Part shown: positions 1 to 64,000 of the stretch, piece after piece | Numbering within the stretch: position 1 is the stretch's first letter | Layout: each line of letters starts with the position of its first letter | IMG/VR virus record: IMGVR_UViG_3300020172_000524 | Location: 1-64,000 of that record | DNA from: a virus | Length of the DNA stretch: 64,000 nt | Reading direction: 5' to 3' (one strand) | Made by a program: the position numbers and the translations under genes | The notes under the pieces: model-generated | What the model was told of the DNA's origin: nothing | What the model saw: only the letters and a program-made list of their open reading frames with translations | Databases searched by the model: none

Positions 1-1
1 A

Positions 2-574
2 GGTAATGAAGACTATATTCAGTTTGTAGGAAGTGGTAAATGGAATGACTTAAATAACAGTAGCAGTCTAGCATATGTAATAGAATTTGATTACATAGTA
101 ACAACTTCTTCTTGGGCACTCTATAAAACAATCTATACTAACTCTTCAGGATACTATTCTATCTCTGAGACTTATGATCCTTCTAAGGAATACTACATAC
201 AAGTAGATGCTCCTACTAGAGTTCAATCTTATACTACCTCAGACATCCAAGCAGTATCTAATGTAATCTTAGGAAAGACTGTTAGGAATGGATTATCCTT
301 TCATATGTTTGATGTAAATGAAGATGGAGTACTTTCAGTATCAGATAAGTATTACGTAGCTGCAAGGAAAGCAGGAAGATTTTCTAGGTGGAGAACAGCT
401 CCTGACGTAAGAATCTTTACTACTACAGAATACAACGCTATCAAAGCAGCTAAAGTAAACGTACGTGCAACTTATCCTGGAGTTAGTACGTACACAACTT
501 CTACTTTAACTAGTGGAGGAACTTTAAATCTATATTTAATAGCTCCTGGATACTCTGGAGCAGTAACTTACTAA
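2..574 (+). CDS. Partial virion fibre/adhesin-like protein with dockerin-like calcium loop (5' end outside window)
   Basis: The frame is open from the left edge to a TAA at 572-574, so only the C-terminal part (about 190 residues) is present and the true start lies outside the window. The sequence is rich in Ser, Thr, Tyr and Asn and looks like beta-structured surface protein. Around 308-345 it reads DVNEDGVLSVSD, a good match to the calcium-binding loop of type I dockerin/EF-hand repeats (Asp at positions 1, 5 and 12, Gly at 6). Such loops are known in secreted and cell-surface proteins. A role in a tail fibre or host attachment is inferred, not shown. A small secreted protein follows one base after the stop, which suggests co-transcription. 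Confidence 0.6.
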   Translation, partial: GNEDYIQFVGSGKWNDLNNSSSLAYVIEFDYIVTTSSWALYKTIYTNSSGYYSISETYDPSKEYYIQVDAPTRVQSYTTSDIQAVSNVILGKTVRNGLSFHMFDVNEDGVLSVSDKYYVAARKAGRFSRWRTAPDVRIFTTTEYNAIKAAKVNVRATYPGVSTYTTSTLTSGGTLNLYLIAPGYSGAVTY

Positions 575-575
575 C

Positions 576-1022
576 ATGAAAAAACTATTTATACTTTCCG
601 CTTTAGTCATTATGATGACTTCTCTGAGTGCTCAATGCTACAAAGTTGACACTGTAACTTCAATTGCTTCTGTAACAGAGATAGGAGGAAGACCTATTAT
701 CTTCGGAGCACAGACAACTCTAGAAGAGATCGCTTCTTCAAAGTACCAATTATGTAATGAGGGCAGTCCTATTTCAGGAGAAATCAAATCCATTGCTATG
801 CCTGAGCAACTCTTAAACATTGTAGGCTTACAGTTTCTTAAGCGTGAGTACATTGTAATTACACAGATCAATGTCAATGGAACTGTTGTAACAGGAGAAG
901 CAAAGAAGATTGTCTATGTAAATGCAATGTTTGTTTCTGTAGAAGGGATTCCTCACAACAGAAAAGCTTACTCTAAGGCCTTGGAGAAGTCGTTTAAGAA
1001 TGGATTTGAAAACTTGAAATAG
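576..1022 (+). CDS. Small secreted protein of unknown function
   Basis: This 148-residue protein starts at ATG 576, one base after the preceding stop, and ends with TAG. The N-terminus has a classic signal peptide: MKKL, then a hydrophobic core to about residue 18, then S-L-S-A-Q, a typical Bacteroidota signal peptidase I site (A|Q). The mature part is mixed alpha/beta with two cysteines and a Lys-rich C-terminus. No family was recognised. Secreted phage proteins at the end of a fibre block can act in the periplasm, for example in superinfection exclusion or assembly, but nothing here decides the role. Confidence 0.65.
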   Translation: MKKLFILSALVIMMTSLSAQCYKVDTVTSIASVTEIGGRPIIFGAQTTLEEIASSKYQLCNEGSPISGEIKSIAMPEQLLNIVGLQFLKREYIVITQINVNGTVVTGEAKKIVYVNAMFVSVEGIPHNRKAYSKALEKSFKNGFENLK

Positions 1023-1362
1023 GATAATATCCTTCTCAGATGAGAAGTTGTCTATTTTGACTTTCTATTCTAACTTATATTACAGCAGTTTTTAACCAAA
1101 TAGCTCTCGGAGCTAAGTCTCTGTTCTGTCCACTTATTGCCTACGGTCTATTAGTTGTAGGTCAGAGCACTGTAAACTTCGTAAGAACATTTCGACACTA
1201 TCGGAGAAACCTCTTTTCACCTCTGAGGGCTACTCATACTATCCGACTTCTAGCAGATTACTTTCTAATCCTCATCTGCGAACACTAAGAAGTGGTGTCA
1301 GTCTACAAATGTAATAGCATTTGTAGGTCAGAAGTCTGGTGTGTTGAAAATTTGTGGATTTT
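1023..1362. ncRNA. 340-base non-coding stretch with many hairpins; candidate structured RNA
   Basis: No convincing reading frame lies here. The sequence contains several closely packed inverted repeats: CTTCTC/GAGAAG (1032-1047), AGCTC-TCG-GAGCT (1102-1114), GCAGAT/ATCTGC (1253-1258 with 1274-1279) and a perfect 9-bp hairpin CTACAAATG-taatag-CATTTGTAG (1303-1326). It looks less AT-rich than the neighbouring intergenic DNA. There is no tRNA T-loop consensus on either strand. The region sits between a plus-strand gene end and a minus-strand gene end, so part may be terminators, but it is much longer than the other terminators in this genome. A structured phage RNA is an inference. Confidence 0.35.
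1303..1326. repeat. Perfect 9-bp inverted repeat (hairpin)
   Basis: CTACAAATG and CATTTGTAG are exact reverse complements around a 6-base loop, TAATAG. No T-run follows directly on either strand, so it is not an ordinary intrinsic terminator. It is the strongest stem inside the 1023-1362 non-coding stretch. Confidence 0.75.
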
Positions 1363-1635
1363 TTAGAGTCCTGCAGCCTGCTGACCCTTTAGATAATCAG
1401 TCTGTTGCATTGGAGGATCATCGTCTACAAGAGAGTCCATAGCCATTTCTATGTATTCCCACAACATTTCTTCTGTGTATCTCTTTCTGTAGGTAAAGTC
1501 TTTGAAGCCTTCGTACAAAGCATTTTTAAATCCTTCTATATCCCCTGCTATCTTAATCTCTTCGTCTTGCAAGGCTAACAGGAATATGTCAAACACTTCC
1601 TGAGCTGTGGGTTTTTTAATCTTTTCCATCGACAT
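1363..1635 (-). CDS. Small acidic protein of unknown function, divergent from the structural block
   Basis: The minus-strand frame runs to 1656 with a GTG. The better starts are ATG at 1635 or ATG at 1629, because a TATATTTG promoter box lies at 1656-1663 and would place the transcript start inside the longer version. The product is about 90 residues, helical and acidic, with a run of Asp followed by PPMQQ near the C-terminus. No family was recognised. It stands alone, transcribed away from the HTH gene at 1849, and shares with it a regulatory region that holds a perfect inverted repeat. Small solitary genes beside a regulator are often early or regulatory in phages, but that is only inference here. 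Confidence 0.55.
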   Translation of the reverse strand: MSMEKIKKPTAQEVFDIFLLALQDEEIKIAGDIEGFKNALYEGFKDFTYRKRYTEEMLWEYIEMAMDSLVDDDPPMQQTDYLKGQQAAGL

Positions 1636-1655
1636 AGCAGTGTTTTTAATCAACA

Positions 1656-1663
1656 CAAATATA
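1656..1663 (-). promoter_or_regulatory. Bacteroidota-type -7 box for the minus-strand gene
   Basis: On the minus strand this reads TATATTTG, an exact match to the Bacteroidota -7 consensus TANNTTTG. No clear TTG is seen at the expected upstream distance, so the promoter is incomplete by that rule. It would start a transcript about 15-20 bases before ATG 1635. Confidence 0.5.
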
Positions 1664-1745
1664 AGTTTAAATCTTTTTTTGTCTATAGTGTTTGTCTAAT
1701 ACTTACAAACTAATAAAATAATTATCTAGATTAAAATTTCTCTTA

Positions 1746-1774
1746 ACACGTGTAATATAAAATGTTACACGTGT
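1746..1774. promoter_or_regulatory. Perfect 10-bp inverted repeat, probable operator
   Basis: ACACGTGTAA (1746-1755) and TTACACGTGT (1765-1774) are exact reverse complements separated by 9 bases. Each arm itself contains the palindrome ACACGTGT. The repeat lies between two divergent promoters, 21 bases upstream of the plus-strand -33 element. The gene it precedes encodes an HTH-like protein, so an autoregulatory operator is the simplest reading. Confidence 0.6.
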
Positions 1775-1794
1775 CTTTAGACTTAACATTTAAC

Positions 1795-1824
1795 TTGACT
1801 TTTTTTGCTATAATGGTATATTTG
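1795..1824 (+). promoter_or_regulatory. Bacteroidota-type promoter of the HTH/IHF/terminase segment
   Basis: TTG at 1795-1797 and TATATTTG at 1817-1824 are separated by 19 bases, matching the Bacteroidota primary sigma factor pattern TTG-N19-TANNTTTG. The leader to ATG 1849 is A-rich and ends in AAACAAACCAAACCA. Confidence 0.8.
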
Positions 1825-1848
1825 TTTAAGTAAAAACAAACCAAACCA

Positions 1849-2205
1849 ATGAAAGTAGCACGTAGATATGAAGAAGGAGTCAAGTTACATCAAGCATATA
1901 TTGATGTATTGCTTAGACTTGCAGGGTATAGATTGTCAGATCTATACACTAGTATATTAGCCCATAGTTCTTACTACGGTACTTTAGACAAGGAAGTAAA
2001 AGAAAGAATCGCAAGTGAGTTTAGCACATCAGTCCAAGTAATTTCTAACGGAATTACTAGACTAAGAAAAATGGGCATCTTAGAAAAAAACACAGTCAAC
2101 AGAAGATTGTGTCCTACTAGCAAGCAAGACGTTACACTCACTTTGATTCTTTCTACAGGAGAAACTAAAAAGGTAGAACCCCAGTTGGAAGCTGCACAAG
2201 CATGA
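1849..2205 (+). CDS. Putative helix-turn-helix DNA-binding protein
   Basis: This 118-residue protein is largely alpha-helical. Residues about 50-80 form a helix-turn-helix pattern: a helix with A-S-E-F, a turn, then S-V-Q-V-I-S-N-G-I-T-R-L-R-K as a recognition-like helix followed by G-I-L-E, as in winged-helix regulators and replication initiators. The C-terminus carries a short beta-rich tail. It is the first gene after a strong promoter and a perfect inverted repeat, so it may regulate its own expression and that of the divergent gene at 1363. Its stop overlaps the next start as ATGA, indicating translational coupling to the IHF-like gene. The exact family is not recognised. Confidence 0.6.
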   Translation: MKVARRYEEGVKLHQAYIDVLLRLAGYRLSDLYTSILAHSSYYGTLDKEVKERIASEFSTSVQVISNGITRLRKMGILEKNTVNRRLCPTSKQDVTLTLILSTGETKKVEPQLEAAQA

Positions 2206-2756
2206 GAACTGTAAAGGATAAATACGATAACATCGAGATAAAAACCTATGCAGCTTACTCTGAAGTTGCTAAGGAAATGGATATGACCATAGACCAAGTA
2301 AGTACAGTCTATGAGTGGTATCTTAAGAAAACCATCGAAGAGATCAAAGAACTACCTACAGTTAAAGTAAGATTATCTGGATTAGGAGTTCTAGTATTTA
2401 ATCCTAACAAGGCAATGAAGACTATAGCTACTAAACTTAAGTCTGAAACTTTGCTTACAGATTCTCCTAGAGAAGATCTTACAGCACTCAGAGGATATAA
2501 TAACTACTACTTGCTAGAGAACTGGATTAAGTTATTTGAAGACAGATATGAAAGAGGAAAATCTAAAAAACTATACGCACCTGTAGTAGTTGATTACTTT
2601 GATAGAACTCTTATAACCTTAAAACAAAACCACAAAAAATTATATGAATCCTTACAAAGAGTACATGGCCCTGAGCCTGAAGGGTCTAAAGAATTTGAAC
2701 AAAGTACTGGAGGGAGTGGCAACGAAGACAGCGAACCAATTCAAACTATTGAATAA
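2202..2756 (+). CDS. IHF/HU-like DNA-binding protein
   Basis: The first 90 or so residues fit the HU/IHF fold: an N-terminal helical pair (A-A-Y-S-E-V-A-K-E and V-Y-E-W-Y-L-K-K-T-I-E-E-I), then V-K-V-R-L-S-G-L-G-V-L-V-F, equivalent to the 'l-x-g-f-G-x-F' strand turn. IHF-like subunits are part of the conserved crAss-like gene set and presumably bend or compact phage DNA. The product is 184 residues, about twice the usual HU length. The extra C-terminal half is helical and ends in a low-complexity Gly/Ser/Glu tail. That tail overlaps the next gene by 113 bases in another frame. Confidence 0.7.
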   Translation: MRTVKDKYDNIEIKTYAAYSEVAKEMDMTIDQVSTVYEWYLKKTIEEIKELPTVKVRLSGLGVLVFNPNKAMKTIATKLKSETLLTDSPREDLTALRGYNNYYLLENWIKLFEDRYERGKSKKLYAPVVVDYFDRTLITLKQNHKKLYESLQRVHGPEPEGSKEFEQSTGGSGNEDSEPIQTIE

Positions 2757-3018
2757 TGAAAAACAGAACATTATCGCAGAGCGAATGGATATTTGTCTCA
2801 AGTGTCCCTACAATTCAACAAACGCAGTATCTTCCCCTGAGTACTTACAACTCACGGGCGAACACTACAGCACTACCAGGTCAGAACTACACTGTTCGTT
2901 TTGTGGGTGTATCTGCACCTTCAAAACAGCATCTCTATCTTCGAATTGTGGAGTAGAGAGTTGGAACGCATCTAAACCAGATAAACAAATAGAACTATTA
3001 TGGCACAAAGTAGAGTAA
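2644..3018 (+). CDS. Small zinc-ribbon-like protein overlapping the IHF-like gene
   Basis: This 124-residue protein has a cysteine pattern that suggests metal binding: C51-x2-C54, then C84-x2-C87, C89, C91 and C102, with a W shortly after the last Cys. The first ~113 bases overlap the 3' end of the IHF-like gene in a different frame. ATG 2665 is an alternative start but would still overlap. The conserved-looking part lies wholly beyond the overlap. A DNA- or protein-binding zinc-ribbon role is inferred from the cysteines only. The next small gene overlaps its 3' end by 19 bases. Confidence 0.65.
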   Translation: MNPYKEYMALSLKGLKNLNKVLEGVATKTANQFKLLNNEKQNIIAERMDICLKCPYNSTNAVSSPEYLQLTGEHYSTTRSELHCSFCGCICTFKTASLSSNCGVESWNASKPDKQIELLWHKVE

Positions 3019-3131
3019 AAAGAAACACAATCAAGAATGGTTGTGACAAAAAACCAGGAAGTAAGTGTGGAGTACAGATTTACTTCTTGCCTGCTGACAA
3101 ACCTTTAACACAGGTTTCTTCTAAAAAATAA
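3000..3131 (+). CDS. 43-residue basic protein of unknown function
   Basis: A short frame from ATG 3000 to TAA 3129-3131 begins MAQSRVKRNTIKNGC and is rich in Lys/Arg with two Cys. It overlaps the preceding gene by 19 bases and ends 4 bases before the next start, so it fills what would otherwise be a gap in a tightly packed series. No family was recognised. It is kept because of the spacing and coding-like composition. Confidence 0.5.
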   Translation: MAQSRVKRNTIKNGCDKKPGSKCGVQIYFLPADKPLTQVSSKK

Positions 3132-3135
3132 GATT

Positions 3136-3342
3136 ATGGAAAACCACCAAGCCCCTAATCAACAACCCTACGTATCTAAAACTTTACAGGATAACTTATT
3201 CGAGACGTTTAAGATTTTCTGGAAAGCAGGATACTCGTACGGAAAGACTGGAAGAGATGAAGACTTCTATGCACGTGTTCTTGAAGACATCATGAACATG
3301 AACCAGTCAGACTTCTTAAAAAAATACAACAATGGCAACTAA
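3136..3342 (+). CDS. Small hypothetical protein
   Basis: The product has 68 residues and starts MENHQ. It is helical, with an aromatic stretch F-K-I-F-W-K-A-G-Y-S-Y-G in the middle, and it is slightly charged. It lies between the zinc-ribbon genes and the terminase pair and overlaps the next gene by 11 bases. No function was recognised. Its location suggests a packaging accessory or an uncharacterised virion gene. Confidence 0.6.
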   Translation: MENHQAPNQQPYVSKTLQDNLFETFKIFWKAGYSYGKTGRDEDFYARVLEDIMNMNQSDFLKKYNNGN

Positions 3343-3649
3343 AAAACTATCCTATATATCAGCAGAACTTGAATGGGCAGAACAACGCTTAACTGAGTGG
3401 AGAGCATATATAGATAACAATCCTATCAATGGATTGAAAGACAGAATTGAATGGAAGCCTACAGCCAAAGGAGGAACAATGCCTATGGTTATTGCTAGCC
3501 AAGAATCACAAATCAAATCTCTTAGAGACACTATGAAAGAATACTTAGCTTTACTTGAAGTAGTAGACCGTCTTAGAGAGAAAGAAGAACAAAAAGCAGA
3601 AGCCCGTGGATCTCAAGAGATTAACGGTAAGATGAAACAATTTAGTTAA
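3332..3649 (+). CDS. Candidate small terminase subunit (coiled-coil protein)
   Basis: This 105-residue protein is almost entirely helical with heptad-like spacing, for example L-R-D-T-M-K-E-Y-L-A-L-L-E-V-V-D-R-L-R-E-K-E-E near the C-terminus. It lies directly before the large terminase and overlaps it by one base (TAATG). Small terminase subunits are often short, helical, oligomeric and encoded immediately upstream of TerL. The identification rests on position and size, as no specific TerS signature can be read. It could equally be a packaging or portal accessory. Confidence 0.4.
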   Translation: MATKKLSYISAELEWAEQRLTEWRAYIDNNPINGLKDRIEWKPTAKGGTMPMVIASQESQIKSLRDTMKEYLALLEVVDRLREKEEQKAEARGSQEINGKMKQFS

Positions 3650-5661
3650 TGATACATCCTAATCTAGATAGTCCAGAGTTCCTAATCAACGTAAGGAATT
3701 TCCCTGATACTGATTCAGAGGAATATACTGCGTTTTGGGAAAACGAGGATAAGAAGATTACAGAAGGTGTTACTATTAATGGATTTTACTTTTCTCCTTT
3801 CATTTATTGGCATTTAAACTATTGGTCTATTTATATAGACACTATAGTAGGTAAGCGTCAAGTTCGTAAACTAGATAAACCTCAACTTTGGGACACCTAC
3901 CTAGCTGTAGATGAAACCATTCACAAGGCAGAGAATCACGAGGATGGAAAGAAAGGAGTTGTTATGGTAGGATCCAGACGTATCTCTAAATCTGTTTTGA
4001 CTTCTTCTTATATGGCTCACAAAGCCATTACACAGAAGGGTTCTGATAACTTGATATCTGCACTTAACCAACCTGACTTAAAAGTAATTACAGATTACGT
4101 AGACTTAGGTATTCGTAATCTTCCTGACTACTTTAGATTCCCTCGTATTGAGGATGACTGGAAGAAGCAGGTTACTTTAGGTTTTAAAGATAAAAAGACC
4201 AACGCTCGTAATGAGTGGTCTAAATTCCACGTACGTAACTTTGATGAAGGCAACAATACGGAAGCAGCTGCTGGTCTTACTCTGTCTTCTTTTCTTTTGG
4301 AAGAAGGAGGAAAGGGTAAGATTCTTAGTTGCTTAGCGGCAACTACTCCGTGTTTCGATAGTCCTTATGGATGGCGTTGTTCTCCATTTGTTATCGGAAC
4401 TTCGGGAGACATGAGTAAAGCTGCTGACCTAGAAGAATTATTTAATAACCCAGAAGCTTATAACTTTCTACCTGTAGAGGCAAACGAAACAGGTAAGAGT
4501 TATGGATTGTTTATTCCAGGAACTAAATCTCTAAAAGTACCAAAGGAAGAAAAATCCTTAGGACTTTACTTAGGCAAAGAAGAGGCTTCTGAGTTAGACT
4601 TAATTAAGATTTGGGTAGCAGACGAAGAGAAGGGTAAAGAACTTATCTTAAAGTCTAGGGAACAGATTAAAAAGTCTAGTGGATTAGAGACTTACTTAAA
4701 AGAAGTAATGTACTATCCTCTCACGCACGAAGAGTGTTTCTTAGAGTTATCTCAGAACATTTTTCCAGTAGACTTACTTCAAGAACAACTACAGAAGTTA
4801 ACTGCTCAAGAGATTGTAGCAGACAACGTAGAACTCTACATGTCAGCAGACGGAACAGTACGTCACAAGTTTACCGAGAAAAAGGCTGTTACGAACTTCC
4901 CTGTTAAACCAACAGATAATATTGAGGGTTGTGTACAGATTTGGGAATATCCTCTGTCAGAAGCCCCCTATGGACTTTATACAGCAGGAACGGATCCATA
5001 CAAACAGTCACAGGCACACTACTCAACTTCTTTGGGGTCTACTTACATTTATAAGCGAGTACATAATCTTAACGGAGAAGGCTGGCAGAATATGGTAGTA
5101 GCTTGTTATACAGGTCGTCCTAAGAAAATCGAGACTTGGTACGAGACTACTAAGATGCTTCTTAAGTATTACAATTCTAAGACTCTTTGTGAGAACATGG
5201 ACTATGGTTTTATCCAGCACTGTGTAGATAAGCAAGAGTCTCCTAGAGTTTTAGAGAAGACACCTAAGTTTCTTAACGACATCCACCCTAACTCTACAGT
5301 TAATCGTGACTATGGAATTCACATGACCAAGGATATTAAAAACTATTTAATGTCGCTTATCATTGAGTACATCACAGAAGTAGTAGATATAGAAAGAGAT
5401 GCAGATGGTAACACTATAAAAGAACGTTTAGGAGTTACTAGAATCTTAGATCCTGTTCTAATTAAGGAATTAATTAAGTTCACACCTAAGTTAAACGTTG
5501 ACCGAGTTATTTCATTTGGTCTTACTTTAGCTATGGCTAAGTCTTTAAACACTCAAGTAATTATTTCTGATGCAAGTCAGGATACTAGAATGCAAGCATA
5601 CTTTAGAGAGAAGAAAGGCTCATCTCTTTTTCGTACAACTTCATCACCTTTTCGCTATTAA
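3649..5661 (+). CDS. terL: Terminase large subunit (DNA packaging ATPase/nuclease)
   Basis: The 670-residue protein has the two-part TerL layout. The N-terminal ATPase has a deviant Walker A, G-S-R-R-I-S-K-S (residues 108-115), which lacks the usual G-K-[ST]. An acidic hydrophobic strand F-L-L-E-E-G-G is the likely Walker B and catalytic carboxylate. The C-terminal RNase H-like nuclease begins with T-A-G-T-D-P-Y-K (Asp449 as first metal ligand), and further acidic motifs such as N-M-D-Y-G-F follow. TerL drives genome translocation into the prohead at the portal and cuts the concatemer. The portal gene follows after a short A-rich gap. Length and motif style match crAss-like terminases. Confidence 0.9.
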   Translation: MIHPNLDSPEFLINVRNFPDTDSEEYTAFWENEDKKITEGVTINGFYFSPFIYWHLNYWSIYIDTIVGKRQVRKLDKPQLWDTYLAVDETIHKAENHEDGKKGVVMVGSRRISKSVLTSSYMAHKAITQKGSDNLISALNQPDLKVITDYVDLGIRNLPDYFRFPRIEDDWKKQVTLGFKDKKTNARNEWSKFHVRNFDEGNNTEAAAGLTLSSFLLEEGGKGKILSCLAATTPCFDSPYGWRCSPFVIGTSGDMSKAADLEELFNNPEAYNFLPVEANETGKSYGLFIPGTKSLKVPKEEKSLGLYLGKEEASELDLIKIWVADEEKGKELILKSREQIKKSSGLETYLKEVMYYPLTHEECFLELSQNIFPVDLLQEQLQKLTAQEIVADNVELYMSADGTVRHKFTEKKAVTNFPVKPTDNIEGCVQIWEYPLSEAPYGLYTAGTDPYKQSQAHYSTSLGSTYIYKRVHNLNGEGWQNMVVACYTGRPKKIETWYETTKMLLKYYNSKTLCENMDYGFIQHCVDKQESPRVLEKTPKFLNDIHPNSTVNRDYGIHMTKDIKNYLMSLIIEYITEVVDIERDADGNTIKERLGVTRILDPVLIKELIKFTPKLNVDRVISFGLTLAMAKSLNTQVIISDASQDTRMQAYFREKKGSSLFRTTSSPFRY

Positions 5662-5683
5662 CTAAAACTAAATAACAAATACA

Positions 5684-8137
5684 ATGATTATTGAATCTCT
5701 CAAAGAGTACACTGATCCAGTCAATCACGCCTACTTTTATCCTGAGCAGTTTGTAAGCTTATCGGATAAAGAAAAAGAGAACTGGATTAAGTCTACTATG
5801 GACTACTTTGCAAATATTGCATTTGCACAGTACAAGCAGAATATCACCTTTAGAAAAAACTATAGGTTGCTTAACGGAGAATTTAACTTCTCTGACTACA
5901 CAAACATCCCTGAGATGCAGGAACTAATCAGTTACTTAAATGATGTACCTGATCAAGAGCCTGAAGTACCTCAGCACTTAAAACACTATCCTATTGTTAA
6001 CCCTCCTATCAATCAGTTGAAGGGAGAGTTGATTAACCGTCCTCACAAGTACAAGGTTAAAGCAGTAGATGACGAAGCTGTAAACGAGACTATTGATTTC
6101 CGTACAGAGTTAATTAAAGAACATTTTGTAAAGAAGTTAGAAGCTCAGTTAGAAGGTCAGCCTATCGATCCCGAACAAGAAGCTCAGATGCAACAAGAAC
6201 TACAGAACAAAATCTTGGATTATACTTCTGTTGCAGAAGAGTGGGGTAACAAAACTTTAAATGCTCTTAAGTATCACTTTAACTTTAGAGAGAAGTCTCA
6301 GCAAGCTTTCTTAGATTTCTTAGTAACAGGTAAAGAGTTTCACCACTTCTACCCAGATAATTCTCGCTTAGGATTTACCTATAAGACAGAGAACCCATCT
6401 AACGTATGGTACTTAGCTAATCGTAATGCTCAGTACACATCTGACTGTTGGGCTTTAGGTTTGATTGAAGTTCTTTCTATGAGTGAAATCGTAGAGAGAT
6501 ATAATCTTACAGGAGAAGAAGTAGAGCATTTGAAGAATCGTTCTTTACAGAACTTAAGAAACAACGAATACTCTCCCTTAGCTCCAGCTTTACCAGATCC
6601 TAATGATCCTTTGTGGCAGTTAACCTTCGAGAACGTAGGTGACTTTGCTAACGGAGGTATTGATCATAACGTATTCTCATTTAACTCTCAGCACTCTTAC
6701 ACAGTTGTTACTTCTTACTGGCAGTCTAAGAAACGTATCTTCAAACGTACCTACTTAGATGAGGAAGGATTCCAACAAGAGATGTTTGTATCTGAAGATT
6801 ACAAGATGGATAAAACCTTAGGTGATATTACTCTTGAAGAACTTTGGATAAACGAATGGTGGAGAGGTATTAAGATTGGTGCAGACATCTACGTAAATGT
6901 AGAACCTTTAGAGTTTACTCAAAGTGCTCCTATCGTAGGTATTATTAATACTACTCGTAACACTCAAGGTAAGTCTTTGTTAGATCTTCTTAAGCCCTAT
7001 CAGGTTCTTTACAACATCTGTATGAATCAGTTGTGGGAATTGCTTGAGAAAGAGATTGGTGTTGTGTTCTTAGGTGACTTGAAAGTAGTTCCTAAGAAAG
7101 ACTCTCAGGATCCTATTGAGACAATGCTATGGAATGCTAAGAACAGAGGAACTCTTTTGATTGATACTTCAATTGAGAACACAGGAGGAGCTGTACAGTT
7201 TAACCAATTCTCTCGTCTTGATCTTACTCGTTCTCTAGAGATCCAAGCACGTATTCAATTAGCTCAACAACTTCGCTTAGAAGCTTATGAGTTAGTAGGT
7301 CTTACTCGTCAACGTCTAGGTAACTCTCAAGCATCAGATACAGCTACTGCTGCTAACAATGCTTTGATTCAATCTTTTGCTCAGACAGAAACTTGGTTTG
7401 CTTGGCATGATAACATCTTGCAGAAAGTTTACCAGACTATCTTGGATATGGCTCAGTACATTGAATTACAGAAGCCTACTTCTACTTTAAACTATCTAAA
7501 CTCTGAACTAGAGACTGTATTCTTGAGAGTTAGCAAACAAGAACTCTTACACGAACTATTTGTTTTTGTTTCTTCTTATGCAGAAGACAAGGTTACTCTC
7601 GAACAGTTAAAGCAATTGGCTCAGCCTGCAATGCAGAATGGAGCAGAACTTTCTGAGATGGTTGATCTATTTACAGCTAACTCTGAAAGAAGCTTACGTA
7701 AGACTTTAGGTGATGTACAGAAACGTAAAGAAGCTATTCGTCAACAAGAACAAGCGCTTAAGCAACAGCAGTTGGAGCAACAACAAGCACAGTTTGAGCA
7801 GAAGATGCAGATGGATGCAGCTCAGAAAGCAGAAGATGCTAGAAGAGAAGATATGAACAAGCAGCTTGATCGTGAGAATAGACTGCAAGTAGTACAACTT
7901 CAAGGTATTGCTAACGAAGGTTCTTATAATCCAGATGTAGATACTACAGGTCTTCTTATCCAACAGACAAAACTTGCTCAAGAAGTTTCTAAACAGACTT
8001 ACGAGAAAGTAGCTAAAGATAAAGAGTTAAGTCTTAAAGAAAAAGAGCTAGCACTCAAAGAAAAAGACATTAACAATAAGCTTAAAATAGCTCAAACAAA
8101 TAAAAACAAGTACGATTCAGGCTCAAAAAAGAAATAA
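5684..8137 (+). CDS. Portal protein
   Basis: This 817-residue protein follows TerL, the usual place for the portal. The N-terminal half is mixed alpha/beta, and the middle contains the long helical region typical of a portal stem and crown. The last ~130 residues are a strongly charged coiled coil. It is rich in Gln (Q-Q-E-Q-A-L-K-Q-Q-Q-L-E), then has repeated L-K-E-K-E-L-A-L-K-E-K segments and could form the long portal barrel. Portals form the dodecameric channel at one capsid vertex. The length fits crAss-like portals. An intrinsic terminator follows 36 bases after the stop. Confidence 0.85.
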   Translation: MIIESLKEYTDPVNHAYFYPEQFVSLSDKEKENWIKSTMDYFANIAFAQYKQNITFRKNYRLLNGEFNFSDYTNIPEMQELISYLNDVPDQEPEVPQHLKHYPIVNPPINQLKGELINRPHKYKVKAVDDEAVNETIDFRTELIKEHFVKKLEAQLEGQPIDPEQEAQMQQELQNKILDYTSVAEEWGNKTLNALKYHFNFREKSQQAFLDFLVTGKEFHHFYPDNSRLGFTYKTENPSNVWYLANRNAQYTSDCWALGLIEVLSMSEIVERYNLTGEEVEHLKNRSLQNLRNNEYSPLAPALPDPNDPLWQLTFENVGDFANGGIDHNVFSFNSQHSYTVVTSYWQSKKRIFKRTYLDEEGFQQEMFVSEDYKMDKTLGDITLEELWINEWWRGIKIGADIYVNVEPLEFTQSAPIVGIINTTRNTQGKSLLDLLKPYQVLYNICMNQLWELLEKEIGVVFLGDLKVVPKKDSQDPIETMLWNAKNRGTLLIDTSIENTGGAVQFNQFSRLDLTRSLEIQARIQLAQQLRLEAYELVGLTRQRLGNSQASDTATAANNALIQSFAQTETWFAWHDNILQKVYQTILDMAQYIELQKPTSTLNYLNSELETVFLRVSKQELLHELFVFVSSYAEDKVTLEQLKQLAQPAMQNGAELSEMVDLFTANSERSLRKTLGDVQKRKEAIRQQEQALKQQQLEQQQAQFEQKMQMDAAQKAEDARREDMNKQLDRENRLQVVQLQGIANEGSYNPDVDTTGLLIQQTKLAQEVSKQTYEKVAKDKELSLKEKELALKEKDINNKLKIAQTNKNKYDSGSKKK

Positions 8138-8172
8138 GAGATACAAATAAGTAATAGATTATAGCACTAAAG

Positions 8173-8206
8173 TAGGGGGTTTTTGAGTCTAAAAATCCCC
8201 TATTTT
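8173..8206 (+). terminator. Intrinsic terminator after the portal gene
   Basis: A 12-bp stem (8173-8184 with 8191-8202, one G-T pair) closes a 6-base loop GAGTCT and is followed by TTTT. It separates the terminase/portal segment from the scaffold/capsid segment. Confidence 0.85.
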
Positions 8207-8244
8207 AACTTATTGTGCATATCGTAACCTAATTTATTAATCTC

Positions 8245-8274
8245 TTGTGTTAATTTTTTAAAATATTACTTTTG
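8245..8274 (+). promoter_or_regulatory. Bacteroidota-type promoter of the scaffold/capsid segment
   Basis: TTG (8245-8247) and TACTTTTG (8267-8274) are 19 bases apart, matching TTG-N19-TANNTTTG. It lies directly after the portal terminator. The leader contains AAACCAAAC before ATG 8295. Confidence 0.75.
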
Positions 8275-8294
8275 AATTAAACCAAACTAACCTT

Positions 8295-9419
8295 ATGACA
8301 ACCAATAGTCCATTAGAGAATTTAGAGTTCTTTGACAGTTTTTCCGTAGATGATCCACTAGATTTAGATACCACTACAGAAGATCCTAATGCCAACATTA
8401 AACCAGATATTTTAGGAGGAGAAGACTTTGATCCCCTAGAAGAAGATGAAAATCCTGAACCTATAGATCCTCCAAAACCTCCAGCACCTGCTGAAGAAGA
8501 AGAGGAAGAAGAGGAAGAAGTAGATTTAGAAGGAGATGAAGACGATGAAGATAATTACTTTGAAGTCTTTGGTAAGGGTCTTGTTAAAGCAGGAATGCTT
8601 AACGTAGAAGAAGGAGAAGAAATTGAGTGGAATGAGCAAACGTTCTTAGCTAAGATGAACGAGACTATCGAAGATAGAGCTTGGAATCAATTAGAAGAAC
8701 TTGCTACTGAAACTTACGGAGAAGCAGGAGTACAGATGATTGAAGATATCTTCATTAACAAAGTACCTGTGCAAGAATACTTACAGAAGTTCTCAAACGA
8801 ACAAGTAGTCGAGAATGTAGACTTATCTGTAGAGGGAAACCAAGAAAGAGTTTTCCGTTTGTATTTAGCTAAGACAGGAATGGATGAAGATGAAATCGAA
8901 GATCAACTGAACTACGCTAGAGATAATGATCGCTTAGAAGCATATGCTCAAAAGTATCAAGTTAAATTGGTAGAGAAGATGCAACAGGAAAGAGCAGTAC
9001 TTGCACAACAAAGTGAAGCTCGTGTACAAGCGATTAAACAGAAAGAAGAAGAAAGAGAGCAACTATATGCTGATGTATTAGATAAAGCTATTACTTCAGG
9101 TAACATTGAAGGATATCCTTTGAATGAGTCTTCTGCCAATGAGTTGTTTGACTTTGTTCTTTCTAAACCCCACGTTCTTCCAAACGGTCAACGTATTAGT
9201 GAGTTTGAATACAAACTTGCTAAGATGCGTCAAGAGGATCCCTCAAAGTTCTTAGCTGTAGCTAAATTAGTCCAAAGCGATTTAGATCTATCTCCTGTAA
9301 AAAGAAAAGCTGTAACAGAAGAGACCAATTCTCTATTCAATGATTTAAAGACCAAGAGTAAAAAGTCTGGTAAGACCTCAAAATCTAACGATGAATTATT
9401 CTCACGGTACTTCAAATAA
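8295..9419 (+). CDS. Candidate capsid scaffolding protein
   Basis: The product has 374 residues and lies between portal and capsid genes, the usual scaffold position. The N-terminal ~90 residues are disordered and extremely acidic, with a Pro-rich patch followed by a run of nine Glu. The rest is helical and charged, with coiled-coil character around residues 220-260 (K-Q-K-E-E-E-R-E-Q). The C-terminus is short and basic (K-S-K-K-S-G-K-T), as in scaffolds whose basic tail contacts the capsid protein. No protease motif was seen. The assignment rests on position, acidity and helical content. Confidence 0.6.
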   Translation: MTTNSPLENLEFFDSFSVDDPLDLDTTTEDPNANIKPDILGGEDFDPLEEDENPEPIDPPKPPAPAEEEEEEEEEVDLEGDEDDEDNYFEVFGKGLVKAGMLNVEEGEEIEWNEQTFLAKMNETIEDRAWNQLEELATETYGEAGVQMIEDIFINKVPVQEYLQKFSNEQVVENVDLSVEGNQERVFRLYLAKTGMDEDEIEDQLNYARDNDRLEAYAQKYQVKLVEKMQQERAVLAQQSEARVQAIKQKEEEREQLYADVLDKAITSGNIEGYPLNESSANELFDFVLSKPHVLPNGQRISEFEYKLAKMRQEDPSKFLAVAKLVQSDLDLSPVKRKAVTEETNSLFNDLKTKSKKSGKTSKSNDELFSRYFK

Positions 9420-9450
9420 AACATAAAAACAAAAATAATAAATTACTACT

Positions 9451-10974
9451 ATGCCTAATCAAAGTATTCCAAGGGTTAACGGGAGAGTTATAGCTAACGC
9501 TCACATGACCAGCTCATTCTATTCTAAAAATGGTTTGGGTAAATTGACAGACAAGAACTTCGTTGAAACCATGCTGCGCACTAAGCCTGATCAGTATGAC
9601 AAAATGATGATTCGCCTTTTCACCGACACTAAATTGTACAAGAACGACTTGTTGGATTTGGTAATGAAGACTGGTAAGCCTTTTATGGTTAACGATCCTA
9701 ACGGAGTTTTCACCTACAAAATCAAGAAGCGTGCTGAGTTACCTAAGATCATTGTATCTACTGCTGCTACCTACCCAGGTCGTGATGGTTCTACTTTCGA
9801 ATTGGTATTTGACAAGAACGTGTTTGTTGTTAATGACATTATCACTGGCCACCGCTATGAGCAAGAAACTCAAATCCAAATCGTTTCTGAAGGTGAAAAA
9901 CACCAGAACGGTTTCAAGTACAAGTGTACTGCAGTAGGTGCTTCTTCTAGCGACTACGTAGCTGCTACTTTCTTGGCTGTAGGTGTTGAGTACTTCAAGA
10001 TCGGTAACGTATTGGGTGAGTACACCACTTCATTCTCTAGCTTGGGATTGTTCGATGGTAACTTAGAAGTTATGGCTGATGTATTGCAACAGTATGGTGT
10101 TGAACACACTATCACTGACTGGGCTGATGCAACCAAATTGGGTATGCAGACAGACGCTTCAGGCAATCCTATGGACATCACTTACTACTCTGTAAGCGAT
10201 CCTATGGCTGAAGGTGAGAAAACCAAAATCGTTGGTTGGGAACCTACAGTATCTCGTTTGCTCCGTATGGAGATGATGCGCATGAAAGCTAACACTTTGA
10301 TGTGGGGTCGTCAAGGTAACGGTAAAGATGAAAAAGGTCGTCCTACTCGTGCTAAGCAAGGCTTATGGCAGCAATTGCACTTGGGTAACGTTATCTACTA
10401 CGATCGTGGTCAGTTCTCTTTGAACTTGATTCGTACTGCTATCGGTGACTTGTTCTACAACCGTGTGTTGTTGAAAGACCGTAGCGTGAAGATCTACACC
10501 AACCGTTCTGGTATGGAGTTGGCTTCTACTGCTATCCGCAAAGACTTCAACGGTCAGAACTTTATGGTATCTGCTGATAAGTTCTTGGATGGTAAAGATC
10601 GTACTAAGCAAGGTTATGCTTTCCAATTCGATCACTTCATGACTACTGAGACTGGTCCAGTTGAATTCGTAGAATTGGAGCAATTGAATGAGCATGCTAC
10701 TTTCTTGGAGTTGGGTCCTAACAAGAAGACTCCTCCAATTTTCATCATCTTGGATGTAAGTGGTCAAGATGACGCAGGTATCCGTGAGGTAAAATTATCT
10801 ACTCGTCCTAACATGTACTACCAGTACATTGCAGGTTCAGTAGGATTCGGTGCTCAACAGACATCAATCGCTAGCAAAGATCCTTATTCTACCTACATCA
10901 TGAAAGACTTCGCAGGTATCTTCTTGGAAGATCCTACCAAGACTGTGATCATTAAAGAATTCCCTCGCATCTAA
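9451..10974 (+). CDS. Major capsid protein (HK97-fold, crAss-like)
   Basis: This 507-residue protein follows the scaffold candidate and resembles crAss-like major capsid proteins in size and in its N-terminal region (Y-S-K-N-G-L-G-K, then M-I-R-L-F-T-D-T-K-L-Y-K). It is expected to form the icosahedral shell. Codon choice differs from its neighbours: TTG for Leu and GCT, GGT, CGT, AAC and TTC are strongly preferred, the mark of a very highly expressed gene. The same bias appears in the gene at 12739. A GC-rich hairpin follows the stop. Confidence 0.85.
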   Translation: MPNQSIPRVNGRVIANAHMTSSFYSKNGLGKLTDKNFVETMLRTKPDQYDKMMIRLFTDTKLYKNDLLDLVMKTGKPFMVNDPNGVFTYKIKKRAELPKIIVSTAATYPGRDGSTFELVFDKNVFVVNDIITGHRYEQETQIQIVSEGEKHQNGFKYKCTAVGASSSDYVAATFLAVGVEYFKIGNVLGEYTTSFSSLGLFDGNLEVMADVLQQYGVEHTITDWADATKLGMQTDASGNPMDITYYSVSDPMAEGEKTKIVGWEPTVSRLLRMEMMRMKANTLMWGRQGNGKDEKGRPTRAKQGLWQQLHLGNVIYYDRGQFSLNLIRTAIGDLFYNRVLLKDRSVKIYTNRSGMELASTAIRKDFNGQNFMVSADKFLDGKDRTKQGYAFQFDHFMTTETGPVEFVELEQLNEHATFLELGPNKKTPPIFIILDVSGQDDAGIREVKLSTRPNMYYQYIAGSVGFGAQQTSIASKDPYSTYIMKDFAGIFLEDPTKTVIIKEFPRI

Positions 10975-10989
10975 TTGCGAATCTATGAC

Positions 10990-11013
10990 GGAGGGGGTGT
11001 AATAGCCCCCTCC
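10990..11013 (+). terminator. GC-rich hairpin after the capsid gene
   Basis: GGAGGGGG (10990-10997) pairs with CCCCCTCC (11006-11013) around an 8-base loop. No T-run follows, so it may be a weak or partial terminator, or an RNA 3' stabiliser for the abundant capsid message. Confidence 0.6.
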
Positions 11014-11055
11014 TAAATAGATAAAGTTAGAACCAAAAATTAAACCAAACCAAAA

Positions 11056-11994
11056 ATGAGTAAAGAAATAGCACAGGGAGTGCGAATTATTCGTCCCTAC
11101 AAAAGACAACCTTCTAGCATGCGCACATTAGAAGGATCATTGTACCAGAATGGATATAACTTCATTCCAGGAACAGTAAGAAAGTTTTTCCCACGAGTTG
11201 ATTCACGTGGAGTAATTAGAACAGGATTAGATGAGAACTCTCCGAAGTTCCGTGGAATCTTGGACACAAAAGCTAGAGAGCAAGAGATGCAGAGAGTTAA
11301 GCAACTTAGAGAATACTATGAGTCGCTTCTTGATGAATCCTTACTGCCTGCTAGTACGTTCTATGACGAAATTAAAGAAAACGGATACACCCTAGAAGAC
11401 GGAGACAACGTCTTCAATATGGAGAATCCTAGGGAGGCAATTAACTTTTATTGGTTAATGGAGACCGAAATGGTTGCTCACTCTATGGATGATATAGAAA
11501 GTGGTAAGATAGATACAGCTATTGTAAAGTTCTACGTTTACAATGGTGATGTAGAAACTAAGACTACTTTTGAACGTAAGAAACGCATTAACAGTGCAAT
11601 TGCATCTTTAGATAAGATGACTGCAAGTAAGCGTAAGAAAGTTCAAAAGCTTATTGGCTTAGGATTACCAATGGATGCTACGGAAGAAGAAGTTTACAAT
11701 GCAGTAGATGAGTTCTTACGCACACCAGCATCTGTTCTTGACCGAGATCCTATTGATCAGTTTAACAAGATTATGTCATACAGTGATGACTTGTTAGATG
11801 TGAAGGCTCTTGTAAAAGATCTAGTAGATAAAAACATCATTAGAATTAAAGGTTCTATTGTATACGAAGGAGAGCATGTATGGGCTAAGTCAATCGAAGA
11901 GTTTGAATTATTCCTTGCAGATCCTAAGAATACAGAAGAGTATACATCCTTTAAGGATAAGTTGAAAAACAAAGCACGAATTGACGCTCTATAA
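11056..11994 (+). CDS. Probable virion protein downstream of capsid, function unknown
   Basis: The 312-residue protein has a basic N-terminus (R-I-I-R-P-Y-K-R-Q-P) and a largely helical, charged remainder. It has its own A-rich leader containing AAACCAAACC. It lies between the capsid gene and the connector-like genes, a position occupied by conserved but uncharacterised proteins in crAss-like phages. Nothing catalytic was seen. A head-completion, internal or regulatory role is possible. No family is claimed. Confidence 0.55.
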   Translation: MSKEIAQGVRIIRPYKRQPSSMRTLEGSLYQNGYNFIPGTVRKFFPRVDSRGVIRTGLDENSPKFRGILDTKAREQEMQRVKQLREYYESLLDESLLPASTFYDEIKENGYTLEDGDNVFNMENPREAINFYWLMETEMVAHSMDDIESGKIDTAIVKFYVYNGDVETKTTFERKKRINSAIASLDKMTASKRKKVQKLIGLGLPMDATEEEVYNAVDEFLRTPASVLDRDPIDQFNKIMSYSDDLLDVKALVKDLVDKNIIRIKGSIVYEGEHVWAKSIEEFELFLADPKNTEEYTSFKDKLKNKARIDAL

Positions 11995-12010
11995 AAACTA
12001 AATATATAAC

Positions 12011-12727
12011 ATGATCCCTGTTGAGGAACTCATCTATGAGTTTAAACTAACTTTAAATAAAATCAATCGTCAGGATAATATAGATATCCCGATTGAAGAT
12101 ATTATAGTTTACCTCAACAAGGCTCAGGTTAGTTGGATTAAAACTAAACTTAATCCTAACAATATTTATAAAGTAGGCTACGATTCTATCAGAAAGCGTA
12201 TTGATGATCTTCAGATATTGAAGACCAGCAATGTGCCTCTGAATCCCGTAAAAACAAATGATCTCTTTCACGTTGGCTATGATTGTCCTCTGAAAGACGC
12301 AGCAAACTATATGTTCTATATTTCGTCTTACGCAATAGCAAAGAATGGAACCTGTTCTGAGCCCATTACTATAGACTTAGTTAGACATGGAGAACTTACT
12401 ACTAAGTACCTTGACAACAATTACAGCCCTTCGTTTGAGTGGAGAACAACTTTAGCCACACTGGGGAATGATAACTTGACAGTCTACACTGATAGTAAGT
12501 TTAAGATCGAAAAAGTGTTTGTAACATACTTACGTTATCCCTTAGATATAGATGTAGAGGGCTACGTTAAGTTTGATGGAACAAACTCTAAGAATCAAAA
12601 CTCAGAACTCCCTGAGTATGCTCAGTCAGACTTAGTCGACTTAGCTGTTAAGTTCGCTGCTCAATCAACTGATAATCAAGCACAAGCTGTGTTTGCTGAA
12701 GATCGTTTAAACAAAAACTCTGAATAA
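12011..12727 (+). CDS. Candidate head-tail connector/ring-type protein
   Basis: This 238-residue protein opens with a helical segment (V-E-E-L-I-Y-E-F-K-L-T-L-N-K-I), continues with a beta-rich middle, and ends with L-P-E-Y-A-Q-S-D-L-V-D-L-A-V-K-F. A hydrophilic tail follows. This helix-sheet-helix pattern and size resemble adaptor or ring proteins that attach below portals. In crAss-like phages several such ring proteins stack on the portal. The assignment is positional and pattern-based, and it could instead be another small virion component. Confidence 0.45.
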   Translation: MIPVEELIYEFKLTLNKINRQDNIDIPIEDIIVYLNKAQVSWIKTKLNPNNIYKVGYDSIRKRIDDLQILKTSNVPLNPVKTNDLFHVGYDCPLKDAANYMFYISSYAIAKNGTCSEPITIDLVRHGELTTKYLDNNYSPSFEWRTTLATLGNDNLTVYTDSKFKIEKVFVTYLRYPLDIDVEGYVKFDGTNSKNQNSELPEYAQSDLVDLAVKFAAQSTDNQAQAVFAEDRLNKNSE

Positions 12728-12738
12728 TATATAAAACT

Positions 12739-13806
12739 ATGAATCACAAGATCACACAAATCTTTGTACCTAGCGCAGTAGATTCTGCTGCTGCTAGCAC
12801 TTTTGCATTGGCTAATAAGTCAATCGCTGCTTTCGATGCTGATGGTAACTCTAACTTGGGTGCTACTCCTGCTGTTCCTGCTTCTTTCAAATTGGTTTTT
12901 GGAACTGGTACTAACAACAAATTTGGTACTTTCAAAACTAGCGTTATCAAGCAAAGCAATATTTTGTCTGTAACCAAGACTAACGCTGACTTGAGTGTAA
13001 CTCAACAGGTTTCTTACTTAGGTTGGGACGAAGCTTCTGCTGCTACTCCTGTTTTCAAATGTGACGAAGAATACGTTGTTACTTTGAAAATTGACGAGTA
13101 CTGGAGCAAAGGCATTTACCAGCCAATGATTCAAGAGTCTGTAGTTGTTAAAACTGCATGCTGCTCTGAATGTGGTGGTGACTGCGATGCTTTGTCTGCT
13201 TCTACCTACTTGACTGCTATCGTTACTAAGATCAACGCTTCTCCTTTGTTGAGCAAGTATGTTGTTGCTTCTTTGGTATCTAGCGGATCTAACTACGGTG
13301 TTAAATTGGTAGGTAAGGCTTTGGATGAATTCGGTAACGCTTGTGTTCCTGATGCAGTTCCTTACGTATTCAACTTGGTACGTTTCAAAGCTCACGTTCA
13401 TGAAGGTCCTTACAACACTCAAGATTTCGATATCGAAAATTCTTGTGCTGCTTGGACTATCACCTATACAACTCCTGTTAAGTATCCTATCGGTGCTAAA
13501 GCTGCTATGGCTGAAATGGAGCGTCACTACTTCCGTAACAACTTGCCTAACGTAGCTGAAGCTCGCTACTACTGGAATCCTATTTACAACGAAGATGTAA
13601 ATCAGTTCTTGTACGTAGATGACTACACTGCTGCTACTGGTTTTGAAATGTACGAAATCACTTACTTGGAAGATTCTCCAGTAGGTTTCGAAAACAAAAG
13701 TAAAAACACCCACTCTATCATCATCTTGAGTGAAGAGGGTGGAGCAGGTGAAGCTGGCATCCGTGCCTTCATCAATGCTTTGACTGGTTTCTCTTTCGTA
13801 GACTAA
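12739..13806 (+). CDS. Abundant virion protein, possible auxiliary capsid protein
   Basis: The 355-residue protein shares the optimised codon usage of the major capsid gene (TTG, GCT, GGT, AAC, TTC), which suggests a very abundant product. It is beta-rich with few charged runs. A cysteine knot-like patch, A-C-C-S-E-C-G-G-D-C, lies near residues 138-147. A strong terminator follows directly. Abundance plus location among head genes makes an auxiliary capsid (decoration) protein or a major tail component the likely roles. The sequence alone does not distinguish them. Confidence 0.55.
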   Translation: MNHKITQIFVPSAVDSAAASTFALANKSIAAFDADGNSNLGATPAVPASFKLVFGTGTNNKFGTFKTSVIKQSNILSVTKTNADLSVTQQVSYLGWDEASAATPVFKCDEEYVVTLKIDEYWSKGIYQPMIQESVVVKTACCSECGGDCDALSASTYLTAIVTKINASPLLSKYVVASLVSSGSNYGVKLVGKALDEFGNACVPDAVPYVFNLVRFKAHVHEGPYNTQDFDIENSCAAWTITYTTPVKYPIGAKAAMAEMERHYFRNNLPNVAEARYYWNPIYNEDVNQFLYVDDYTAATGFEMYEITYLEDSPVGFENKSKNTHSIIILSEEGGAGEAGIRAFINALTGFSFVD

Positions 13807-13818
13807 TCAAGAGATTAT

Positions 13819-13845
13819 GTGGGGGATTAATCTCCCCCACTTTTT
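13819..13845 (+). terminator. Intrinsic terminator after the abundant virion protein gene
   Basis: GTGGGGGA (13819-13826) pairs with TCCCCCAC (13833-13840) around a 6-base loop and is followed by TTTTT. The next gene starts 24 bases later with no visible promoter, so read-through is expected. Confidence 0.85.
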
Positions 13846-13868
13846 CTTACCTATTAACTTAAAACAAA

Positions 13869-14165
13869 ATGAAAGATATCAATCTCAAACCTGGAACATT
13901 TAGTGAAACCTTGGAAAATGCTTCTGGCAAAGGTCCTGGGAAATCACTTGTAAAATTTATCTTGGGAGTTTTATCTAGCAACTCAACTTGCTGCGATAAA
14001 ACTTTTGCTTATGGTAAAGTTAACAACTCTACTATTACTCTTCTTTCTTACAGCACATCAGAATTAGGTGCTTTGACTGGAATGACTGAAGGAACTTTAG
14101 CTTACGATACTACCTTGAACAAAGTTCATGTGTATAACGGATCTGCTTGGGTAGCTCTCCACTAA
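13869..14165 (+). CDS. Small fibre-like virion protein
   Basis: The product has 98 residues. The C-terminus reads M-T-E-G-T-L-A-Y-D-T-T-L-N-K-V-H-V-Y-N-G-S-A-W, a pattern common in phage fibre and head-fibre proteins ('GTLAYDTTLNKLxxYNGSxW'). A Cys pair (S-T-C-C-D) lies in the middle. It is bracketed by two terminators, which would give it its own expression level. A capsid-surface or fibre role is likely. Confidence 0.6.
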   Translation: MKDINLKPGTFSETLENASGKGPGKSLVKFILGVLSSNSTCCDKTFAYGKVNNSTITLLSYSTSELGALTGMTEGTLAYDTTLNKVHVYNGSAWVALH

Positions 14166-14178
14166 TCTCTAAATAAAT

Positions 14179-14204
14179 GGGGGAGATAACACTCCCCCTT
14201 TTTT
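14179..14204 (+). terminator. Intrinsic terminator
   Basis: GGGGGAG (14179-14185) pairs with CTCCCCC (14192-14198) around ATAACA, followed by six T. It is the second GC-rich terminator within 400 bases and lies just before the fibre gene cluster. Confidence 0.85.
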
Positions 14205-14212
14205 AAAAAACT

Positions 14213-14719
14213 ATGAACGTACAACTTAACTTAGAAGCACTTAAAGCAAAGGATTGCTCTTACTTGTCTATCCTTGATACATCAGTATATCCATTAGCTC
14301 CTGATACTGCAGAGATTTCTATCTCAGTACCTGGCTATGATAATCCTTTTACTTTCAATTACACTATTGGCGAAGTAAACATATTCAACTCTTATAACTT
14401 TGGATTCACTACTTCTTCTACCAGTGGCTTTACTGCTTTACCTGATGGCGTTTATACTTTAACTATTACCACTTGTCCTGATACTGGTATCAACACTCGC
14501 TATCACTTGAGGACTTGTAAGATTGATTGTCGTCTTGGAGTACAGTGGGCTAAGTATGTAGACTGCTGTGATGACGAGAAGACTCTTATTTACTTGGACA
14601 AAATTGAGTTTTTGCTTAAGGGTGCTGAAGCACATGCTGATTTATGCAACCCTGCAAAAGCTACTGAATTATATAGAAAAGCCGATGACTTACTCAGAAG
14701 ACTTGAGTCTGACTGTTAA
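14213..14719 (+). CDS. Cysteine-containing virion protein, function unknown
   Basis: The 168-residue protein has a beta-rich N-terminal domain (~100 residues, Ig-like in pattern: I-S-I-S-V-P-G-Y, then Y-T-L-T-I-T-T-C). A Cys-rich linker (C-K-I-D-C then V-D-C-C-D-D) follows, and a helical C-terminus (L-Y-R-K-A-D-D-L-L-R-R-L-E) ends in Cys. It lies at the head of a fibre-like cluster. Its 3' end overlaps the next gene by 35 bases. A structural role is inferred from context. Confidence 0.55.
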   Translation: MNVQLNLEALKAKDCSYLSILDTSVYPLAPDTAEISISVPGYDNPFTFNYTIGEVNIFNSYNFGFTTSSTSGFTALPDGVYTLTITTCPDTGINTRYHLRTCKIDCRLGVQWAKYVDCCDDEKTLIYLDKIEFLLKGAEAHADLCNPAKATELYRKADDLLRRLESDC

Positions 14720-14873
14720 GAAGAAACTTGCTCATGCTGCTTACAAAGAGTTACAGCATATCAAGTACTTAACAAAACCCTATTATAAAAAGTCTAAAGC
14801 ACTAGCACGCTTCTTGAAGTATGCTGAATGCATAGACTGCGATACAAAAGCAACTCTGAAAATTAAACTTTAA
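14685..14873 (+). CDS. Small basic helical protein
   Basis: The start at ATG 14685 is chosen because the frame upstream of it is the shadow of the preceding gene. From there the product is 62 residues, Lys-rich and helical (L-T-V-K-K-K-L-A-H-A-A-Y-K-E-L), with C-I-D-C near the end. The 35-base overlap with the preceding gene and the 4-base gap to the next fit a packed operon. No function was recognised. Confidence 0.5.
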   Translation: MTYSEDLSLTVKKKLAHAAYKELQHIKYLTKPYYKKSKALARFLKYAECIDCDTKATLKIKL

Positions 14874-14877
14874 AACA

Positions 14878-15408
14878 ATGACTAACTGCTGCCCTAATAA
14901 CAACTGCGTAGAAATCGTTCCTTCTGGGTGCGTAAAGTATACAGGTACTCCTACTCCAGGAGGTCTGATTGATTCTTTTTCTTCTTGTGACCATCCTTAT
15001 TTAAATGACTTACTTAAGTTATTAGATGATAAAGTAGTTAATATAGATACTCGTGTAGGATTAAATAAAACTGCATTTGATGCAGCTAACACTGCATGTG
15101 GAACTACTTCAGTAATTTCGACAGTAGGCCTTACAGTAACAGATGATAAATATTATTCTGCTGAGGTAGTACTTAAACTTGTAGGAGTTATTTGTGAGTT
15201 GCGTTCTCGTTTAAACTATTTGTCTGCAGAAAACATCAATACTAATAACGGAAACTTACATTGGGAAGATCTTCCATTAAGTCCTGATTTTCTTGCTTAT
15301 ATAAGAACTAAATGCTTAGGAGATGATCCTTGTGGTACTGGAGTACCTACTACCCTTGGAGGAGTTCTTAGAGCTATCATTAATAAACTTTGTACTTGCT
15401 GCCCATAA
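14878..15408 (+). CDS. Cys-rich fibre-associated virion protein
   Basis: The product has 176 residues. It begins M-T-N-C-C-P-N-N-N-C and ends in C-T-C-C-P. Between these lies a helical repeat-like element (L-V-G-V-I-C-E-L-R-S-R-L-N) like those in the following fibre protein. A short loop, G-N-L-H-W-E-D-L-P-L, is common in phage tail proteins. It lies 2 bases upstream of the fibre gene and shares its hydrophobic-Cys helix motif, so the two probably assemble together. Confidence 0.55.
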   Translation: MTNCCPNNNCVEIVPSGCVKYTGTPTPGGLIDSFSSCDHPYLNDLLKLLDDKVVNIDTRVGLNKTAFDAANTACGTTSVISTVGLTVTDDKYYSAEVVLKLVGVICELRSRLNYLSAENINTNNGNLHWEDLPLSPDFLAYIRTKCLGDDPCGTGVPTTLGGVLRAIINKLCTCCP

Positions 15409-15410
15409 CT

Positions 15411-17093
15411 ATGTCTACTTGTCTTGATTGTTTCGGAACACATATATCAACTACACCTTGCACTTCTGTAGGATGTTTGTCAACTAACTATGCTAAATGT
15501 ATTACCTATTCTGGGTTGCCTTTAGCTTGCGGCACAGGAGCTATTTTAACTGTAAGTAAAGCAGGTTTAGCTTTAAGTCCTACAGTTATTACCGAATACA
15601 CTGTATCTCCTACAGGAGGATCAGGTTCGGGTGCATCTGTTAAGGTTACTCGTACTCCAGGTTCTAATGTTTATACAGTTACTTTACTCAACGGTGGGTC
15701 TGGATACACAGTAGGAAACTTCTTAACTGTGTTAGGAACTTCATTAGGTGGAGCTACTCCTGCAAATGATTTGACTTTGCAAGTAACTACTCTTGCAGCT
15801 ATCATTGCAACAGGAACTAACTTGGATGTAGTTGTATCTAATCTTCACCAACGTATCTGTAACTTAACAGCTTCTGGCTTAGATTACTCAGCATATAGCT
15901 ATGGTTGCTTACGTTTAGGCGGTAACTTAGATAGTATTGGAACTGCTATTACCAGTGCTCAAGGATTTGTAGAATCAGTTGCTACAGCACTTTGCTCTGT
16001 AGACAACAGAGTAGTTGCCGTAGAGACTCCTACCTTTACAGTACCTGGATGTGTTACAGGAATTACTTCTGGTAGTTCTACTTTGGGTCAAGTATTAACT
16101 GCATATGGAACTAAACTTTGTAGTACCACTACAAGCATTGATATGTCAGGAGTTGTAGGTAACCCTTGTATCACCTATTCATTTACAACTAAACCTTCTA
16201 CTACTGTAGTTTCAGATTACATTAACTGGATTACTACTAATATGTGTGGTATCTATGTTTCGCAAAACACTTACATTGGTACTGTAACTACTACAGCTAA
16301 TGATCTTAAGTTTTACGTAGCTGGTGGCGGCTCTATTCCGACATCTATTAATACTTCTTGTATCTCAGGTGGGTCAACAACAAGCACTTTATCTGCTGCT
16401 GCTATCTTGTTTACAAGTCAGATTTGTGCAATTAATACTGCTTTAGCTTCTATCCCAGCTACAAACTATGCTTTGACTTGGGCTACCAACTTTGGTTCTA
16501 CTGCATACTACGGTTATACTTTTAACTACACCAACACTTCTACTACTTTACAAACTCAATTAAATAGAATAGTAGATACTTTAGGTAGATTAAAACTTAA
16601 GTTAAATCCAGCACACTTTACTGCTACTAGTGATTCAGATGGTTTGAATATATCTTTAGTTAGCAGTGGTGGATCAACTACTCCAAGTTTTGTAAACTTA
16701 ACAGCAGGAACTTTAACTAATGCAGTTGTAGTTTCTTCTGCTAGATTCCCTATTGGTAGTTTGCCTAAACTCCAAAAGTATGGTAACGTAGTTACAGTTA
16801 TTGGAAGCTTAGCTGTAAATGCTACAGGTTCATTTACTTGGACTCACGGTCAATCTTTAACAATCGCAAACATTCCTGCAGGATATGCTCCTCTTTATAC
16901 TCAAGTCTTTAGTGTTCTTATTCTTAAGTATGCAACAACTTCTGGTACTCCTTCAACCGCAGTTTATCAAGGTGCATGCTACATGAACGGTACAGACTTA
17001 GTAGTAGAGTTAAACAATCCCGCAGCTTCAGTGACTTTATCTGGTACAGAGTCTTTAGAGATTTTTGTAGGAGGTAATTCATACGCAGTATAA
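15411..17093 (+). CDS. Fibre-like virion protein with repeated hydrophobic-Cys modules
   Basis: The start is ATG 15411, two bases after the previous stop; an in-frame TTG at 15390 lies inside the preceding gene. The 560-residue product is Thr/Ser/Gly-rich. It starts with two C-x2-C-like pairs (S-T-C-L-D-C) and has a Gly-rich beta segment (G-G-S-G-S-G-A-S-V). A series of similar modules follows, each with a short helix holding a Cys: R-I-C-N-L, A-L-C-S-V-D, K-L-C-S-T, N-M-C-G-I and Q-I-C-A-I-N. The C-terminal ~110 residues look like a beta-rich knob. The architecture fits a trimeric fibre and a receptor-facing tip. Two hairpins follow the stop. Confidence 0.6.
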   Translation: MSTCLDCFGTHISTTPCTSVGCLSTNYAKCITYSGLPLACGTGAILTVSKAGLALSPTVITEYTVSPTGGSGSGASVKVTRTPGSNVYTVTLLNGGSGYTVGNFLTVLGTSLGGATPANDLTLQVTTLAAIIATGTNLDVVVSNLHQRICNLTASGLDYSAYSYGCLRLGGNLDSIGTAITSAQGFVESVATALCSVDNRVVAVETPTFTVPGCVTGITSGSSTLGQVLTAYGTKLCSTTTSIDMSGVVGNPCITYSFTTKPSTTVVSDYINWITTNMCGIYVSQNTYIGTVTTTANDLKFYVAGGGSIPTSINTSCISGGSTTSTLSAAAILFTSQICAINTALASIPATNYALTWATNFGSTAYYGYTFNYTNTSTTLQTQLNRIVDTLGRLKLKLNPAHFTATSDSDGLNISLVSSGGSTTPSFVNLTAGTLTNAVVVSSARFPIGSLPKLQKYGNVVTVIGSLAVNATGSFTWTHGQSLTIANIPAGYAPLYTQVFSVLILKYATTSGTPSTAVYQGACYMNGTDLVVELNNPAASVTLSGTESLEIFVGGNSYAV

Positions 17094-17103
17094 TAAAAAT
17101 CTT

Positions 17104-17166
17104 GGCAGGGTTTTTTTGGTTGGTTTTCCTGTCATCTTGCTAGTAGGAGCCTGCGAAAGTGGGCTC
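17104..17166 (+). terminator. Two successive hairpins after the fibre gene
   Basis: GGCAGG (17104-17109) can pair with CCTGTC (17128-17133), with T-rich loop sequence. GAGCCT (17147-17152) pairs with GGGCTC (17161-17166) around GCGAAAGT and is followed by TTCTAGTTCTT. The second is the better terminator candidate. Together they fill most of the gap before the next promoter. Confidence 0.55.
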
Positions 17167-17187
17167 TTCTAGTTCTTAAATAAACAC

Positions 17188-17218
17188 TTGACTTAACTTT
17201 AAAATTAATTTATATTTG
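17188..17218 (+). promoter_or_regulatory. Bacteroidota-type promoter of the tail segment
   Basis: TTG (17188-17190, within TTGAC) and TATATTTG (17211-17218) are 20 bases apart. The leader to ATG 17253 is AT-rich with AACCCAAAC. Confidence 0.8.
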
Positions 17219-17252
17219 TAATAAGCCTTAAATTAACCCAAACTATATACTA

Positions 17253-17894
17253 ATGTATACTAACTCAGACTTAATCGCTAGGGTAAGAAGCGCTAACAAG
17301 TTCATCAGTGATGATGATATGATTAGTGACCGCTATATTTACGGCTTATTAAAAACTAAAGCTTCTACACTATTACGTAGAGAAATCAACTTACGAAGAC
17401 TTCTTACTTCAGATAATGTGTATCAAGCATATGAGTGTTTACATTTAATTGAGGCTCCTGGTTCTGAATGTGATCTTAACTGTCCTATACGTAGAAGCAA
17501 AAACAAACTACCAAAGATAGATGAGGGGTTGTATTCGTACTTTATTCAGGGGGTGTTCAACACTTCTAACTCGCAGGAACTTTTTCCTACTACTATTAGA
17601 GATTTTATTAATCATACTTCTTTACGTTTTAAGACCCCTAAAAAGTACTATACTATCCGCAATGGATATCTTTACGTTTTAGATCCAGATGTAGAGTGTG
17701 TGAATATGTACGCTTACTTTACTGAGTCTATCGAAGATCTTGATGGCTCACAGTGTATGAGTATGTATGATAAACAATTTAAGTTTCCTGGCTACTTGCT
17801 AGATACTTTAATTGAAATGTGTAATCAGTCTTTAGTCAACTATCATAAGTTGCCTTACGAGACTGAGGACAACAACAGGGATGAACCCAACTAA
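17253..17894 (+). CDS. Tail stabilisation protein, P22 gp4-like (crAss-like)
   Basis: This 213-residue protein carries the pattern seen in crAss-like tail stabilisation proteins. An N-terminal helix contains K-T-K-A-S-T-L-L-R-R-E-I-N-L-R-R-L, then D-N-V-Y-Q, a Cys pair (C-D-L-N-C-P-I-R-R-S-K), and L-P-K-I-D-E-G-L-Y. Such proteins bind below the portal and seal the head-tail junction of podoviruses. It leads the tail operon, two bases before the IHF-like gene, with the ring and muzzle genes next. Assignment is from recalled family patterns, not a search. Confidence 0.7.
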   Translation: MYTNSDLIARVRSANKFISDDDMISDRYIYGLLKTKASTLLRREINLRRLLTSDNVYQAYECLHLIEAPGSECDLNCPIRRSKNKLPKIDEGLYSYFIQGVFNTSNSQELFPTTIRDFINHTSLRFKTPKKYYTIRNGYLYVLDPDVECVNMYAYFTESIEDLDGSQCMSMYDKQFKFPGYLLDTLIEMCNQSLVNYHKLPYETEDNNRDEPN

Positions 17895-17896
17895 TT

Positions 17897-18385
17897 ATGT
17901 CGAAAGACTTTATAAAACCAAACCCAAGAAAACAAGTTAGGAAAAAAGAGAAAGATACAACTTCGGATACGAACTATCTTTCCCTTAGAGCCTATCATCT
18001 GTTCTTAAAAGAAACTAAACGCAAAGACATTACCTATAAGCAGTTTTGTGGCATTCCTAAAAAGATTCACATTAAACTTATAGAGAGGTTACTACGTGGA
18101 AGATACTCATTACGGTTTCCAAACTTCGGATCAATTAAAATTGTAAAGACTGAAAATGCAATTAAAGAAGGTAAACATACAATTATTAACTGGAAGCTCT
18201 ACAATGAAACTGGCATCAAAGTGCCTTATAGAAATTCACATACCGATGGTGCAGTCTATAAATTTCATTTGTATCCATATTCTAAACGAATAGTTGAGTT
18301 TGGTTTCTACGATCTAAGAATGTCTAACAGACATAAGACAGCCTTAGCTCAAGCAATCAAAGACAACAAACTAAATATAAGGTAA
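17897..18385 (+). CDS. Second IHF-like DNA-binding protein
   Basis: The 162-residue protein is basic. Its core resembles the HU/IHF fold: helices K-Q-F-C-G-I-P-K-K-I-H-I-K-L-I-E-R-L-L, then R-Y-S-L-R-F-P-N-F-G-S-I-K-I-V, the 'F-G-x' strand turn, and a long beta arm region. A basic N-terminal tail (K-P-N-P-R-K-Q-V-R-K-K) precedes it. crAss-like phages typically keep an IHF-like gene beside the tail stabilisation gene. It may act as a partner of the IHF-like protein at 2202 in a heterodimer or be packaged with the genome. Confidence 0.7.
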   Translation: MSKDFIKPNPRKQVRKKEKDTTSDTNYLSLRAYHLFLKETKRKDITYKQFCGIPKKIHIKLIERLLRGRYSLRFPNFGSIKIVKTENAIKEGKHTIINWKLYNETGIKVPYRNSHTDGAVYKFHLYPYSKRIVEFGFYDLRMSNRHKTALAQAIKDNKLNIR

Positions 18386-18396
18386 ACTAAAATAAA

Positions 18397-19239
18397 ATGA
18401 AATACGATAACACTAACTTTATTTCCTCTGAGCCTTTAGTTGCTGAAGTAAAGCAAGAGCTCAAGTCGTACTTTGAAGCTGGTGCTATCAGTGAGGTTCT
18501 TATTCCTACTTTCATTGACCAGGCTTTACGCAAACTTCGTGTAATGGTATTGAAGCCTGAAGAAGCTGTACTTACTTTCTCTAATTATAAATCTGAATTA
18601 CCCTGTGACTTTTCTTTGTTAGACTATGCTTTGATTTACGAAGCAGATGTACAATGGACTTCAGGTGTTAATTCTATGCAGGGATACTGGTGGCAGAATC
18701 TAGAATGTACTGGAGGTTGTGATGCAGGAGACTGTGTCAAGCAAGAAAACTATTACGAGACTATCAGTGTACCTACACCTGGTTTTAAGATTACTATGCA
18801 ACACCCTAAGATGCTTAGAGTGTATCATGGTTCTAAGACTATGTGTATTGAGGGTTGTGAAAACCTCAATGTGTCGTCAGCTGATGTATTACAAATTTAT
18901 CCGAATAAAACAGTTAGTGCAACGTTTGAAACAGGTTGTGTTTTCCTTAGATATTACTCACGTCCAATGGACGATGATAACATACCTATGGTGCCAGAAA
19001 TTCTTGAGGTTGAAGAGTATGTCAAGTCTTATCTTAAGTTTAAATTTTTTGAGCAGCTTTGGCATTCAGTAGTAGACGAAAGTCAACGTCAAGTAGATTC
19101 TAAGTTTCAGTACTACAGACAAGATCAATTAAATAAGTTACAGGCTGCTAATGGTTACTTGTTAACCTACACCAAACAGCAGATGGCTGATAACGTAGCC
19201 CGTACTAAAAATCGCTTTACTAAGTTCCATATCTCTTAA
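18397..19239 (+). CDS. Tail tubular/ring protein
   Basis: The product has 280 residues. The N-terminal helical part (E-V-L-I-P-T-F-I-D-Q-A-L-R-K-L-R) is followed by a beta-rich core with a Cys cluster (E-C-T-G-G-C-D-A-G-D-C). A helical C-terminus contains E-E-Y-V-K-S-Y-L-K-F-K-F-F-E-Q-L-W. This layout and the location between the tail stabilisation and muzzle genes match the ring/tubular proteins that form the tail barrel in crAss-like podoviruses. It ends 5 bases before the muzzle gene. Confidence 0.65.
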   Translation: MKYDNTNFISSEPLVAEVKQELKSYFEAGAISEVLIPTFIDQALRKLRVMVLKPEEAVLTFSNYKSELPCDFSLLDYALIYEADVQWTSGVNSMQGYWWQNLECTGGCDAGDCVKQENYYETISVPTPGFKITMQHPKMLRVYHGSKTMCIEGCENLNVSSADVLQIYPNKTVSATFETGCVFLRYYSRPMDDDNIPMVPEILEVEEYVKSYLKFKFFEQLWHSVVDESQRQVDSKFQYYRQDQLNKLQAANGYLLTYTKQQMADNVARTKNRFTKFHIS

Positions 19240-19244
19240 GTTTA

Positions 19245-22200
19245 ATGGATAACAAGATCAATCAGAATGTAGCAGGTTTAAACCTTGATTCGGTTAATTA
19301 CCAGATCAAGGAGAACATGATTACGTTTGCTCTAAACGCAAACATTCAGTCTCATGATGGTAACTCTACCACATACACTAATGAACCTTCTAACCAAATC
19401 TGTTATAATTTTACAACTAGTTATCCTGGCTATAAAATAGTAGGCACACTTAGTATCACAGAACAATCTAAGTTAATTGTATTCCTAGCTCATCCTGATG
19501 GACGTTCCTTAATAGGTGAGATAACTAACTTAAGTAAAGATTGTACTAGTCTTATAGAAACAGAAAAAGATTGTGGATGTATTTCTGGAACTGTTGTTAC
19601 AAACGTAGTTACAGAAGATAGTTCTTGTTGTTTGTTTACTCCTTTAGTAGTCGACAACTGTTGTGACTGTACAGACTGCTATAGATATGATGTACAGGCT
19701 ACAGACAACCAACCTTTTACGGTTGTATTTGTAGACTGTAACGGAGTAGAGACAAGTGAGACGTTTCCTTCAGGAATAGGAACTTTTAAAGCAAAACGAA
19801 ATAGGTTTATTTTACCTGTTAATGTAGAGATTCTATATTCAGTTTTAGACTCTCAAGGAACATGTATTCCTAAGAGTGCTCCTTGTTGTTTGGGTTTGTC
19901 TCCAGACTTTCCTGTCTACTCAGAATACAGAATAGATAACTGTGAGACTAAGGTTTACTTTATTGCTCGTAATATACAACCTCGTTATTTCTCATTAGAA
20001 GAGCCTTATGGCAGAGATCAATGTGGAGATGCCATTGACTGTATTACAGACTCTTGTGAACGCTTAAAACTATTTCCAGACTTCTGCCAACCTGATATCT
20101 ATCCTACTGCGGTAGACTCAGGAGGAACTTTAAAAGGTGGAGTATATTCTTTCTCTCTTGCTTACGCAGATGAGAATGGTAAAGAACTTACAGACTACGT
20201 AGATTTCTCTAATCCGATTCCAATCTTTGAGAGAGCTATCACTGAGCAGACTGAATACGAAACCTCTAAATCTATTAGAGTTTCTATAGATCACAGTACA
20301 GCAATCTTTGATTACTTTAACTTAGTCGTAGCTGAGAACATTAATGAAGTAACTACATACCAGTTGGTAGGTACTTATAGAGTTAACCAATCAACCTACA
20401 GAGATTCTTTGGTTTATACAGGAGATTACTCTTCTACTTTCTCTTCTATTGTTCCTTTGATTCGTAGTCCTCATTATGAGACTGCTGAGATTATTGAAAA
20501 GCAGAATGACATTCTAATGTTAGCTGACTTAGTAGAGACTCCTAAGTACAACTTTCAACTATTAGCAAACCAGATTAAACTTCGTTGGGAAACAGTTAAG
20601 ATGCCTGTGGATAATAAGTTTGACTTTTCTAATCCAGAAATTGCTTATTTCTTCCGCACTTATCAAAGAGATGAAGTTTATCCATTTGGTATTAAGTTTA
20701 AACTAAAGAACGGAAAGTATACAGATGTATTCCACATTCCTGGTAGAGAAGTATTTGTAAACTCTAACGAAGAAGAATTACTTTACTCTTCTAGTAATCC
20801 TGATGCTTTTGGTACATCTAATGATTGCATTGTAACTACAGCACAACCTAGATGGAAAGTTTACAACACAGCTACTACAGGACTTACTCCTCCAAACAAT
20901 ACTCCTTCTTTGCAGGAAGTTCAATACTCTTGTAAAATTACTGTTGAAACATCTGGAGAGTTTGCTTACTGGGAGTCTACTGAAACTTACCCTTGTTATG
21001 AGGATGTTTGGGGAACCTTAGCAGGTAAAGCTATACGTCACCACAAGTTTCCTGAGAATGCTAAGTCTCACATCCATGCAGATGGAGATGACTTTATTTA
21101 TCCTATTGGAGTACGTATTTGGAATGAGTCTTTATTTGAAGGCATATTAGACCAAGAAACTGTATACGATCCCTTAAACACTTACGGTAATCACCAGATT
21201 CCTGTTAAGGAACTTATCTGTGGTTACGAATTAGTAAGAGGTAATCGTGTAAATAACAAATCAGTTGTTGCTAAGGGACTTATCTATGACGTAGGAACTT
21301 TTATAAATGCTAAGACTGGGAAGTCTTACTACTATCCTAACTATCCCTATAACTCTTTACAAGATGATCCATACATTAAATCTACTCCTGATTGGTATAA
21401 TCAGGCAGATAGAGGCATTGATAAGGATCAAGATGGAATGAGGTTACATGAAGGATTCAACACAATTGGATCTCGCTATACATTCCATTCACCTGATACA
21501 CACTTTCAGTATCCTAAGATCGGTACAGAACTTAAACTAGAAACTGTAGAGTACGGTAAAGTACAAGGACACTTTGTTCCTGTATTAGATCACCCTAAAC
21601 ATAAGTTTTTAACCTTAGCTGATTATGCTACAGCTGCAACACTTGCTAATGCATTAGCTTTAGCGTTTGAAAGTGATACAGCCGTAAATACTACTGTTCC
21701 ACCTCCTCCTGGAGTAAGTACAACTATTAGTAATAAATCTAAAACAGATGCACTTTCTATTATAACCAACAACCAAGCGTTTATAGACTTAATAGAAAAG
21801 TTAATTCCTTTAGCAAACTTTGCTTATCAGTTTAACTCTATTGGAGAATACAAAAGATTCTTACCAATTACTACAATAGGAAACAGAAGAAGATTCTTAG
21901 ACATTGGACTTTACGCTAATGATAAGATCGTAGAACTGAATGATGACAAACCTATTCATAACAGATTAAGAGAGACTTCTGTTTATCTTAAGACAAACGG
22001 ATCTTTCTCTACAGAATATTCAAGTATCATAGACAACAGTCGCTATACTATTGGACAAAAAAACTTAGCAAAGGATCCAGAGCAGATAGTAGAATCTGAT
22101 ACTAGAGCCTACTATGCTTCTATCAAAAGAGAATTTCCAAATCAATATGGACAGATAGAAAATATTAAATATGTTTCTACTGGGTACTCTTGTTCTGTAT

Positions 22201-24326
22201 ACACAGATATTTCAGGAACACTTAAAATTAAAACTAAGTACTATCCTGCATTTGGTGGAGACACTTACATTAATAAGTTTGCACTTAAGCGTAAGCACTC
22301 TTTCTTTACTCGTAACTTAGCTAACTTACCAGCTAAAGTAGATAATGTTCCTTTTGATTACTGGTTGTATCCTAACTTAGGCTACCCTACTTACTATATC
22401 GGAGAATCTCCTGAAGATTTAAGTTCAGCAGCAACCGAAGCTTTAATAGCTGGAGTTGCAGCAGCTGCGGCTGCGGCATTAGCTGCAGGAGTTGTTACAG
22501 GAGCTTTAGTAGCAGGCAGTGTTTTAAATGCTGCTCTTACAGGAGTATTGGCTTCAATCTACAGTTTGTTTGTAAAGAAGAATAACTTAGATGCAGATCC
22601 TCAACCTTTCTTCTATCAGAAAGGATTCTTCTACACAGCTTCTTATGGTATTCCAGTATTCTATGTAGAGTCTGACATTAACGTAGACTTACGTCATGGA
22701 AGAAATGAATTAGAAGAAAACTTTTATCCTAACGTAGGAGATGGTATTCCTGATGACTGGTTGCATGAAGTAAACGTACCTATCAAGTTTGACAACTTTT
22801 ATAGTTACAATGCAACTTATTCTGCACAGAACTTAAGTCCTAACTTCCCATATAGATTAAAGTATCCTAAGTTAGAATGCTTGTCTATTCACCATAACCG
22901 TGTGATCTATTCTGATCCTGCAAACTCTTCTAACTATCTTTCAGATGCTTGGAGAGTATTCCGTCCAGGTAATTTCTATGACTTCCCTAAGCAAGGAGGA
23001 CGCTTAATAGATCTAAATGCAGGAGAGAACGAAAGAGTACATGCTAGATTTGAAAACACTACTAAGGTTTATAACTCTCGTATTACTTTAACTACTACTT
23101 CTCCTTATCAGTTAGAGATTGGAAGTGCAGAAATGTTCAAACAAAAACCTGTTGATTTAGCTAAGACTGATTTAGGTTACATAGGAACTCAACACAAAGC
23201 TTACGTTAAGTGTGAGTATGGAACATTCTGGGTAGATGCTAAACGTGGGCATATCTATCAGTTGACAGGTGAGGGTTTTAACGAAATTAAAACTGACAAC
23301 AACTTTAACTGGTTTAAACAAAACCTACCCTTCCAGATTCTTAAAGACATTCCTAATGCAGACATCGACAATCCTCCTATTGGATTAGGTATTGTTATGG
23401 GATGGGATGAAAGATACGAGAGAGTATTTATTACTAAACTAGACTACAGAGTTAAGCCTGAGTATAGACCTGGAAGTCCTTCAGTAGTTAAGTATATTAC
23501 AGACACTTCAGATAGCAACTATCGTAAGTATGTATTAGATAGTGGAAGTATTGAGGTAGAGATTACTTTTGGTGATCCAGCATTCTTCGAGAATAAATCT
23601 TGGACAGTAGCTTACTCACCTAAGTTGAAGAACTTTATTTCTTTCTACTCTTTCCTTCCTAACTTCTTTGTTCCCCAACTAGGTCACTTCCAAACCATAA
23701 TCAATACTTCTACAGGAGCGTCTACTTGGAATCATAACTTGTCGCTTTATAGTTATCAGACTTATTACAATATACTCTATCCTTATATAATCGAGTATAA
23801 TGTAAACTCTTTCCCACAAGTATCTACAATCAACTCTATTACTTTGATGCAGGACATACAAGAATACTATTCTGATTACGAGTACTATTCTTTGTCTACT
23901 GCTAACAAAAAGAACTTAGCAAACTTTACTAAGGCTATCATCTATAACAAAGAACAGTCTTCTGGTATCATTAAGTTGATACCTGAAGAGTTTGGTAACA
24001 CAAGACAGAAGATTACCTATCCTAGAATGACAGCAACAGGCATAGAAGCTCTTATCTCTCGTAGAGAACACTTGTATACCTTTAATGGATTTTGGAACGT
24101 TGCAGCTCAAGGAAATGGTCAACCTCTATGGTCAACTCAGTGGAGTGACTTAGTTACTCAGTACCCTATAGACAAAGTGCCTAATACTAAGAGTGTAAGA
24201 CCTGTATCTGTGTCTTATCAGAAGTCTAAGATTAAGTCTGACTTTGCTAAAGTCAGACTGATTCAAGATCAATACTCTAGATTTAAGTTTATTAACACCA
24301 TTCAAATAACCCAAACCAACCCATAA
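19245..24326 (+). CDS. Very large tail muzzle/tubular protein
   Basis: The 1693-residue protein is beta-rich throughout and follows the ring protein, as the muzzle protein does in crAss-like phages. It starts M-D-N-K-I-N-Q-N-V-A-G-L-N-L-D, a form typical of this family. Residues 100-145 hold a dense Cys cluster (C100, C110, C112, C128, C129, C139, C140, C142, C145). Around residues 1062-1112 is a long Ala/Gly/Val hydrophobic stretch unlike the rest. The C-terminus is polar. It should form the distal tail barrel and possibly the membrane-contacting tip. It is longer than most tail tubular proteins, so extra domains are likely, with the Cys region probably one of them. Confidence 0.7.
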   Translation: MDNKINQNVAGLNLDSVNYQIKENMITFALNANIQSHDGNSTTYTNEPSNQICYNFTTSYPGYKIVGTLSITEQSKLIVFLAHPDGRSLIGEITNLSKDCTSLIETEKDCGCISGTVVTNVVTEDSSCCLFTPLVVDNCCDCTDCYRYDVQATDNQPFTVVFVDCNGVETSETFPSGIGTFKAKRNRFILPVNVEILYSVLDSQGTCIPKSAPCCLGLSPDFPVYSEYRIDNCETKVYFIARNIQPRYFSLEEPYGRDQCGDAIDCITDSCERLKLFPDFCQPDIYPTAVDSGGTLKGGVYSFSLAYADENGKELTDYVDFSNPIPIFERAITEQTEYETSKSIRVSIDHSTAIFDYFNLVVAENINEVTTYQLVGTYRVNQSTYRDSLVYTGDYSSTFSSIVPLIRSPHYETAEIIEKQNDILMLADLVETPKYNFQLLANQIKLRWETVKMPVDNKFDFSNPEIAYFFRTYQRDEVYPFGIKFKLKNGKYTDVFHIPGREVFVNSNEEELLYSSSNPDAFGTSNDCIVTTAQPRWKVYNTATTGLTPPNNTPSLQEVQYSCKITVETSGEFAYWESTETYPCYEDVWGTLAGKAIRHHKFPENAKSHIHADGDDFIYPIGVRIWNESLFEGILDQETVYDPLNTYGNHQIPVKELICGYELVRGNRVNNKSVVAKGLIYDVGTFINAKTGKSYYYPNYPYNSLQDDPYIKSTPDWYNQADRGIDKDQDGMRLHEGFNTIGSRYTFHSPDTHFQYPKIGTELKLETVEYGKVQGHFVPVLDHPKHKFLTLADYATAATLANALALAFESDTAVNTTVPPPPGVSTTISNKSKTDALSIITNNQAFIDLIEKLIPLANFAYQFNSIGEYKRFLPITTIGNRRRFLDIGLYANDKIVELNDDKPIHNRLRETSVYLKTNGSFSTEYSSIIDNSRYTIGQKNLAKDPEQIVESDTRAYYASIKREFPNQYGQIENIKYVSTGYSCSVYTDISGTLKIKTKYYPAFGGDTYINKFALKRKHSFFTRNLANLPAKVDNVPFDYWLYPNLGYPTYYIGESPEDLSSAATEALIAGVAAAAAAALAAGVVTGALVAGSVLNAALTGVLASIYSLFVKKNNLDADPQPFFYQKGFFYTASYGIPVFYVESDINVDLRHGRNELEENFYPNVGDGIPDDWLHEVNVPIKFDNFYSYNATYSAQNLSPNFPYRLKYPKLECLSIHHNRVIYSDPANSSNYLSDAWRVFRPGNFYDFPKQGGRLIDLNAGENERVHARFENTTKVYNSRITLTTTSPYQLEIGSAEMFKQKPVDLAKTDLGYIGTQHKAYVKCEYGTFWVDAKRGHIYQLTGEGFNEIKTDNNFNWFKQNLPFQILKDIPNADIDNPPIGLGIVMGWDERYERVFITKLDYRVKPEYRPGSPSVVKYITDTSDSNYRKYVLDSGSIEVEITFGDPAFFENKSWTVAYSPKLKNFISFYSFLPNFFVPQLGHFQTIINTSTGASTWNHNLSLYSYQTYYNILYPYIIEYNVNSFPQVSTINSITLMQDIQEYYSDYEYYSLSTANKKNLANFTKAIIYNKEQSSGIIKLIPEEFGNTRQKITYPRMTATGIEALISRREHLYTFNGFWNVAAQGNGQPLWSTQWSDLVTQYPIDKVPNTKSVRPVSVSYQKSKIKSDFAKVRLIQDQYSRFKFINTIQITQTNP

Positions 24327-24330
24327 TATC

Positions 24331-24711
24331 ATGAAAGAAAAAGAACTCTTCACAACAGTTAAACCCGAAATAGTACTGGGACAGTTATTCCAGTCTAGGG
24401 ACATCATTCACTTAGCTCACTTACAGACAACTTCGTTTAGTGAGCACAAAGCTTTAGACGGTTACTACTCAGAAGTAATCGGTCTATTAGATGATTTAGT
24501 AGAAGCATACTTCGGAACTATTGGAAAACGCTTAAACTTTAAGATTCCTGGCTCAGAGTATATGAATGCTAAAGCTCATCTTACTTACATGAAAGATTAT
24601 GTAATGAAGCATCGTAATGTATTCGGAAACGAAAACACACACTTACAAAACATTGTAGACGAGATCATTGCTTTGATTACTTCTACTTTGTATCAATTGA
24701 CACTAAACTAA
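24331..24711 (+). CDS. Small helical protein, probably DUF5856-like
   Basis: The 126-residue, all-helical protein contains L-F-Q-S-R-D-I-I-H-L-A-H-L-Q-T-T-S-F-S-E-H-K-A-L and then D-D-L-V-E-A-Y-F-G. The spacing of His, Glu and Asp recalls a ferritin/Dps-type four-helix bundle. This pattern is familiar from crAss-like genomes, where it is annotated as DUF5856. The metal-binding suggestion is an inference from the residue pattern. It lies at the start of the internal-protein cluster, 4 bases after the muzzle gene. Confidence 0.6.
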   Translation: MKEKELFTTVKPEIVLGQLFQSRDIIHLAHLQTTSFSEHKALDGYYSEVIGLLDDLVEAYFGTIGKRLNFKIPGSEYMNAKAHLTYMKDYVMKHRNVFGNENTHLQNIVDEIIALITSTLYQLTLN

Positions 24712-24719
24712 ATAACTAT

Positions 24720-25115
24720 ATGAATCGTTTAAAGAAAGCTTATTCTTCCTGCATGATGTGTGGAGGTAAGAAGATGAAATCTGGCGGTAACTGGATTAAG
24801 AGTGCTATTAAAAAGCCAGGATCTTTTACTGCACAAGCTAAAAAAGCTGGTATGTCTGTACCTGCATTCCGTGATAAAGTGTTAGCTAATAAAGAAAAGT
24901 TCTCAAGTACAACTGTAAAAAGAGCTAACTTGGCTAAGACTCTTTCTAAGATGCGTAAAGGAGAAGATGGAATGTTGAATACGTCTGGTGTTAAGACTGT
25001 AAAAAGTATACCTATAAAAACTACTAAAGGTCAAACTAAGGAAATGCCAAAAATGAGTACCGTAACATCTAAGGATAAGTACGGTGTACGTAACGCTTCT
25101 TATCGTAAGAAATAA
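24720..25115 (+). CDS. Small basic virion-type protein
   Basis: The 131-residue product is Lys-rich. It begins with C-M-M-C-G-G-K-K-M-K-S-G-G-N-W-I-K and then K-K-P-G-S-F-T-A-Q-A-K-K-A-G-M-S. The 'W-I-K-x-A-I-K-K-P-G-x-F-T' element recurs in small basic proteins of large phages and giant viruses. DNA binding or packaging with the genome is plausible. Its stop overlaps the next start (TAATG). Confidence 0.6.
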   Translation: MNRLKKAYSSCMMCGGKKMKSGGNWIKSAIKKPGSFTAQAKKAGMSVPAFRDKVLANKEKFSSTTVKRANLAKTLSKMRKGEDGMLNTSGVKTVKSIPIKTTKGQTKEMPKMSTVTSKDKYGVRNASYRKK

Positions 25116-26551
25116 TGTTTGTCCCAGGAGTAAATGGTTCTGTAATTCCTAGTGTGTCTTCTGGCTCTAGGCTTAAGGGTGCATACAAGAATTCTAAGAA
25201 GCGTAGAATGGATAATGGGGGATGGGCTAACTGGACTCCTAATACAGGAAAGCCTTACTTAAGAACTAGTCCTGCAGGTAATGCAGGTTACTCTGACAAT
25301 ACTAAAGTAATTACTCAAAATACAAACGTTACTGCAGCTAATAGAAAAGCAGCAGAAGCTGCAGAGTATGCTAAACGTGTAGGTAGTGTTAGTCAGGGTA
25401 AAGTTAAATCTAACTATGAGAAAGCAAAAGAAGCCAGCTCATTAGTAGCACAAGCGCAACAACGTAAAGGTTCTGCTGATCCAATAGACTATGTATTAGA
25501 TGCTGTTAATCCTGTCAATTATGTTACTAATGCTATTGATTTAGTCGGTAATACAGGATCTGCGGTTGTTAATGCTTCTCAAGGAAATTTTGCTGAAGCA
25601 GGAGTTGATTTACTAGGCGCAGGATTGAATGCACTTGATGTTGTGCCCTTAACTAGAGGTTTAGGTTTAGGAAAAATAGCAAAACCTGCGATTAAAAAAG
25701 TTGCACAACCTTTTCTAAAGTACGCAGATGATGTAGTACAAACTTCTAAGATTGCAGGTAAACCTGCACTGCCTACTTACAAAAATGTGTATAGAGGAGA
25801 GCATGCAAACTTTAATACTATGGCAAAACCTGACGATTTTACGGGTAGGTGGGCACTAGATAATCCTAAAGACGTAGAGTTTTATGTGGGAAACTTAAAA
25901 ACTCCTAGAGGAGATTCTTATACTACAAGTAATTATTTTAAAGGAGAAGTAGAGCCTGTAAGAATAATGAGGGATAGACTTCCTGAGTATAAAATGAAAC
26001 AACAATTTGCGGAAGGTATGCCAGAGGAAGCACGAATTATGAGTATGGGTAGAGGTAAGTTGACTGATAAAGAACTTGCTAGTGTTTTAGGTGACGGTGC
26101 TGCTGATAGAATACGGAAGGGTATTCTAACAGAAATGGATTACAACAGTATGTCTACTGCTCCTTTTATGTACAATACAGCAGAGGGTATACTTGATGCA
26201 AACAGAATGAATCAACTACGTAAGGGTGAAAATACTTTTTTAGGTCGGGGAAAAACTAACTTGTTTCCAGATCAAAAGCAAGCTATTGACTATATAAGTA
26301 ATCAGTCAAAAGGACAAAAAAATAGTTCTCTAATTAGTAAATACCTACCTTTTAGTACTTATAAAAACGGAGGAGAAGTAGAAGATGATGACGATAAACA
26401 AATGGTAGATGGAGTAGCAAGTATCCTTAGAGACGTAAAGAGTAAAGAGAACAGATTACAGTTAGCTAACAAGATGGCTAAACAGTTTAACAGAGAAAAG
26501 GTAAACTATAATTTACCACAATTCCTAGCTAAATCCAAAGTAAAAAAATGA
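25115..26551 (+). CDS. Internal virion protein with ADP-ribosyltransferase-like region
   Basis: The product has 478 residues. Residues 1-120 are basic and disordered (M-D-N-G-G-W, many Lys/Ala). Residues 122-200 resemble the linker that precedes toxin domains in polymorphic toxins (D-P-I-D-Y-V-L-D-A-V-N-P-V-N-Y-V, then D-L-L-G-A-G-L-N-A-L-D-V-V-P). Residues 226-309 have three elements in ART order: Y-R-G (226-228), G-R-W-A-L-D-N-P-K-D-V-E-F-Y-V (244-258), and E-E-A-R-I-M (304-309). The C-terminus has T-Y-K-N-G-G-E-V and a charged tail. An ADP-ribosylating enzyme delivered with the DNA is a hypothesis. The fold cannot be confirmed by eye, and it may be purely structural. Confidence 0.5.
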   Translation: MFVPGVNGSVIPSVSSGSRLKGAYKNSKKRRMDNGGWANWTPNTGKPYLRTSPAGNAGYSDNTKVITQNTNVTAANRKAAEAAEYAKRVGSVSQGKVKSNYEKAKEASSLVAQAQQRKGSADPIDYVLDAVNPVNYVTNAIDLVGNTGSAVVNASQGNFAEAGVDLLGAGLNALDVVPLTRGLGLGKIAKPAIKKVAQPFLKYADDVVQTSKIAGKPALPTYKNVYRGEHANFNTMAKPDDFTGRWALDNPKDVEFYVGNLKTPRGDSYTTSNYFKGEVEPVRIMRDRLPEYKMKQQFAEGMPEEARIMSMGRGKLTDKELASVLGDGAADRIRKGILTEMDYNSMSTAPFMYNTAEGILDANRMNQLRKGENTFLGRGKTNLFPDQKQAIDYISNQSKGQKNSSLISKYLPFSTYKNGGEVEDDDDKQMVDGVASILRDVKSKENRLQLANKMAKQFNREKVNYNLPQFLAKSKVKK

Positions 26552-26997
26552 AACAAATGATAAAACGTAAGGATGGATCTTACTCACAAAGAGGTTTGTG
26601 GGATAACATCCGTGCTAACAAAGGATCTGGTAAAAAGCCTACAAAAGAAATGCTTAAGCAAGAGACTAAGATTAAAAAAGAAAGTCGCTTAAAGAAGGCA
26701 TACATGGCTAAAGGTGGAAACATTGCTAAGACTACTAAAGGTCCAGGAGCAAACTATCGTCCTACTAAATCAGGAGCAGGTATGACTCAGAAAGGTGTAA
26801 TGGCTTATCGTAGAGCAAACCCTGGATCTAAACTAAGCACTGCTGTTACAGGTAATGTAAAGGCTGGTAGCAAAGCAGCCAATCGTAGAAAGTCTTATTG
26901 TGCTAGATCATTAGGTCAGCTACGTAGATCTAAACAGTCTACACAGAATGATCCTAATAGCAGAATACGTCAAGCACGTAGACGCTGGAAGTGCTAA
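26548..26997 (+). CDS. Small basic protein, DUF6321-like
   Basis: This 149-residue, strongly basic protein contains K-G-V-M-A-Y-R-R-A-N-P-G-S-K-L-S-T-A-V-T, then R-R-K-S-Y-C-A-R-S, and ends N-D-P-N-S-R-I-R-Q-A-R-R-R-W-K-C. This arrangement is known from phages and giant viruses as a domain of unknown function (I believe DUF6321). It also has the Y-M-A-K-G-G-N element found in its neighbours. A packaged DNA-binding role is likely from its charge and location. Start and preceding stop overlap (ATGA). Confidence 0.65.
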   Translation: MKQMIKRKDGSYSQRGLWDNIRANKGSGKKPTKEMLKQETKIKKESRLKKAYMAKGGNIAKTTKGPGANYRPTKSGAGMTQKGVMAYRRANPGSKLSTAVTGNVKAGSKAANRRKSYCARSLGQLRRSKQSTQNDPNSRIRQARRRWKC

Positions 26998-26999
26998 GA

Positions 27000-27029
27000 A
27001 CTAAATAAACTAAATAAACTAAAACTAAA
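27000..27029 (+). repeat. Four ACTAAA repeats in the leader of a small basic gene
   Basis: ACTAAA occurs at 27000, 27009, 27018 and 27024, directly before ATG 27033. Single or double copies of this element precede other starts in the window (for example before 5684), so it seems to be a leader element rather than random AT-rich DNA. Confidence 0.6.
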
Positions 27030-27032
27030 TAT

Positions 27033-27188
27033 ATGGCCGCTAAAGCATCTAAATCAAAATCAACTTCTACTGCTTCCAAGTTTAAAGTTAAACCAAAGAT
27101 CCGCAGAAAAGGAGTAGTAGCAAAAACTAAAGCTTCAAAGTTAAAGTCTAGTAAGAACTACTTAAAGAAATCAAGAGGTCAGGGGTAA
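27033..27188 (+). CDS. 51-residue Lys/Ser-rich basic protein
   Basis: ATG 27033 to TAA 27186-27188 encodes a protein made largely of Lys, Ser, Ala and Thr, starting M-A-A-K-A-S-K-S-K-S and ending K-S-R-G-Q-G. The composition resembles a histone tail or protamine, and it is the third small basic protein within 2.5 kb. A role in DNA condensation in the capsid is inferred. The stop codon lies inside the left arm of the terminator that follows. Confidence 0.6.
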   Translation: MAAKASKSKSTSTASKFKVKPKIRRKGVVAKTKASKLKSSKNYLKKSRGQG

Positions 27189-27210
27189 GCAATTACCCCT
27201 TGCTTTTTTT
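27181..27210 (+). terminator. Intrinsic terminator overlapping the stop codon
   Basis: AGGGGTAA (27181-27188) pairs with TTACCCCT (27193-27200) around GCAA, then TGCTTTTTTT. The left arm includes the TAA of the preceding small gene, and the last bases of the right arm lie in the TTG of the next promoter. Confidence 0.85.
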
Positions 27211-27229
27211 TATTAATCTTGTATATTTG
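27200..27229 (+). promoter_or_regulatory. Bacteroidota-type promoter of the cargo/giant protein segment
   Basis: TTG (27200-27202) and TATATTTG (27222-27229) are 19 bases apart. The promoter is interlocked with the preceding terminator. It would drive the gene at 27293 and probably those beyond. Confidence 0.75.
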
Positions 27230-27292
27230 TATAACTAGCTTATTTCCAAGCACTTATTAACATCTTAAGTTAATAACATTAAACATTAAAAC

Positions 27293-29953
27293 ATGTTAAG
27301 AAGCAATCTTTTTAAGAGATTCAGTAAGAAGAAATTCGAAGATGCAGGTACTGTAACAAAACCTGAAGAAACAGGTTTGTCTATACCTACCGTAGAAGAT
27401 ATTAAAAAGAACTTTGGTATTAATAATCCCTTTGTTCTAGATGGTTATACTACTCCCGAACAACCTAAAGGTACTGTTAGTACTACTGAAAGTTCTTTTG
27501 CCCCAGGTACATTTAGCGACCTAGTTAAGAGTCCTATGTTTACTACAGGATTTTCTCCTTTGAATCCTTACGATATCAATCCTAAGACTCCAGAACCAGA
27601 GCAAGGTCCAATGACTAAGGAACAGAGTGATTACTTTGTTCTAGATCAAAGTATGCCAGAAACTAAAACTCCTGAAACCAAAGAAGATAACAGACCTGCT
27701 ATGGTCTCTTTAGGCTTACTAGGATTTAATGCTTTACTTGGTAAGAACGAAGATTTACAGAATCAACAAAGTTTTAACGAATCAATTCAACAAAGAAACT
27801 CTAAACCTATTAATGACTATAACTTTAAGTACGGTCCTAATAGCAGTGGAGGTACAGAGTTTCAACCTACAATCAAAGCCGAAATGGGTGCAAAAATAAA
27901 CAAACGTTATGCTAGTGAAGGCATGAACGATGTAGAGATTGAAGGAGGAGAGTTTATCCAACTTCCAAACTTAGAGACAGAAATGGCTGAAGGGCTTTCT
28001 CACGAGAATGGAGGTATTCCTACTAATCTACCTAATCAGACTCGTGTCTACTCTAACAACTTAAAGCCAGAAGGTTCTAAGAAAACTTTTGCTCAGCTTG
28101 CTAAGAACTACGATACTACTTCATATAAGAAGATCTTAGACAATAACTTTGCTAAGCAAGTAGATAAAGATACTGCACAGATAATGATGCAGAGAAACCA
28201 AAAGATCCTAGATCAATTGTTTTCAGATCAACAAGCAATGAATGGCAACTCTAACGGAGAGTTAGAAGCTAAGAATGGAGCAGGTATTAATAACCCAGGA
28301 TTTAAATCATTACCTGGTTATGTACAAGCTAAGATTATGTCTAATATGGCTGATGGAGGAGTGGATGATCCACTAAACGAGTTACCTAGAGTAAAAGCTA
28401 TTGATCCATTAAACTTAGCAGCTATGAGTACTCTTAATGCAATTGATCCTATACAAGAGTCATTTAGGCCTTTTGCTATGCCTGGGGGTCAAGTACCTCC
28501 TGCTAATAAAATGGAATACTTTGAGAGAGCATACTCTGATATCCTTTCTCAGAAGTTAAAGCCTAGAGCAACTATGATTGATCCTAGTGGTGATCTTCCT
28601 TCTGTTAAAGCTATTGATCCTACTAACGTAGAAGCAATGAAAACTCTTGCTCAATTAGAGTCTCAGTCTAACGTAGATGCACAAGAAAACCCTACTTCTA
28701 GTGCTTCTCCTGCAATGACTGCAGCAGCTAATACTTCTAATATTGCAGCTCGTAGTAAGAATGCAATGTTTGATCCTACCAAACCTGCAATGCCTGCACA
28801 CACTGGTCCTGAAAAACAATTCTTAACAGGTATAGATCCTAGTATAGATCCAAGTTTACAGATGGTTCCAGGAGTTCAACCTAGCTTAGGTACAGGTGTA
28901 TACGGAGAGGCTTCTAACATTGAGACCTTTACTAAGAATTATGGTTGGTACTTGGATGACTTGAAAGCAAGTGGAGAGACATTTGATCCTAAAAATGAGG
29001 GTAGTGTTCGTAGAGCACAAGTTGCTTTTACAGAAGAAGCTTATAACAGATTTAGAAGAGAAGGACTTTCAGAACAAGAAGCAAGAACTAAAGCAGACGA
29101 AGTAGGATTTACTGCAGTAAAAGGTTTACAGAATTCTGTAGATGACATGTTAGGATTGTACACAGCAACACGTGTACTTCCTGAAAGCAAAAAGACTCCT
29201 ACTCCTGTTACTCCTGGAGATAAACCTTTTATGGATTTAATTGATGGAGAGACTCCTCAGCCAGAAAAAGGTAAGTCTAATATTCCTAGAACAGGAGAAA
29301 CTCCAAAAGGAACTCCAGGAAGAACCTTTACTCCTGCGGGATCTCCTGCTAAAGGTAAGTACATTCCAGGACAGTTTCCTTTGTATCAGGCTATTCCTGA
29401 GGCTATGGGATTAGCTCAAGCACAACAGATTTATCCTTATGCTATTCCTGAGATTGACTCTCCTTACGTACGTCCTCAAACATTAAACATTCAAAGTCAA
29501 TTACAAGATATTGATAGCATGGCTACTGCAACTCAAAGAGCAGGAGGAGATCCTTTGACTACTTACATTGCAGGATTAGACGCTAAACAGAAAGCTTTCC
29601 AAGCTAAGCAAAACTTTGATGCTCAGGGACGCTCTCAAGCTGACATGGCTAATGCTCAAACTAGAATGCAAGCTGATCAAATCAACGCTCAGTACTTTGA
29701 TCGTGTATATAATAATTTAGTAGGTCAAGCAAGAGATGCACAGTCTGCAGAAAAACAAGCAGCTATTGCAAGCGTTACAAATAAAAAGGCTAAATTTACA
29801 CAGGACGAAACTAAGAAGTCTGCTTACATTAATGCTTTAATGGAAAACTACGATGTAGACTCTAAAGGTAACTTTACTTTAAAGCCAGGTAAGAATCCTG
29901 TTATAAATTCTAATCCAGCAAAAACTGCCAAGAAAGGCATGTATAAAAAATAA
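27293..29953 (+). CDS. Large internal (cargo) virion protein
   Basis: The 886-residue protein has a Pro/Thr-rich disordered N-terminal ~200 residues. A conserved-looking module around residues 196-280 follows (M-N-D-V-E-I-E-G-G-E, then H-E-N-G-G-I-P-T-N-L-P-N and K-K-T-F-A-Q-L-A-K-N-Y-D-T), seen in many large Bacteroidota phages. Next come repeats around P-R-V-K-A-I-D-P-L-N and P-S-V-K-A-I-D-P-T-N. The C-terminus is an Ala/Gln coiled coil with a Lys tail. It is likely an internal protein ejected with DNA. The repeat pair (V-K-A-I-D-P) suggests internal duplication. No enzymatic motif was found. Confidence 0.6.
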   Translation: MLRSNLFKRFSKKKFEDAGTVTKPEETGLSIPTVEDIKKNFGINNPFVLDGYTTPEQPKGTVSTTESSFAPGTFSDLVKSPMFTTGFSPLNPYDINPKTPEPEQGPMTKEQSDYFVLDQSMPETKTPETKEDNRPAMVSLGLLGFNALLGKNEDLQNQQSFNESIQQRNSKPINDYNFKYGPNSSGGTEFQPTIKAEMGAKINKRYASEGMNDVEIEGGEFIQLPNLETEMAEGLSHENGGIPTNLPNQTRVYSNNLKPEGSKKTFAQLAKNYDTTSYKKILDNNFAKQVDKDTAQIMMQRNQKILDQLFSDQQAMNGNSNGELEAKNGAGINNPGFKSLPGYVQAKIMSNMADGGVDDPLNELPRVKAIDPLNLAAMSTLNAIDPIQESFRPFAMPGGQVPPANKMEYFERAYSDILSQKLKPRATMIDPSGDLPSVKAIDPTNVEAMKTLAQLESQSNVDAQENPTSSASPAMTAAANTSNIAARSKNAMFDPTKPAMPAHTGPEKQFLTGIDPSIDPSLQMVPGVQPSLGTGVYGEASNIETFTKNYGWYLDDLKASGETFDPKNEGSVRRAQVAFTEEAYNRFRREGLSEQEARTKADEVGFTAVKGLQNSVDDMLGLYTATRVLPESKKTPTPVTPGDKPFMDLIDGETPQPEKGKSNIPRTGETPKGTPGRTFTPAGSPAKGKYIPGQFPLYQAIPEAMGLAQAQQIYPYAIPEIDSPYVRPQTLNIQSQLQDIDSMATATQRAGGDPLTTYIAGLDAKQKAFQAKQNFDAQGRSQADMANAQTRMQADQINAQYFDRVYNNLVGQARDAQSAEKQAAIASVTNKKAKFTQDETKKSAYINALMENYDVDSKGNFTLKPGKNPVINSNPAKTAKKGMYKK

Positions 29954-29964
29954 AATTTAAACCT

Positions 29965-31653
29965 ATGCCAATTTCAGCACAACATACCAAATTTGTCTAT
30001 CCTGATTATGTATCTGCTTTACCAGCAGACGACTTAATCAATCTTGCTGTTAAGAAGCAAGAGATGTACACTGAGGGACTAGCTAAAGTACAACAGAACG
30101 TAGATGCTTATGGCCAGTTAAGAAACAACATTAAAACAGACGTAGAGCGTGAGTACTTTGATAAAACAATGGATAACCTAGTTAACACCATTAACCAAAG
30201 TGCAGGCTTAGACTTTTCTATGAAAGGTAACGTACAAGCTGTTTTAAACATTGGAAAACCCTTAGAAAGAGACGAATACATTACTACTGCTATTTCTAAC
30301 GGTAAAGAGATTACTCGTAGACAAGAAACTTTATCTAAACTTAAGTCTAATGAAAGAAGTGCTGCTAATGATGCAGATTACTTTGAAGATGTTCAAGACT
30401 ACATGAAGAGTGGTAAACTAGGTTACAAGTTAGGCACTAAAGAATACACTCCATACATTGACATCTCTAAGGAGATCAATGAACGTATGAAGGGAGCTAA
30501 AGAAAACGGTACTGTAGATATTATGATGGATGGTAAATACATTCGTACTGAATCTACAAAAGGTTTAACTAATGATCAAGTTGCTGCAAAAATTAGAGCA
30601 GGACTAGGAGGTAAAGAATATAATCAACTTCGTATAGATGCAATGTATGACCTTAAGCAAAGAGGAGTAGAACAGGGACATGCTGAGGTTGTTAACTACT
30701 ATAGTAATCTTAAACAAACAAGCGAAGCCATTCTATTACAAAGCCAAAACAATCTTAAAGCAGCACAAGATGCTTACGCTAAAGCTCCTACAGAAAGTGC
30801 AAGACTAGATCTTGAGGCTGTTAGAGGTCCTTTAGAAGAAGCGAGAACTCAAGTAGAAGTTGCTAATAAAAACTTAACTCAAGTATCTGATATAAACAAT
30901 TTCAATCCTAATCAATACGTTAATTTGTTTACAGATAAGTTTATCTCTAATCAGTCTAATGCATATGTTTACAAACAGGTAGAAGCAAAAATTGAAGCTG
31001 ATCCTTACGGTACAATTGAAGCAAATTCAAAAAAAGCAATGAACTTAGCTGCATTTAATAGTCAGTTACGTAGAGAAGAAGATAAAGAAAAAGAAAATAG
31101 AGCTGCTGCTAAACTTCCTGCTGATGCACGAGTTATCTCTGGTCTAGATGTCTATGACTTAGGAAGAGATCCAATTAAGTTGATGGATAATATAGTACAG
31201 AACTCTACTAAAGTAGATCCTCAAATAGGAACTGATATAACAGAAGCTAAGGCTTTATTAGAAGCAGCAGCTATTTCTACTAATCAAGGAAGAGCAGACA
31301 TTCAAAAAGCTATTACTTCTTTAAGAAATTCTTACAATTCTCTTTTAACAGATCACGATGTACAAGACAAAGCTTTAGATGGTCTGATAAGAAAGACTCA
31401 AGCAATACTTTCAGGATACAATAATTATGAAAGTAAAATTTCAGCTAAAGATAGTAAGTTTAAGAAAGGTGAATTCCCTGAAGTAAATTACGGTCCTGGA
31501 TCAATGCCAGCTGATGAATACTTTAAACTTCCCTTTATGGAGTTGTTACAATCTGATCAGACACAGATTTACTCTAGATCTCAAAGATCCGAAGGTAGCA
31601 TGGATTGGATGAACAACGTTCCTCTTACTCCTCCTTCTTCACCAACAACATAA
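29965..31653 (+). CDS. Internal virion protein, helical
   Basis: This 562-residue protein is highly helical and charged with no membrane segments. Its N-terminus, M-P-I-S-A-Q-H-T-K-F-V-Y-P-D-Y, then L-P-A-D-D-L-I-N-L-A-V-K-K-Q-E-M-Y, is a pattern seen in the protein set between tail and RNA polymerase genes of crAss-like phages. It is probably a cargo or ejection protein. Long coiled-coil stretches occur around residues 250-310. It lies 11 bases after the preceding cargo gene. Confidence 0.55.
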   Translation: MPISAQHTKFVYPDYVSALPADDLINLAVKKQEMYTEGLAKVQQNVDAYGQLRNNIKTDVEREYFDKTMDNLVNTINQSAGLDFSMKGNVQAVLNIGKPLERDEYITTAISNGKEITRRQETLSKLKSNERSAANDADYFEDVQDYMKSGKLGYKLGTKEYTPYIDISKEINERMKGAKENGTVDIMMDGKYIRTESTKGLTNDQVAAKIRAGLGGKEYNQLRIDAMYDLKQRGVEQGHAEVVNYYSNLKQTSEAILLQSQNNLKAAQDAYAKAPTESARLDLEAVRGPLEEARTQVEVANKNLTQVSDINNFNPNQYVNLFTDKFISNQSNAYVYKQVEAKIEADPYGTIEANSKKAMNLAAFNSQLRREEDKEKENRAAAKLPADARVISGLDVYDLGRDPIKLMDNIVQNSTKVDPQIGTDITEAKALLEAAAISTNQGRADIQKAITSLRNSYNSLLTDHDVQDKALDGLIRKTQAILSGYNNYESKISAKDSKFKKGEFPEVNYGPGSMPADEYFKLPFMELLQSDQTQIYSRSQRSEGSMDWMNNVPLTPPSSPTT

Positions 31654-31664
31654 TTAGACTGCTA

Positions 31665-34600
31665 ATGCCTAAAGAACCTGTATATAATGTATCACCTAAA
31701 AGTGGGATATTAACTAGTCGAACAGTAAACTTAGCAGATCCTAATGTATCTAATGCATTAGTTTATGCAGACATAAGTGCTAGAAATACTCAAGCACAAG
31801 TAGCTCAGATTAATCAAAAGAAAGAAGCAGAAAGACTTAAAGCAGCAAATGATGCTAAGATTGACGAAGCATTGGAAGCAGCAGCTAAGATTAACTTAGA
31901 AAACGCAGGAGCATTTAATACTAATGTTTTTGGACAACTAGCAGGAAGTGCAGACTTACCTGCTTTTACTATTAAACCACCTGCAGGATCTCAGGTATTA
32001 GCTGGAGGTAAGTTTAAGTTACCTGATGGAAGAATTATAAGTTCAACTTCTCTTGCTGCACCTACACAAACAAAAGCACAACCTACACCTGATCAACTAA
32101 TAGAACAAGAGACTAAAAGATCTAGATCTATTATTGAGGATAGCTTCGGAGCAAAAGATCCTATTTCAGAAGATCTTAGTAAAAAAATAGAACAACTAGA
32201 ATCTCAAATAGCAAAGATAAAAGTATTTGATGAAGAATCTGTTAGTCAATCTACTACTGCAGCTGCAGCTTGGGGGGGACAACAAGATCCTTTGTTGAGT
32301 GCCTATTTGTTTAATGCAGGAAGTAGAGTTGCTAGTGGAGAAACTAAAACAAATGAAGAGATTTTACAAGATAAGAAAAAACTTCAAACTCAATTAACTG
32401 AACTTAAACAAAGTCAAGTAGCAATCAACTCTTTTAAAGCTGATTTACAGATTAAAAAAGTTACTACAGATTATCTTACTGAGTTAAAAGGACAAGGTAA
32501 AAAGTTTGGAGAGCAAGATGCAGCAGCTTTAGTACAGAAATCAAAAGAGATTACAGCAAACCAAAGACATTATACTAGGGGAGATGAATTGTATGACGAT
32601 AATACATACAATACTTACATAAAAGAATTTCAAGGAAAGAATGATTTCTTTGACTGGAGACATACTGAAATGAGTTTAGGTAATGCAATAAACTCTGTTT
32701 ACGAACAGATAAAGACTGCAAAAGGGCCTGAGAGAGAAGAGTTAGTAGGAGTTCTTGATCAACTAACCAAGTATAATAAAAAACACGAGAGTTCTAATAA
32801 GGATGCTTATGACCATTACTATGGAGGATCAAAACAGTACTATAAAGAAAAAACCCCTTGGAAAACATATTTAGGTAACCAAGTTGGAGGAGGGGTTACA
32901 GAAGGATTATATAATGCTTTAGGTACAATAACTAGTGCTTCTCAAGATTTATTAGGATACCACTCTGCTGCATTTGCTACAAGACAAAGTAAGGATAAGT
33001 ATTTTTCAGCCGACATGCTTCAAGCAGACTTAGATGGAGATGGCCAAATTACAGAAAAAGATAAAGACATTAACGGGCAACATCAGTACATTGGAAAGAA
33101 TGTTACCTACACAAAAAAAGATGGAAATATAGGTTTTATTGGGCAGTCTGTTTTAGGAGCTTCTGTAAGAACTCTTGCAGAAATGGGACCTACTCTTTTA
33201 GCAACACACGGACTAATGAAAGCAGGAGTAGGAATGAGGACTGCAACTTTTGCACCTGTTGCTTTAACTTCTACTATTCGTTCTTATGAAGAGAATCGTA
33301 AATGGTTTAAAGATAAAGGAACTGCAGCTTTAGTGAGTGGTATTCAAGGAATTATTGAAGGAGCAACTGAATCTATTGTTCCAGACATTAGTTACTTTAT
33401 GGGTAACAAAGGATTAGGAACAAAGGCTTTGTCGGGTTTTAGCAGAAAATATTTTACAGCTCAGACTTTAGTTCCTGAGTTTACAACACTTTCTAAAGGA
33501 GCAAAGAACTTTTTATTAGGAACGGGTTATGCAGGACTAGCTTTAGGTAAACAAACTTTACAAGAAGGTTTTGAAGAAGAACTTTCAATGTTTGCTAACT
33601 ATGTTTTAGATAAACAAATTAAAACGCAAGATGATGCTTATCTAAATACTGAAGGAAAACTAGGAAGACCTCAAGAGTTAGATGACAGTAGTGTAGGAGG
33701 ATTCTTTAAATCAATAGCTCAGACTTTTGTAGAATCTGCAGCTGCTGGCTTACTTATGTCTGGTACTGCTATAGGAAGTTCTCGTACTCAGGATAGAAAC
33801 TACATGCGATTTAACATTGCAAATAATCCTGAGCAGTTTAAAGCAGAGCTCAAGACTCAACTAGAAGAAAAGAAAATTACCCAAGATCAATACAATAAAG
33901 GAATCTTGGAAACAGGTCGCTTAGCTCAACTACAAGAACAAGCAACTAATACTATGATGAACTTAGTAGACTCAGAAAATCTACTACAAGATCACGATAA
34001 ACAATATGAATATTTTTCTCAATTACTTACTAGAGATGATCTACTACAAAAAGTAGATTATAATTCTTTATCTGAAACAGAAAAAGAAGAGTATGTTAAG
34101 AAAGTAGAGAGTGTAGAGAAAGATATAGATAAGTTTGAGAATTCAGCAAGACAGTATGCAAATATGCCTAAAGAACAAAAAGAAGGCATTCTTGCTAAGA
34201 TGGTTCAAAAAAATCTTGAAAGTGTAAAGACCACAAATAATCCTGCAGTTCTTGCTAAAAACTTAGAAGCTATTGATGATGCTATTCAGATAGGAGAGAA
34301 GACTGGTAAAGGCTCTCAAGTAATGCTTTTAGGCAGACAACAAATAAGAGAAGCTTTAATAGGACAGATACAGAGACTTCAGACTGTAGAAGATAATGAT
34401 AATACTGTATTTGAGAATCAATTATTAAATAGCCCTATAGAATCTTCTGGAGAATCTATGCAGATTAGTAACGGAGTACGACTTGCAGCTTTAGTAATGC
34501 AAAACTCTAATCTTATTAGGTCTGAAGTTCAAACTCAACTTTTAGATAAAATTAAAGTTGCTTCAGAGACTGCTCAAAGTAGAATGCAAAATCTATCCAG

Positions 34601-37600
34601 AAGAGAACAAAAGAAAATTGCAGCAAGAGAACTTGCACGAGTAGAACTTATTCATCCAGGAACAGCATTTAATGCAGACGCATTAGAGCTTCTTTTTAAG
34701 TTAGATTTAACTCCTGAAGAACATTCAGATGTAGTAAGAGATGCTTCTGTTATAACTGCTAGAGAAAAAGAAAAGATTCAAGATGAAGATATCTTCCAAC
34801 CTACAGAGAAAGACACTGTAATTGATTCTTTAATCAAGTCTTTTGAGTCTCAGCCTTTAGAAGTTCAAGTAGAGAACGAACAAGGTAACTTAGAGACAGT
34901 AAGAAACGAAGAAAGAAAGACTAGGGAGATGAGAGCAATCTTTGCTATTCCCAGATCTAAATCTAAAGAACAAGCTAAGAATAGAATTAAATCTATTTTT
35001 AAAGCTATGGGATATAGTGCAGAGGATATTAACAAAGCACTAGAAGATCTTAACCAAGTGTTTGATAATCAAGAGGTTACAAATCCTGGTGACATTTATA
35101 CTTCATATTTAAGATTCTTAAATCCTACTTTACTTAAAGGTTTACCTGATAAGGTTGTTCCACAAGAAGACATTCTAGCAGAAGAAGCTCCTACAGAAGT
35201 AGCAGCAACTCCTACAGAAGTAACTCCCGTTGTTGAAGTTACTCCTTCTACCTTAGAAGAAGATGAACTGTTTGGAACTAACGAAGAGATTGATGCAGCA
35301 AGAGAAAAGAAACTAGAGATTCCTGAAGTAGATCCAGCTGACCAAGTTGTAGAAGTTACAGTAGAAGCACCCGTAGTAGAAGATGAGTTTGATGGCTTAG
35401 AGGTAGTTCCTGTAAATACAATAGAGTCTTCTGACTTAGTAGCAACTACTCCTACTTTCTCTACAAGTAGTAACTCTGCAGTACAGGGTTCTATCATGAA
35501 GACTATAAGCAATTCTGTAGAGTCCTTTAACTTAAAGTTGGTAGATATGTTTTCTTTCATTAGAGAGACTTTAGGAGAGTCATCTATATCTACTCTAGAG
35601 AACATCTATAATAACGTAACAGAGGCGCTTAAAACAAACAACCTAGAAGCTATTGCTAGACTTAAAGAAGACTACTTAGCTGTATTCAGTGGTAGTACAT
35701 TTGCTAATGAGCAGTTAGAGTATATCTGGAAAGAACAGTATATAAAAGGAAAACCTGATGCTTCTATTCCTTTTCAAGACTTAGCTTATGTTACCAACGG
35801 ACAGTTTGCTATAGCATATCAAGGAGATGAGGTAATTGTTACTGGAGTAAATAAGCAAACAGGAGAGATGTTTACTTATAATGCCACTGTAACAGGTAAA
35901 GTAAACGAATCAAATCAGATTGAAGTTAAGACTCGTAATGGTAAAATAGTTTATATTAAAAAGAGTAACCTTCAAACTATTGCTTTTAGGCCGATTAATG
36001 TAAGAACAACCTTCAACCAAATTAACTCTGTAATGATTACAGCAGTAGATAGAACTAGTGGAGAGATTGCTAAGTTTAATTCTAACGGAGAAAGAGATGC
36101 TCAAGGAGATACTCAGTTAAATGTGTTTGCTCCTAGAGAAAACGATACCATGAAAGAAGTAAGAAAGAATCTTGCTTCAGGTCAACCTATCTCTCACACT
36201 CTTCCTATTCATACAGGAGCTAGAATAAACAATAGTGCTGCTTATAAAAAAGGAAAGAACTCTGTTTACTTAACTGCTTCAGTTGCAGGCATAGATACTA
36301 GTATTCAAACAGTAGAGCCTGAGATAGAAACTCCTGCTCAACCTCTACCTATTTCAGAAGAGGTTGTTAAAGAAACAGAAGCAAAAATAAAAAGAAGAGA
36401 CTTATTTGATGGTGTAGGAGAATTTTCTAGGATACTAGGAAATAGTGGAGTAGATTCAGTTCCAGTATCACACTCTGAAAACAATGGTATAGAATTAGTT
36501 CAGTATGCAAATCCAAAAACTGGATCTGTAGACGTTATTGTAACTGGAACTTCAGAAAATGACTTTGTTGGTTTCTATCGTATTTACGAGAACGGAAAGC
36601 CAACAAACAAGTGGAGTTCAAAGTTTGAAAACCAGTCTAGGAATAAGGAAAACTTCAAGACAATGATCAGTGGCGTACAGTCAATGCTACCAAGTGATCA
36701 TGAATATACAGAAAAAACAAGCATCTCTACCGATGGTTTAAGAGTTTGGAACCAACAACTTGATAGAGGTTACGAGTTACAGTATGACGAAAATGGAAAA
36801 TTAAAAACAAACTTAGTAGCCATTAATGGGGATGCTATTCAAAATGAATTAGGTATACCTGTAAACAAGGGCAATTTTGAAAATATAAAAGTAAAAACAG
36901 AAGAAGAGTTTGAAATATCAAAGAAAGCTTTGTTGCCTTATCTAGAAAAACTAGGGTTGAATGAAAGCAATATTTATTATAACTCTGGTACTATTAAAAT
37001 TGATTTGCCTATATTAAAAAAATCTTTACCTACTCAAGCTACTGCTACTACAGCACCTTCAGTTGATATAAGTAAAGAAGTTATACTTAGTGGTTTAAGG
37101 GGGGGATTTAAAGCAGTGTCATACTCATCATTTGATATACGAAGTGATGAGAATGTAATCAATCAAATAGAAAGAAACAAGTCATTTTCAACTACTATAG
37201 AAAGAAAGGGCAAAAAATACGTATTAGTAGGGTTACGTATAATTCAAGATGTAGGCGCTACAACTTTAGGTAGGGATGGTTACTCATTTGCTATGATAGA
37301 AGACAATGGAAGTTTACCCAGTAACATTGTAGACCTTCTTAAGGAACAAGCTATAAACAATGTTTCAAACATATATCCAAACATTGATGCTGTTGAATCT
37401 TCTTTCGAGCCAATAAAAGTACCTGTTCAATTAGTTGCTTTAGAACAACCAGCATTTGAACCAGAAGTAACTACTAACTTAAGTAAAGATGAGTTAGCTA
37501 TTCTTTCTTTTGATGTTAGTTCTATTGAAGGACTTGAGGGAGCTACTGAGTCTTTAGACCAGAATACTAGCAAAGAGATAGATGATGCAGGTAGCTGTAA

Positions 37601-37610
37601 GATTAATTAA
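31665..37610 (+). CDS. Giant internal virion protein with EF-hand-like loop and membrane-active-looking segment
   Basis: ATG 31665 is preferred; the in-frame ATG 31605 lies inside the preceding gene. The product is about 1981 residues. An EF-hand/dockerin-like loop D-L-D-G-D-G-Q-I-T-E-K-D starts at residue 455. A Gly/Ala-rich hydrophobic region follows (about 33130-33800) and contains L-Q-E-G-F-E-E-E, a pattern seen in ejection proteins of podoviruses. The centre is coiled coil. The stretch around 35160-35400 is a disordered Val/Thr/Pro/Glu-rich linker. The C-terminal ~600 residues are mixed alpha/beta. It precedes the RNA polymerase gene and probably enters the host with it. A channel-forming role is an inference. 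Confidence 0.55.
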   Translation: MPKEPVYNVSPKSGILTSRTVNLADPNVSNALVYADISARNTQAQVAQINQKKEAERLKAANDAKIDEALEAAAKINLENAGAFNTNVFGQLAGSADLPAFTIKPPAGSQVLAGGKFKLPDGRIISSTSLAAPTQTKAQPTPDQLIEQETKRSRSIIEDSFGAKDPISEDLSKKIEQLESQIAKIKVFDEESVSQSTTAAAAWGGQQDPLLSAYLFNAGSRVASGETKTNEEILQDKKKLQTQLTELKQSQVAINSFKADLQIKKVTTDYLTELKGQGKKFGEQDAAALVQKSKEITANQRHYTRGDELYDDNTYNTYIKEFQGKNDFFDWRHTEMSLGNAINSVYEQIKTAKGPEREELVGVLDQLTKYNKKHESSNKDAYDHYYGGSKQYYKEKTPWKTYLGNQVGGGVTEGLYNALGTITSASQDLLGYHSAAFATRQSKDKYFSADMLQADLDGDGQITEKDKDINGQHQYIGKNVTYTKKDGNIGFIGQSVLGASVRTLAEMGPTLLATHGLMKAGVGMRTATFAPVALTSTIRSYEENRKWFKDKGTAALVSGIQGIIEGATESIVPDISYFMGNKGLGTKALSGFSRKYFTAQTLVPEFTTLSKGAKNFLLGTGYAGLALGKQTLQEGFEEELSMFANYVLDKQIKTQDDAYLNTEGKLGRPQELDDSSVGGFFKSIAQTFVESAAAGLLMSGTAIGSSRTQDRNYMRFNIANNPEQFKAELKTQLEEKKITQDQYNKGILETGRLAQLQEQATNTMMNLVDSENLLQDHDKQYEYFSQLLTRDDLLQKVDYNSLSETEKEEYVKKVESVEKDIDKFENSARQYANMPKEQKEGILAKMVQKNLESVKTTNNPAVLAKNLEAIDDAIQIGEKTGKGSQVMLLGRQQIREALIGQIQRLQTVEDNDNTVFENQLLNSPIESSGESMQISNGVRLAALVMQNSNLIRSEVQTQLLDKIKVASETAQSRMQNLSRREQKKIAARELARVELIHPGTAFNADALELLFKLDLTPEEHSDVVRDASVITAREKEKIQDEDIFQPTEKDTVIDSLIKSFESQPLEVQVENEQGNLETVRNEERKTREMRAIFAIPRSKSKEQAKNRIKSIFKAMGYSAEDINKALEDLNQVFDNQEVTNPGDIYTSYLRFLNPTLLKGLPDKVVPQEDILAEEAPTEVAATPTEVTPVVEVTPSTLEEDELFGTNEEIDAAREKKLEIPEVDPADQVVEVTVEAPVVEDEFDGLEVVPVNTIESSDLVATTPTFSTSSNSAVQGSIMKTISNSVESFNLKLVDMFSFIRETLGESSISTLENIYNNVTEALKTNNLEAIARLKEDYLAVFSGSTFANEQLEYIWKEQYIKGKPDASIPFQDLAYVTNGQFAIAYQGDEVIVTGVNKQTGEMFTYNATVTGKVNESNQIEVKTRNGKIVYIKKSNLQTIAFRPINVRTTFNQINSVMITAVDRTSGEIAKFNSNGERDAQGDTQLNVFAPRENDTMKEVRKNLASGQPISHTLPIHTGARINNSAAYKKGKNSVYLTASVAGIDTSIQTVEPEIETPAQPLPISEEVVKETEAKIKRRDLFDGVGEFSRILGNSGVDSVPVSHSENNGIELVQYANPKTGSVDVIVTGTSENDFVGFYRIYENGKPTNKWSSKFENQSRNKENFKTMISGVQSMLPSDHEYTEKTSISTDGLRVWNQQLDRGYELQYDENGKLKTNLVAINGDAIQNELGIPVNKGNFENIKVKTEEEFEISKKALLPYLEKLGLNESNIYYNSGTIKIDLPILKKSLPTQATATTAPSVDISKEVILSGLRGGFKAVSYSSFDIRSDENVINQIERNKSFSTTIERKGKKYVLVGLRIIQDVGATTLGRDGYSFAMIEDNGSLPSNIVDLLKEQAINNVSNIYPNIDAVESSFEPIKVPVQLVALEQPAFEPEVTTNLSKDELAILSFDVSSIEGLEGATESLDQNTSKEIDDAGSCKIN

Positions 37611-37645
37611 TAAGAGTTAAAAGTAGTATAAATACTAAACTAAAG

Positions 37646-37653
37646 TATATTTG
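37646..37653 (+). promoter_or_regulatory. TATATTTG box directly before the RNA polymerase gene
   Basis: An exact TANNTTTG match ends 5 bases before ATG 37659. No TTG is seen 19-20 bases upstream. If used, transcription would start at or next to the ATG, giving a leaderless message. Confidence 0.45.
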
Positions 37654-37658
37654 TAAAG

Positions 37659-40600
37659 ATGGCAAAAATAATCTGCCCTACCAGGGAAAATAAAGACTTT
37701 TCAAACTTAAGCAATGCTATAGGTAGTGATGCCTTAGCAAGATATGTATGGCTTCAACACGGTAATCTTCCTTTAAATGTAACGGAGGATTCTGAAGGAA
37801 ACATTGTTCCTAATGAAACCTACAAAAGAATATTAAATGAAGTTGCAGACGGTAACGAAAATCTTGCCTTAGATACTACTTCTTTGATGTACTACCCTAG
37901 TTTTAAAGAAAAGTATGCTGAAGAAGATCCTGCTTTTATTGTAGACTACATTAAACAAGAAGCACAGGACAAACAAGAGAAGGCAGCTAGAAGACAAGCT
38001 CAAGTTGAAGAAGAGAAGATTATTCCTGGAACAAAGACTCTTTACATTCAATCACCTGAAGGAGATGTTGTATATACTCAAGAAGAAGGAAAAGAAATCT
38101 TTGACAGTTTAGAGTACTTAGCGTCTACTAAAAAAGGTTGGAAGGGTGTAGTCGAATCATTGAAAGAAAGAGTCACAGACATTCAAACAAAGATTAAGAA
38201 TGGTGCAAGCGATCCTGAAGTAACTGTTACTCCTCAAGAACTTTTAATCGGTAAGAACTTAGTCAACCTTCTTAAGCATTGGCCTCAAGTAAAAGCTTGG
38301 TATCTCAGTCAAGATACAAACTTTGGCTTAGAGTTACTTGAAGATGAAGTAGATCAAGAGACAGGAGGAAGTGTATACAATAAGAATGCACATGAACGCA
38401 GTCAGATGGATTTAGCATCTGCTGAAGTTATTAAATTAGTACAATCTCTTCCTAGGTATAATAAACTTACTACACAAGATCGTAAGGATGTTAAAGAAGG
38501 CAAGAAGAGTATTACGGACTTTCAAGTAATCAGTAACCTAACAGGCTTTCCCGTAGTCGGAACTTTCTCTACTAACTGGAATGTACTTACTTCTAGTTTG
38601 TCTGGTATTACTAAGTATGATAAAATCTTACAAGAGTTAGAAGTAGTTGCTCAAGAGTATCCTCAGTTTAGAGACTTAGCTAACATGCTTCCTAAGGAAG
38701 ACATACAGGATGCAGACCTAAAGACTGCAAACTTTGTAGCTTCTTTTGTACAGACTGTATCTCTACCTGAAATAGGCGCCTATCAATTGTCTATTGGAAA
38801 AAGAAATGTAGGTAAAGAAGTTAAGTTAACCTCTAAAGTATTTAAGTTAGGCACTAGAACAGTAGACAATCTAATTCGTTACTTTGACGAAGACTACTTT
38901 AAGTCTAATCCTAGCTACGGTATTTTAAACGATGAAGGAAAGACTGTTTTAAACATTCCTAAACTATTAGCAGACTTCAGAGGTATTACAGATATTCGTA
39001 GATTCTTCGCAGACAAAAATAATATAGACTCCCCAGAAGGAAGAAAGCTTCTTCAAGGCATCCACAAGTTCTACAATGCATTAGGTATAATTCCTAGTAA
39101 TGCTCTTTACCAAAAAGACAAGAAAGCTTTGTATGACTTCTTAGCTGATACTACGTTTGAAGTAAGAGAACTATATGATAAGTTAGAAGCTAGTATCGAT
39201 GATAAAACAGTTACTCAACCACTACAGTTTTTAGCTAGACCCCAAGGTTCAGGCAAACAACTTGGTCCTAAGTTTGATATTGTAAATAAGATTGTAGGTT
39301 ACTATGGTAAGTTTGAGAGAGAGTTTGCTTCAGGTTCTTACTATAACCCTGAGGATAAACTACAATACAATCGTGTACAATACTTTTATCTTACTCAAGT
39401 AACTAACGCACTTAATAGTGTAAACAGTTATAACGAGTTAATTAGTAAGCCTGAGTTTGCTCATTTAGACTTTAGATTAAATCCTAATATTCTTGGTTCT
39501 GTATGGATGGAAAGAATGTTTGGTGTTAGTCTTAAGGGTAAAACTATTGGACAACTTAAGAAAGAACTAGACGGAGGTAAAGAGTTTCCTAGACTTAAAA
39601 CTAAGTTTAGTAAAGAGCCCTTTAAGATCGACATAGTAAACTATTCTGGTTTAAGCATTGATGCTGACGTAAAGAAAGGTGTTACTACTACAGAACTTAC
39701 AGCAGAAGATAAGATTACACAAGACTTTATTTCTTTCTTTGCTGGAGGAGTAGTAGAAAACATTCGTTTTGGTGACAAAGGAACTTCTTACGCTACCGTT
39801 ACTTCAGGTAAGATAGAAGAGAGAATGTATATTCCTTTGAATAGCGAGATCATGGGTATGCCAGAAAAGCCTACCTCTGTAGTGGAACAAGCACTTGTAG
39901 CACAGTTTAAAGATTATCTTACCTCTGAAGTATATCGTATTCTTGCTATCAATAAGGATACAAAGAAACACACCTACAATAAGAATGGAAGACAGTTGTT
40001 TTTATTTAAAGACATGCTTCCAAAAGAAGACTATGATGCTTTGACTAGTGAAGATGATGCAGTAGTAAAAGAAGCCTATGGTAGAGTCGTTAATCAACTT
40101 CCTACTTATCTAGGTAATTATTTTGCAGAACAGACTAAGGCTTATAAAAGTCGTTTATCAGATTCTGTTCTTGGAGATACTTCTGCTATTATGTCTTCGA
40201 TTACAGAAGAACAAAGAGAGGAGCAATTAGTAAATTCTATTAATGCATTAGGATTTATGGACCCTGCTTTAAGTAAAGTAGGATTAAATAAAAACAATCT
40301 AGATTACGTTATTGCAAACTACTTAAAGAACGACTTTATTCATAAGGCAGAGTTCATGAAAGTGTTTGTAGGAGACATTGCTAACTTCCAAGTTAAAGGT
40401 GACTTCCGTGAGGTCTTCAAGCGTATTCCTCTTACCTCTTCTCCTGGATTTGTTTTCCAAGACAATCCAGTAGTAATGGCTCACTTAAACAACAGTAGTG
40501 GTACTAACGGACTATACAAAGCCCTTAGAGGTGGTGGAAGAAAGTTTGGTAAGACTGTAAGAACTGTAGTATTTAATGACGTTAATACTTTTTCTAAAGA

Positions 40601-43600
40601 AGATTGGCCTACGTATAGAGCTGCTTTAGGACTTCCTGATACTATGGAGTATCAAGAGTATGTAAACTCTCCTAAGGAAGCAGATGCACAAGGTTTAGTT
40701 AGTTTAGATTTTTATCGTAACTATCTTATTGGTCTAGGACAATGGTCTCAGGAGCAAGAAAATGCCTACTTAAACGAAATAGAAATCTTCAAGATTCTTA
40801 ACAAGAAAGAAAAGACAGAAGAGGACTATGCTAAGATGCAAGAGTTGAAAGCTTCTATGAACTACGTAGGTTTCCCTCCACTTAAGTTGGGACACTATGG
40901 ACCTATTGTAGAAGATCCTAAGCTTACAGCTTTACATAAGTATTCATTAGCTCCTATGATTCCTTCTATGATTGCAGGAACACAGTTAGAAGAATTGAAC
41001 AAACAAATGATAGCTAAGCAAATTGACTATGCTACATTTAACTCAGGTTCTAAAGCTTCTAACTACGGAGATGCTCTAGACTTTTATGTTCCAGACGTAA
41101 ACAATCAAGGAACTCTTAAAGTAAATCCAAGTATTAAAGGGAACAACGTTACTACTCTTCACTTAACTAACCTTAAGCAACAACAGTATATTGCTCCTAA
41201 ATTTAAGAACGAAGCTACTTTAGCTACTCAGATGGTCAAACTTATCTTTGGAGATTTTTTTGCTCAAGGTAAATTAACTGACTTAAATGCGAGTACTGCA
41301 AAAACTATCTCTGATCTTTACAAAGACTATACAAATGTATTAGGAAATATTATTGGAGCAGAAGAAATTAATCTATTTAACAAACTAGGAATAAGCAAAG
41401 ATGCTCAAGGTAACATTGTAGGCTTTGACAACAAGAAGTTCTATAACTTCCTAAAAGGAGAGTTAGAAAAGAGAGATACAAGTGCTTCTCTTAAAAGGTA
41501 TATTCAATTAGATGAAGCTGGTAACATCAAGTATCCACTAGATGCTACCAAGAACAGAGCAGAGATTGAAAACATCTTACTCTCTATTATTAATAATAAA
41601 GTTATCTCTCAGAAACTCCACGGGGAGTCTTATGTACAGATGGCTTCTACAGCTCAAGGCAATACAAGATTCACTAAACCTACTGAAGAACAAATTAAGA
41701 AGTACGGTATTAACGGATTAAGATTCTACCGTAAGGGACCTGATGGTACAGAACCTGCAGATGTTAAAATTGCATTCAATCCTAAGAAGCATGCAGGTTT
41801 ACTTAATCTTACATTTAGAGGTAAGAAGATCGGAACTATAGATAACCTAAACAAGATCCTTAAATCTAATAACCAAGAAGCTATTGATTGGGTAAACCAA
41901 CACACTAAAAAACTTAGCTTAGTAGGTGTACGTATTCCTGTACAAGGACTAAACTCTATGGAGTACTTTAGAGTAAGAGAGTTCTTACCTACTAGTGCAG
42001 GTCCTGTAATTGTAGTTCCTTCTCAAATCGTAGTTAAGTCGGGTTCTGACTTTGACATAGATAAGTTGACTATGTTTGAACCTAAGTTAGATGCTAACGG
42101 AGAGATAGTAGGAGATGGAGGATTTGATTTAGGAAAGTACAGAGAGAGCCTTCCTAGCCAGAAAGAGGCTATGAGGATGCTTAAGACTCTTATTGAAGCT
42201 AAGCAAGCTTTATCAGAAGTTCTAGCAGTAACTCCTGTTTATGTAAACAAAAAACAATTAGAGAAAGAAATCCAAGAGTTAACCGAGTCTATCTCTTCGA
42301 CAGAAGAAGAGATTGGTAAATTCTCTAACAAAAAAATGAACCTAGAAGAACTTCAGGCACTTATGTCTGAGGGATCTAGCGAGAAAGAAAACTTAATTAA
42401 AGCTAAGATAGAAGAAGCAAAAGCACTTGCTAAATCAGGTGATCTAGCTGCATCTCTTCCAGTACTTAAAGCACTTAAGTCTGAAATCAAAAACTACGTA
42501 GAATCAGTTAATGGAGTAAGAAACTTTAAACAGGCTAACGTTAATAAGTTGATTGACATCTTTACCTCTGTTCTTTCTATGAAGGAGAACTACGATAAGC
42601 TAGTTCTTCCTAATACCAACACTGTATTGACAGAGATCTCTGATAAGCTAAATGCTAATCCTATTACTTCTACTGAACTATTTAGTCCTTTGACATCTAA
42701 CCGTGTATACGGAGACAATATCGAGTCTAAGAAGGCTTTAGGAATTGATGCTAAGCTTAACACTATGCAGAAAGAGTTTCAGATTGCAGGTCTTGTTTAC
42801 ACAAACGAACTCTCTTTTATGTATCCTTTTTCTGCAAATAAAGTAGGCGAAGGAATTAGTTTAGGTGAAAAAACTCTTACAGACGGAACTTCTATTTCTC
42901 GTGTAATCAGTGAAGCTATTAATGGTCACGTAGATATTGCAAAAGAAGATTGGATTATCTTGTTAGGATTAGATAAAGCTAAGACTCCTTTATTTCATGC
43001 TATGATTCTTGCAGGTACCCCTGTAAAGACTGCCTTAGATTTCTTGAATAAACCTGTAGTAAAGTATGTTCTTAAAGAATCTACTAGAGGTCCTTTGTTT
43101 CAACAGTTAGGCGGCAGAAGAGGAAGACGTACTGATTTAACTTTTAATGATATTCTACTAGATACTTTTTACGAATTAGATTCCTCAGAAGAAACCTATA
43201 GTATAATTCAAGGTTCCATTGTATATAATAATAGTGATAATATTAAAATTAAGGAAAGTATTTTAAACATAAGATCTTCGGTAGGCTCAATCGAGAACAA
43301 AGAAGTTGCTGATAAAGTAAAAGATCTAGTTGATCTTTATATGATTAAACAACTACAAGGTTCTATTCAGCAATTGACTAGTCTTGTAGATTACAATACA
43401 AAAAGATTCCAGAACTCCTACCAAGTAAAAGCGGATAAGATTACTTTAGGTAAGATTTATTCTAGTTTTAATAGTGAAGGTTTAAACAAACTAATTAATA
43501 AATCTGCTTTATCTAAGTTTAATCAATCTAATAGTATTGAGTCTTTGATGCCTCAAATATTTGATGTATCTAATCATCCTAGTGTGCTTGATGCTATTAC

Positions 43601-45866
43601 AATTTATTCTAACAGGGCTAGGTTGTTTGTTGAAGAAGACTTAGTAAAAGCTTCTAGAAAAGTTAAAGACAATTACTTAGTTGCTATGGTACAACTCTTT
43701 GGGGTTGATAACACAGGAACCAAGTTACAAGATAAGTTCTTCTCTAAAGCAGGATTACTTACTAAGAGCAATCCTAATAACTTAGCTAAGCGTATTGCAG
43801 ACATCCAAGAGAAGTATAGTGACTTATCTAAGAATCAAGTTTTAGCAAACCTTTACACAGCTGAGACTAACTCTGATAATGTTATTTTCAAACTTAGGAA
43901 TGCAAACCTAGATAGTTACTTGATTGGAGAGTATGAGAAAGCATTTATTACAGGACTTAATGACGTACGTCCAGACGTACGTGAAGTATTCCAGAATCTT
44001 GGCTTAGGAACATTCCTTCAGTTTGGATTTGCTAAAAACTCTTACGGTCTATCTCAAATAATTCCTTATGAGACTTATGTAACTCACACAACTCAAGCAG
44101 TAGCTAGACTTAAAGAAGGATTACAGGATGAACAGTTTTCAAAGTCTATCTCTAGGTACATAGGATTAATGACTTACTTCAATGATAGTAAGAATGTTCC
44201 TACGTTGGTTTTAAATTCTAAAGTAGCCAACGATGCTTACAATGCAGACTATTTAGTTACTGTAGGAAGAGATGCTGATACCCTAGACAGTGCGCTTAGA
44301 GATATTGCTAACTTTAAAAGTAAATCTTATACTAACTTTGAGAACATTAAATCTAAAGGTAAGTTTAGAGGTCTTCCTATAGAGTTAGTAGATGTTATCC
44401 CTACTAAGAAGACTACTCCTGTAGCTATGAGAAATAGAGAGGGTACTATTCTTATTGATGAGAAAGCGTTCATCCAGAAGTTTAATGATAAAGCTTGGAC
44501 TGAGCCTGTTAAACAATCAGATGATAGTTTTGCTACTCCATTAGCTTTAGATGAATTTCAATCAATAGAAGAGTTCTTGACGTTTGCTCTTATTCATGAA
44601 ACAAAGCATAACACAGTCAAGAGAGTAGACGGAGAGACTGTTGGGCAATACGAAGACAGAGTTAATCAAGCTGCTTTACAAGACTTACGTTATAGTTACC
44701 GTAAAGGTCAAGCAATTACAGCAGTTCCTTTTCAACCACTAAACGTACCTACTCAACCGTCTACTAGCGTTAATAAATTTGATAAGAAAAATTTATTTAC
44801 TGTAACTCCTATAAAAACTGCTGATAAAAAAGCAATTATTAAAGCAAGTATTGCTACTCAATATATAGGATTTGGTGAAGGTATCCAGGGAAGTTCGACA
44901 GAATTATACAGACAACAGGTATTACAACAAACTTTTAAACAAATTCCTAAAGTAGGAGATGTTGTTACAATGACATTTGAAATAGACTATAAAGATGTTG
45001 AAGTAGCAGCTAAAATAACTGCTTTAAAAATTAATCTAGAAGAGTCTATAAGTAATAAAGGTTTTGCAGTCGATTTAGAAAACATCAAAACAGGTAAAAA
45101 ATATGAAGTATATGTAGATACAGACGGTTCTATTTCACAGTTTGTAGGTAAAAAAGGATTAAAAATAGGAACTGATAACTATATAAAAGAGTTTAATATT
45201 GATGCTCAAGAGAACAATATTGTAAATTCAGGTAACTACTCAGCTGATGATGTTATATTTGTATCTGTTCCAGGTAGAAGAGGTACTGAATTACAACAAA
45301 AAACTCAACAAGATAGAACTATTAAAGAAGCTGTTAAAGCTGTGGAAGCTGGAGCTACTATTCTTACTGATAATAAATCTTATATAGACTCCAATAAATA
45401 TAATACAGGGGAACAAAGACTTTATAAAAATATGGAGTCTAAAGGTTATAGCTACTCTGAAATTACAATTGATGGTCAATTAATCGGTACTTGGAGTAAA
45501 TCTACTCAACCATCTACTGGTGTTAAGGAAGAAGTAGCTGAAACACAAGTAGCAATCCAACAGAACTTTAACTTAAAGGAGGGATCTAAGGTACAAGTAA
45601 ATACGAGTGATACTTCTTTTGAAGTAGAGTTAAAGACCTTTAGACAGAGAGATAATGTAGTAGAACTTTCTTATGTTAATTCTTTTGGTGTACAGATAGG
45701 ATATCGGGGAAAAGTTAGAAGTGGTACTTTATATCCTACAGAAATTTTTAATCAAAGAAAAGGATGGAGTAAGCTAAGTACAGCTAGTTATGTTGATATT
45801 CAATTATCTAATATGCCTTCTTCTCAAGATACTAATCAAACTATAACAGATCCATTTAAATGTTAA
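37659..45866 (+). CDS. Virion RNA polymerase of crAss-like phages (giant, multidomain)
   Basis: This 2735-residue protein carries the catalytic metal motif S-D-F-D-I-D-K (Asp1464, Asp1466, Asp1468). Upstream is R-I-P-V-Q-G-L-N-S-M-E, matching the double-psi beta-barrel context of crAss virion RNA polymerases, which resemble eukaryotic QDE-1-type polymerases. The enzyme is packaged and transcribes early genes after injection. The form is DFDID rather than DFDGD. A zincin motif H-E-T-K-H lies at residues 2313-2317. A separate C-terminal module (about residues 2390-2615) contains Y-I-G-F-G-E-G, V-I-F-V-S-V-P-G-R-R-G and I-L-T-D-N-K-S-Y, with function unknown. Confidence 0.8.
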   Translation: MAKIICPTRENKDFSNLSNAIGSDALARYVWLQHGNLPLNVTEDSEGNIVPNETYKRILNEVADGNENLALDTTSLMYYPSFKEKYAEEDPAFIVDYIKQEAQDKQEKAARRQAQVEEEKIIPGTKTLYIQSPEGDVVYTQEEGKEIFDSLEYLASTKKGWKGVVESLKERVTDIQTKIKNGASDPEVTVTPQELLIGKNLVNLLKHWPQVKAWYLSQDTNFGLELLEDEVDQETGGSVYNKNAHERSQMDLASAEVIKLVQSLPRYNKLTTQDRKDVKEGKKSITDFQVISNLTGFPVVGTFSTNWNVLTSSLSGITKYDKILQELEVVAQEYPQFRDLANMLPKEDIQDADLKTANFVASFVQTVSLPEIGAYQLSIGKRNVGKEVKLTSKVFKLGTRTVDNLIRYFDEDYFKSNPSYGILNDEGKTVLNIPKLLADFRGITDIRRFFADKNNIDSPEGRKLLQGIHKFYNALGIIPSNALYQKDKKALYDFLADTTFEVRELYDKLEASIDDKTVTQPLQFLARPQGSGKQLGPKFDIVNKIVGYYGKFEREFASGSYYNPEDKLQYNRVQYFYLTQVTNALNSVNSYNELISKPEFAHLDFRLNPNILGSVWMERMFGVSLKGKTIGQLKKELDGGKEFPRLKTKFSKEPFKIDIVNYSGLSIDADVKKGVTTTELTAEDKITQDFISFFAGGVVENIRFGDKGTSYATVTSGKIEERMYIPLNSEIMGMPEKPTSVVEQALVAQFKDYLTSEVYRILAINKDTKKHTYNKNGRQLFLFKDMLPKEDYDALTSEDDAVVKEAYGRVVNQLPTYLGNYFAEQTKAYKSRLSDSVLGDTSAIMSSITEEQREEQLVNSINALGFMDPALSKVGLNKNNLDYVIANYLKNDFIHKAEFMKVFVGDIANFQVKGDFREVFKRIPLTSSPGFVFQDNPVVMAHLNNSSGTNGLYKALRGGGRKFGKTVRTVVFNDVNTFSKEDWPTYRAALGLPDTMEYQEYVNSPKEADAQGLVSLDFYRNYLIGLGQWSQEQENAYLNEIEIFKILNKKEKTEEDYAKMQELKASMNYVGFPPLKLGHYGPIVEDPKLTALHKYSLAPMIPSMIAGTQLEELNKQMIAKQIDYATFNSGSKASNYGDALDFYVPDVNNQGTLKVNPSIKGNNVTTLHLTNLKQQQYIAPKFKNEATLATQMVKLIFGDFFAQGKLTDLNASTAKTISDLYKDYTNVLGNIIGAEEINLFNKLGISKDAQGNIVGFDNKKFYNFLKGELEKRDTSASLKRYIQLDEAGNIKYPLDATKNRAEIENILLSIINNKVISQKLHGESYVQMASTAQGNTRFTKPTEEQIKKYGINGLRFYRKGPDGTEPADVKIAFNPKKHAGLLNLTFRGKKIGTIDNLNKILKSNNQEAIDWVNQHTKKLSLVGVRIPVQGLNSMEYFRVREFLPTSAGPVIVVPSQIVVKSGSDFDIDKLTMFEPKLDANGEIVGDGGFDLGKYRESLPSQKEAMRMLKTLIEAKQALSEVLAVTPVYVNKKQLEKEIQELTESISSTEEEIGKFSNKKMNLEELQALMSEGSSEKENLIKAKIEEAKALAKSGDLAASLPVLKALKSEIKNYVESVNGVRNFKQANVNKLIDIFTSVLSMKENYDKLVLPNTNTVLTEISDKLNANPITSTELFSPLTSNRVYGDNIESKKALGIDAKLNTMQKEFQIAGLVYTNELSFMYPFSANKVGEGISLGEKTLTDGTSISRVISEAINGHVDIAKEDWIILLGLDKAKTPLFHAMILAGTPVKTALDFLNKPVVKYVLKESTRGPLFQQLGGRRGRRTDLTFNDILLDTFYELDSSEETYSIIQGSIVYNNSDNIKIKESILNIRSSVGSIENKEVADKVKDLVDLYMIKQLQGSIQQLTSLVDYNTKRFQNSYQVKADKITLGKIYSSFNSEGLNKLINKSALSKFNQSNSIESLMPQIFDVSNHPSVLDAITIYSNRARLFVEEDLVKASRKVKDNYLVAMVQLFGVDNTGTKLQDKFFSKAGLLTKSNPNNLAKRIADIQEKYSDLSKNQVLANLYTAETNSDNVIFKLRNANLDSYLIGEYEKAFITGLNDVRPDVREVFQNLGLGTFLQFGFAKNSYGLSQIIPYETYVTHTTQAVARLKEGLQDEQFSKSISRYIGLMTYFNDSKNVPTLVLNSKVANDAYNADYLVTVGRDADTLDSALRDIANFKSKSYTNFENIKSKGKFRGLPIELVDVIPTKKTTPVAMRNREGTILIDEKAFIQKFNDKAWTEPVKQSDDSFATPLALDEFQSIEEFLTFALIHETKHNTVKRVDGETVGQYEDRVNQAALQDLRYSYRKGQAITAVPFQPLNVPTQPSTSVNKFDKKNLFTVTPIKTADKKAIIKASIATQYIGFGEGIQGSSTELYRQQVLQQTFKQIPKVGDVVTMTFEIDYKDVEVAAKITALKINLEESISNKGFAVDLENIKTGKKYEVYVDTDGSISQFVGKKGLKIGTDNYIKEFNIDAQENNIVNSGNYSADDVIFVSVPGRRGTELQQKTQQDRTIKEAVKAVEAGATILTDNKSYIDSNKYNTGEQRLYKNMESKGYSYSEITIDGQLIGTWSKSTQPSTGVKEEVAETQVAIQQNFNLKEGSKVQVNTSDTSFEVELKTFRQRDNVVELSYVNSFGVQIGYRGKVRSGTLYPTEIFNQRKGWSKLSTASYVDIQLSNMPSSQDTNQTITDPFKC

Positions 45867-45870
45867 ACAC

Positions 45871-46383
45871 ATGGCAAGTTGCGACTTAAAAACAACAAAC
45901 AGAGAATACATGATATCTACGGGAGCCTTAGAACAAGGTTCTCGTAAGATAAAAAACGAAGGTCTCTTTGATGTAAAGAATGCAGAGATTAGAGATGCTG
46001 CTAATCAACGTTACAATCTAAACACTCAAGAACTTCCTTTCAGTAAAACAGAAAGAACTATTTCCAGAAGTGAGTATCTTAAAAGAGGGTCTGACTATTT
46101 TGTAGAATGGAACTTTAATGATAAGTTCTTTGATGAAGTAACTCCCACAGTAGAGTTTTATAAGTCTATGGAAGAAAATGAAATAGAAGATGAGATCATA
46201 CCTACTTATGATCAGTTGCAGATTCCATTCGAAGAGTTAATAGATGAAGATGTGATTGTTAAAGACAGTCCTACTAGATCTACTTTTCCTTTTGAAGCTG
46301 AAGACTATCTGGAAGATGTTAAGCCAGAAACTAAAGCTAATTTAAATAAACTCCAATTCAAAGAACAACAGTGTGGTCTTTGA
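45871..46383 (+). CDS. Hypothetical protein between two giant virion genes
   Basis: The 170-residue protein begins M-A-S-C-D-L-K and ends E-Q-Q-C-G-L, with a strongly acidic middle (E-E-N-E-I-E-D-E). It lies 4 bases after the RNA polymerase gene. No family was recognised. Its acidic, mostly disordered sequence and its position suggest a small partner or chaperone of the giant proteins, but nothing more can be said. Confidence 0.5.
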   Translation: MASCDLKTTNREYMISTGALEQGSRKIKNEGLFDVKNAEIRDAANQRYNLNTQELPFSKTERTISRSEYLKRGSDYFVEWNFNDKFFDEVTPTVEFYKSMEENEIEDEIIPTYDQLQIPFEELIDEDVIVKDSPTRSTFPFEAEDYLEDVKPETKANLNKLQFKEQQCGL

Positions 46384-46384
46384 T

Positions 46385-46392
46385 TATATTTG
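46385..46392 (+). promoter_or_regulatory. TATATTTG box before the giant zincin gene
   Basis: An exact TANNTTTG match lies 26 bases before ATG 46419. A TTG at the proper upstream distance is not seen, so this is half a promoter by consensus. Confidence 0.4.
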
Positions 46393-46418
46393 TATATATT
46401 CTAACTTAAGATAAAATA

Positions 46419-49400
46419 ATGTCCTGTAAAGCAACTATAAAATCTCCTATTACTGGTAAGACAGTTATGTCTACTACTTACTTTCAGTTAACTAATGTGT
46501 TTGACAAAGAGAAGGCTGTAGATATTTATAACAGTATGTATACTCCAGCATTCCAAGACTTACTTGGGTTTGATTGGACTACAAACAAACAGTATAGAGA
46601 AGAGCTTAACTTAAACGGAGAGCCTAAGATTGAGTACCTTAACAAGATACTTAATTTGGAAATGTCTGATTATCAGATAGATGCGATCAACTCTCAAGAG
46701 GATATCTTGACTCAGTTAGATCCTATGCAGAACTTTCCTAGCTACGAAGAAGCTCAAGTTGTTGCAGCTCAATTTAACTTAAACCCAAGATACAAGAATG
46801 TATCTGCAGAAGTAATAAGAACAGATGATGGTTTCAGAGTAGCAGTAGGTGTTTACAGTATAGCTAGACCAGAAACTAAAGAAACTTTAAGTGCTCTTAA
46901 CTTTGGAGAGATTATCTCTCAGTTCTTTCCTAGTAGCGATACTAATTGGAATGATGTAGTATCAGGATTACTTACTAGCGATCGTATCTCCGATACTCAA
47001 AAGACTATCTTATCTAAATTACAAGAATTACAAAACATCAACCCTAGTGTTAAGCTAGTAGTGTTCGATGATACAGACTCTATGGATGCAGGTCAAGTAG
47101 CATTCTATGACAATAACTCACGTACGATCTACATAGGTAAGACTGTAAGTGAGAGTATGGATGATTCTAAGCTTATTAGAGACATTATCCACGAGTCTAT
47201 GCATGCTTACACCATTAAGGCTTTGAATGAACCTGTAACAGATCAGGAGAAGGCATTTAAGGCAGAGATGGAAAAGGCTTACAACTCTTACTTGAAGAAG
47301 TTTCCTAACCTAGTTGTTAACTACGGATTTAACAACGTAGAAGAGTTTGTAAGTGAGGTAGTATCCAACCCAGATTTTAGAGCAGCTTTAATCACACAGC
47401 AAGAGTCTCTTAAAGAAGATAAGAACTTCTTAAGAAACATGATAGAGAAGATTACAAACTTCTTAAAGGGTTTGTATACTGACGTTCCTAACTTAGAGGA
47501 GATTGATTCTACCATCAATAATTATCTAGATCACTTAGTTGAGACTAGAGATATGCCTGTTACTCAGGGAGAATATGACTTAAGATTCAGAAATGAAAAG
47601 TTTAATCCCAACGGAGTTACAGACTTAGAAAGATTCCCAGAGTTACAGAAGTTTGTAAACTTCATCAATAAGAACTCTTCTACAAAGATGTGGGGACAGA
47701 TTACACAATCCCTTAAAGAGATTGACTCTTCTCTTAGAAACACTGGTAGATTACAAGAACGTTTCACTAGTATTAATGCTACTAACGCTAAAGATATCTT
47801 AGCTAATACTATTAGTTATTTAAATTCAGCTTTATCTACTCTTTCAACTGTACAGAATCAACTAGAACTTTACAAGAAGAACGCTTCTGAGTTTGAAGAC
47901 TTTGCAATCATTAAGACTTTTAACTACGCTAAGAACTTAAGTGGAGTAATCAAAGACCAGCTTAATGAGTTTGAAAAAGAGTTTAACTCTATCTTTAACG
48001 TAGCGGATATAACAGACATGCAAGAGAAAGCTAGCACTATTGAGGCTTTTGAAATGTCTGTACCTAACTACGAAGAAGTAGTTAGAGAGATTTTAAGCAG
48101 TATAGAAGGTACTCGTAAGTTAGCGGACTCTATTGACAGTAACTATAACAACGCAGTAATTGCTCCTATTGCTAGAGAGTTGTCTAGTTCTTTTGGAGAG
48201 AGTGCAACAATTGAAGGTAAGAAAAGAGTACAAGAACAACTTGCAGCATTAGTTGCAGCTAAAGCCAAAGCAGACTCTACTGGTAAAACAGCTTTATCTA
48301 AAGTTTTAGCTAGAGAGATTGAAGACTTACGACAGTTAGAGAAGTTTATTCCTACAGCTAAGAACATTGAAGAGCTTCTTAAAAACGATAAGAAGAACGG
48401 AAGAGAGACTAGTTTGTTAGGTATGTGGATTAACAATGCAGTTCAAGGTAAGAATCCTACTGTCCAAATTGTTAAACAGTTTATTGATAAGGCTACTGCA
48501 GAAGCTCAGGTAAACTCTGGTAAGTTTAGTAAGCGTGCTCAAGATATCTTTGATAGACTACGTGCCCTTAGAGGTAAGTTAGCTACTGAGGTAATGACTT
48601 ACCAAACCTTATATAAAGGTTTTACTAGAGAGGTAGAAGTTTTACATAAACAACCAGATGGTTCTTTCAAGAAAGTAAAGCAAGCAATCTTAAACACTAA
48701 GTTAAAAGAAGAGGAGTTCCAGAATGATCTTAAGATTCTTTTACAAAGAGAAGACGATGCTTTAAAGACAGGTAACCAATCTGCTATAGACTCTACCAAA
48801 GAAGCTACTAATAAGTTCTTAGAAGAGTATGCTATGCGTCCTTACACAGACGAATACTATAAGATTCAAGGCTTACTTACAGAAGAAGCTAAGCAAGCAA
48901 GAGAAGAGATCTTATCAGAGATTAGTTTCTTATCAGAAGATCCTAATCCTGAGGAAGGAACTAAAGACGAGATCAAAAGACTCTTAACTGAGTTTAATCG
49001 CTTAGGTTCTCTTTACTATTCTAATGGAGATGAGAAGCCAGCAGGAAGTAAAGAAAGAAGAATAGCTGAATCTATTATGGCTTGGAAGAAGGAAAGAAAC
49101 AATCGAGATGTTTTAACCTACGACAACCTAACTAAGAGAAAACAGTGGCAGATCCAAAAGAATGAGATAGATGAACAGTACTCTAAAATTTTAAAAAGAA
49201 AGAATGCTTCAGATATTTCTATGTCTATGGCAGGATTTGCAGAAGTGGCAGACGAGAATCTGGCAGAACAGAATGAAAATATCACTAAAGAGTTTGAAGA
49301 AGCTAAGAAAGTAAGAGATCAGTGGTACGAGGAGAATACAAAAACAGAAATTGCACCTGAGTTCTATCGACAACAACAAGCTATCACTGATTCGATTAAT

Positions 49401-52400
49401 GCTATTCTTAGTAGGTATCCTACTTTTGATGCACAAGATCTTACTGATGCTTACCAAAGATTAAACAATGCAGTATTAGGCTTTAGAGATAACGATGGAG
49501 CTATCCAAGGTAATGACGTTGTTAACGCTGGTAACTTGTTTCAGACTGTAAAAGAAATAGAAGAAGAGATAGAAACCATTAAGAAAAATAGTCAGGCTAG
49601 GGAAGTAAGCAAAGATGACCAAGAAGAGTTGGCTAGACTGTATAAGATGCTTAATGCTTTGCAGGGTAGAAAAGAAACTCAATACTATAAAGACAAAGTA
49701 TCAGAAGTACAGGCAAGTATCAGAACAGAGTTAGCTCAGGATGAAGAGTTCATGAAGGACTTGGATGAAAAAGCTAAAGCTAGAAGAGATTCTTACATTG
49801 CAGCACAGTTAATGAATACTTTTACAACAGTAGAAGATGTTAAACAAGCAATGATTGAGGAAGAGATAGAAGATAGGTTTAGAGCAACTCAATGGTATAA
49901 GGACAATCACATCGTTACAGAAGAAACTAGAATCGTAAACGGAGATACAGTAACAACTACAAAAGAAAGACCTTCTTATATTTGGACTCAGGTAGTACCT
50001 AAAGATCCTAGAAATATTATAGAAGAATCTCCTTCTTTTCAGTGGGCTATTCCTGTAATTGATGAGACTTTCAAGAATAAAGATTATCGTTTTACTACAG
50101 AACCTAGACCTAGAGAAACTCAAGATGGTAAATACTCTAACCCAGAGTATTCTAGCTTACCTGCACAAGAGAAAGCTATCTTAGATGATATTATTGCTTT
50201 ACATGAAGACGTACAGAAAGAGTTGCCTAAGAGTCAACGTGTAGGGTATGCTATTGTAAACGAAAACAAGACAGCATTTGAAACTTTATCTACTGCTTTA
50301 AGAAAGCCTCTAGATACATTCTCAGGAATCTATGAGTTGTTTAAGTTAACATTTGCACCTAACATAGGATCTGCTGAGTACGAAAGATTAGATGACTCAG
50401 AAGTAGAGGTTATTAGTGGAAGAAAGGTACAATTGATTCGTAGTCGTTATAAGACTCCTTTAAACACTAACCAAGTATCTTATAATATTCTAGGTAACAT
50501 TGCTAAGTTTGGTGTTTACTCTTCCCACTTTGCAGCCATGCAGAAGATTATGCCTACTGTGTTCAGCACAAGAGACGCATTAGAGAGAAACAAATCAGCA
50601 GAAAGTACTTTATCTACAGTAGACTTCGAAATTTCTAAGAACTTCTACGGAGAAGAAATTAGTTCTATGGGTAACAATAAGTATGTAAAACTTATTAGTC
50701 GTCCTTTAAATAAGTTCTTATCTGTAGGTCAACGTAAAGCTTTACAGTTTAACGTAATTGCATCTATAAAGAACTTTGCAATCAACTTATGGAACGCAGG
50801 TATAAACAATAACCTAGCAGGTGTAACTAGAGCAGAGTTTATTCAAGGTATGTGGAGAGGTATCAAACAATCAGATAAGATGTTTGAAGTGTACAGAGGA
50901 GGAGGAAATGTTTCTTACTACGCAGATTTATTGATGCATTTTAATGCTATGCCACAAGCACAACCTGGAGCTAAAGCAGATACTATCCATCAGACTATGT
51001 TGAATAGGTTTGTTTCTAGTGAGACTGCAGGATTTGTAGTACGTGGATACTTAGAAAGTATTTCTACTATTGCTGTATTTGAATCTATCATGAACCAATA
51101 TAACGTTCAGATAGAACAGGGAGGAACAACAAGAACTATTAAGTTAGCAGAAGCTTACGAGCAAGTAAATGGTAAACTTCAGCTTAAAGCAGGAGTTAAA
51201 GTAGAGAAAATAGATCGCTTAGAGCAAGAAATCAGGGATAGAATCTTTAACTACTTTACTTCATCTCAAGGTAACTACTATAAGAGAGGATCTGCTCAGT
51301 ACGAAAGATACATTATTGCTAGAATGGTGATGAGTATGAAGCGTTGGCTAACTAGCACATTTAATAATAAGTATGGAGCGAGAAGACTTCAGTTAAACAC
51401 AGGTAACCTAGAGAAAGGATTTAACAGAGAAGTTATGTCTTATGTCCAGTTGCTAGCTTTGGGAGGTAGTTCTATGGCTAACCAGATGACTACTGATCAA
51501 CAGAAATCTAGAATGCGTACTGCAGCAACTAACTTAGTAGCTATGCTTGCTGTTCAACAAGCTTTAATTACTACTATGGGTATACTTGCTAAGTCCTTAG
51601 ATGATGATGATGAAGAGCCTACTAGTCCTTTCTTGGCGTTTATTGGTAATATTCTTCAGGGTATGCATGATGAGTTAAGTACCTTTAGTCCTTTAGGAGC
51701 AGCAAACTGGGCTTACAAATCACTCCTACAAACTCCTCAGAAACAACCAGGAGAGAGTGATGCAGTAGCAAGAGCTAAACAAATAAGTTGGAGTTTGATT
51801 GGAGGTACAACCAAGGCTTCTTATGATGCTTTAACTCCTTTCTTTGATAAGGATACTTGGTTAGATCCTGCAGGTTCTTTTACTTATAGATATACTAACG
51901 GAAAACCCGATTCTTTTAGTACTCCTGAAGCATTAGAAGGAAAATCAAACTTACTTGCAGCTTTCATGATTTATACGGGAGCAGAAGTAGGTATGAGTCA
52001 ATTCCTACAACCAGAGAAGAAGCTTTATACAGTTCTAAAATACAATCCAAGGTTAGACTTTACAGAGGAAAGAAGAATTAAACTAGATCCAATGGGAAGC
52101 TACAATGAGTTGAGTGAAAGGGTAACAGCAATAAAAAAAGAGTTGAAGTCAGTAGTTCCCTCAGAGATAATAACAGATAGAGCAGAAAGAGACGCTAAGA
52201 TTTCCGAAATACTAGTCCTAGAGAAAACCATGGAAACAATAGGAGAACAATATTCATATGTAGGAGCATACTATAGAAATAGAAAGTTTGCTTCTTCTTT
52301 GGGTAGTTCAGAAGCAGCAGATCTAGATAAGGAGATTAAAAGATACCAAATACAGAATAACCCACAAGATTTTATCAGAGAAAAGATAAAGTCTAAACAG

Positions 52401-52448
52401 GAAAGTCTAGAAAATAAAAGAGCTAAGGAGAGACTAAGGGGAAAATAG
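46419..52448 (+). CDS. Giant virion protein with zincin metallopeptidase motif
   Basis: The 2009-residue protein has D-I-I-H-E-S-M-H-A-Y (H258, E259, H262), the HExxH zinc motif. A downstream N-N-V-E-E-F-V-S-E is the probable third-ligand Glu region, so a metallopeptidase domain occupies roughly residues 200-330. The centre is a very long coiled coil. The C-terminal third has W-N-A-G-I-N-N-N-L-A-G-V, amphipathic helices and a basic tail, resembling other crAss giant internal proteins. A virion protease could process host or phage proteins during entry or maturation. Its catalytic activity is inferred only from the motif. Confidence 0.65.
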   Translation: MSCKATIKSPITGKTVMSTTYFQLTNVFDKEKAVDIYNSMYTPAFQDLLGFDWTTNKQYREELNLNGEPKIEYLNKILNLEMSDYQIDAINSQEDILTQLDPMQNFPSYEEAQVVAAQFNLNPRYKNVSAEVIRTDDGFRVAVGVYSIARPETKETLSALNFGEIISQFFPSSDTNWNDVVSGLLTSDRISDTQKTILSKLQELQNINPSVKLVVFDDTDSMDAGQVAFYDNNSRTIYIGKTVSESMDDSKLIRDIIHESMHAYTIKALNEPVTDQEKAFKAEMEKAYNSYLKKFPNLVVNYGFNNVEEFVSEVVSNPDFRAALITQQESLKEDKNFLRNMIEKITNFLKGLYTDVPNLEEIDSTINNYLDHLVETRDMPVTQGEYDLRFRNEKFNPNGVTDLERFPELQKFVNFINKNSSTKMWGQITQSLKEIDSSLRNTGRLQERFTSINATNAKDILANTISYLNSALSTLSTVQNQLELYKKNASEFEDFAIIKTFNYAKNLSGVIKDQLNEFEKEFNSIFNVADITDMQEKASTIEAFEMSVPNYEEVVREILSSIEGTRKLADSIDSNYNNAVIAPIARELSSSFGESATIEGKKRVQEQLAALVAAKAKADSTGKTALSKVLAREIEDLRQLEKFIPTAKNIEELLKNDKKNGRETSLLGMWINNAVQGKNPTVQIVKQFIDKATAEAQVNSGKFSKRAQDIFDRLRALRGKLATEVMTYQTLYKGFTREVEVLHKQPDGSFKKVKQAILNTKLKEEEFQNDLKILLQREDDALKTGNQSAIDSTKEATNKFLEEYAMRPYTDEYYKIQGLLTEEAKQAREEILSEISFLSEDPNPEEGTKDEIKRLLTEFNRLGSLYYSNGDEKPAGSKERRIAESIMAWKKERNNRDVLTYDNLTKRKQWQIQKNEIDEQYSKILKRKNASDISMSMAGFAEVADENLAEQNENITKEFEEAKKVRDQWYEENTKTEIAPEFYRQQQAITDSINAILSRYPTFDAQDLTDAYQRLNNAVLGFRDNDGAIQGNDVVNAGNLFQTVKEIEEEIETIKKNSQAREVSKDDQEELARLYKMLNALQGRKETQYYKDKVSEVQASIRTELAQDEEFMKDLDEKAKARRDSYIAAQLMNTFTTVEDVKQAMIEEEIEDRFRATQWYKDNHIVTEETRIVNGDTVTTTKERPSYIWTQVVPKDPRNIIEESPSFQWAIPVIDETFKNKDYRFTTEPRPRETQDGKYSNPEYSSLPAQEKAILDDIIALHEDVQKELPKSQRVGYAIVNENKTAFETLSTALRKPLDTFSGIYELFKLTFAPNIGSAEYERLDDSEVEVISGRKVQLIRSRYKTPLNTNQVSYNILGNIAKFGVYSSHFAAMQKIMPTVFSTRDALERNKSAESTLSTVDFEISKNFYGEEISSMGNNKYVKLISRPLNKFLSVGQRKALQFNVIASIKNFAINLWNAGINNNLAGVTRAEFIQGMWRGIKQSDKMFEVYRGGGNVSYYADLLMHFNAMPQAQPGAKADTIHQTMLNRFVSSETAGFVVRGYLESISTIAVFESIMNQYNVQIEQGGTTRTIKLAEAYEQVNGKLQLKAGVKVEKIDRLEQEIRDRIFNYFTSSQGNYYKRGSAQYERYIIARMVMSMKRWLTSTFNNKYGARRLQLNTGNLEKGFNREVMSYVQLLALGGSSMANQMTTDQQKSRMRTAATNLVAMLAVQQALITTMGILAKSLDDDDEEPTSPFLAFIGNILQGMHDELSTFSPLGAANWAYKSLLQTPQKQPGESDAVARAKQISWSLIGGTTKASYDALTPFFDKDTWLDPAGSFTYRYTNGKPDSFSTPEALEGKSNLLAAFMIYTGAEVGMSQFLQPEKKLYTVLKYNPRLDFTEERRIKLDPMGSYNELSERVTAIKKELKSVVPSEIITDRAERDAKISEILVLEKTMETIGEQYSYVGAYYRNRKFASSLGSSEAADLDKEIKRYQIQNNPQDFIREKIKSKQESLENKRAKERLRGK

Positions 52449-52461
52449 TCCTCCTAGTTTC

Positions 52462-52491
52462 TTGACTTTATTTTTAATTAAAGTATTTTTG
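52462..52491 (+). promoter_or_regulatory. Bacteroidota-type promoter of the fibre/lysis segment
   Basis: TTG (52462-52464, within TTGAC) and TATTTTTG (52484-52491) are 19 bases apart. It directs the genes from 52538 on. Confidence 0.75.
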
Positions 52492-52537
52492 TTATACGGA
52501 CTAAGGTCGGACTTAACAGTCGTAAAGATAAATATTT

Positions 52538-52876
52538 ATGGAAACACATGACATTCTCAGAGAGCAATCAAAGAAACTTCGTCACATTGAAGGTCAACTT
52601 TGTTGCATCAACGCTAGCGTAACTGCGGAAGCAGGTATGAACGGCAGTAAAGTAATCTCAGGCACATCACCAGTTACAGGTACTTTTCAGTACTTTGTTG
52701 TTAACGCATCAGCTGTAGTTAGTGCTATTTTAGATCAGAACGCAGCTAGTCTTATGACAAGCTTAGGTCTTTCAGGAGTTACTTTGGCACCAGGAATGAA
52801 GATTAGCGTAGCTAAAGGAACAACTATCTCTTCTATAACACTTGCTTCAGGATCTATTATTGCTTACAACGCTTAA
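52538..52876 (+). CDS. Small fibre/decoration-like protein
   Basis: This 112-residue protein has a short helical start with L-C-C-I-N-A-S-V. A beta-rich part follows (G-S-K-V-I-S-G-T-S-P-V-T-G, then G-M-K-I-S-V-A-K-G-T-T-I and S-I-T-L-A-S-G-S-I-I-A-Y-N-A). This ending is common in small Bacteroidota-phage surface proteins found near fibre and lysis genes. It is probably a decoration or fibre component. It has its own strong promoter. Confidence 0.6.
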   Translation: METHDILREQSKKLRHIEGQLCCINASVTAEAGMNGSKVISGTSPVTGTFQYFVVNASAVVSAILDQNAASLMTSLGLSGVTLAPGMKISVAKGTTISSITLASGSIIAYNA

Positions 52877-52879
52877 TTC

Positions 52880-53305
52880 ATGAAGACCCTTTTAGTAACT
52901 ATCACCACAGTATGTGCCTTCTTGGGCACATATTTTTTAAATCTAACTGCAGATAACGCAGAACAATACTTAGCGATTGTTGCTGTTGTATTTGTAGATG
53001 GATTTTTTGGTGTGTGGGCAGGTACTAAGAAGATTGGTTTTCAGACAAGAAAAGCAGTTAAAGTACTTCAGACCTTGTTTGCTTGGGTAATGATTCTTTC
53101 TGCTATCTTAATGGTAGAGAAGGGTTTCCAAGGTACGTTCTGGCTTTCAGAAACTTTCTGTGCTCCTTTTATTGTCTTCCAACTTATTAGTGCGCTTAAG
53201 AATGCTCACACAGTAGGAGTACTAAACAACAGTGTACTATCTCAGATCTTAGCAAAGATAGACCAGCATAAATTTAACCACGATAATGAAAAACCTCTCG
53301 ATTAA
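52880..53305 (+). CDS. Putative holin
   Basis: The 141-residue protein has about four hydrophobic segments: residues 1-22, ~30-48 (I-V-A-V-V-F-V-D-G-F-F-G-V-W-A-G), ~65-82 and ~92-105. The layout 'V-F-V-D-G-F-F-G-V-W-A-G-T-K' resembles phage holin/toxin-secretion holin families. Holins set the time of lysis by opening the inner membrane. It heads a cassette with two spanin-like proteins and overlaps the next gene by 20 bases. Confidence 0.65.
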   Translation: MKTLLVTITTVCAFLGTYFLNLTADNAEQYLAIVAVVFVDGFFGVWAGTKKIGFQTRKAVKVLQTLFAWVMILSAILMVEKGFQGTFWLSETFCAPFIVFQLISALKNAHTVGVLNNSVLSQILAKIDQHKFNHDNEKPLD

Positions 53306-53603
53306 ACTTAATATTATCTTTTTCTTCATCATTGCTTACTTACTTTTTAAGTATGAGTATGTACAGGAACAAGATACTAATCAAGTAATATCTTTTATTG
53401 ATTCTATAGATAAACAAAACGATACTTACTTTGAAAAAATTGACTCTCTAGAACATATAAAGCACGAAGAGTATTTCCGTTACGAACAAATCACCCTAAA
53501 GTATGACACAATTCAGATTGCTATTGACACTATGCCTGATATTGACGGCACAAAATTCTTACTCACAATCAGTAGACAGCTTACCCTTAAAGGAGTTGAA
53601 TGA
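53286..53603 (+). CDS. Spanin-like membrane-anchored protein (inner-membrane type)
   Basis: The 105-residue product has one N-terminal membrane segment (I-I-F-F-F-I-I-A-Y-L-L-F) followed by a charged, helical periplasmic part. This is the topology of an inner-membrane spanin (Rz-like). It follows the holin candidate, and its 3' end overlaps the next gene by 101 bases in another frame, like Rz/Rz1 overlaps. It could be an unrelated small membrane protein. Confidence 0.5.
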   Translation: MKNLSIKLNIIFFFIIAYLLFKYEYVQEQDTNQVISFIDSIDKQNDTYFEKIDSLEHIKHEEYFRYEQITLKYDTIQIAIDTMPDIDGTKFLLTISRQLTLKGVE

Positions 53604-53862
53604 TGAATTCCTAAAAGGAATTCAAGCACGTGAGAGAGTAGTAAGTCTTAAGAAGATTATCAAGACAGATAGCGTTCAGTTATCCTTGTATAAAGATTCT
53701 ATTATCCCTAACTATAAGAAGGCTTTAGATACCGCTAAAGTAGAGATAGTTCGCTTAGATACTAAAGTTAGATCTCAAGCAGAAACAATTAAAACTTTAA
53801 AGAACGTTTTGAAAGGCGGGTTATTTGCTATAGCTTTGTTAACCATAGGGTTAATACTTTAA
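53503..53862 (+). CDS. Spanin-like protein with signal peptide and C-terminal membrane helix
   Basis: The 119-residue protein begins with a signal-like stretch (M-T-Q-F-R-L-L-L-T-L-C-L-I-L-T-A). It continues as a coiled coil (K-V-E-I-V-R-L-D-T-K-V-R-S-Q-A-E-T-I) and ends with a hydrophobic helix (G-L-F-A-I-A-L-L-T-I-G-L-I-L). Export signal plus C-terminal anchor is the topology of a single-protein spanin, though the lipobox Cys is not convincing. It overlaps the preceding gene by 101 bases. Confidence 0.5.
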   Translation: MTQFRLLLTLCLILTAQNSYSQSVDSLPLKELNDEFLKGIQARERVVSLKKIIKTDSVQLSLYKDSIIPNYKKALDTAKVEIVRLDTKVRSQAETIKTLKNVLKGGLFAIALLTIGLIL

Positions 53863-53873
53863 CCTACCAGCCT

Positions 53874-55193
53874 ATGATGCCAATCTCTAAACAGATTATC
53901 CAACACTACATGGATAATCCAAATACGGATGAGTCAGCTTTAGAAGTTGCTATTCGTTTCAACTATCAACCAGAAGTATATAATGAGCTAAGAGCTAAGC
54001 GAGTTCGTGACTTAAAAAGAACTGCTATGTATAAGTTGGGTGCAGATAAACCTGTATCACCTAACGATCAACCTACACAAATTACAGGAACTTATGATGA
54101 GAATCTAGATAAAGGTACACTTGAGGTATCTAAACTAGTTTCTACTCAACCTAGATCTTCTGAAGAAATCATTGAAATTCATAAGATAGATAGATCTAAG
54201 TGGAGATTAGTACAATATTGGAGTAAAGAAAAACAATCAGGTTGGCTAGTGTCAGCCTTATTTGCTTCTATAAAGCCTGAGGATAGTCTTCCTCAAGACA
54301 TAGAGAACGTTCTTAGAGAGGTTTTCTTAGAATCTAATATAACTCCGTACCCAACACCTAGAAAGTCTCCTATAGCGTCTAAGAGAGGCTTATTCGTCTA
54401 CATGAGTGACAAACACGTAGGTGCTCTTACTCATCCTAACTCTATTTTCAACAATCAGTACAACGAAGATGTCTTCGAAGTACGTATGATGAGAGTATTA
54501 GAAGAGATAGAGAAGCAAGTAAAGACCTATGGAAGGTTAGAAGATCTTTTTATTTGTGACTTAGGAGATTCATTAGATGGTTGGAGTGGTCATACTACTA
54601 GAGGAGGACATGCACTTCCACAGAATATGAATAACAAAGAGTCTTTTATGACTTATCTTTATGCTCATAAGCGATTCTTTGACCTGTTAGTAGAAAAAAA
54701 CTTAGCTAATAACATTCATGCTATTATGCAGACAGAAGATAACCACTCAGGTTCTTTTGGCTACATAACTAACCAAGCACTAACTCTTTATTTAAATACG
54801 GCTTATCCTTTTATCAAAGTAACGATAATGGAGAAGTTCTTAGAACATTTTGACTATGGAAAACATACATTTATTTTTACTCATGGAAAAGACTCTGAGG
54901 ATCTTAAGCATGGTCTTCCCCTTTTCTTAACCGAGAAAGCAGAAAATTTTCTTAACAAGTATATAGATCACCACAATTTAGGAGAGAATAAAAACATCTC
55001 GATAGTAAAAGGTGACCTACATACAGAGAGCATGCAGCAAGTTTACAAGTTTAGATATAGGAATGTATTGTCTATGTACGGCTCTTCTAAGTGGGTAATG
55101 AATAACTTTGGTCCTGGTTATCCAGGAGTTTCATTTGATTTAGTAGAAAAAGATACGGATTTAATATATTCGTTTTATATTCGCTTTAAATAA
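53874..55193 (+). CDS. Calcineurin-like phosphoesterase with N-terminal helical domain
   Basis: The 439-residue protein shows the metallophosphoesterase motif series: S-D-K-H-V-G (D179, H181), L-G-D-S-L-D-G (D232), E-D-N-H-S (N290, H291), F-T-H-G-K-D (H337) and K-G-D-L-H-T (H383). The N-terminal ~170 residues are separate and helical, possibly DNA-binding. Such phosphoesterases occur in many crAss-like and other large phages, but the substrate is not known. Position after the lysis cassette gives no clear hint. ATG 53877 is an equally possible start. Confidence 0.8.
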   Translation: MMPISKQIIQHYMDNPNTDESALEVAIRFNYQPEVYNELRAKRVRDLKRTAMYKLGADKPVSPNDQPTQITGTYDENLDKGTLEVSKLVSTQPRSSEEIIEIHKIDRSKWRLVQYWSKEKQSGWLVSALFASIKPEDSLPQDIENVLREVFLESNITPYPTPRKSPIASKRGLFVYMSDKHVGALTHPNSIFNNQYNEDVFEVRMMRVLEEIEKQVKTYGRLEDLFICDLGDSLDGWSGHTTRGGHALPQNMNNKESFMTYLYAHKRFFDLLVEKNLANNIHAIMQTEDNHSGSFGYITNQALTLYLNTAYPFIKVTIMEKFLEHFDYGKHTFIFTHGKDSEDLKHGLPLFLTEKAENFLNKYIDHHNLGENKNISIVKGDLHTESMQQVYKFRYRNVLSMYGSSKWVMNNFGPGYPGVSFDLVEKDTDLIYSFYIRFK

Positions 55194-55200
55194 AATTAAG

Positions 55201-55431
55201 ATGATTAAGCTAGCAGATATAGATAAACTTATAAACCAGTTCTATTTAGACTCAGAGAAGGATGGGTTAGCAGTAAGACCTAATGTGGTACTGCTTACAG
55301 AAGATCAGTTTGAAGATCTATTAAAAGAAATGGGAGTAGAAGAAGAAGACGATGTTGTAATAGAAAGTATACTAGGATTAGATGTCGTCATAGCAAACGG
55401 GATAGAACATCCAAGAGTAATAAGATTATAA
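55201..55431 (+). CDS. Small acidic hypothetical protein
   Basis: The product has 76 residues and is acidic. A helix (I-D-K-L-I-N-Q-F-Y-L-D) is followed by L-T-E-D-Q-F-E-D-L-L-K-E and a short beta C-terminus with L-G-L-D-V-V-I-A-N-G-I-E. It is the last plus-strand gene before the convergent terminator. No family was recognised. Confidence 0.55.
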   Translation: MIKLADIDKLINQFYLDSEKDGLAVRPNVVLLTEDQFEDLLKEMGVEEEDDVVIESILGLDVVIANGIEHPRVIRL

Positions 55432-55432
55432 A

Positions 55433-55460
55433 AAAAGGGGCCCTATTAAGAGCCCCTTTT
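55433..55460. terminator. Bidirectional terminator between convergent gene blocks
   Basis: AAAAGGGGC (55433-55441) pairs with GCCCCTTTT (55452-55460) around a 10-base loop. Further A lie upstream and CTTTT downstream, so both strands have a stem plus U-run. It separates the plus-strand virion/lysis block from the minus-strand DNA-metabolism block. Confidence 0.9.
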
Positions 55461-55474
55461 CTTTTGGTTGGTAA

Positions 55475-55510
55475 ACTAAATAACTAAAAACTAAAACTAA
55501 ATAAACTAAA
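55475..55510 (+). repeat. Five ACTAAA copies: leader-like array without a gene
   Basis: ACTAAA begins at 55475, 55483, 55490, 55496 and 55505 and is followed by ACT-ATG at 55514. The frame from that ATG stops after 9 codons. The array resembles the leader of the gene at 27033, so it looks like a plus-strand leader whose gene was lost or cut off by the minus-strand block. Confidence 0.55.
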
Positions 55511-55517
55511 ACTATGA

Positions 55518-55841
55518 TTACATCGCTTGTGGTCCTCCTGTAGCAGCTAAGAAAGCAAGAACTTCTTCTTTTACTTTTAGCTCTACTACGATTGGCTCAC
55601 TTGTGATTTCAAATTTAGTGATTTTTACTGGAACTTTTTGCTTAGTTGCAGGATCAATTTTGTATTGATAGTCTACAGGGTTAAGTTTATCAGCGTTACC
55701 TTCTAAGACAACGGCTAAACCATTCTCTGTAGGGTAAGTCATAAGAACCTTGTGGATGTTAAAAGAGAAACCTTTCTTGATGATCAATTCCATCTCTTCA
55801 CCGTTCTCTACTTTTTCTTTTTCTGTATAATAGAATAACAT
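55518..55841 (-). CDS. Small hypothetical protein at the end of the minus-strand block
   Basis: ATG at 55841 is chosen; the frame extends to a TTG at 55865, but that lies inside the preceding gene and AAAAGAAAG just before ATG 55841 is a plausible ribosome-binding region. The product is about 107 residues, beta-rich, with V-D-Y-Q-Y-K-I-D-P-A and a C-terminal A-A-T-G-G-P-Q-A-M. No family was recognised. Location next to the co-chaperonin gene suggests co-expression. Confidence 0.55.
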   Translation of the reverse strand: MLFYYTEKEKVENGEEMELIIKKGFSFNIHKVLMTYPTENGLAVVLEGNADKLNPVDYQYKIDPATKQKVPVKITKFEITSEPIVVELKVKEEVLAFLAATGGPQAM

Positions 55842-55851
55842 AATCTTTCTT

Positions 55852-56136
55852 TTAATTCCATACAATAGCGATGTCGCTATCTCTTACCATGATTTTCTCT
55901 TCTCCATCTACTTCAACTAGTTCAGCAGACTGAAGATACATTAGGTTTACGTATACTACGTCTCCTTCTGATACATTGACTACGTCTTCTCCAACTGCAT
56001 AAACTTCTAGATGCTTTAAGCCTACTAGTTCTTTCATGTTCAATTCTTCTTCCATCTCTGGTGTAAGCTGAATGAGTCTTTCTTCTCTCTTAGGACGATT
56101 GAGTAATACTCTGTGTCCTTTTACTGTGATTGCCAT
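55852..56136 (-). CDS. GroES/Cpn10-like co-chaperonin
   Basis: The 94-residue protein aligns by eye with GroES. It has a start strand and V-K-G-H-R-V-L-L-N-R-P-K, a variable loop (L-T-P-E-M-E-E-E-L-N) where the GroES mobile loop sits, then V-Y-A-V-G-E-D, S-E-G-D-V-V-Y-V and E-L-V-E-V-D-G-E-E-K-I-M-V-R-D-S-D-I-A-I-V. The last segment matches the 'v-d-G-e-e-y-l-i-v-r-e-d-D-I-l-a-i' ending of Cpn10. T4 gp31 shows that phages can replace host GroES for capsid folding. A similar role for the very large capsid or giant proteins is inferred. Confidence 0.7.
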   Translation of the reverse strand: MAITVKGHRVLLNRPKREERLIQLTPEMEEELNMKELVGLKHLEVYAVGEDVVNVSEGDVVYVNLMYLQSAELVEVDGEEKIMVRDSDIAIVWN

Positions 56137-56142
56137 ATTGTT

Positions 56143-56583
56143 TTAATTTGTTTTTGCTTTGATTACATCTAGACCTGCTGCTATTAATAGTTCTAATCCT
56201 GTTCTATCTCTATAATCTTCTAGATATACAAATGTAGTGATTCCACTTTGAATAATCAACTTAGCACAATGCACACAGCATGCATGAGTACAGTACATAG
56301 TTGCTCCTTCTGTACTGATAGGACTCTTGCATGCTTTAGTAATTGCATTGGATTCTGAGTGGAGTACGTATTCAAAGGTTGTATCATTCTCTTCACATAC
56401 ATTTGGAAACCCTGAAGGAGTTCCATTATACCCAAAAGAGATAATGTTTCCGTTCTTTACGATTAAAGATCCTACCTGTAGTCTCTCACAGTAAGATTCT
56501 TGAGCGATTCTTACAGCTAAATCTAAGTAAAGTTCAGACTTATCAGTCTTAGGCATGTTGTATATGATAGGTATTTTATACAT
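56143..56583 (-). CDS. dCMP deaminase
   Basis: This 146-residue protein has the cytidine/dCMP deaminase zinc site: H-S-E (H75, E77, where H-A-E is usual) and C-T-H-A-C-C-V-H-C (C103 and C106 as zinc ligands). G-Y-N-G-T-P-S-G before it is typical of dCMP deaminases. The enzyme converts dCMP to dUMP, the precursor of dTMP. It lies in the same block as a dATP/dGTP diphosphohydrolase-like gene and uracil-DNA glycosylase. It overlaps the preceding gene by 8 bases. Confidence 0.85.
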   Translation of the reverse strand: MYKIPIIYNMPKTDKSELYLDLAVRIAQESYCERLQVGSLIVKNGNIISFGYNGTPSGFPNVCEENDTTFEYVLHSESNAITKACKSPISTEGATMYCTHACCVHCAKLIIQSGITTFVYLEDYRDRTGLELLIAAGLDVIKAKTN

Positions 56584-57031
56584 TATTGTTTATTAAAAAT
56601 TGTTCAGGCGGTACAAATCTACAAAGTTCTCTTGGTACTTCATAAAAATCTTCCCAACCTTTTCTACCATCTTTAGTTATATACTTTTGTACTTTATGTT
56701 CGTATCTAAAAATTACATCAGAAGGTGCCCATATAGCTCCACCATTCCTATTACTAATTATAAAATATATAAACCAGTTCTTCTCAGCAAACTTTCGCTT
56801 ACGAGAAAGAAATGATACTGTTTTATAAAAAGCTTCAGGAGTAGTAATACTTATGTCTTTTTTCATTTCTGCCTCAAACAGATATCTATTACCATCCTTA
56901 TAGGCTAGTATGTCTATATTAAAGTCTTCTTCTTTAGATTCTATTTCATAACCTTTACTACTTAGAAAATCAGAAAGGAGTTTTATTCCTTTCTGATTAT
57001 AAGTATTGTATGATTCTTGTATAAACGGCAC
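56576..57031 (-). CDS. Putative PD-(D/E)XK-fold nuclease-like protein
   Basis: The product has 151 residues with a GTG start (57029-57031) overlapping the preceding stop. It has F-N-I-D-I-L-A (D40) followed by Y-L-F-E-A-E-M-K (E53/E55, K57), the D-x(n)-(D/E)-x-K signature of restriction-endonuclease-fold proteins. A long helix precedes it (I-K-L-L-S-D-F-L-S-S-K-G-Y-E-I), a common arrangement in this fold. Near the C-terminus is V-P-R-E-L-C-R-F, similar to an element in its neighbour at 57031-57489. Nuclease activity is inferred. It could be an anti-defence, DNA-processing or restriction-like enzyme. Confidence 0.5.
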   Translation of the reverse strand: MPFIQESYNTYNQKGIKLLSDFLSSKGYEIESKEEDFNIDILAYKDGNRYLFEAEMKKDISITTPEAFYKTVSFLSRKRKFAEKNWFIYFIISNRNGGAIWAPSDVIFRYEHKVQKYITKDGRKGWEDFYEVPRELCRFVPPEQFLINNNV

Positions 57032-57489
57032 TAAGATAAACTGAGTTCAAATCTAAAGATTTCTTTTGGAATATCTACAACTACGTCTTTAAAATTTATA
57101 TCACGATGTAAAAGAGATTTATAATCTTTGGACATGTCATTAAATCTACCTTGCTTAAACAATTCAATGTCTCTGTGGTATAAAGAACTAGGTCTAAAGA
57201 CATACATAACCATATCATCTACTTCATAATAGTCGTAGAAAGAGTCAAATCCTGTAATTTTAGTTTCAAACATCTCAAAAGCATCTTTGTCTGTAGGCTT
57301 AAACAGAAAGAACAAACAGTTAGTGTACTTACTTTTATACCCGTAATCATCTATGTAAACATTAACTAACCCAAAGTTAGCAAGTAAACGAGCAGCATTA
57401 GCCCCTGATGTAAATATCATGGGGCTAAGGAATTTTGTGGTATTGTTTGTAGTATCTGAGTACACTTTACACAATTCTAAGTCCGTCAT
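57031..57489 (-). CDS. Hypothetical protein paired with the nuclease-like gene
   Basis: The 152-residue protein is mixed alpha/beta and aromatic-rich (F-D-S-F-Y-D-Y-Y-E-V-D-D). No known motif was seen. Its C-terminus contains I-P-K-E-I-F-R-F, close to V-P-R-E-L-C-R-F in the next gene, whose GTG start overlaps its stop by one base. The tight coupling and shared element suggest that the two proteins work together or bind the same partner. Confidence 0.5.
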   Translation of the reverse strand: MTDLELCKVYSDTTNNTTKFLSPMIFTSGANAARLLANFGLVNVYIDDYGYKSKYTNCLFFLFKPTDKDAFEMFETKITGFDSFYDYYEVDDMVMYVFRPSSLYHRDIELFKQGRFNDMSKDYKSLLHRDINFKDVVVDIPKEIFRFELSLS

Positions 57490-58435
57490 TCCAGTAGTCC
57501 TCCATTGTATATGCCCACATATCGTTTTCTGAGTGCCATTTTAAGCGTTGAATTGCTTGGTGGAACCCTTCATACTCCTTACCTAAGTAAGTGCCTCCCA
57601 TCTTTCCTAAATCCATTAGCTTGTCTGACATCTCATAGATCAAAGGACTACCTGGATACTTCTGACTTTCTACAATAAATCTAAAGTTATGTATAGTCAA
57701 GTTCTCTCCGTAGATACTTAGGTCTGTTTGTTTAAGAGCTTCTGTGTAAAAGGCTGCTTGGAAATCATACCTGTGCTTAAGCAACATCTCTATCCAGTAG
57801 TTTAAAGAAGTTGTGGTTGTCTTAAGGTCAATAGGATATAGGATGTTGTTCACTGTGTCAACTACCACTAAATCCAAAAGACCCTTACAAGCAACTCCTT
57901 CGTATTCAAACTGAAGAGACTGTTGGGTAAATACTTTAAACTGTGAATTCCCTACTACGTACTTAGAAGTAAAGGGACTCATCTTAAGAGTGTTGGCTAC
58001 GTTCTGAATAGTTGCATACTGAATAGGACTTACTACTTTCTTTCCTTCTCCAGCAATCAAATCATCGTAATAGGCTTTACCCTCTTTCTCGAATCTCTCT
58101 CTTACTTTAGGGAGAGTATCACGCTTAAATCCTGCTAATTCGTAGGCTATGTTTTCTGCCATAGTATCATTACGATTAGCAAATAGATGCCATACGAAGT
58201 CTCCCATCTGTCCTGTAGGTCTTTCTACAGTAGTGAAATAGAATTGCTCCATAAATACATCTTCTCCTTGAGTTAATAATAAATCTACTCCGTCACCTAT
58301 AACTGTTACTTCTGCTGGTTCATCCATGTCAGAATTAGGATCGTAGTTAATATAAAGGTTAGGGTGTAAAAGTATTTTCTTTAGCCTACTCTGGCTTTGT
58401 GCTGTGTTGGATAAATAATCCTCGTCTAAAATCAT
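57467..58435 (-). CDS. PD-(D/E)XK exonuclease (RecB/lambda-exonuclease type)
   Basis: In this 322-residue protein the nuclease core is G-L-L-D-L-V (D188), P-I-D-L-K-T-T (D203, K205) and Y-D-F-Q-A-A-F-Y-T-E-A-L (Q226, Y230), the order found in RecE/Cas4-type nucleases. The N-terminus has a helical cap with S-N-T-A-Q-S-Q-S-R-L-K-K. crAss-like phages often encode such a nuclease for replication or recombination. It overlaps both neighbours by a few bases, so it is in an operon with the downstream uncharacterised pair. No recombinase partner is visible in the window. Confidence 0.75.
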   Translation of the reverse strand: MILDEDYLSNTAQSQSRLKKILLHPNLYINYDPNSDMDEPAEVTVIGDGVDLLLTQGEDVFMEQFYFTTVERPTGQMGDFVWHLFANRNDTMAENIAYELAGFKRDTLPKVRERFEKEGKAYYDDLIAGEGKKVVSPIQYATIQNVANTLKMSPFTSKYVVGNSQFKVFTQQSLQFEYEGVACKGLLDLVVVDTVNNILYPIDLKTTTTSLNYWIEMLLKHRYDFQAAFYTEALKQTDLSIYGENLTIHNFRFIVESQKYPGSPLIYEMSDKLMDLGKMGGTYLGKEYEGFHQAIQRLKWHSENDMWAYTMEDYWNDGLRIV

Positions 58436-58623
58436 TGCTTCGTAAATTTAATAGTTAGTGTAAACCATAAGAACCCTAAATGAATACTAAACCTCTCTCT
58501 AGAGTTAGTGCGACTAAAAGTTAATATGGGTAAAGGATAGAAGAACCAATAAGGATAATCCCTTTGGCCTTTGGTTAGTTTGGAGTAGTTACTTACTTGA
58601 ATCTTCATGTCTTCTATCGTCAT
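58432..58623 (-). CDS. Small hypothetical protein
   Basis: The product has 63 residues and begins M-T-I-E-D-M-K-I-Q-V. An aromatic hydrophobic stretch (Y-W-F-F-Y-P-L-P-I-L) may be membrane-associated. It overlaps the preceding gene by 35 bases and the following one by 4 (ATGA). No function was recognised. The coding status is supported only by position and overlaps. Confidence 0.45.
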   Translation of the reverse strand: MTIEDMKIQVSNYSKLTKGQRDYPYWFFYPLPILTFSRTNSRERFSIHLGFLWFTLTIKFTKQ

Positions 58624-58912
58624 ACTGAGACTTCTCTCTCATTATGTACGAGAGAAACATAGCGTTACACATTACATGTCCTAAGTGATCTATTCCTGAT
58701 TCAGGGTCTTTATCTTCTCCTGAAAGAAAAGCAAACATATGCCTAAGCAAGCTCTCGCTTACTTCACTTACAGGCATACCCTTACACCAATTCCATTTCT
58801 CGTATTTCTCTGCTCCAAATTCAAGGACTTCAACCATAGGCTCTAGAGACTTAAAATCTACTAAAGACCATTGTCTCTTTCCTTTGTTGTAGCGTAGTGC
58901 TTGTTCAGTCAT
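58589..58912 (-). CDS. dATP/dGTP diphosphohydrolase-like protein (DUF5664 family, MazG-related)
   Basis: The 107-residue protein begins L-R-Y-N-K-G-K-R-Q-W-S-L-V-D-F and continues E-F-G-A-E-K-Y-E-K-W-N-W, L-L-R-H-M-F-A-F-L-S-G-E and I-D-H-L-G-H-V-M-C-N-A. These are the conserved elements of the family once called DUF5664, now described as dATP/dGTP diphosphohydrolases. E31/E35, H58, D75, H76 and H79 are likely metal-site residues. Such enzymes hydrolyse purine dNTPs. In some phages they work with modified-base synthesis, but no such pathway (for example PurZ) is seen here. Confidence 0.75.
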   Translation of the reverse strand: MTEQALRYNKGKRQWSLVDFKSLEPMVEVLEFGAEKYEKWNWCKGMPVSEVSESLLRHMFAFLSGEDKDPESGIDHLGHVMCNAMFLSYIMREKSQYDDRRHEDSSK

Positions 58913-58914
58913 AG

Positions 58915-59187
58915 TTAACGCTTTAAAGCACCTGTAGTAGTTTTAGAAATAGGATAAGCAGGAACTACTGTAAGAACAACTCTTCCAAATTTCATAGGAA
59001 GAACATTAGTTACAATAGACATTACTTCATTACAGTTTACTATAGTTCCTAATTGAATAGTTTGACTGTACTCATCTCCATAATAGGTGACCATGTTTTC
59101 TCCATAAGCGTAGGAGTGTGCGACATCAGGGGAGCCAACAGCTTCCACTTTGTCTGATTCTGTGCGGGGTTCTATAATATATAACAT
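58915..59187 (-). CDS. Small hypothetical protein
   Basis: The 90-residue protein is beta-rich, starting M-L-Y-I-I-E-P-R-T-E-S-D and ending with T-T-T-G-A-L-K-R. No family was recognised. It lies 2 bases from the next gene and 5 bases from the preceding one, so it belongs to the operon. Confidence 0.55.
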   Translation of the reverse strand: MLYIIEPRTESDKVEAVGSPDVAHSYAYGENMVTYYGDEYSQTIQLGTIVNCNEVMSIVTNVLPMKFGRVVLTVVPAYPISKTTTGALKR

Positions 59188-59192
59188 AATTT

Positions 59193-59630
59193 TTAGTCTA
59201 GTTCTGGTACTTCCACTCCCAGGATATCTCTTGCAAATACAATCACATCTTGTATAAACTTATGTACTTCGTCTTTCTTACCGTTAGATAAGGAGAGAGG
59301 AGTTTTAATAAACTGTCCTTGGAACATAGTCTCTTCGTAGAAGTACTTGTCTTTAAGGAATGTTACTACGTCCTCTTTGCTGTATACTTCGCCTGTAAGC
59401 GACTCAAAGCCTGCTTTTACTATAGGTACTAGGGTACTATAGAAATAAGCTAACTGAGGGTTTGTTTTCTTAGAATCTATTCTAGTAATACAAACTTCTA
59501 CATCTATACTCGGATCTTGTTTCATAAGTTCTTTAAAGTATGATTGCATTAACTCTTTATCTCCCTTAAGATAAACGTTACCATCTATATTAAGGGAGAG
59601 AGTTGCAGGTATGTAAACTCTATTTATCAT
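59193..59630 (-). CDS. Hypothetical protein, distantly NinB-like in pattern
   Basis: The product has 145 residues. The element K-K-T-N-P-Q-L-A-Y-F-Y-S-T-L-V-P-I-V and the following V-V-T-F-L-K-D-K-Y-F recall the 'Q-x-A-Y-Y-x-x-x-x-P' helix of phage NinB/recombination-associated proteins that sit beside NinG or polymerase genes. The similarity is weak and read by eye only. It overlaps the preceding gene by 11 bases. Confidence 0.45.
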   Translation of the reverse strand: MINRVYIPATLSLNIDGNVYLKGDKELMQSYFKELMKQDPSIDVEVCITRIDSKKTNPQLAYFYSTLVPIVKAGFESLTGEVYSKEDVVTFLKDKYFYEETMFQGQFIKTPLSLSNGKKDEVHKFIQDVIVFARDILGVEVPELD

Positions 59631-59880
59631 TAGTTCTCTTTTCTATTTCTTCCAAAAGCAAAAATGCTAACTCTTCGTCTTCTTCTATCTGGTTACTTAC
59701 GTTTCTCTTCTGCAAATATCCGTCTAAAATTTTAATAAAGTAAGCATTTTTTGCTTTTGCTTCGTTAATTGCTTTCCGTAAATCGTCATTAACAAACTCA
59801 CGGATAAACTGATACTGTGTGTTAACTGCTCTAGCAAGAAGATAAGTTCTTCTTACTTCTTTTATCTGTTCCTCTGTCAT
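59620..59880 (-). CDS. Small helical protein following the DNA polymerase
   Basis: The start is ATG 59880, one base after the polymerase stop; the frame continues upstream to 59955 only as a shadow of the polymerase gene. The 86-residue product is mostly helical (M-T-E-E-Q-I-K-E-V-R-R-T-Y-L-L-A) with an acidic C-terminus (E-E-D-E-E-L). Ends with TAG. It may be a polymerase accessory protein by position, but no motif supports this. Confidence 0.55.
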   Translation of the reverse strand: MTEEQIKEVRRTYLLARAVNTQYQFIREFVNDDLRKAINEAKAKNAYFIKILDGYLQKRNVSNQIEEDEELAFLLLEEIEKRTNDK

Positions 59881-59881
59881 C

Positions 59882-61852
59882 TTACTTCTTCCAATATGGT
59901 GCAATACAGGGATCTGCTTTAAGAGGAACTCTCTTACAAAACTTAGCACCTGCATCTACCATTGCTTTTTCTAATTGTGCAGCAGCCTGTTGCGCAATTT
60001 CCTCAGGTGTTTCTATTAATATCTCATCGTGTATTATATTGACCATCAATACTTTAAACAATAAGTTATTAGGTACTAGATACTTAGTCCAGAAATACAC
60101 ACAAGCTAACTTAGTAATCTCTGCGGATTCACCTTGGATAGGATAGTTTAAAGACATGCGTTCAATGTCTCCACGTTTTCTAAAGAATTGACTTACCTTT
60201 TCTTTCATCTCTCTAGCCGTAGGTGTGTTTGCATTCTTCATCTGCTTGTACCTGTCCCAGAAATCTTTGTTCATCTCATTCTTAAGTTTAGAAAACTCAT
60301 CGTAGTAATCTACGTAAGACTTCTTACCTGTTACGGGTGAGATAAGAACATAGCCATTCTCTACACCAAACTTCTTTGCTTCAGTAAAATAAGCTGCTAA
60401 TCCTGGGAAGGCTCTAAAGTATGCATCATAGATAGACTGACCTTGTTCTACATTTAGTCCTAATTGATCTGCAATACCAATACCTGAGCCACCGTAGTTA
60501 ATAGCAAAGCCTGCAACTTTAGCTGATTGACGCTTATCCTTGTGTTTCTTTTTGATGTCATTAAGATCCATACCATCTAACTCAGGATACATCTTGCTCG
60601 CAATAAAGCTGTGCATATCACCTAAGTCATTATCGTAGAATTCTAAAAGGTTTTTATCTAGACACTTGTTAACTAATACAATTTGTTCTTGACCTGTATA
60701 GTCACAACCTACTAGAGTGTTTCCTTCTGATGCTACAAAGCAAGATCGAGTTTCTTGGTCTGAGGGAATGTTCTGAAAGTTAAAGTTCTTTACGTCTCCT
60801 GATTTACCACCACTAGATAAGCGTCCTGTGTTCATCAACTGCTTAAACTGTGTGTGGATTCTTCCGCTTACTGGATTAATTTGATCTATCCAGTTCTGTC
60901 CGTAAGTACCTATGTCCTTTTGAGCTCCCTTAAACTTTAAATAAAGCTCAATAATGGGGTATTTTGAGCTGTATTTTACTAGATGGTTAGCTTCAATGGT
61001 GTCTTTAGTCTTTCCTTTCTCTACTACCTTAGTGTTTACACCTAGTGCTTGAAAGAATTCTACTACCTGTGAAGGTGAGTTCCAATTCACATTAACCTTA
61101 GTCGAAGAAGAGAAGAGGTCAAGTTGAGAGTCGATAAACTTTTCCATCTTATTATCTAGGATGAATTGGTTTAACTGTGCTTCAGCTTCATCTGCTATGG
61201 CTTGTACTTTGTTTATCTTAGCTGTCCATTGCTCTACGTCTAGTTTCATTCCTGAATACTCGATGTAGGCTAGTACTAATACAAACTTATTGTCCAAATC
61301 AATGGACACTGAGGTACCATCTGCTAGCTGTAAGAACTCTTGTTTGTCCTTTAATTCGTGTAGATACTTTACGTCATACGCAGAGTATTTTACGAAACCT
61401 TCAGTAAGTCTACCTGTAATATTTAGTCGCTCTTCTTTGCTTAGTATGATTCCACAATGACGTAATACACAAGCAGCAAGTGAGCATCTATGGCTTTCTA
61501 TACCTAGGCGAGATGTTTTTTCTCCTAAGAAGGTATCATATACCTTTGTTGGAATTACCCTATAATGATAAAGGAATCTTAGGTCAAACTTTAAGTTATG
61601 ACCAATAAGACCCTTAGTCTCTAATAACTCTTTGTATTCGTTGATGTCAATCGTAGTTAAGTCTATTACGTATTGAACATCATTATCTCCTAACTGAAGA
61701 GTATACAGTTTAGTAGTGTAAGGATCGAAACCTGAGGTCTCTGTGTCCAAACCTATCCACTCTAACTTGTTTAAGTATTCGAGGGACTCTTGTACTGTAG
61801 TAAGGGTAATGTCGGGTAAGGAGATATCTTGTTTGGTAACTAGATATATCAT
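59882..61852 (-). CDS. polA: Family A DNA polymerase with 3'-5' exonuclease domain
   Basis: In this 656-residue protein the exonuclease has all three motifs: D36-T-E38, N-L-K-F-D90 and Y-S-A-Y-D160. The polymerase domain has T-G-R-L-S-S (342-347), motif A D384-Y-T-G-Q-E, motif B K440-R-Q-S-A-K-V-A-G-F-A-I-N-Y (Tyr453) and motif C H608-D-E610. No 5' nuclease domain is present, as is usual for phage replicative polymerases. Family A polymerases are one of the two types used by crAss-like phages. Start and preceding stop overlap as ATGA. Confidence 0.95.
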   Translation of the reverse strand: MIYLVTKQDISLPDITLTTVQESLEYLNKLEWIGLDTETSGFDPYTTKLYTLQLGDNDVQYVIDLTTIDINEYKELLETKGLIGHNLKFDLRFLYHYRVIPTKVYDTFLGEKTSRLGIESHRCSLAACVLRHCGIILSKEERLNITGRLTEGFVKYSAYDVKYLHELKDKQEFLQLADGTSVSIDLDNKFVLVLAYIEYSGMKLDVEQWTAKINKVQAIADEAEAQLNQFILDNKMEKFIDSQLDLFSSSTKVNVNWNSPSQVVEFFQALGVNTKVVEKGKTKDTIEANHLVKYSSKYPIIELYLKFKGAQKDIGTYGQNWIDQINPVSGRIHTQFKQLMNTGRLSSGGKSGDVKNFNFQNIPSDQETRSCFVASEGNTLVGCDYTGQEQIVLVNKCLDKNLLEFYDNDLGDMHSFIASKMYPELDGMDLNDIKKKHKDKRQSAKVAGFAINYGGSGIGIADQLGLNVEQGQSIYDAYFRAFPGLAAYFTEAKKFGVENGYVLISPVTGKKSYVDYYDEFSKLKNEMNKDFWDRYKQMKNANTPTAREMKEKVSQFFRKRGDIERMSLNYPIQGESAEITKLACVYFWTKYLVPNNLLFKVLMVNIIHDEILIETPEEIAQQAAAQLEKAMVDAGAKFCKRVPLKADPCIAPYWKK

Positions 61853-62493
61853 TTTAAAATGGGTCCTACTATCTTGTTATAATCATTTAAAGCCTGTTTA
61901 AGCTTTTCATACTTCTGCTCTTGTGAGTAGTTGCCTTGTTCAATATCCGTAAGGCAGGTTCTATACACATCGTAGATAAGCTTTCTATCGTGGTTACTTA
62001 ACTTAAGAATCTTATTCGAAAGTTGTAGCATGTCTTCTGTGGTATCTTCTCCCCATATTCTGTTTAGGGACTTACCTAAGTTCCATACGTGATGAGGGGT
62101 ATAAAGATTGCACTTAGGACAAGCGGGTAATAAGTTAGTTAAGTGATAACGAGTAGATACTTTAGTTCTACCTACAAAGTGAGCACATTGAAGTCCTTTA
62201 GGATCTAGAGTAATTTCACAAGCATGACACTTATTAATGTGTGCAGCCCTTACTAGCCATGATGTTATTTGGTCTAACCTGCTTTGGGTAATGGTTTCTT
62301 GCTTGATCTTACGTTTGATTTCTTTGCGGACTTTTTGCTTAGCTTTCTTTTCTTTTACTACGCATCCTGCACAAAGTCTCTTAGTCTTGTTGGCGATAGC
62401 TTTTACTTTACCGCACTCAGAGCAAGGCTTCTGCAAGTCTCTTTCTTCGGGATTTCCTTTTACAGGAACTTTCTTGATTGTTCTCTTTAACAT
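61849..62493 (-). CDS. NinG/Rap-like recombination nuclease
   Basis: The 214-residue protein has a zinc ribbon (C24-x2-C27, C41-x2-C44), a basic coiled linker and an HNH-like zinc domain: C89-x2-C92, C103-A-H105, N-L-L-P-A-C125-P-K-C128. N-L-G-K-S-L-N-R-I-W-G-E-D-T follows, as in lambda NinG ('A-L-D-R-I-Y-G-E-G-T'). NinG/Rap proteins are structure-specific nucleases in phage recombination. The start lies 7 bases from a TATATTTG box, so it may be transcribed leaderless, and it is coupled to polA by ATGA. Confidence 0.75.
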   Translation of the reverse strand: MLKRTIKKVPVKGNPEERDLQKPCSECGKVKAIANKTKRLCAGCVVKEKKAKQKVRKEIKRKIKQETITQSRLDQITSWLVRAAHINKCHACEITLDPKGLQCAHFVGRTKVSTRYHLTNLLPACPKCNLYTPHHVWNLGKSLNRIWGEDTTEDMLQLSNKILKLSNHDRKLIYDVYRTCLTDIEQGNYSQEQKYEKLKQALNDYNKIVGPILK

Positions 62494-62499
62494 GGTCTA

Positions 62500-62507
62500 C
62501 AAATATA
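62500..62507 (-). promoter_or_regulatory. TATATTTG box directly before the NinG-polA operon
   Basis: On the minus strand this reads TATATTTG and ends 6 bases before the ATG at 62493. A -33 TTG is not visible at the usual distance. A promoter is still likely because a terminator for the upstream gene lies just behind it. Confidence 0.5.
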
Positions 62508-62515
62508 ACTAAAAG

Positions 62516-62540
62516 AAAAGGGGATCTGTTGACCCCCTAA
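62516..62540 (-). terminator. Terminator of the DUF932 gene
   Basis: GGGG-A-TC (62520-62526) pairs, with one mismatch, with GA-C-CCCC (62531-62537). On the minus strand the stem is followed by a U-rich run, because the plus strand reads AAAAGAAAA just before it. Confidence 0.6.
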
Positions 62541-62562
62541 TCTTTTTTGGCATGCAAGAGAA

Positions 62563-63411
62563 TTACAAAGTTAATCTAGCTTCGTGTAAAGGAGTGTAGG
62601 TTTCAGAAATTAATTCTAAGCCTCTGTTGTTGATGTTGTAAGCTGTACCGTGGATCAAAGACTCACGCTTATGCTCTATACTCTTGTGTCCCATCATATA
62701 GTTAGTGAAACGAGTTGTAGCATTAAACAAAGCATAAGCTGTATTACCATGAGTGTTATACTCAGTAGCGATAGCTTGTTTGAAATCTAAAATACGATTT
62801 TTAGTACGAGAAGCTTCTCCATCACCTCCGATAATACCTACGATAAACTCGTCTGTAACTACCTCAGGAATGTTAATCTTACTCAATTCGATTAGCTTTT
62901 CAACAAACTGCTCTTCTTGAGTAAGAGAGTTTTGTAGTTGAGAGATGATAACTGCTAATCTTCCGTGAGAGTTCTTAGTATGTCTTACCCTCTGAGAGTC
63001 TCTTAGAGCCATGTAAAACGTGTTAGCACATACAACTGTCACATTGGTTGCTCCGAAGCCAATAGGAGCACTACCATCGTGTGAAGTAAGGGCTGTAAGA
63101 AACCTCTTATTGTCAGATCCACCGATAGTAACATCAGTTAGAGGGAATTGATAGTATACTTTCTGGCCGTCTCCTAAGAAACCACCTCTTTCTCCTGAGA
63201 TATTAACCCTAGCAGCAGCTTCTAAAAGCATGTCTAAGATTTCTTCATTCTGTGTAGGAACATATTTAGATCCTACAATACCTAAGCACTTGTTAGTATC
63301 TCCTCTGAAGATACCAAAAGCAGGAGTAGGTTCTCCGTTAGGACCTACTAGTTCACGTTTGTCTACTGTCCAGTTAGTCCTGGAGGTTTCTAATAATTGT
63401 TGTTTGTTCAT
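62563..63411 (-). CDS. DUF932 family phage protein
   Basis: The 282-residue protein contains F-G-I-F-R-G-D-T-N-K-C-L-G-I-V-G-S-K-Y-V-P-T-Q-N, V-Y-Y-Q-F-P-L and F-L-T-A-L-T-S-H-D-G-S. It also has V-V-C-A-N-T-F, L-R-D-S-Q-R-V-R-H-T-K-N-S. These segments match the DUF932 family found on phages and plasmids near replication and recombination genes. The biochemical role of the family is unknown. It is coupled to the small gene upstream by ATGA and followed by a terminator. Confidence 0.8.
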   Translation of the reverse strand: MNKQQLLETSRTNWTVDKRELVGPNGEPTPAFGIFRGDTNKCLGIVGSKYVPTQNEEILDMLLEAAARVNISGERGGFLGDGQKVYYQFPLTDVTIGGSDNKRFLTALTSHDGSAPIGFGATNVTVVCANTFYMALRDSQRVRHTKNSHGRLAVIISQLQNSLTQEEQFVEKLIELSKINIPEVVTDEFIVGIIGGDGEASRTKNRILDFKQAIATEYNTHGNTAYALFNATTRFTNYMMGHKSIEHKRESLIHGTAYNINNRGLELISETYTPLHEARLTL

Positions 63412-63605
63412 AAGGCTGGTCTTTTAAATGTTTCAATAAAGTTTTGTAGTTCTTCTAATTCTTTAATTCTACCTTGTACTTCACAATATTCGTACTCGGT
63501 ACTTTGTTCCATTAGTTTGGTTTGTTTTACTCTTTCAGTAAAGTGTTCTATTAATTTAGATTTAAATTCTAAATGACTTAATGTCTCGAAATCTTGCCAA
63601 TTCAT
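63408..63605 (-). CDS. Small coiled-coil protein
   Basis: The 65-residue protein is charged and helical (F-K-S-K-L-I-E-H-F-T-E-R-V-K-Q-T-K-L, then I-K-E-L-E-E-L-Q-N-F-I). It is probably coiled coil. Its stop overlaps the DUF932 start, and its start lies 5 bases after the uracil-DNA glycosylase stop. No function was recognised. Confidence 0.55.
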   Translation of the reverse strand: MNWQDFETLSHLEFKSKLIEHFTERVKQTKLMEQSTEYEYCEVQGRIKELEELQNFIETFKRPAL

Positions 63606-63610
63606 ATTTT

Positions 63611-64000
63611 TTATTTTAAGTTTTGTAGCCAGTCTATATCATCACGATTACTGGCCATTAGTATTTCGTTTATTCTTTTAAAGTGGTTACATTCCCACTT
63701 ACCTCCAGCGTATAGAGCAGCTGCAGGATGAGGTGCTACTAATACGTGATGAAACTTATCATCAATTAAAGGAGCAAACTTTAAAGCATCTTTACCCCAG
63801 AAACAAAAGATAAGTCCTGTAGTGCTTTCGTTTAAAGTTTTGAATACAGCTTCTGTAAATTGAGTCCAATGAGCTAGGTGAGAACCTGACTTACCTTCTT
63901 CGATAGTTAAAGCTGCGTTAATTAAGAGAACTCCTTGCTTAGCCCATGCTTCTAGGTCCATGTCAATAGGAAATGATAGTTCGTCTGGATAAATGTCTTC
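63611..64000 (-). CDS. ung: Uracil-DNA glycosylase, family 1 (5' end outside window)
   Basis: The frame is open to the right edge, so the N-terminus with the catalytic Asp motif lies outside. Present are W-A-K-Q-G-V-L-L-I-N-A-A-L-T (the substrate-site Asn strand), H-W-x-x-F-T, F-C-F-W-G-K-D-A and the leucine-loop region A-P-H-P-A-A-A with the catalytic His (H-P-S-P in E. coli). C-N-H-F-K-R-I-N-E-I-L matches the UDG ending. UDG removes uracil from DNA and belongs to the known crAss-like replication block. The ATG at 63961 is internal, not the start. Confidence 0.85.
   Translation of the reverse strand, partial: EDIYPDELSFPIDMDLEAWAKQGVLLINAALTIEEGKSGSHLAHWTQFTEAVFKTLNESTTGLIFCFWGKDALKFAPLIDDKFHHVLVAPHPAAALYAGGKWECNHFKRINEILMASNRDDIDWLQNLK

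What the first reader, a model, noticed from the sequence alone, without database searches (positions are those of the whole stretch)
25115..26551. Virion cargo protein with an ADP-ribosyltransferase-like region behind a toxin-type linker
Seen: residues 122-200 look like the pre-toxin linker of polymorphic toxins. Residues 226-309 then hold Y-R-G, G-R-W-A-L-D-N-P-K-D-V-E-F-Y and E-E-A-R-I-M in the order of the R / S-T-x / E elements of ADP-ribosyltransferases (T4 Alt is a known packaged example). The middle serine motif is weak. Inference: an effector injected with the genome that modifies host proteins.
Basis: partly seen in the sequence, partly recalled or inferred. Interest (0 to 1): 0.7.

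Follow-up and report, generated by a model that had tools for sequence, protein, structure and literature searches.

The report
Swappable effector in crAss-like phage virions
A gene next to the tail-tip gene of a crAss-like bacterial virus encodes a probable virion-packed protein whose middle part is exchanged between relatives, in some for an ADP-ribosyltransferase-like enzyme; whether this virus's own version is such an enzyme could not be shown.

Summary
The ORF (25115-26551, 478 aa) and the quoted motifs are real. It lies 789 nt after the muzzle gene of a crAss-like phage. Its central domain (dom1) was found in 8 further IMG/VR records. Arg227, Glu304 and Glu305 are invariant in 6 of 6 aligned dom1 proteins, but none has Ser/Thr in the second motif. 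No library, PDB sequence search or profile comparison links dom1 to ADP-ribosyltransferases (ARTs), and its AlphaFold model failed (pLDDT 33.7): the ART label is neither shown nor refuted. The stronger result is the architecture. In 6 relatives the same linker (homology ends at residue 178-183) leads into another domain, dom2; in 2 of these the tail resumes at residue 417. Dom2 is modelled as an ART fold (pLDDT 83; all 50 listed VIA matches are ARTs or ART-fold by title or recall, but Z is only 5.1-6.9) and keeps its Arg in 45 of 45 rows. Proteins in the same interval of cultured Cellulophaga phage phi4:1 are annotated as virion proteins from MS/MS. Best reading: a polyvalent-type, exchangeable virion effector; dom1 probably, not demonstrably, ART-like.

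The parts
25115..26551 (+). Slot protein P0001 (478 aa): N-terminal segment, constant linker block, dom1, C-terminal tail
   Evidence: overlaps the stop of the preceding ORF (24720-25115) and the start of the next (26548-26997), so probably one transcription unit (inference)
25115..25222 (+). N-terminal segment, residues 1-36, ending in the motif M32-D-N-G-G36; relatives L001, L003 and L006 carry extra modules after it
   Evidence: blastp blocks: residues 1-36 or 1-59 align separately from the rest in these three
25217..25663 (+). Constant block, residues 35-183, shared with mosaic proteins that carry dom1 or dom2
   Evidence: homology ends at residue 178 or 183 in 6 of 6 dom2-type relatives (L005, L006, L020, L035, L037, L103)
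25475..25672 (+). Pre-toxin-like linker, residues 121-186; highest 19-residue Kyte-Doolittle mean 1.21, so no clear transmembrane helix
   Evidence: no Pfam match
25673..26359 (+). dom1, residues 187-415: candidate ART-like effector domain
   Evidence: alignment A6; found in 8 further IMG/VR records
25793..25795 (+). Arg227 codon (candidate ART strand-1 Arg)
   Evidence: R in 6 of 6
25844..25852 (+). Gly244-Arg245-Trp246 (second motif; no Ser/Thr follows)
   Evidence: GRW in 6 of 6; residues 247-248 AL, AL, AL, AL, AA, FL
26024..26029 (+). Glu304-Glu305 inside the invariant stretch G301 to G312 (GMPEEARIMSMG)
   Evidence: E, E in 6 of 6
26360..26374 (+). Second motif Y416-K-N-G-G420; homology between swapped relatives resumes here
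   Evidence: second blastp block starts at residue 417 in L005 and L006
26363..26548 (+). Constant tail, residues 417-478, acidic start and lysine-rich end
   Evidence: 71% (L005) and 77% (L006) identical although the central domains differ
19245..24326 (+). Muzzle protein (1693 aa), identifies a crAss-like phage
   Evidence: PF25731 crAss_MUZ E=1.7e-39
24331..24711 (+). 126 aa, DUF5856 / phrog_858
24720..25115 (+). 131 aa; in L001, L002 and L003 a 296-325 aa version; the L001 one has a peptidoglycan-binding match
   Evidence: PF09374 E=1.9e-5 in L001
26548..26997 (+). 149 aa, DUF6321
   Evidence: PF19846 E=1.4e-10
27293..29953 (+). 886 aa, cargo C1 by position (inference)
   Evidence: phrog_15413 E=4.7e-8; not compared directly with crAss001 gp45
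29965..31653 (+). 562 aa, cargo C2 by position; related to phi4:1 gp039
   Evidence: blastp E=2e-7, residues 31-228, to L112 27470-30394, annotated as virion protein from MS/MS

Best explanation
The ORF encodes a virion cargo protein of a crAss-like phage built like a polymorphic effector: a constant N-terminal and linker block, an exchangeable central effector domain, and a constant tail. It would be packed with the other cargo proteins encoded next to it, ejected through the tail ahead of or with the DNA, and act on host targets early in infection. In relatives the same place holds dom2, an ART-like domain, so the class of activity at this place is most likely NAD-dependent modification of host macromolecules. 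Dom1 is most likely a divergent ART-like domain using Arg227 and Glu304 or Glu305. Shown by calculation: architecture, exchange, conservation, the predicted ART-like fold of dom2, and MS/MS annotation of counterparts in phi4:1. Inferred: packaging in this phage, injection, and any activity of dom1.
For: Gene neighbourhood: muzzle PF25731 E=1.7e-39; of 55 slot-protein loci, 41 have a muzzle homologue upstream in the fetched DNA, 40 within 3.5 kb and 18 within 60 nt; 14 have no hit, some because the contig or flank ends there; near-duplicates included. Cultured relative: phi4:1 gp041, gp040 and gp039, directly after the muzzle homologue gp042, are noted 'annotation based on experimental MS/MS proteomics analysis', and gp039 matches the window's 562-aa ORF. 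Exchange: homology to P0001 stops at residue 178 or 183 in 6 dom2-type relatives and resumes at 417 in L005 and L006. Dom2: pLDDT 83.1, pTM 0.78; best Foldseek matches in PDB are Tpt1/KptA, CC0527 and Rhs TreTu; best BFVD match an ART-PolyVal-like protein, E=2.5e-5; all 50 listed VIA rows are ARTs or ART-fold by title or recall; Arg 45 of 45, Glu 42 of 45, Ser or Thr after the strand-2 aromatic 23 of 45. Dom1: R227, E304, E305 in 6 of 6. PF18760 ART-PolyVal matches at the thresholds used in 2 of 11 and 12 of 50 related records, 1 and 8 of them over the curated cut-off, in L087 in the same 857-aa protein as dom2.
Against: Dom1 has no detectable similarity to any ART: hmmscan, PDB sequences, hhalign against dom2 at probability 0.8% and 0.4%, home-made ART profile. 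Its model is uninformative. The Ser/Thr element is absent in 6 of 6. The window's record itself has no PF18760 match. The dom2 fold match is moderate: no PDB match with Foldseek E <= 0.001 and VIA Z at most 6.9, a range the tool says can reflect a common arrangement; its conserved Glu lies in the third predicted strand, not clearly at the canonical catalytic place. No virion proteomics exists for this phage in these data.
Confidence: 0.5

Rival explanations
1. The protein is an exchangeable virion effector, but dom1 is an enzyme or binding domain of another fold. The YR..GRW..EE order is accidental, and the invariant stretch GMPEEARIMSMG is part of a different site.
For: No ART match for dom1 by any method; no Ser/Thr in 6 of 6; the C-terminal half of dom1 is as conserved as the motif region. 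Mosaic slot proteins also carry other activities: SLT, VanY, lysozyme, glucosaminidase.
Against: At this place after the linker, the only other domain seen (6 of 6 dom2-type relatives) is ART-like by model, and dom1 keeps an invariant Arg and Glu pair.
Confidence: 0.33
2. The protein is a structural or ejection protein (part of the channel through the host envelope or a muzzle-associated plug) and dom1 is not an effector; the varying middle reflects host-envelope adaptation.
For: It lies beside the muzzle and cargo genes; neighbours and slot proteins bear peptidoglycan-binding or -cutting domains. PMC10172136 (passages seen) proposes channel formation for gp45 and gp46.
Against: No clear transmembrane segment; the exchanged dom2 looks like an enzyme fold; a wholesale domain swap with constant flanks is typical of effectors.
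Confidence: 0.13
3. Dom1 is an ART-derived, catalytically dead domain kept for binding NAD, nucleic acid or a partner protein.
For: Arg and Glu kept but Ser/Thr lost in 6 of 6.
Against: Arg227, Glu304 and Glu305 would be expected to drift in a dead enzyme; they are invariant down to about 48% identity.
Confidence: 0.1

Closest known systems
Polyvalent proteins of phages and conjugative elements (Iyer et al. 2017, PMC5512222; abstract, passages and the ARTs section seen)
   Same: Multi-domain proteins predicted to be injected with DNA; ART domains are described as their most common protein-modifying domain; peptidase and lysozyme domains occur. Slot relatives here combine dom2 with PF18760, SLT, VanY or glucosaminidase matches.
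   Different: The term 'crass' has 0 occurrences in that main text. P0001 itself has one candidate effector domain and no PF18760 match. The polyvalent ART family there is described as H-Y-D; dom2 is R-[S/T]-E-like and dom1 R-x-E-like.
Polymorphic toxin systems (PMC3482391; search listing only)
   Same: Constant N-terminal and linker part with an exchanged effector domain.
   Different: Phage-encoded in a virion gene block; a constant tail follows the effector; no immunity gene was looked for or identified beside it; no match to a Pfam pre-toxin model.
Phage T4 Alt (described in PMC5512222, section seen)
   Same: Virion-packed, injected ART with R-S-E type site is the functional model.
   Different: No sequence similarity found; no Ser/Thr in the second motif of dom1.
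Rhs toxin ARTs TreTu/TreX and the Tpt1/KptA fold
   Same: Among the best structural matches of dom2.
   Different: 7-19% sequence identity in the listed rows; this concerns dom2, not dom1.

Membership tests
ADP-ribosyltransferase superfamily (dom1) | ART split-beta fold | tested here: inconclusive
   AlphaFold2 on a 5-sequence alignment gave pLDDT 33.7, pTM 0.20
ADP-ribosyltransferase superfamily (dom1) | Strand-1 Arg (or His), conserved | tested here: met
   Arg227 in 6 of 6 rows; that it lies in a first strand is inferred
ADP-ribosyltransferase superfamily, R-S-E type (dom1) | Ser/Thr element of the second motif | tested here: not met
   Residues 247-248 are AL, AL, AL, AL, AA, FL in 6 of 6; so dom1 is not filed as an R-S-E ART
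ADP-ribosyltransferase superfamily (dom1) | Conserved catalytic Glu | tested here: inconclusive
   Glu304 and Glu305 in 6 of 6, but their structural place is unknown
ADP-ribosyltransferase superfamily (dom1) | Sequence-profile match to an ART family | tested here: not met
   No ART match: Pfam, PHROGs, NCBIfam, PDB sequences. Weak test: dom2 also lacks a confident match (only DUF3990, 1 of 45 members, E=0.16)
ADP-ribosyltransferase superfamily (dom2 of relatives) | ART fold | tested here: met
   pLDDT 83.1; 50 of 50 listed VIA rows ART or ART-fold by title or recall, Z 5.1-6.9; BFVD top match ART-PolyVal-like, E=2.5e-5. Moderate scores: PDB Foldseek best E=7.6e-3
ADP-ribosyltransferase superfamily (dom2 of relatives) | Arg, Ser/Thr and Glu elements | tested here: inconclusive
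   Arg 45 of 45; Ser or Thr 23 of 45 (Asn 11); Glu 42 of 45 but in the third predicted strand
Polyvalent proteins | Several effector domains with different activities in one polypeptide | tested here: not met
   P0001: one candidate effector domain. Longer slot relatives do combine several
Polyvalent proteins / virion effectors | Packaged in the virion and injected | not testable with these tools
   Only inferred from MS/MS notes on phi4:1 counterparts
Polymorphic toxins | Constant N-terminal part with exchangeable effector | tested here: met
   Homology break at residues 178-183 in 6 relatives
Polymorphic toxins | Recognised pre-toxin linker family | tested here: inconclusive
   No Pfam match at E <= 5; resemblance is by eye
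Polymorphic toxins | Adjacent immunity gene | not tested
   Next ORF is DUF6321, function unknown

The most novel reading that the evidence does not exclude
Crassvirus-type phages carry a dedicated effector-exchange site between the muzzle and the cargo genes, in which effector modules, among them ART-like ones, are bracketed by a short motif [YFM][KQAED]xGG that also marks neighbouring cargo proteins. The motif could be a packaging tag or a maturation cut site that frees single effectors from the mosaic protein before or after injection.
Probability: 0.25. Interest if true: 0.75.

Novelty: new variant of a known kind. Interest (0 to 1): 0.5.

Why it matters
Crassviruses dominate many gut viromes, and what they inject besides DNA and polymerase is largely unknown. 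If right, an identifiable gene position encodes exchangeable host-modifying effectors in this phage group, which makes their first minutes of infection testable in cultured relatives such as Cellulophaga phage phi4:1. It would also extend the packaged-ART strategy of phage T4 to phages with short tails and a muzzle.

Tried and rejected
Dom1 against PDB sequences: 4 weak unrelated matches, E 0.97-1.9, and none with the wider alignment. Dom1 against dom2 by hhalign: no relation seen. Dom1 against a profile built from ten PF18760 stretches: window dom1 ranked 247 and L032 dom1 445 of 501; the dom2 copies 108 and 196. Dom1 in phages: E=9 to phage Mx8 in two records, taken as chance; in plasmids one record at E=0.8. 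P0001 in phages at E <= 1: no match. Dom2-type queries in phages: none at 0.01, two at E 0.06 and 1, taken as chance. Genome contigs: none for dom1, one for dom2. Dom1 profile in 15 records: 5, window included; in 50 further records: 2, both already known. Herpes_UL21 match to P0001 (E=0.0035, 16.6 bits, cut-off 25) rejected as below cut-off and unrelated in context. Weak PF18760 matches in the 572- and 574-aa frames of G001 and G002 (E about 0.001) not pursued. A transmembrane role of the linker: not supported.

Literature: searches 'crassvirales' + 'adp-ribosyl' (8 papers), 'crass-like' + 'adp-ribosyltransferase' (5), (22 hold 3 of 4 terms, 12 listed; unspecific), 'crass' + 'polymorphic toxin' (17, 8 listed). 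Judging by titles and abstract starts none describes this protein; most of these papers were not opened, so this is no proof of absence from print.

Full report
What was given. The window lies in a 76,651-base virus record. A muzzle protein (PF25731, E=1.7e-39) makes it a crAss-like phage. The ORF in question starts 789 nt after the muzzle gene, overlaps both neighbours by a few bases and is followed by DUF6321, an 886-aa and a 562-aa ORF.

Check of the motifs. No ART model matches. Closest relatives came from IMG/VR: first 6 loci, then more with the linker and with improved alignments. Dom1 itself is in 8 further records; with the window these give 7 distinct proteins (L002 and L004 are the same sequence, as are L032 and L033). 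Six of the 7 are in alignment A6 (L001 left out; it is in A2, where the same Arg and Glu pair are invariant). In A6, 77 of 234 window positions are invariant, among them R227, E229, H230, G244-W246, Y257, E304, E305 and R307. The Ser/Thr of the classical second motif is absent in 6 of 6.

Dom1 remains unclassified. The model failed (pLDDT 33.7). PDB sequence searches, hhalign against dom2 (probability 0.8% and 0.4%) and a home-made ART profile gave nothing. These negatives are weak: dom2 also has no confident sequence match to ARTs although it models as an ART fold.

The exchange. Blastp of P0001 against ORFs of 56 fetched loci shows blocks. In L005, L006, L020, L035, L037 and L103 homology ends at residue 178 or 183; a different domain, dom2, follows. 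In L005 and L006 it resumes at residue 417 and runs to the end. In L001, L003 and L006 further modules are inserted near residues 30-36. In L032, L133 and L134 dom1 sits in longer mosaic proteins of 1810, 1054 and 971 aa. L081 matches only residues 119-195 (E=7e-8).

Dom2. A scan with alignment A3 brought 62 loci, and alignment A4 holds 45 rows. The model of the L005 copy has pLDDT 83.1 and pTM 0.78. Foldseek in PDB has no match at E <= 0.001, but its best 16 rows are Tpt1/KptA, CC0527, TreTu and pertussis S1 (CC0527 as an ART-fold protein is recalled). VIA: 114 of 995 chains have Z >= 2 and 62 have Z >= 5, best 6.9; of the 50 entries listed 46 are Tpt1/KptA or ART enzymes and toxins by title or recall, 3 are CC0527 and 1 is Agrobacterium 6b, both recalled as ART-fold. 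The tool warns that Z under 8 can be a common arrangement; the uniformity of the list is the better argument. In BFVD 5 matches reach E <= 0.001, the first an ART-PolyVal-like protein at 2.5e-5. Arg31 is in 45 of 45 rows, Glu90 in 42 of 45, Ser or Thr at position 59 in 23 of 45. Glu90 is in the third predicted strand, so its catalytic role is uncertain.

Virion link. In Cellulophaga phage phi4:1 the muzzle homologue gp042 and the next genes gp041, gp040 and gp039 are noted as annotated from MS/MS proteomics. gp041 (739 aa) has a phage tail lysozyme match (E=5.1e-32) and, by eye, a metallopeptidase-like part. gp039 is related to the window's 562-aa ORF (E=2e-7). The L019 mosaic protein matches phrog_24249 (tail) and phrog_36695 (virion structural protein); their lengths, 739 and 895, equal those of gp041 and gp040, so they probably come from these (inference). 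In 55 slot loci a muzzle homologue is found upstream in 41, within 3.5 kb in 40 and within 60 nt in 18; 14 gave none. The set includes near-duplicates and was chosen by hand. For the reference phage crAss001, passages of PMC10172136 describe cargo proteins stored in capsid and tail and ejected ahead of DNA.

Known context. Passages of PMC5512222 and PMC9503650 describe polyvalent proteins and packaged ARTs; the second states that about 44% of phage ARTs in its set lie in contexts suggesting packaging. 'Crass' has no occurrence in either main text. PF18760 ART-PolyVal is present in related records: 2 of 11 (1 over cut-off) and 12 of 50 (8 over cut-off), not in the window's own record.

A recurring motif. 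GG pairs in slot proteins are little enriched (8.4 per 1000 aa against 7.0 expected; muzzles 4.5 against 4.2), but their context is unusual. [YFM][KQAED]xGG occurs 149 times in 59,043 aa of 51 slot proteins, 171 times in 72,953 aa of 100 downstream ORFs and 19 times in 72,144 aa of 90 upstream ORFs. In the window: 5 in 1,644 aa of the four ORFs 24720-29953, 1 in 13,321 aa of 14 other large ORFs. The pattern was read off the same proteins before counting, and related proteins are not independent, so the contrast needs a fresh set. The two copies in P0001 (residues 32-36 and 416-420) lie at the block ends seen.

Verdict. The protein is best read as an exchangeable virion effector (about 0.75 by my estimate); that dom1 is ART-like is about even. 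The combined statement is given 0.5.

Noticed in passing
window 24720-29953 and slot loci: Short motif [YFM][KQAED]xGG about ten times denser in slot proteins and downstream cargo-side ORFs than in upstream ORFs (149/59,043, 171/72,953 and 19/72,144 aa), lying at module boundaries; pattern chosen after looking at the same data.
   Followed up: partly
L087 4600-7173: 857-aa slot protein holds both dom2 and a PF18760 ART-PolyVal match (residues 670-821, E=7e-14): two ART-like domains in one protein.
   Followed up: no
L001 3032-3922, L002 5108-6001, L003 4124-5101: The gene before the slot protein is 296-325 aa in these and 131 aa in the window (24720-25115); the L001 version has a peptidoglycan-binding match (PF09374 E=1.9e-5).
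   Followed up: partly
L005 7923-8654: ORF resembling a GIY-YIG homing endonuclease by eye (start MIVYKATNLINGKVYVGYT) between DUF6321 and the cargo gene; could help module exchange.
   Followed up: no
L104 (Candidatus Dependentiae MAG contig RXKB01000023.1): Only genome contigs match to dom2; the locus also has a DUF5856-like ORF (E=6e-12), so the contig may be a phage contig binned with the MAG.
   Followed up: no
L001 and L006, slot protein residues about 37-190: An inserted module of some 165 aa, rich in short repeated polar/aromatic stretches, looks beta-rich and outer-membrane-barrel-like by eye.
   Followed up: no
G002:C1:83183-83800 (L107, L110): Separate PF18760 ART-PolyVal frame over the cut-off (44.4 bits with neighbours) in the nearest relative of the window, absent from the window's record.
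   Followed up: no
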